Below the pieces are notes generated by a model, which had not been told where the DNA came from, searched no databases, and saw only the letters and a program-made list of their open reading frames with translations. The position numbers were made by a program, and so were the translations under genes. From positions 1 to 20,121 of IMG/VR virus record IMGVR_UViG_3300005915_000172: a stretch of 20,121 nt of DNA; one strand, given 5' to 3'. Within the stretch, counting starts at the first letter, position 1, and every line of letters begins with the position of its first letter. This DNA is from a virus. Positions 1-20,121 of the stretch are shown piece after piece.

Positions 1-2
1 GA

Positions 3-230
3 GTTTCAAAAGAAAAACTGTTGATTCCATATACTTTGCAAAAAAACGATCTAAATATCAAAGTGGAAATTAAATATCAAATCTGGTGTTTCGGTGGGGA
101 GGAGAATATCGCAAAGAATATGGTCACTGATAGGATAGGAAAGGAGTACAGCCGGCTAAAAATTTCATTTGACAGGTTACATGCAGGGATAGTTTCATAT
201 TGTTTTAATATAGCAAAATCATGCAAATAA
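3..230 (+). CDS. possible 3' end of an upstream gene, cut by the window edge
   Basis: This frame is open from the left edge (base 3) to a TAA at 228-230, with no in-frame ATG until base 120, so it is either the tail of a gene starting outside the window or a chance open frame. The visible 75 residues are mixed and basic, with no motif I recognise. The end overlaps the next ATG (221) by ten bases, which fits the tight packing elsewhere. A competing reading is the neighbouring frame from base 2, which ends at a TAA at 71-73 after a lysine- and arginine-rich stretch; if that is the true upstream gene end, bases 74-220 are a leader. I cannot choose from the sequence alone. Confidence 0.3.
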   Translation, partial: VSKEKLLIPYTLQKNDLNIKVEIKYQIWCFGGEENIAKNMVTDRIGKEYSRLKISFDRLHAGIVSYCFNIAKSCK

Positions 231-544
231 AAGACTTGGAGGCAAAAAATAAAAAGTTTATAATGTTGCCGGCAGGTTACGATCCGACAAATGACTTACC
301 GTTTGATTATTTGGAAGAGGCCGGGAAAGAAAAAACGATGGAAGATGTGGTCACGGATTTGAAAAGCTGCAAAATGTTTATCGAATTCCTAACGATGGTA
401 AAAAACACCTTTGGTTTGAATTTGCTGCAGGACAATGACATTTACTGGTTGGAATTCAGGGGAAAGGAAATACCCGGTTCACGGAAGAAGCGTTTTACTA
501 CACCAGGGGAAATCCAAGATTTGATAATGATAGCAGGGATGTAA
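221..544 (+). CDS. hypothetical phage protein, 107 aa
   Basis: I do not recognise a family. The product is a soluble, charged protein with no signal peptide or membrane segment. An acidic first half (Asp/Glu around residues 20-45) is followed by a mixed helical stretch (about 40-65) and a basic patch with KKR near residues 88-90. The ATG at 221 overlaps the preceding open frame and has no Shine-Dalgarno site, as is usual in Bacteroidota. The stop at 542-544 is one base before the ATG of the membrane protein, so the two genes are likely translated together. Position ahead of the terminase genes suggests an accessory or DNA-processing role, but that is only context. Confidence 0.6.
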   Translation: MQIKDLEAKNKKFIMLPAGYDPTNDLPFDYLEEAGKEKTMEDVVTDLKSCKMFIEFLTMVKNTFGLNLLQDNDIYWLEFRGKEIPGSRKKRFTTPGEIQDLIMIAGM

Positions 545-545
545 A

Positions 546-797
546 ATGAAAGAAAAAATAAAATTATTTTCAACGGCATTTATCCAAGTATTTTTAATTT
601 CCGCAAATACCTATTTTATCAGCAAGAGTTTTTACATAGGAATAGCCTTTGCCGGATTTGGTATTAGTTGGTTTTGGACTGGAAATGTAAAAAAGGTATC
701 ATTAGGCAAATGGAAGGAACGGTTGATTTATTCTTTAGGAGCGACAGCCGGAGGCTTGTTTGGTGTGTTGGTTTCAAAAACTATTTTCAAACTTTAA
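546..797 (+). CDS. small integral membrane protein, 83 aa
   Basis: The protein has three hydrophobic stretches: roughly residues 9-27, 30-46 and 61-81, the last glycine-rich (GATAGGLFG). Lysines separate the second and third and also lie at the N-terminus. It should sit in the inner membrane with short loops. The reading frame starts two bases after the previous stop. Similar short proteins with a conserved NTYFISK-like segment are, to my memory, common in Bacteroidetes phage genomes without a known function. The size and three segments would also suit a small holin, but no endolysin is adjacent and the neighbours are packaging genes, so I do not call it one. Confidence 0.7.
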   Translation: MKEKIKLFSTAFIQVFLISANTYFISKSFYIGIAFAGFGISWFWTGNVKKVSLGKWKERLIYSLGATAGGLFGVLVSKTIFKL

Positions 798-801
798 AAA
801 C

Positions 802-972
802 ATGGCTAAAAAAATACTACAAATATCGGTTTACAATCTCAATTTACTTTTTGAGGATAGCGAGGCGGTGGACAATTTTAAAATGAAACTATGTACTGAG
901 TTCAAATGTTCTATAAATCAAGTTAATTTTGCCGTCGTAGATATGGTGAAGGAGTGTGATAAACTGAAATAA
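802..972 (+). CDS. hypothetical small protein, 56 aa
   Basis: The frame is open from 760, but the earlier possible start lies inside the membrane protein gene. The ATG at 802 follows that gene's stop by four bases and has an A-rich upstream tract, so 802 is the likely start. The product begins MAKKILQISVYNLNLLF and is a short mixed-charge protein that could form a beta strand followed by helices. It has two cysteines and no membrane segment. No family is recognised. It is the last gene before a roughly 110-base gap, so it may close the transcription unit containing the genes to its left. Confidence 0.55.
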   Translation: MAKKILQISVYNLNLLFEDSEAVDNFKMKLCTEFKCSINQVNFAVVDMVKECDKLK

Positions 973-1083
973 TCCTGAGTACTTTCAGGGAGATAAGGAC
1001 TTGATCAACCTATCCAAAAAATAACACATTATAAAAGTAATTTGACTGTTTAGTTTTAATTTCTTAATTTTGGAAATAAAATT
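973..1083 (+). other. intergenic gap with weak hairpins and a candidate promoter
   Basis: The gap holds a five-pair hairpin (CCTGA 974-978 with TCAGG 985-989), then an imperfect one around 992-1016 (GATAAGG against CCTATC). Neither is followed by a T-run, so neither is a convincing intrinsic terminator. The right half carries the promoter candidate described separately. Confidence 0.4.
1041..1072 (+). promoter_or_regulatory. candidate Bacteroidota promoter ahead of the ParB gene
   Basis: TTTG at 1041-1044 is followed by exactly 20 bases and then TAATTTTG at 1065-1072. This matches the -33 TTTG / -7 TAnnTTTG promoter with 19-21 base spacing known from Bacteroides. The -7 box ends 11 bases before the ATG at 1084, which would give a very short leader. 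The region is A/T-rich, so a chance match is possible. Confidence 0.5.
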
Positions 1084-1833
1084 ATGGCAAAAATAAAAAT
1101 GAAAGGGGAAATCAAACTTGATGTAATTAAGCCCCACCCGAAAAATCCACGTATTATTTCTGCTGAACAAATCGTAAAACTTGGAAAGTCAATAAAGGAT
1201 TTTGAAGATATGATGGAAGTCCGGGGAATTGTTGTCGATGAAAACAACATCATAATCGGGGGAAACCAGAGGTTTGCTGCACTGAAAGAAAATGGATATG
1301 AAACCATACCCGGCAAATGGGTAACAAAGGTTACAGGTTGGTCAGAAGAACGCAAGCATGAGTTTATGATTAAAGACAATGCCCCTGTTAGTGGTGAATG
1401 GGATTTTGAACTATTGGAAGATTGGGATTGGGAAGAATTGGAAGGGTGGGGACTTGAAATGCATGAATTAACTGAAACATCGAAACTTAGTAAATTAGAA
1501 TTTGACAGTATATATTTTGAGCCAAAAGAAAAACCTGAAATAAATTTAATAGACTGTATTAATTTAGAAAAATATAATGATAAAATAAAGATTATTGAAG
1601 ATTCTAAATTATCAGAAGATACAGAACAAATAATGAAAATATTTTGTCAAAGATTCATAAAAATAGATTTTGAAAATGTAGCAAATTATTATTATTTTAA
1701 TGCAACAGACGAAGAAAAGAAAATAATTGAACGGCTTCGTTTGGTTCTTTGTGATAATGGTGTTAATGGTTTTATCGAAGATGATATATTGAGAATACAT
1801 AAGCAAATAGAAGGATGGGAACTAAACAATTAA
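1084..1833 (+). CDS. ParB N-terminal domain protein with a distinct C-terminal domain
   Basis: Residues 8-100 have the ParB/Srx-like fold signature: HPKNPR at 18-23 and GGNQRFAAL at 59-67, the counterpart of the ParB GERR box. A W/E/D-rich segment (about 100-130, IKDNAPVSGEWDFELL) follows, typical of phage ParB-domain proteins linked to DNA modification. ParB-family boxes bind CTP or act as nucleases; which applies here is unknown. The C-terminal part (about 149-245) is a separate domain with FENVANYYYF at 196-205. I associate such domains, from memory, with phage ParB proteins encoded beside TAGT-type genes. Base composition falls sharply inside the gene, near residue 134. The 3' end overlaps the glycosyltransferase gene by 19 bases. 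A chromosome-partition role is unlikely. Confidence 0.8.
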   Translation: MAKIKMKGEIKLDVIKPHPKNPRIISAEQIVKLGKSIKDFEDMMEVRGIVVDENNIIIGGNQRFAALKENGYETIPGKWVTKVTGWSEERKHEFMIKDNAPVSGEWDFELLEDWDWEELEGWGLEMHELTETSKLSKLEFDSIYFEPKEKPEINLIDCINLEKYNDKIKIIEDSKLSEDTEQIMKIFCQRFIKIDFENVANYYYFNATDEEKKIIERLRLVLCDNGVNGFIEDDILRIHKQIEGWELNN

Positions 1834-2738
1834 TAGATATTTTTATACCGAGTTATCATAGATGGGCTAACTTGAAAACAGTTAATTACTTTTTGAGAAT
1901 AGGATGGAATCCTAAAAAGATTCATGTATTTATAGATGATGCAGCAGATGATATTTTAGAATATAAGAGAATAAGTCAAAGAAAAGGATTTAATCTTTAT
2001 GTTTTTGATATGGAAGAGGCAAGGCGTAGGTTTGATTATATACACAGAGCGAGTATATCAAGAAGAAGCGCAGGACAAGCAAGGAATATGTTTTATGATA
2101 AAGCGAAGGAGTTGGGTATTGATATTTATATAGTACAGGATGATGATACAAGTAGGTATCAAATAAAAAGGAATGGTGGTTATATAAGATTGGCAACTTT
2201 TGATGATATAAATACAGTTTTTTCAGCGATTAAAGAATTTATGTATAAACAAAAAATCGGGTTATTTGGTGTAAGTCAAGCTGGTGATTTCATAGGTGGT
2301 GAAAATAAAAAACTACTTAGAAACAAAGTAATGAATACTACGTTTATATTAACAAAATATATGTACCGGGGTGAACGTGGTGTACAAGACGATGATACAA
2401 GCCAATTTACAGGAGTAATGAATGAAGGTCTTTTTACAGGTAGTATTGGGGATGGGTTAGTATTAAAACAGGTTCAGTCGGCAACAGCACCCGGAGGCTT
2501 GACAGACCTATATAATGAATGTAAGTTATTGAATAAGGCTTTAATTTGTCCGATTCAATTTCCGAGTAGCATACAAGCTGAAAGACAAAAACAAAACGGT
2601 GGAAGATTGCATCATAGGATAAACAGCAGATATTTATATCCAAAATTAATAAAAGTAAAAGATATTAGCAATATTGCATGGGACACATATCCAGAAGATA
2701 TACCGTTTACGAATGAACCAAAAAGAAGTCATAATTGA
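1815..2738 (+). CDS. TAGT-like (TET-associated glycosyltransferase-type) GT-A fold protein
   Basis: The first strand is LIDIFIPSYHRWANL (residues 6-20), the nucleotide-sugar-binding start of GT-A enzymes. VFIDDAADD follows at 38-46, then the metal-binding DDD (109-111) in IYIVQDDDTSRY. A second QDDDTS at 191-196 lies where GT-A enzymes often carry a second acidic motif. A conserved-looking C-terminal block (FPSSIQAERQKQNGG, 249-263) follows. This pattern matches my recollection of the TAGT family, proposed to glycosylate oxidised or hydroxylated bases in phage DNA. No base hydroxylase is in the window. The start at 1815 overlaps the ParB gene and places the first strand at the N-terminus as expected. 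Composition is A/T-rich with many ATA and AGA codons, unlike the structural genes. A glycosyltransferase acting on another substrate is possible. Confidence 0.65.
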   Translation: MGTKQLIDIFIPSYHRWANLKTVNYFLRIGWNPKKIHVFIDDAADDILEYKRISQRKGFNLYVFDMEEARRRFDYIHRASISRRSAGQARNMFYDKAKELGIDIYIVQDDDTSRYQIKRNGGYIRLATFDDINTVFSAIKEFMYKQKIGLFGVSQAGDFIGGENKKLLRNKVMNTTFILTKYMYRGERGVQDDDTSQFTGVMNEGLFTGSIGDGLVLKQVQSATAPGGLTDLYNECKLLNKALICPIQFPSSIQAERQKQNGGRLHHRINSRYLYPKLIKVKDISNIAWDTYPEDIPFTNEPKRSHN

Positions 2739-2766
2739 TTGATAATACAACCGTAAAACAATCGAC

Positions 2767-3177
2767 ATGGAAAAGAACGCCAATTTAACAGGAAAAGGGT
2801 GGCAGCCGGGGCAGTCAGGCAATCCAAATGGAAGACCAAAATCATTTGGTACACTGACTAAGACATTAGCTAAATTTATAGAGACAGACGGCTCAATGAT
2901 AATAGACAATGTACGGGAGGTTGACGCAACAGGAAAGGACACAGGAAAGGTATTTGTCCGGGCAAAGGTGAACATCCCAAAAAAGGAAATGATAATATTG
3001 GCGGCTGTCAAAAAAGCGTTAAAAGGTGACATGAAAGCAATCAATTTCATCTTTGACAGGATAGACGGTAAAGCGGTCCAGCCAGTTGAAAATACAGAGG
3101 TCAATACAGGCGGTTTGGGCTTTTACGAATCTTTTATGTTATCACAGAATGGAGATAAAATTACGCTCGAAGATTGA
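2767..3177 (+). CDS. terS: probable terminase small subunit (DUF5681-type)
   Basis: Residues 11-24 read GWQPGQSGNPNGRP, the hallmark of DUF5681 proteins that sit directly before phage large terminases. The rest is helical and basic, ending in FIFDRIDGKAVQP (about 97-109), another typical feature of this group. It would bind phage DNA at the packaging site and deliver it to the large subunit. At 136 residues it is of usual size. Its 3' end overlaps the large subunit start by 29 bases, supporting the pairing. The DNA-binding role is inferred from position and family, not shown by a clear helix-turn-helix. Confidence 0.75.
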   Translation: MEKNANLTGKGWQPGQSGNPNGRPKSFGTLTKTLAKFIETDGSMIIDNVREVDATGKDTGKVFVRAKVNIPKKEMIILAAVKKALKGDMKAINFIFDRIDGKAVQPVENTEVNTGGLGFYESFMLSQNGDKITLED

Positions 3178-4720
3178 ATATAACAACTATCGGTTAGGAC
3201 GGGCATTGAGAAAGGACTGGAATGTTTTCATCCGTGATGTATGCCATGTTCATTTAGATCGTGACCAACAAAGGATTGTATCTTCGGTTCAATTCAATTC
3301 AAGGACATCGGTGAGGAGCGGAACAGCAAGGGGGAAAGACTTTGCGGCTGCGTGGGCATGTTTTTGTTTCTTTGCTTTGACACCAGAATTCACAAGAAAT
3401 AAAGTAGGGGCCCTTCAATTAACTGGGAACACAAAAGTTGCAATGACCGCCCCAACTGACAGGCAGATTAAAAACATCATGTTCCCCGAAATTTCAAAAA
3501 TCTTTAAAACAGTAAAAACACGGGCCCCCGGAATGTGCTATCCTGTTGGTATGCGAGCCGTTGGGTATGATATCCGTACCCGGTGGGAAGAGTGGTTCTT
3601 AACGGGATTTAAGGCAGATGACAATAATATTGAGGCGTGGTCAGGCTTCCATGCGGCAAATGTAATGTTCGCGGTCACAGAGGCTTCGGGGATGAATGAA
3701 AAAGTTTTTGAAACAATCGAAGGTAACTTACAAGGGAACAGCCGTATCTTATTGGTTTTTAACCCGAACAAACCAGTCGGCTACGCTGCGAAGTCAACCA
3801 AATTAGAAGGATGGACAAAATTCAAACTAAGCAGTATTGATTCTCCAAATGTGACAGAGAAGAAAATAATAATACCGGGACAGGTCGATTATGCGTGGGT
3901 AAAAGACAAAGTCAAGACCCAATCAGCAGCCCTTGAAAAGTCTCAGGTAATAATTGAAAAAAACGACTTTGAATTCGAAGATAACTGGTACCGTCCAACG
4001 GATTGGTTCAGGATTAAAGTGTTGGGGGAATTTCCTGAAACTTCAACGGATACGTTAATCCCTTTGTCATGGATTGAAGCAGCTGAAAAAAGGTGGGCCA
4101 TATTCCATCATGAAAAAAGGTTAATTAATTCTCCATTAAGGTTGGGGGTTGACGTTGCAGGTATGGGGAACGATGACAGCGTTTTAATTTCAAGGTATGG
4201 AGATTTTGTTTCAGAGATAAAAAACTACAATGCCGGGGGAGTTGCAAACCACATGCAGACAGCTGGAGAAACAAAGACCAGGTTAAAAAAAGGCGGTGAC
4301 GCTGCACTGATTGACACTATTGGAGAAGGGGCAGGGGTTTACAGCCGTTTACAGGAATTAAACCAGAATGTTTACAGCGTGAAATCCAATGCAAGCGCAA
4401 AGGGTTTGGTTGACATGACAAAAGAATATACCTTTGGTAACCTTAGGGATTATTTATTTTGGGCAATTAGGGATTGGTTGAACCCTGTGTATAACAGTGG
4501 ATCTTGTTTGCCAAAGAATGATAAATTACGGGAAGAGTTAACAGAAACGAAATGGGGTTATGACAGTCAAGGAAGACCGACAATTGAAAAGAAAGACGGT
4601 TTGAAAAAGAGGTTGGGACGTTCACCGGATTGTGCAGACGCACTGGCATTGTCGTTTTATCCCGAATCGAAGATGAAAGGGTTTGGAATACCAATAAGCA
4701 GGATTTCAGGGATTTATTAA
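3149..4720 (+). CDS. terL: terminase large subunit (packaging ATPase and nuclease)
   Basis: The motor that pumps DNA into the prohead. The ATPase part has a P-loop at residues 58-64 (GTARGKD), a Walker B-like VMFAVTE at 172-178, and ILLVFNPNKP (about 200-209) as the coupling motif. The nuclease part has an RNase H-like acid set: D334 in LGVDVAG, D388 in ALIDTIGEG, and DCAD ending at D496. Length 523 aa is normal. I chose ATG 3149 rather than the in-frame ATG at 3086 because the extra 21 residues lie wholly inside terS and look unlike a terminase N-terminus. Oddities: aspartate replaces the usual Ser/Thr after the P-loop lysine, and threonine replaces the Walker B aspartate, leaving the glutamate. 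Confidence 0.92.
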   Translation: MEIKLRSKIEYNNYRLGRALRKDWNVFIRDVCHVHLDRDQQRIVSSVQFNSRTSVRSGTARGKDFAAAWACFCFFALTPEFTRNKVGALQLTGNTKVAMTAPTDRQIKNIMFPEISKIFKTVKTRAPGMCYPVGMRAVGYDIRTRWEEWFLTGFKADDNNIEAWSGFHAANVMFAVTEASGMNEKVFETIEGNLQGNSRILLVFNPNKPVGYAAKSTKLEGWTKFKLSSIDSPNVTEKKIIIPGQVDYAWVKDKVKTQSAALEKSQVIIEKNDFEFEDNWYRPTDWFRIKVLGEFPETSTDTLIPLSWIEAAEKRWAIFHHEKRLINSPLRLGVDVAGMGNDDSVLISRYGDFVSEIKNYNAGGVANHMQTAGETKTRLKKGGDAALIDTIGEGAGVYSRLQELNQNVYSVKSNASAKGLVDMTKEYTFGNLRDYLFWAIRDWLNPVYNSGSCLPKNDKLREELTETKWGYDSQGRPTIEKKDGLKKRLGRSPDCADALALSFYPESKMKGFGIPISRISGIY

Positions 4721-4789
4721 AGAGTTTAGAATTAGTCAGTTAGTTAGGATCGTCCACAGGCGGGAGACAAACATTTAAAACAGCATATC

Positions 4790-6241
4790 ATGGAATTATT
4801 AGAACTTTTAAAAAGCGGGGATTATAAGGGGTTTATCAAGGCAGTAATTGAGTCAAAGGTTGAGTTCAAAAAAGGAGCGGAAGAAGTTTCAAAGGAATAC
4901 GATGTTACGGAGCATGAAGTTTACGATCCGACAAAGAGATTAAACCAGGCAGTTGATAGGCCAGTTGTAGATTCTAATGGAAACCCTGTATTCAGCGATG
5001 GGGTGCAAAAAATGGAAAGCGGTTTTGAAGCAGTGGTACGGGTAGGTCTCCCATTCCAAAAGATAATCGTCAAACGTCGGGTAGGTTTTTTACTTGGAAA
5101 CGCTGTCGAATATTTCGTTGAAGGGTTCAGTGGAGATGTCAGTGTAGTCGACAATATGTTCAAAATTATCAAACAGGACAATAAACTCGAATACAAAGAT
5201 AGGGGGCTAGCAGAAGCGTTGTTCAGTGAAAGGGAAGTTGCAGAAATTTGGTATGTAGCGGAAGACACAGAATTTTGGGCAAACAAAGTATTCACGGTCA
5301 CGAAGAACGTTAACAGTCCTGCCCGGTTAAAAATGATGGTCGCCAGTCCAAGCCGGGGGGATGCGTTATATCCATTGTTTGACACGTTTGGGGATATGGT
5401 TGCTTTTATTCGCCAATACAAAGGTAGGGTTGAAGATAAAACCGTTACCATATCGGTAATTTACACCAAGGAAATAATCTACAAAGTATATGAAAAGAGC
5501 GGTGATTTTGTCGAAATGGAAGACGGGAAAAAAGTAAATTCATTTGGGAAAATACCAGTAGTTTACTATCGCCAGGACGATAGCGAATGGGAAGATGTGC
5601 AGGGTTTGATTTCCAGGCATGAAGATGTGAACAGTAATTTAGGCGATGAGAACGATTACTTTGGAAAACCGATTCTGTTTACCAAAGGAAAAATAACAGG
5701 CTTTTCGAATAAAAAAGATGCTGGGAAAATCCTTGAAGGTGATGAGAATACAGAGGTTAAATTTATTAGTTGGGACCATGCGCCTGCGTCAATTGCATTG
5801 GAGATAGAACAGTTACGAAATGGCATTTACACTTTTAGCCAAACCCCGGATATTTCATTTGAAAATGTAAAGGGAATGAGTGCCGTTTCAGGTATAAGCC
5901 TGAGATTGATGTTTATCGATGCTCAAATGGCCGCCAGGACAAAAGAATCTATATTTGGTGAAGGGCTGCAAAGGAGAACTAACCTATTAAAATTTGCAAT
6001 AGGGAATATCATTGACCAGTCGAGTTTGAAAGAATCGAGCGAAATAACATTAAAGCCAGTGTTCATCCCTTTCATGCCAGAAGATATGAAAGAGGAAACT
6101 GAGGTTTTGGTCACGGCTTTTCAAGGCGGGATCATGAGCCAGGAAACGGCAGTACAAAAGAATAAATTAGTAGAGGACGGAAAAAGGGAAATGGAATTAA
6201 TACAATCTGAGAACGGGGCTGGTGACAGTGTAACAATATGA
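4790..6241 (+). CDS. portal protein (SPP1 gp6-like)
   Basis: It forms the twelve-fold ring at the head vertex through which DNA enters and leaves. The 483-residue length and position right after the large terminase fit. Visible features are the clip/stem-type centre with FGKIPVVYY (from residue 252), an acidic stretch with EDENDYF-like character (about 288), a conserved GISLRLMFIDAQMAA segment (about 368-382) and a C-terminal GGIMSQETAV (about 445), all typical of the SPP1 gp6/DUF1073-like portal group. A 69-base gap precedes it without promoter or terminator signature. The last four bases (ATGA) overlap the next gene's start, so translation is likely coupled. Confidence 0.88.
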   Translation: MELLELLKSGDYKGFIKAVIESKVEFKKGAEEVSKEYDVTEHEVYDPTKRLNQAVDRPVVDSNGNPVFSDGVQKMESGFEAVVRVGLPFQKIIVKRRVGFLLGNAVEYFVEGFSGDVSVVDNMFKIIKQDNKLEYKDRGLAEALFSEREVAEIWYVAEDTEFWANKVFTVTKNVNSPARLKMMVASPSRGDALYPLFDTFGDMVAFIRQYKGRVEDKTVTISVIYTKEIIYKVYEKSGDFVEMEDGKKVNSFGKIPVVYYRQDDSEWEDVQGLISRHEDVNSNLGDENDYFGKPILFTKGKITGFSNKKDAGKILEGDENTEVKFISWDHAPASIALEIEQLRNGIYTFSQTPDISFENVKGMSAVSGISLRLMFIDAQMAARTKESIFGEGLQRRTNLLKFAIGNIIDQSSLKESSEITLKPVFIPFMPEDMKEETEVLVTAFQGGIMSQETAVQKNKLVEDGKREMELIQSENGAGDSVTI

Positions 6242-6573
6242 AAACATTAGAGCGGTTTTTGAAGTATTGGAGAAAAGGGAATTACAGGAAAATGTACAAG
6301 CTTTGTCAGAAAACATGGCAGCATAACCATGGATTTGCTGAGTTAAAAAATTTGTTTGACGGCTTGCGATTGGACAGTTATAAAAACCTGCACGAAAGCG
6401 GTTCAGCCAGTTGTTTAAAAAAGGTTGAATTAGAGCTTAAAATAAACGGGGTCAATAAATATCACCGGGCAAACGTGATATGCGAAAAAAAAGCATTTAA
6501 ACCGTCCACAGAGGGAGAATGGGGAGTCAATCCCATCAGTATATTAAACGGAAAAGAAATTAAACCGGAATAA
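6238..6573 (+). CDS. hypothetical protein between portal and minor head genes, 111 aa
   Basis: The ATG shares ATGA with the portal stop, and the TAA shares its last base with the next ATG, so it is locked between two head genes. The product starts with basic helices (residues 1-35), then shows alternating strands: KKVELELKINGVNKYHRANV (about 61-80), CEKK, and a conserved-looking EGEWGVNPISIL near 92-103. The helix-then-curved-sheet order recalls NTF2-like folds, but I cannot prove this. No signal peptide or membrane segment is present. Close coupling suggests a head-assembly or early structural role. Confidence 0.7.
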   Translation: MKTLERFLKYWRKGNYRKMYKLCQKTWQHNHGFAELKNLFDGLRLDSYKNLHESGSASCLKKVELELKINGVNKYHRANVICEKKAFKPSTEGEWGVNPISILNGKEIKPE

Positions 6574-7739
6574 TGCCAACTGGAGATGAATTAAATAAGA
6601 GACAACTGGCAGCGGCAGCGCAAATGAAAAGGGCTTTCAATAAATATATTGATAACGTTTCTAAACACGTCAACAACCCAAAATTAAAATTTGCAGCTTC
6701 ATTCCAATTCAGGAAAAATGATTTGTTGCGTGAGATAGTTGGTGGAAAAGATTACACGGTATTCAAGGCGAATTTGTTAAAGATAAACAGGGATGCTGTC
6801 ACAGGGGCGTGGAATTTGGCCAATGAACAGACTGGAGAAGCATTTAAAGGTTACGCAAAACTGATAAAGAAGTACACCGGGCAAGCCGCAGGAGTGTTAG
6901 ACTTAAATCAGAAAGCACTAACAGCATTTATTTCAGGGCGTGGGACAAAACCATTAAGTACAAAGGTTTGGAAAGCGGCTGGACAATTCAAGGATGAAAT
7001 GGCAGTCCATTTGGGAATGGGAATTGCCAACGGAGATTCAGCAGCAACATTGAGTAGGCGTACCAGGCAATATCTCAACAATCCAGACGCACTGTTTCGA
7101 AGGATTAAAACCACTGATAAATTTGGGAAGGATAAATGGAAGTGGAGCAAGCGGGCGCAAAATTATAAACCGGGACGGGGGAGGTACAGATCGGCTTTTA
7201 AAAATGCAAGGCGCGTTGCAGTGACAGAAACAAATAAAGCGTATGTTTTAGCCGACCAAGAGCGTTTCAGAAAACAGAAATTTGTTACAGGCTATAGGGT
7301 TGTATTGAGTGCAAATCACCCAAAATTAGATATTTGTGATGATTTAAAAGGAAAGTATCCAAAGGATTTTGTTTTCTCAACATGGCACCCCCATTGTAGA
7401 TGCGGGGTATTACCGATTTTAATGCCTGAAGACCAGTTTGTGAAATATTTAAAAGGGAATAAGGTAAAAGTACCGAAATACGATTTACCGATGGGGTTTA
7501 AAAGTTTTATGGCCCGAAACAAAAACAAGATTGCAAGTGGAAAATTCAATGCCCACTGGTTGGCCGATAATATTGTGATAAAAGGAAAACAATTCCTGTT
7601 TAATGGAAAGCAAATAAAATTACCTAAAAACCCCGTCCCAAACATAGCACCTGAGAGTAAATTTATCCCACCAGCCGAACCGGTAATAAATCCAGTTAAA
7701 TTTCAAACTGCAAAAACTTTAGAAGAAGTCGAAAATTAG
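6573..7739 (+). CDS. minor head protein, MuF / SPP1 gp7-like
   Basis: The MuF signature lies in the middle: a RRVAVTETNKAY helix (about 214-225), then SANHPKLDICDDLKG and WHPHCRC with H272, C275 and C277. These His/Cys residues are the classic metal-binding-like ending of the Mu gpF / SPP1 gp7 domain (PF04233 type). Such proteins attach to the portal and enter the prohead in a few copies, and may leave with the DNA. The N-terminal 200 residues are helical and basic. The tail after about residue 290 is Lys- and Pro-rich and does not match a toxin domain that I can recognise, although MuF proteins in prophages sometimes carry one. Confidence 0.88.
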   Translation: MPTGDELNKRQLAAAAQMKRAFNKYIDNVSKHVNNPKLKFAASFQFRKNDLLREIVGGKDYTVFKANLLKINRDAVTGAWNLANEQTGEAFKGYAKLIKKYTGQAAGVLDLNQKALTAFISGRGTKPLSTKVWKAAGQFKDEMAVHLGMGIANGDSAATLSRRTRQYLNNPDALFRRIKTTDKFGKDKWKWSKRAQNYKPGRGRYRSAFKNARRVAVTETNKAYVLADQERFRKQKFVTGYRVVLSANHPKLDICDDLKGKYPKDFVFSTWHPHCRCGVLPILMPEDQFVKYLKGNKVKVPKYDLPMGFKSFMARNKNKIASGKFNAHWLADNIVIKGKQFLFNGKQIKLPKNPVPNIAPESKFIPPAEPVINPVKFQTAKTLEEVEN

Positions 7740-7782
7740 TTATATATTCGTTTTTCTTTCATAATAGAGGTTTAGTTTTAAG

Positions 7783-7813
7783 GGCAGTTGTTCACACGCA
7801 ACTGCCTTTTTTT
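7783..7813 (+). terminator. intrinsic terminator after the minor head gene
   Basis: GGCAGTTG (7783-7790) and CAACTGCC (7799-7806) form a perfect eight-pair stem with an eight-base loop. Seven Ts follow immediately (7807-7813). Outer A/T and G-T pairs can lengthen the stem. This is a textbook rho-independent terminator for rightward transcription. Confidence 0.88.
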
Positions 7814-7843
7814 ATGATTTGTCGATTGCATTCCCTACATTTG
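7813..7843 (+). promoter_or_regulatory. candidate promoter for the scaffold and capsid genes
   Basis: TACATTTG at 7836-7843 fits the Bacteroidota -7 box TAnnTTTG exactly. TATG at 7813-7816 lies 19 bases upstream and matches the -33 TTTG in three of four positions. Transcription would start near 7848-7850, giving a leader of about 25 bases before the ATG at 7874. Its place right after a terminator makes it more credible. Confidence 0.5.
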
Positions 7844-7873
7844 TAACTCAACACGAATAAAAATCATTAAAAA

Positions 7874-8542
7874 ATGTTAAAAGAAAAAATTTTAACTGCA
7901 CTGAAAAAGAGGTTCGAAGGTTTCGGGATTCAGGACAGTTTATTAGATCGTTTTGCCACAACTTTAGCAGTAACGGTCAAAGAAGAAAGTGCAATTGACG
8001 CATCTGTTCAGGCGATTCAAATGTCGCAACTGGTACAGAGCGAAGTCGATTCAAAAATTACTTCGTCTAACAAAAAAGCAGTTGAGAACGCGCAAAGCAA
8101 AATCATTGCAGAAGCTTTTAAATTAAAAGGGTTAAACGAAGATGGTACGCCGGTTAAAAAACCAGAACCGGGGGAGGATGTCCCGGCTTACATGAAGGAT
8201 TTTATGGCAGACCAAAAAAAGAAGATTGACGAATTAACGTTACAAATCACAACGAATGCAAAAAAGGATACAGCGGCGAAATTACGTGCTGACTTATTTG
8301 CACAATTGGACGAAGCGAAAGTTTCAAAAGAGTATTACGAAGATTTGTCAATTGGTGAAATCGATCCGGAAAAAGTTTCTGAAAGAGCGGTTGAGATTAC
8401 GGCTAAATACCAAAAGCTTGTACAAAATACCGTCAATCAGAATTTAGAATTTGACAAACCTCACCAGAAACAATTGAAGGTTGAGGAAAGCGACATTGGA
8501 GACTTCCTGGACGAAAAGTTTGGGAAAGTAGAAGAAAAATAA
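7874..8542 (+). CDS. probable capsid scaffolding protein
   Basis: The product is 222 residues, highly charged and almost entirely helical, rich in Lys, Glu, Ala and Gln, with heptad-like stretches at about 40-80 and 115-190. A flexible Pro/Glu/Gly segment (about 93-103) splits it. No enzyme motif is present; there is no Ser-His pattern of a prohead protease. Composition and position between the minor head and capsid genes match scaffold proteins, which template the shell and then leave. The start is preceded by an A-rich tract with no Shine-Dalgarno site. The assignment rests on context and composition rather than sequence identity. Confidence 0.7.
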   Translation: MLKEKILTALKKRFEGFGIQDSLLDRFATTLAVTVKEESAIDASVQAIQMSQLVQSEVDSKITSSNKKAVENAQSKIIAEAFKLKGLNEDGTPVKKPEPGEDVPAYMKDFMADQKKKIDELTLQITTNAKKDTAAKLRADLFAQLDEAKVSKEYYEDLSIGEIDPEKVSERAVEITAKYQKLVQNTVNQNLEFDKPHQKQLKVEESDIGDFLDEKFGKVEEK

Positions 8543-8553
8543 AATAAAGAACA

Positions 8554-9477
8554 ATGGAAATTATTAAAACAACTGGTACAGAGCGGACATTAGCCGTTGA
8601 AAGTATCTTGGAAGACATTGCGGGCGGTGGTACTATTTACCAAGCGGATTTTAAGACCGCAACTGACCACCTGAAAGAGGGTGCTGTCGTTGGGGTTGAT
8701 GGTAATGGGATTTACCATATCTGCAAAACAGCGAAAATCTTCGCTGGTGGGAGTGCATCGGCACCGAGAATTGAAAGTGAACATGAATTGGTTGTAGGCG
8801 ATTTTTTGAGTGACGGCGTTGTTTCGTTGGAAATAACAGTTATCACAGTAGCGGCAACTTACGATACATTGACATTTAGCACAGGTTCATTGAGTATTTA
8901 TTCAGAAGCTACGGTACTTTACACAGCGGCGGCGGCAGATACTACAGGCGGCGGGGTTGCTAGTTTGGCAACAGTACAAGATACCTCTGGTGATTACATG
9001 GTGTGTAGTATACCTGTAGGTCACAACCCTGCGGGATTTAACGGTGTATCAATGACAATTGTACAGGCGGCAGACGATGTTTTGGCAGTGGCTTTTGACG
9101 CTGGTATTTTGACAATATCTTTGGCAAAAACCACAGCGGCAAACAACAACCTGGCAGCCGTTCAAATACTTGTAAGGGCATTAGGTACTTTAGATGGGTT
9201 GGATTGGTCAATGGCAACATTTACTGGTACCGACTGGGACGGCAAACAAACGGGCGCAACTTTGACCACTGCCACAGATGCTTTTGATTCTGGGGTTAAC
9301 AGCGCAGATATAGCGAAGAAATATCCACCTGTGGGAATTACTACAAATTTAGTTGATTTCACTTATGCAAATCAAGGGTGTGGAATTTTAGTACGGGGAC
9401 GTGTAAGGGAAAGCCTTATGCCGTTCTTTGTAGATGCTGACATTAAAAATGCGTTGCCATTAATCAGGTTCGTTTAA
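8554..9477 (+). CDS. probable head decoration protein with an inserted beta domain
   Basis: The ends look like a capsid decoration or head-stabilising protein: a short N-terminus, a strand-rich GAVVGVDGNGIYHICK segment (about 43-58) and a C-terminal GCGILVRGRVRESLMPFFVD. Between about residues 142 and 248 lies a Thr/Ala/Val-rich beta module. Its order (PAGFNGVSMTIVQA, then LAVAFDAGILTISLA, then a helix with NNNLAAVQILVRAL, then a closing strand) matches a modular fold often spliced into phage virion proteins. Location directly before the major capsid gene supports a virion-surface role. The inserted module would be displayed outside, perhaps binding host surfaces. The name is inferred; a head fibre protein is an alternative. 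Confidence 0.6.
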   Translation: MEIIKTTGTERTLAVESILEDIAGGGTIYQADFKTATDHLKEGAVVGVDGNGIYHICKTAKIFAGGSASAPRIESEHELVVGDFLSDGVVSLEITVITVAATYDTLTFSTGSLSIYSEATVLYTAAAADTTGGGVASLATVQDTSGDYMVCSIPVGHNPAGFNGVSMTIVQAADDVLAVAFDAGILTISLAKTTAANNNLAAVQILVRALGTLDGLDWSMATFTGTDWDGKQTGATLTTATDAFDSGVNSADIAKKYPPVGITTNLVDFTYANQGCGILVRGRVRESLMPFFVDADIKNALPLIRFV

Positions 9478-9495
9478 TATTTAAAAAAAAATATC

Positions 9496-10590
9496 ATGGA
9501 AAGAAGTTTATTGAAAGAACTTAAAAATGTAAATCTTGTAGCCTACATGAACAGGCAAAAAGATTTTTTATTGCAACGTATGTTTTGGCAGCAGTTTTTC
9601 CCACTTAAACCAACTTTGACGTTGACATGGGAAACGCTATCAGGAACAGCGGGTGCGCCAGTTATGGCAGATGTTATTGAATTTGATGCAAGCGCACCGT
9701 TGAAGACTCGAAGGGTCGTGACGCACGCGAAAGGTGATATTCCAGGAATGGGAATAAAAAGGAAAATGGATGCCAGGGATTTTAACGATTACAATACTTA
9801 TAAGGCACTAGCCAGGGGTGACGCTGATAAATTAGCAATCTTAGATATTATCTTTAGGGATGTTGATTTTGTGTACGCTGGTGTAATGGCTAGAACTGAG
9901 TATTTGGCTATGCAAGCATTGTCTTATGGTTCAATTTCTTTGAATTCTGCAAACAACAATGGTATCATAACAGAAACTGCAGTTGATTTTGGCATACCGA
10001 GTGGAAACAAAACAGCGGTGAGTACAATTTGGGCGACAGCCGGAAGTGCAACCCCGATTGCTGACATACGTGAGGTTGTACAGGATATTGAAGACGCAGG
10101 GCATATTTGCAACCATGTTATCATGGATAAAGCTCAGTGGGCAAAATTAATAGCTACAACAGAGGCGAAGGATGCTTACGCGTTTTATCAAGGTGTAACA
10201 ACCGGAAGGATTGCCGTACCGGGAATTGAAGGAATAAATAATATGTTGACTTCGGAAGGGTTGCCAACTATTAGCATTGTTCAAAGTTCAGTAAGGCATG
10301 AGACTTCAGCACACGTACTTTCAAGTTTAGCACCGTGGAAAGCTGGTTATGTAACCTTTTTACCTGACAAAATAGTTGGAAATGTATTACACGCTCCAAT
10401 AGCAGAAGAGGGTTCGCCTGAAATTCAAAAGGTTGCAACAGTGGCAAAAGTAGGTCATGTGTTTACCTCGAAATGGGCAGTATTAGATCCATTTGGGGAA
10501 TTTACAAAAGCTCAGGCAAACGCTTTCCCAGTGTTCAATGATGTTGAACAGGTTTATATTTTGAAAACGGACGATACAAGCTGGTCATAA
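9496..10590 (+). CDS. major capsid protein
   Basis: The 364-residue product sits after the scaffold and decoration genes, in the position of the major capsid gene. The N-terminal helix region (1-40) is followed by a strand-rich part (LTLTWETL at about 40), an E-loop-like VITHAKGDIPGMG-type segment near 75-90, and a spine helix DFNDYNTYKALARGDADKLAI (about 95-115). The C-terminal half has mixed strands consistent with an HK97-type fold, resembling the lambda gpE-like capsid group. No protease gene is nearby, so the N-terminus is probably not cleaved. The start has a run of nine As upstream. The next gene begins on the last base of its stop codon. Confidence 0.82.
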   Translation: MERSLLKELKNVNLVAYMNRQKDFLLQRMFWQQFFPLKPTLTLTWETLSGTAGAPVMADVIEFDASAPLKTRRVVTHAKGDIPGMGIKRKMDARDFNDYNTYKALARGDADKLAILDIIFRDVDFVYAGVMARTEYLAMQALSYGSISLNSANNNGIITETAVDFGIPSGNKTAVSTIWATAGSATPIADIREVVQDIEDAGHICNHVIMDKAQWAKLIATTEAKDAYAFYQGVTTGRIAVPGIEGINNMLTSEGLPTISIVQSSVRHETSAHVLSSLAPWKAGYVTFLPDKIVGNVLHAPIAEEGSPEIQKVATVAKVGHVFTSKWAVLDPFGEFTKAQANAFPVFNDVEQVYILKTDDTSWS

Positions 10591-10898
10591 TGCATGTACT
10601 AAAAGTCATTACGGAATATCCCGGACTGGGTAAGTTAAGTGCAACAACTATTCAAAAAAGTTGCATTGACAGGGGTCTGGACAGTGACAATGAATACAGT
10701 TTGTCAGTGAAACGGTTGACTGATTTGGTGATTGCAGATTGTTTGGTTGCTTTGGTGAACATGCCTGATTTTACAGAGGATGATTTGAGCGAAAATTTGA
10801 GCCGTGAGAGTATCATGGCTTCCGCTCAAATCATTTACAAAAAATATGCTGATGGGAACAGTTCACAGGGGACAATCCGCAGCAGAAAAGTTTGGTAA
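10590..10898 (+). CDS. probable head-tail adaptor (HK97 gp6 / SPP1 gp15-like position)
   Basis: A 102-residue, mainly helical protein starting on the final A of the capsid stop codon (TAATG). Helices are predicted by eye at about 15-27, 38-56 (SVKRLTDLVIADCLVALV) and 73-88. Small helical proteins right after the major capsid gene form the ring that docks on the portal. I recognise no strict motif, so the role rests on size, fold type and gene order. Its own stop again overlaps the next ATG by one base. Confidence 0.6.
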   Translation: MHVLKVITEYPGLGKLSATTIQKSCIDRGLDSDNEYSLSVKRLTDLVIADCLVALVNMPDFTEDDLSENLSRESIMASAQIIYKKYADGNSSQGTIRSRKVW

Positions 10899-11203
10899 TG
10901 AGATATCCTGATAAATTCCATATAACGAATGTAATTGAAACCCGTGAGGGGAGTGATTATGTTTATGAAGATGACCAGACGAGAGACGCGTTTATTTTCA
11001 ATGGGAGAATAAGGAAAATCACTTCATTTAAAGATATGGAAGGGGATTTGACAAAAGCGACACACGTAATCCATTGCAAAGTATTGGATTTTGACGTAGC
11101 AATTGGGATGACTATTTATGATTATTCCGATGAAAAGGAATACGAAATATTGTTATCTATAATTGGACAAAATGGAATGAAGATATGGGTATCACTGGCA
11201 TAA
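10898..11203 (+). CDS. probable head completion / stopper protein
   Basis: The frame can be read from a TTG at 10892, but the ATG at 10898 shares a base with the previous stop (TAATG), exactly like its neighbour, so I take 10898 as the start; the product has 101 residues. It is strand-rich (FIFNGRIRKITSF, THVIHCKVLDFDVAI, YEILLSIIGQNGMKIWVSL), as expected for the beta-barrel stopper that closes the head after packaging (SPP1 gp16-like position). No catalytic motif is present. The 3' end overlaps the following gene by 19 bases. Confidence 0.55.
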   Translation: MRYPDKFHITNVIETREGSDYVYEDDQTRDAFIFNGRIRKITSFKDMEGDLTKATHVIHCKVLDFDVAIGMTIYDYSDEKEYEILLSIIGQNGMKIWVSLA

Positions 11204-11613
11204 CAAATTTAGGGGCGGTGTTTGATTACATCGATGGTTTCGAAGGTGATGTTGAAGAACAGGCACTGGAGGCATTTGATTATGCTGGTACGTTCTTTTT
11301 TGAACATGCACGTGTAAATGCTAAGTTCATCAATGATACTCAAAACCTTAGAAATTCTATCGGTTACAGCGTTGTGAAAGGGGGTAAAGCCCTAAAAGAG
11401 AATTTTGGCGGCCTCGGAGGGATGGAAAAATGGAAAGCAGAAACCGACGCTGGGAAAAAACCATTGATAACACAAATCAATGGCATTGGATTGGTAGGGC
11501 TGGCAGGGATGCAGTATGGGATATACGTTGAGGCTATGCAAGGGAAGAGTGTTATTTCACAGTCGATACCAGAGACGGAAAAATTATTAGAAAGATTATT
11601 TGCAGAGATATGA
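11185..11613 (+). CDS. probable tail completion protein (HK97 gp10-like)
   Basis: The 142-residue product has a helix with ALEAFDYAGTFFFEHARVNA (about 28-47), then the DTQNLRNSIGYSVV segment (about 51-64). That 'x-T-x-x-L-R-x-S-I-G' pattern is characteristic of HK97 gp10-type neck/tail proteins. A glycine-rich loop and a strand pair with GMQYGIYVEAM (about 108-118) follow, also typical. It acts at the head-tail junction during tail attachment. It overlaps both neighbours (19 bases before, four after). Confidence 0.72.
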   Translation: MGITGITNLGAVFDYIDGFEGDVEEQALEAFDYAGTFFFEHARVNAKFINDTQNLRNSIGYSVVKGGKALKENFGGLGGMEKWKAETDAGKKPLITQINGIGLVGLAGMQYGIYVEAMQGKSVISQSIPETEKLLERLFAEI

Positions 11614-12074
11614 AAACGGTAATTGATTTTATAGACAGGGTATTTCAAATCTTAACTGAAAGCGGTTTTGCGGACAGTGTAGAAGGTATTTACACCGACC
11701 CGGATATTAGCACGCCGGGGAAAGAATTTGTCTTGATTACCAGTCCAGGAATGTCAGCAATTCACGATGTGGTTGACACCGCAGACGTAACGGTCAATCT
11801 AATAATTGTCGATGTAAAAGGTTCAAGTGATGTAAGGAGGTTCAGGTATTTAATATCTGAACTGGAAGCAGTACTTACCAATTATGATTCCCATAAAGAG
11901 GCTTTTGTGCAATACGGCAAAAATGATGCTGGACAGAAAGTTACAGTTAAGTCGGTAACTGGAAATGAATATTTTCATATAAAACTTGTTTGGGCAGATG
12001 GAATTTACCATGACCCAAAACGACAGGGATATTCATATTACTCAATTAGGACTACATGTTGGATTGAAAAATAG
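11610..12074 (+). CDS. probable tail terminator protein
   Basis: The start shares ATGA with the previous stop. The 154-residue product has an N-terminal helix (VIDFIDRVFQIL), then alternating strands and a helix RRFRYLISELEAVLTNY (about 71-87), and ends in strands with SYYSIRTTCWIEK. This alpha/beta layout and the place directly before the tail tube gene fit the tail terminator (lambda gpU / SPP1 gp17-like) that caps the tube and joins it to the head. Identity is inferred from order and fold type. Confidence 0.6.
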   Translation: MKTVIDFIDRVFQILTESGFADSVEGIYTDPDISTPGKEFVLITSPGMSAIHDVVDTADVTVNLIIVDVKGSSDVRRFRYLISELEAVLTNYDSHKEAFVQYGKNDAGQKVTVKSVTGNEYFHIKLVWADGIYHDPKRQGYSYYSIRTTCWIEK

Positions 12075-12079
12075 AAATT

Positions 12080-12628
12080 ATGTTTTTTAAAAGTTTAGAA
12101 AAATTAGCGATTACAGCCATAGGGACGGCTGGTGCAATGGGTACAATTACACCTAATACACATGATATTTATGCGGATTATCTCGTGTCACAATCATTTA
12201 ATGTAAGTCTGCCAACGGCGGAAATTATCAAAGAATGGAGGGACGGGGCGAATGCGGCAAGTGTGGCAGTACCGGGGAGAAGTGAAGGTTTGGTAATTAC
12301 GTTCAAATTAGAACAGTTGAGGAATGATTTATTTGTTCTTTTAATGGGTGGGGCGACAGCCGATACACTTCCAACAAAATACAGCCATGCCATAACACGG
12401 CAAGCTCTTTATAAAAGTTTAGCTATGACGGCGCACCAAGTAGGGAGTACACAGTTTTACATGGAAATTCCTTACGGTTTGATGACAGCGGGTTTAATGG
12501 GAAACCCCACTCAGGATGCGCAAGGGAAAGTCGAATTGGATTGTAAGTTTGAAGCCTTGACACCGATTAACGCGTCAGGTGTTTTGTTAGAACCTTGGGA
12601 TTCATGGGATTTACTTGATAAAGCTTAA
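12080..12628 (+). CDS. major tail (tube) protein
   Basis: The 182-residue product lies between the terminator gene and the chaperone pair, the fixed place of the tube protein in siphophages. It opens with a Gly/Ala/Thr-rich strand region (LAITAIGTAGAMGTIT), has a long strand RSEGLVITFKLEQLRNDLFVLLMG (split by a short helix, about 68-90), and ends with strands ending VELDCKFEAL. No sheath gene accompanies it, which argues against a contractile tail. It is followed at once by a terminator hairpin, often used to keep tube expression above that of the downstream tail genes. Confidence 0.75.
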   Translation: MFFKSLEKLAITAIGTAGAMGTITPNTHDIYADYLVSQSFNVSLPTAEIIKEWRDGANAASVAVPGRSEGLVITFKLEQLRNDLFVLLMGGATADTLPTKYSHAITRQALYKSLAMTAHQVGSTQFYMEIPYGLMTAGLMGNPTQDAQGKVELDCKFEALTPINASGVLLEPWDSWDLLDKA

Positions 12629-12630
12629 TT

Positions 12631-12660
12631 AAGTCGGGATTTAACGTCCCGGCTTTTATT
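12631..12660 (+). terminator. terminator or attenuator after the tail tube gene
   Basis: AAGTCGGGA (12631-12639) pairs with TCCCGGCTT (12647-12655), nine pairs including one G-T wobble, around a seven-base loop. TTTTATTTATT overlaps and follows. The next ATG is at 12665 with no room for a promoter, so partial read-through is likely. Confidence 0.78.
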
Positions 12661-12664
12661 TATT

Positions 12665-13126
12665 ATGGATATAGACAAAAAAGAGAGGCAAGTATTACTT
12701 GGAAAAAGTGAACCTGTAACGATAACAGAACCTATTCACTGGTTTTGGAAAAAGTTTGGGTTTAAAGATAGAGTTCGCACCATAGACATTCAACCTTTGC
12801 CCTACGGTGTGGTACTGCAAATTACTTCAAGTTTAGCCGAAATCGATGAACCGAGTTTTGACACAATAAAGGATTTGTCGGAGTTTTTCTTAAAAAACGA
12901 AAAGCATGTTACTGATGTGATTGCGTATGCTTTGAATTGTAAGCCGGAAAATACCCCGCCAAAGAAGTTGAAAAAGTTCATAAGAAAGAACTTGACAACC
13001 GTTCAGGCGACAGAGATTTTCTACTTTATTTTTGAGCAAACCAACATCGTAAATTTTACGTCCGCTATCAGATGGACGACGAAGAAACTGGTAGCAGAGA
13101 AAACTTCAGAAGTTCCGCCAGAATAA
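12665..13126 (+). CDS. tail assembly chaperone, short (G-type) product
   Basis: A 153-residue protein lying between tube and tape measure genes, where the lambda G / GT pair is found. It is mostly helical, with WFWKKFGFKDR near 26-36 and a C-terminal helix region (TTVQATEIFYFIFEQ, 111-125). It would coat the tape measure protein and help load tube subunits, then leave. Codons 130-131 lie on a -1 slippery heptamer, so a minority of ribosomes should enter the next frame and make a longer fusion, described separately. The start is preceded only by the terminator hairpin and a TTTATT tract. Confidence 0.82.
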   Translation: MDIDKKERQVLLGKSEPVTITEPIHWFWKKFGFKDRVRTIDIQPLPYGVVLQITSSLAEIDEPSFDTIKDLSEFFLKNEKHVTDVIAYALNCKPENTPPKKLKKFIRKNLTTVQATEIFYFIFEQTNIVNFTSAIRWTTKKLVAEKTSEVPPE

Positions 13127-13338
13127 TCGGGATCGCACTTCGAAATACATCGCTCCCATTGGAAGAAATCCTTTGGAAAATCCCATATCGTAGCCTTATG
13201 ATAATTATGTTATCGTCGAGGTATATTCCTGAAAAAAGTAAAGAGAAAAAGGAAATCAGCACGTCCGAACTTAAAGCATTCTCAATAATGCACGGGCGGC
13301 ATCATGGCAAAAAAAATCATGGCAGCAACCGGGGGTAA
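13036..13338 (+). CDS. T-part of the frameshifted tail assembly chaperone (GT fusion)
   Basis: This frame is open from 13036, overlaps the G-type gene by 91 bases, and is -1 relative to it. It has an ATG at 13072, but by analogy with lambda gpGT it is most likely reached by frameshifting at 13051-13057. The fusion would be 131 residues from the first frame plus 93 from this one, 224 in total. The T-part is basic and helical, with a PLEEILWKIPYRSLMII segment after the junction and a histidine- and lysine-rich end (MHGRHHGKKNHG). It overlaps the tape measure start by 35 bases. In lambda the T domain contacts tube subunits. Confidence 0.8.
   Translation, partial: ANQHRKFYVRYQMDDEETGSRENFRSSARIIGIALRNTSLPLEEILWKIPYRSLMIIMLSSRYIPEKSKEKKEISTSELKAFSIMHGRHHGKKNHGSNRG
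13051..13057 (+). other. -1 programmed ribosomal frameshift site, A AAT TTT
   Basis: In the chaperone frame the bases read gtA AAT TTT acg, a perfect X XXY YYZ heptamer. Both tRNAs can re-pair as AAA TTT after slipping back one base, and the new frame is open to 13338. A five-pair stem (CGTCC 13059-13063 with GGACG 13074-13078) starts only one base downstream, closer than the usual spacer, so its stimulatory role is doubtful. Confidence 0.85.
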
Positions 13339-16300
13339 AAGATTAAATTTCATAGCAGACCTTAACACGGGACCACTGAAAGCAGGAGCGGTAAAAGCAA
13401 AAGCAATTGTCGGTGGATTAGGTCAAAGTATTTCTAAAATTTCACCTTTTGGAAGTTTAGGAATGGGAGCAGCCGGGGTTGGATTGGCAGCCGGGGCTAT
13501 GTTTGCAAAAATCACAAAAGACGCTTATTCGTTTTCGAACGATTTCTCAAAAGCGATGCGGGAAGTGCAGACCATTTCAGAAGCTACACAGGCAGACTTT
13601 GATGGGATAGGTGACGCAATTATTAACATCGCGGCAAACGAAGCAATTGACGATGCAAAGGGATTGGCAGAGGCATATTATCAAATCGTATCAGCGGGGA
13701 AAGACGGTGCAGAAGGGTTGGAATTATTGGCAGTTTCGAGCCGGGCGGCGATAGCTGGTATTAGCGATACAAAAACAGCGGCAGACGGTTTGACCACAGT
13801 ATTGAATGCGTGGGGATTGGCTACGGAAAAAGCAACCGGGGTTTCCGATGTTATGTTCCAGACTGTAAAATTAGGGAAAACAACATTCGGGGAACTTTCA
13901 TCTTCCATTGCACAAGTCGCACCTTTTGCGGCATCTTTAGGAGTGCCGTTTGAAGAAATTTCTGCAGCGATAGCAACAATCACAAAACAAGGTACACCGA
14001 CCGCAATGGCAATTACCCAAATCAGGGGTGCGTTGATTGCTATGAACGAAAATTTAGGTGACGGATGGGCCGGTACAATGTCGTTGCAAGAGGGTTTTGC
14101 AAAAGTCCGTGACATGGCTGGTGGTTCGGATATCAAGCTCCAAAAAATGATGGGACGTGTCGAAGGTATGAATGCAGTTTTAGCCTTAACAGGTGACAAA
14201 GCAAAAATGGCAGCGGAAGATTTGGCAGCAATGTACAATGCCAGCGGGGCGGCTGCGACAGCGTATGAAACAATGATGTTGGAAGCTGACAATATTTGGG
14301 CAGTTACCCACAATAAATGGAACAGGTCATTAAAAACTTTTGGTAGTAATTTAAAAGTTGCATCCATCGGGGTTGCGGATATAATGAATATTATGATGAC
14401 CCATATCGGAGATGTTGATTTATTTGCGGCGACAAATGACGGGATTGACGGGTTTATGGATAGGTGGAGAGTGCTAAAAGGGATTGGGGCAAAGGGATTG
14501 GGGGGCTTTGCTCAGGCATTATTTACATCGGATGAGGGGATAAATGAAGATTTACAGGAAATTTATTCAAAAGATTTATATAAGGGCACGTTAAAAGGGA
14601 AATCTGTAGATGAATTGAAAATTGATAAGGCAGCCATTAAGAAGGAAATTGATAAAGCCTACAATGAATTTTTATCATTATCTGATCGTCAGGATAAAAA
14701 TAGCAAAGAATTAAGTGCGACTATTCTCAAGGACTTTACGCGGATGGTTGGATATAAGGAGGCAATAAATGAGTCAATCCGGGCGTTGCAACCAGGAAGT
14801 AAAACTTTCGGCGGCGGCAGCAGTGTTGATGAACCGAAAAGCCGGATTGATGCTGAAAATGAAATAAAGGCGTTACAGGAACAAATGGGAAAGGATGTTG
14901 AACTGGATATTCATTTGAGTGCCAAAATAGCAAACGAAGAAGAGTTCATAAATGACTGGGACCTCAAAATAAACACTGCTTTACGGAAAACCTTAAAAGG
15001 GAATGAAATCGATTTGACACCGATGGTAGGTAGAAAACTCGAAAAAGGTACAATTGGTGGAGAGGTAAAAGGGCAATTGAAAACGATGAAAACTTTGACC
15101 AAAGAGCAGGTCAAACAGTTGACGATTGAGGATAAAAAACTTCAAGCGATACAAAAACAAAAACAACTAATTGAAGATACTTCAAAAGTGCTTTATGAAG
15201 GGGCGGAAATTTTAGGTGCTTTGAGTTTTGCCACAAAAGACTTAAATGCAGGGTTGAGCGAATCACTTGGAAGCATGGCAGATATAGCGCACAACGCGTT
15301 AACTATGATTGAGAACATAGGTAAAGATCCTTTAGGAGCGATTACTTCCGGTATTAGTTTGATTGGCAATTTGATTAGCATGTTTACCATCGATAATGAG
15401 ATTAAAGAAATAAATGAAGATTTATATACCACGGTACGATTGATGAGTGTAATTGGTAGTTCTTTGGATTCGCTTGATTCCAACTCATGGTTTAAACAAG
15501 CAAATATTTTGATGGATGGATTGAACTCAAAAATAAGGGAATTCGTTGATGGAAAAGCAATATTCGGGACTTTTGGCCAGACGGATCTTGAATTCATTCT
15601 TGGATGGTATCAAAGCGTTGCAGAAATACAAGGGGGGTTGAGCGAAGGACAAGAAGAGGCGATGAACGAATTTATAGAGTGGAACAACCAATTAAACCAA
15701 TTAAGGGAAGAAGCATCATTTCGTAGGTTGGGGTTTGACACAGGAACGGTTGCTGACAGTATTTTCACGGGTGTAAAAGACGGGTTGGAACTGGCAGGTG
15801 GTGAGCTTGGGGATTGGACAGATAATTTTGGTGTACTGTTACGAAAGTCTTTGTCGCAAAGCATAATAGCTGCATTAAACGATAAATTTTTAGTTGAATT
15901 CATGAAAGAGTTTAATTTAGCAATGGCGGACGGAGAGCTTTCTCCAGATGAAATTGATAACTTAAAAGATTTGTACCGTATGGCGATTGAGCAGACAGAA
16001 AACGCGTACGATGCGGTTTCACCAATATTTGAAGATGCTGAACAAATTGAACAGTCAGGATTGGAAGGTGCTATTCGAGGGATAACAGAAGAGACAGCGG
16101 GTTTGATTGCCGGGCAATTTACAGCCATGCGGGTGAGCCTGTCAAATATGGACACAACGTTTGAAAAGCAGACAGAATTTTACGATGAAATGCTAGGCTT
16201 ACAGCAAGATATTGCAGGCAATACAGCGCATTTATATAGGTTGGAAGAGATTGAGAAAGCAGTATCACTGACAGCGGCTTTAATTGAAGAAAGATTATGA
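13304..16300 (+). CDS. tail tape measure protein
   Basis: At 998 residues this is the longest complete gene, placed right after the chaperone pair. A glycine/alanine-rich hydrophobic segment (about 50-70) is followed by a tape measure domain of the PhageMin_Tail type (about 78-285): the AMREVQTISE start, the repeated Ala-rich helices, and the AITQIRGALIAM motif are typical. The rest is helical, with a second hydrophobic stretch near 675-700 (GAITSGISLIGNLISMF) and acidic C-terminal helices. It sets tail length; the usual rule of about 1.5 angstrom per residue would predict roughly 150 nm. No lytic transglycosylase or peptidase motif is obvious. Another ATG at 13319 is possible as the start. 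The stop overlaps the next ATG (ATGA). Confidence 0.93.
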   Translation: MAKKIMAATGGKRLNFIADLNTGPLKAGAVKAKAIVGGLGQSISKISPFGSLGMGAAGVGLAAGAMFAKITKDAYSFSNDFSKAMREVQTISEATQADFDGIGDAIINIAANEAIDDAKGLAEAYYQIVSAGKDGAEGLELLAVSSRAAIAGISDTKTAADGLTTVLNAWGLATEKATGVSDVMFQTVKLGKTTFGELSSSIAQVAPFAASLGVPFEEISAAIATITKQGTPTAMAITQIRGALIAMNENLGDGWAGTMSLQEGFAKVRDMAGGSDIKLQKMMGRVEGMNAVLALTGDKAKMAAEDLAAMYNASGAAATAYETMMLEADNIWAVTHNKWNRSLKTFGSNLKVASIGVADIMNIMMTHIGDVDLFAATNDGIDGFMDRWRVLKGIGAKGLGGFAQALFTSDEGINEDLQEIYSKDLYKGTLKGKSVDELKIDKAAIKKEIDKAYNEFLSLSDRQDKNSKELSATILKDFTRMVGYKEAINESIRALQPGSKTFGGGSSVDEPKSRIDAENEIKALQEQMGKDVELDIHLSAKIANEEEFINDWDLKINTALRKTLKGNEIDLTPMVGRKLEKGTIGGEVKGQLKTMKTLTKEQVKQLTIEDKKLQAIQKQKQLIEDTSKVLYEGAEILGALSFATKDLNAGLSESLGSMADIAHNALTMIENIGKDPLGAITSGISLIGNLISMFTIDNEIKEINEDLYTTVRLMSVIGSSLDSLDSNSWFKQANILMDGLNSKIREFVDGKAIFGTFGQTDLEFILGWYQSVAEIQGGLSEGQEEAMNEFIEWNNQLNQLREEASFRRLGFDTGTVADSIFTGVKDGLELAGGELGDWTDNFGVLLRKSLSQSIIAALNDKFLVEFMKEFNLAMADGELSPDEIDNLKDLYRMAIEQTENAYDAVSPIFEDAEQIEQSGLEGAIRGITEETAGLIAGQFTAMRVSLSNMDTTFEKQTEFYDEMLGLQQDIAGNTAHLYRLEEIEKAVSLTAALIEERL

Positions 16301-16638
16301 CAATAGGAGGCACAAATATTTCTACGTACGGATTCTTTTTGAGCGAAGTTTCAGGCTTGTACAATCGACAGGCCCGGAAAAGGATTTTAAAGGAAACAGC
16401 GGTTGAAGCAGAAGACATAGTTTTCACAGGGGAAAATGTAAGTGTTGTATTGGTTGGGGAATTTACTTCATATACGGCTGTAAAGATAGGCATAGATGCT
16501 TTGTTAGTGAGAATATCAGTTGAAAGGGCTTACGTGTTTTTAAACTATTCAAAAACAGTCACAGGGTTTGTAACGAACGGGGCAAAAGTTGAAGTAAACG
16601 GTTTGGTAATAAAAGTTAAATTTTCAATCACAAATTAA
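16297..16638 (+). CDS. small tail-tip protein, 113 aa
   Basis: It shares ATGA with the tape measure stop, and its own stop is followed immediately by the next ATG. The sequence is strand-rich and opens MTIGGTNISTYGFFLSEV, a beginning that resembles the first strands of distal tail (Dit) proteins. A RQARKRIL basic turn (about 26-33) and later strands follow. It lacks the size of a full Dit and may be a small adaptor between the tail tube and the large tip protein. The role is inferred from position and fold type. Confidence 0.65.
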   Translation: MTIGGTNISTYGFFLSEVSGLYNRQARKRILKETAVEAEDIVFTGENVSVVLVGEFTSYTAVKIGIDALLVRISVERAYVFLNYSKTVTGFVTNGAKVEVNGLVIKVKFSITN

Positions 16639-19600
16639 ATGAACTGGAAATTAGATAGCATAGCATTTGAAGATTACGGGGTTTCAGTCTCGAAAGCAAC
16701 CGGGGTGTTGGATTTACCTAAGATTGTAATTCCTAAACATAACTGGTTGGATGAAGACGGTCTGGAATTTTCCGCCACGGTTGCAGATTACAAAAATAAA
16801 GAACGTTCAATTAGGCTATCATGTTACATAGTTGCCGGGGATATTGACGACTTGGACACACAGGTTGCAGCATTTTGGGCGGCTATCAGTGCGACAGGAT
16901 TAAGGGAATTATCATGCGATTATATTACAACTCCAATAGAATGTTTTTTGAAAACAAAAGTTATCGCAAAACGGATCACAGGTTATGCAGACGATAAGCA
17001 AGTTGCGACATTTATCATAAATTTGACAGTGGCTGGGGACGGTGATTATGACTTGGTGAATATTGTCCGTACAACTTCTTTGAATGTAATTGCAACGGTT
17101 CAATGTAAGGACTTACAGATCCAAAAGTCTTTACAGGGTAAAATGTCATTGACAATGTCTTTCGAATCCAATGATGTTATTGATATACGGTACGGAGATT
17201 TTATTCAACTGTTATATGATGGAAACGGTTTTGACAGGTTCATCCTGGAAACCGAACCATCGTTTACGAAAAAAAGTACTAACAAGTATTTATATACACT
17301 TAAATTTAACCATCAATTTAATTATTTAGCCGTAACGGCTTTTTTGTTTGGAGGGGAGGGAGATTTTTATTTGTATGCAGATTTTGAAACGGTTGTTGAT
17401 TTGATAATTACAAACAATACCAGGACGTTCTCAAAATTTGTAAAAGGGACTGTAGTTTCCACGGAAAAGCGAAACCATAAATTTAGCGATGAAAACTGTT
17501 TGGAAGTTTTGAGGAGAATGGCAAAAGAGTATGAATTGGAATACGAATTTGTTCATCAAATACCAGCATATAAATATTTAATAAACGTCGCGGAAGAGGT
17601 TGCAAATACCATCGGGGTTACATTGGAATACGGAAGTGGTAACGGGCAATATGAATTACAAAGGAGCGAACGTATCGAAGATGAATTTTGCACCCGGTTA
17701 TTTGCTTTTGGAGCTGATAAAAATTTGCGCCCGGATTATCGTTCTGGATTAAAAAGGTTATCATTTGCAAATAACCCGTTGGAAAATAATATTGCCTCGT
17801 ATGGATTAAAAGAGAAAATTGTTTTTTTTGATGAGGAGTTTCCACAAAGGACTTCCACGGTTACAGCATACTATCAAGTTTTACCGGACGATTTAACCGA
17901 CAAACAAAAACAGTCGTATGCAAATGGCATTTATAGGATAGAGGACACTACTTTGTACAATGCCACGCCGTCATTGGATTTTGATTTGAATGATTATTTA
18001 CTAGAAGGTGTACCCGCTAAAATAAGAATGAAAAGCGGTAATTTAGCAGGATATGAATTCGAGATATGGAAGTACGACCATGCTAATCAGTTTATATATA
18101 TTATTACCCAAAAGAATGAACGGGGAGAACAGTTCCCAAATACTGATTCTCAAATTGCGATAGGAGATGATTATACCTTGGTTGACATTGACCAGCCAGC
18201 TAGTTATATTTCCACGGCAGAGACAGCATTAGAGGCGGCTGCAACAGCATATTTGACGGCACAAAGTACTCCACAATTTACTTACAAATGTACAGTGGAC
18301 CCGGTTCACGTTATTGACAATGATTTGTATTTTGAAGTCGGTGACAGGGTTACGCTGATTGATTCTGATTATGGTATTAATGGGTTGTTTCGGATTAGTG
18401 CTTTGCGGTACAAAGGTTACACAGGGGAATACGAATTGATGTTTTCGCCAAAAGCGGTTGAAGGTTCGATACATGATTTGGACACGCGTGTAAAAAGTAC
18501 TGAAAGGGCAATTGGTGATACTAAACAAAACACGGTTGAAAAATCAAGCAAAAGTGCTGAAACGACAGGTGAATTAAAAAACAGGATTTTAGAACCTAAC
18601 GATGATCTTCTTGGAGCGGACAGGGTGGTAAGGAACGAATCCATCGACCCACGGATGATGTCTTATGATTCCGGGATGCCACAAATCAGTATCAAGAATG
18701 CACTGGTGGAAGTAAATGTCGCAGGGGATGAAGACGATATTATAATATCAGCTGGTCATTTGGTGATGCACAACTTTGCAGACAATACAACAAACAGGTG
18801 GGCAATTCAGGAAATAAAAGACGCGGCGGGAGATTACGACCCGACACGTACATGGGTAATTTCAGAAACCCCTTTTACCCTGGCAACTTCAAACGGATAT
18901 TGGATTTATGCAAAGCTTACAATGTCCACAGGGAGTACAGTTTGTGTGATTGAAGTTTTCGAGGACCACAAAGAAATCAAGTTGGATATTGCGACAGGAT
19001 ATTTAAAATACAAATTAGGGTACATTTCAGCCCCGGTAAGTGGTGTACGTTATGGGAGTATGCTATGGGGAAATCTAAAACAACCATTGCAAGTAAATTC
19101 AGATTGGGACGCTGTGACCGGTATAGCTGAAATCCTGAATAAGCCAACGGCATACATTTTGCCATTAGCAACTAGTACCATTAGGGGAGGGATTAAAATA
19201 GGCTATTCACCTTCAGCGAATGATTTTGCTTTGGTGCTAACCAGTGAAAAGGCACACGTAATTATACCTACTGCGACTGATTTAGTAAGAGGGATAGCAA
19301 CGTTTCATGCAGATTATTTTGTTGTTTCCAGCGGGGCGGTTGCAATTAAAACTGGTGGGATAATATTCTCAAATTTAAACGACGATGTTATTTCTGGTCA
19401 AACAGCTTTAACCGCTGGTTTGGCGAGTACGGATGAATTAATGGTATCGGATGGCGGCGTTTTAAAGAAAATGGATGTTTCTGTCTTGATTACAGGGCTT
19501 ACAGCTTTGACAACAGGATTGGTAAGTACGGATGAATTGATGGTAAACGATAATGGTACATTGAAACGGATGGACATTTCTGTTTTAAAAGCATTATTTG

Positions 19601-20121
19601 ATACTTACTATAACGATTATTCGTTACCAGCGGCAACGTCAACGGTTCGAGGCGGGATTAAAATCGGCTTTACTTCCAGCGGGTTAAATTTTGCCGTATT
19701 GTTGTCTGCTGAAAAAGCGTATGTTACTTTGGTATATGCCACTGACACTTTAAAAGGAATTGCGTCTTTTGCCACTGCAAATTTTTTGGTAACTGGAGGG
19801 GCGGTTGAAATTAAAACAGGTGGTGTCGTTGCTGCAAATTTAAACACAGCGTTAATTTCGGGCTTAACAGCTTTGACCACTGGATTGCTTTCAACGGATG
19901 AATTAATGGTATCAGACGGCGGTACATTAAAGAGAATGGATATTTCCGTATTAAAAGCATATATGCAAGCCGGACTGACATTTAGCGCAGTTCACGATGC
20001 TGTAACAATAGGAACGGCAAACGGGCTTTCATTATCAACGCAGCAATTAAGTTTAGCTGCAGCAGGCGCATCTACGACAGGGGCTTTGACTTCGACAGAT
20101 TGGAATACTTTTAACGAAAAA
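16639..20121 (+). CDS. large tail-tip protein: Dit-like, Tal/hub-like and fibre parts; 3' end missing
   Basis: The frame runs open for 1161 codons to the window edge, so the true product is longer. Residues 1-145 look like a distal tail protein: the opening WKLDSIAFEDYGVSVSKA and a strand-rich body. Residues about 150-600 resemble the Tal/hub group (phage tail endopeptidase-type fold, without visible catalytic residues), including ATVQCKDLQIQKSLQGKMSL, ENCLEVLRRMAKEYELEYEF and RPDYRSGLKRLSF. A charged, coiled-coil-like linker (about 605-645) follows. Residues 655-840 are strand-rich and may form a surface-binding domain. From 844 a 155-residue repeat region begins, and the window ends in a STTGALTSTDWNTFNEK segment typical of phage tail fibres. 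It would cap the tube, open the tail and touch the receptor. Confidence 0.85.
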   Translation, partial: MNWKLDSIAFEDYGVSVSKATGVLDLPKIVIPKHNWLDEDGLEFSATVADYKNKERSIRLSCYIVAGDIDDLDTQVAAFWAAISATGLRELSCDYITTPIECFLKTKVIAKRITGYADDKQVATFIINLTVAGDGDYDLVNIVRTTSLNVIATVQCKDLQIQKSLQGKMSLTMSFESNDVIDIRYGDFIQLLYDGNGFDRFILETEPSFTKKSTNKYLYTLKFNHQFNYLAVTAFLFGGEGDFYLYADFETVVDLIITNNTRTFSKFVKGTVVSTEKRNHKFSDENCLEVLRRMAKEYELEYEFVHQIPAYKYLINVAEEVANTIGVTLEYGSGNGQYELQRSERIEDEFCTRLFAFGADKNLRPDYRSGLKRLSFANNPLENNIASYGLKEKIVFFDEEFPQRTSTVTAYYQVLPDDLTDKQKQSYANGIYRIEDTTLYNATPSLDFDLNDYLLEGVPAKIRMKSGNLAGYEFEIWKYDHANQFIYIITQKNERGEQFPNTDSQIAIGDDYTLVDIDQPASYISTAETALEAAATAYLTAQSTPQFTYKCTVDPVHVIDNDLYFEVGDRVTLIDSDYGINGLFRISALRYKGYTGEYELMFSPKAVEGSIHDLDTRVKSTERAIGDTKQNTVEKSSKSAETTGELKNRILEPNDDLLGADRVVRNESIDPRMMSYDSGMPQISIKNALVEVNVAGDEDDIIISAGHLVMHNFADNTTNRWAIQEIKDAAGDYDPTRTWVISETPFTLATSNGYWIYAKLTMSTGSTVCVIEVFEDHKEIKLDIATGYLKYKLGYISAPVSGVRYGSMLWGNLKQPLQVNSDWDAVTGIAEILNKPTAYILPLATSTIRGGIKIGYSPSANDFALVLTSEKAHVIIPTATDLVRGIATFHADYFVVSSGAVAIKTGGIIFSNLNDDVISGQTALTAGLASTDELMVSDGGVLKKMDVSVLITGLTALTTGLVSTDELMVNDNGTLKRMDISVLKALFDTYYNDYSLPAATSTVRGGIKIGFTSSGLNFAVLLSAEKAYVTLVYATDTLKGIASFATANFLVTGGAVEIKTGGVVAANLNTALISGLTALTTGLLSTDELMVSDGGTLKRMDISVLKAYMQAGLTFSAVHDAVTIGTANGLSLSTQQLSLAAAGASTTGALTSTDWNTFNEK
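19168..19965 (+). repeat. 155-residue-period coding repeat in the fibre region
   Basis: The first unit runs from residue 844 to 998 (19168-19632) and the second begins at 999 (19633). Each opens with ATST(I/V)RGGIKIG and a 78-residue strand-rich block. DNA differs at many third positions, so the duplication is old rather than recent. The second unit lacks the second copy of the 33-residue element and diverges after 19965. Confidence 0.85.
19402..19965 (+). repeat. 33-residue nested repeat, three copies
   Basis: Copies lie at 19402-19500, 19501-19599 and 19867-19965 (residues 922, 955 and 1077 onward). The core is STDELMV-D-G-LK-MD-SVL. Copies two and three agree at 28 of 33 residues by eye; copies one and three at 24 of 33. 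The first two are directly adjacent. Confidence 0.85.

Follow-up and report, generated by a model that had tools for sequence, protein, structure and literature searches.

Two overlapping phage genes, one for a ParB-fold protein with an extra C-terminal domain (CTD) and one for a glycosyltransferase of the TAGT family, probably make up a self-contained cassette for the glycosylation of phage DNA, in which the ParB-CTD protein would deliver the TAGT to DNA. The pair lies in a 20,121-base piece of a virus contig (the window), where its two open reading frames (ORFs) occupy positions 1084-1833 and 1815-2738 and share exactly 19 bases (1815-1833), the overlap given in the earlier note. The TAGT ORF sits immediately 5' of a TerS candidate, which is followed by TerL and then a portal gene, and the placement of the pair directly before the terminase genes is thus confirmed. 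The features of this region are as follows.

1084-1833, + strand: ParB-N + CTD protein, 249 aa (phrog_620, E 5e-24; AF2 pLDDT 86, with ParB/Noc/Srx fold matches)
1084-1503, + strand: ParB-N domain (ParB/Srx NTP-binding fold), an exchangeable module, from module comparison
1258-1272, + strand: Box-II-like motif GGNQR, residues 59-63 (R63 in 121/131 relatives)
1504-1830, + strand: CTD, helical, coupled to TAGT (GC 24% vs 38% in ParB-N)
1815-2738, + strand: TAGT (PF20691) GT-A glycosyltransferase, 307 aa (Pfam, phrog_842, AF2 model)
2139-2147, + strand: DDD (DxD) motif, residues 109-111 (invariant in 131/131)
2610-2615, + strand: HH, residues 266-267, candidate third metal ligand (130/131, gap in one)
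2767-3177, + strand: TerS candidate (DUF5681, E 6e-14), a neighbour outside the cassette
about 3149-4720, + strand: terminase large subunit (phrog_2, E 1e-27), a neighbour

Elsewhere in the window, a long tail-type ORF (16639-20121) leaves the contig end and contains repeated LTTGLxSTDELMVxDxGTLKRMDISVLKA-like units.

The product of the 1815-2738 ORF matches the Pfam TAGT family PF20691 well above its cut-off (E 1.1e-10, 42.2 bits vs 27.5) and also phrog_842. Its AF2 model (pTM 0.80) matches GT-A enzymes, with 31 matches at E<=1e-3 and the DDD motif intact, and both the TAGT identity and the GT-A fold proposed from the letters alone are therefore borne out. The closest solved folds are mostly of glycosyltransferases acting on proteins or small molecules, collagen glycosyltransferases being among the best, a likeness that holds at fold level only. 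Besides the DDD motif, R90, K171 and D194 are invariant among 131 relatives, and H266-H267 may supply the third metal ligand by analogy with GT-A enzymes generally. A phmmer match to 4-hydroxybenzoyl-CoA thioesterase was rejected as spurious, since it covers 27 residues only. Pfam finds no methyltransferase domain within 1084-2738.

For the upstream protein the Pfam ParB_N match is weak (E 3e-4, 21.1 bits, below the 26.3 cut-off). Its assignment comes from phrog_620, which matches across residues 9-219, from a sequence match of its family profile to CTP-bound ParB chains (E 9e-10), and from the AF2 model, the first ~110 residues of which match ParB, Noc, KorB-type and sulfiredoxin structures. 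Both the ParB/Srx fold and the Box-II arginine are present in the window protein and in the family; changing this arginine to alanine in ParB-fold proteins abolishes NTP binding (PMC12704722). Against TIGR00180 (full-length ParB with HTH), the measure used for a canonical ParABS protein, the window ParB scores 14.9 bits with a cut-off of 58.45, and in the named phages no ParA is annotated adjoining the pair. The residues invariant among the 131 relatives are N21, G60, N99, R190, A200, E216 and D224, the last four of which lie in the CTD. This helical, conserved domain, the extra C-terminal domain of the earlier note, has no Pfam match and, as an AF2 model, no fold match in the PDB. The drop in GC at the ParB-N/CTD boundary recurs in 98% of the window's subfamily, so low GC is a property of the module and not a sign of recent arrival in the window phage; recent transfer was rejected as its explanation.

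Coupling of the two genes extends far beyond this contig. An IMG/VR scan gave 64 relatives of TAGT, GTDB genomes gave 11 and a phage collection 28-36 records, and further IMG/VR scans gave 80 and 31 loci belonging to two other TAGT subfamilies. At loci with upstream DNA, the TAGT gene is preceded by a gene for ParB and/or the CTD in 58/58, 95/95 and 29/29 cases in the three subfamilies, so the coupling noticed in the window is upheld by the survey. The partner gene may encode ParB-CTD, the CTD by itself or, in the third subfamily, a ParB without a recognisable CTD, and its ORF overlaps that of the TAGT in 131/135 pairs. With the CTD of phage jlb1 as query, 28 of 50,697 phage records matched, all of them TAGT-bearing. 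Such counts in large sets partly reflect shared descent, an effect that a test on 58 divergent lineages reduces but does not remove; in these, TAGT was present in 57 and ParB-CTD in 54, the next gene being a TerL cluster (21), and no third conserved gene was found within about 8 kb of the pair.

The pair occurs in phages of Bacteroidota, Bacillota, Pseudomonadota and Actinomycetota and in one haloarchaeal virus, and named carriers include Porphyromonas phage005, L. gasseri jlb1, E. coli vB_EcoS-613R10, L. delbrueckii c5, haloarchaeal HHTV-2 and Nocardia NTR1. Three loci that seemed to have no partner (L072, L075 and L083) proved to be gene-calling artefacts, with ParB-CTD upstream in each, and the apparent lack of a partner in Vibrio jumbo phages was likewise rejected, as the 139-aa gene upstream is the CTD. 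In the third, very divergent subfamily (TAGT of 238 aa; L088:4977-6289 and L189-L215), a ParB of ~200 aa without a recognisable CTD is always upstream. Two tandem TAGT genes follow one ParB in L075:641-2331, and L130:5601-8111 holds an apparent tandem CTD-TAGT-CTD-TAGT array; either may be a two-sugar system.

Comparison of the modules indicates that the key partner of the TAGT is the CTD, more than the ParB domain, as judged from sequence co-variation. Pairwise identities of CTD and TAGT correlate with r 0.957, against 0.564 for ParB-N and TAGT, although the two values lie closer together inside subfamilies (0.72 vs 0.71, and 0.86 vs 0.69). No decoupled CTD/TAGT pairs were seen in the pairwise identity comparison. 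A similar ParB-N accompanies a TAGT of a different subfamily in 472 pairs, and the reverse holds in 78. The tree requires six or more switches between the ParB-bearing and the CTD-only form, two of which depend on loci later found to be divergent or truncated: L140 was rejected as CTD-only because a divergent ParB-N is present, and L170 is truncated where its contig stops.

ParB-N also occurs with a different kind of enzyme. L. gasseri phage jlb1 aligns by blastn with L. johnsonii prophage Lj771 on both sides of a swapped segment ahead of the terminase. In this segment jlb1 encodes the C-terminal part of its ParB and the TAGT, where Lj771 has an N6_N4 DNA methyltransferase instead; the ParB-N reading frame of Lj771 seems interrupted. 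Related ParB-N sequences (71-57% identical) lie inside annotated DNA methylase genes of L. helveticus and streptococcal phages, and Pfam identifies ParB-N fused to N6_N4_Mtase in L098, L101 and L104. In L101:4989-7226 an intein with a LAGLIDADG domain interrupts such a fusion. At L103:1667-3012 a gene of the PAPS-reductase family lies 5' of a ParB-N gene, followed by TerS/TerL, and may encode another DNA-modifying partner.

Characterised systems offer several points of comparison. The nearest relative of known function is the TAGT of phages T2 and T6 (beta-glucosyl-HMC alpha-glucosyltransferase), for which a GT-A fold has been modelled and which adds a second glucose onto alpha-glucosylated cytosine (glucosyl-hydroxymethylcytosine) in phage DNA (PMC13216743). 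T6 Ggt falls in PF20691, above the cut-off, and so shares its Pfam family with the cassette TAGT, yet the two are very distant in the tree. Phage ParB-fold proteins fused to DNA methyltransferases have been described, and one ParB-SAM-methyltransferase fusion binds ATP (PMC12704722); their ParB-N is homologous to that of the cassette, but there the methyltransferase is fused, whereas here ParB-N carries the CTD and the glycosyltransferase is separate. DpdB is a ParB-like ATPase that partners DpdA in the insertion of preQ0 into DNA (PMC12839542). The likeness to Dpd is that of a ParB-like protein paired with an enzyme that modifies (here presumably) DNA bases; the difference is that DpdA swaps the base for preQ0, while the cassette has no TGT and matches the DpdB model below cut-off (E 0.04). 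It is because the T2/T6 TAGT acts on DNA, and because of the ParB-methyltransferase and DpdB precedents, that we favour DNA glycosylation as the function of the pair.

Under DNA glycosylation, ParB-N would bind NTP and load on or select DNA as an exchangeable targeting part. The CTD would bind, hold or activate the co-translated TAGT, as strict co-occurrence and co-variation suggest, and the TAGT would move a sugar from a nucleotide sugar onto a DNA base, a role to which both its family and the methyltransferase swap point. Glycosylation would probably take place late in infection, just ahead of packaging, and the sugar would most likely protect the DNA against host nucleases.

Which base would accept the sugar is a separate matter. 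To our knowledge, characterised DNA glycosyltransferases all need a hydroxymethyl- or hydroxy-pyrimidine, and known TAGT substrates bear a hydroxyl that unmodified bases do not have. In T6, ggt adjoins dCMP hydroxymethylase and uvsX with no ParB or CTD annotated alongside, whereas the cassette has ParB-CTD and no hydroxymethylase. It is accordingly possible, if somewhat unlikely, that an unrecognised or host enzyme hydroxylates the base, and that the pair belongs to a conventional TAGT pathway one partner of which is missing. This possibility concerns the acceptor alone and is compatible with a DNA-glycosylation cassette, but the lack of a third conserved gene in the 58 lineages argues against it, as do searches for the enzymes themselves. 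TAGT systems were reportedly linked to TET/JBP by Iyer et al. in 2013, and the cassette has the TAGT family in common with them; TET/JBP, however, was found in 0/50 distinct carrier records, which included eight cellular or host genomes and many fragmentary virus records and were searched without a TET-bearing phage as control. T-even-type glucosylation needs a phage dCMP hydroxymethylase, but a search for TS-fold enzymes (PF00303, a fold that takes in dCMP hydroxymethylase) found none in any phage record with ParB; the one match above cut-off is in a Vibrio jumbo phage, whose cassette is CTD-only. In Bacteroides heparinolyticus, carrier of L081, a second, partial thymidylate-synthase-fold match (contig C34 of G013, 16656-17252, E 5e-17) occurs in addition to the normal enzyme.

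The earlier note had remarked that no hydroxylase gene was in view, and had allowed that one might lie elsewhere in the genome. Its absence from the 20,121-base window stands, but a location simply elsewhere does not, as the enzyme is absent too from complete phages with the pair. Less likely than a missing partner is a reaction without any preceding hydroxylation, in which ParB-CTD and TAGT would together attach the sugar straight to a standard DNA base, or ParB itself would prime the acceptor.

Copies of the pair in E. coli make the cassette accessible. Among 5,426 complete E. coli genomes, a megablast search with the E. coli pair found some match in 1,559, with at least 80% covered in 885. 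In the Rac prophage of K-12 MG1655 (L220 4959-5222), ynaK is a truncated N-terminal ParB remnant, and the CTD and TAGT are gone. Strain WR3-3 retains both ORFs open and overlapping, with a full-length ParB ORF of 263 aa (L217 4959-5750); its annotation marks ynaK as incomplete, a label that apparently arises from the short K-12 form being taken as the reference. The cassette is thus directly testable, since 885 E. coli genomes carry a full or nearly full copy and K-12 only the ynaK remnant.

NCBI names the E. coli TAGT copy a GREB1-related protein, and GREB1 is reportedly a protein glycosyltransferase. Together with the collagen and other protein glycosyltransferases among the best fold matches, and with the terminases that mostly adjoin ParB-containing cassettes, this name would suit an enzyme whose target is a protein (the terminase, the capsid or some host factor) and whose adaptor is ParB-CTD. 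We consider a protein target unlikely, as Lj771 has a DNA methyltransferase in the same slot, the characterised phage member of PF20691 modifies DNA, and the adjoining terminases are many and unrelated. The first large downstream ORF belongs to one TerL family in 44/72 loci and further TerL families occur elsewhere; the terminases beside cassettes are mostly unlike one another, even where the cassettes are close relatives. Few of these neighbours match the window TerL, at 24-26%, and no relatives of it were confirmed in viral contigs.

ParB-containing cassettes usually precede terminase genes, while CTD-only copies lie away from them, among replication genes, which again speaks against a protein target such as terminase. 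CTD-only cassettes have DNA polymerase A and a sliding-clamp-like protein nearby in L126, a DnaB-like helicase and a DNA methylase in L130, a DNA methylase in L162, a primosomal protein in L160 and a primase/helicase in L071. In L179:3385-4236 a radical-SAM gene is found immediately 5' of a CTD-only TAGT cassette. The labelling of DNA for packaging, raised in the earlier note, is weakened by this variety of terminases and by the ParB-less versions in replication modules: although the usual place immediately 5' of TerS/TerL and the site specificity possible in ParB proteins would allow ParB to recognise a pac/cos-like site that TAGT marks for the cognate terminase, it is very improbable given that closely related cassettes stand beside unrelated terminases, that L. 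delbrueckii phage c5, annotated with a cos site, carries the cassette, and that CTD-only copies are distant from terminase genes.

In the literature covered we found no description of a ParB paired with a glycosyltransferase; Iyer et al. 2013 lay outside that coverage and might mention the pair. Solitary TAGTs, without alpha-GT or beta-GT, have been found in 288/753 phage genomes, where they are unexplained and regarded as probably novel transferases (PMC13216743, 2026). That survey does not mention ParB, and its solitary set probably includes the ParB-coupled class. Solitary TAGTs of the PMC13216743 type would thereby gain a constant partner, a two-gene unit and a methyltransferase swap, and the E. 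coli prophage copies offer an immediate place to measure the chemistry. If no hydroxylase is needed, the cassette would represent a new route to glycosylated DNA, and direct glycosylation, if true, would be an undescribed DNA modification chemistry across phages of bacteria and archaea.
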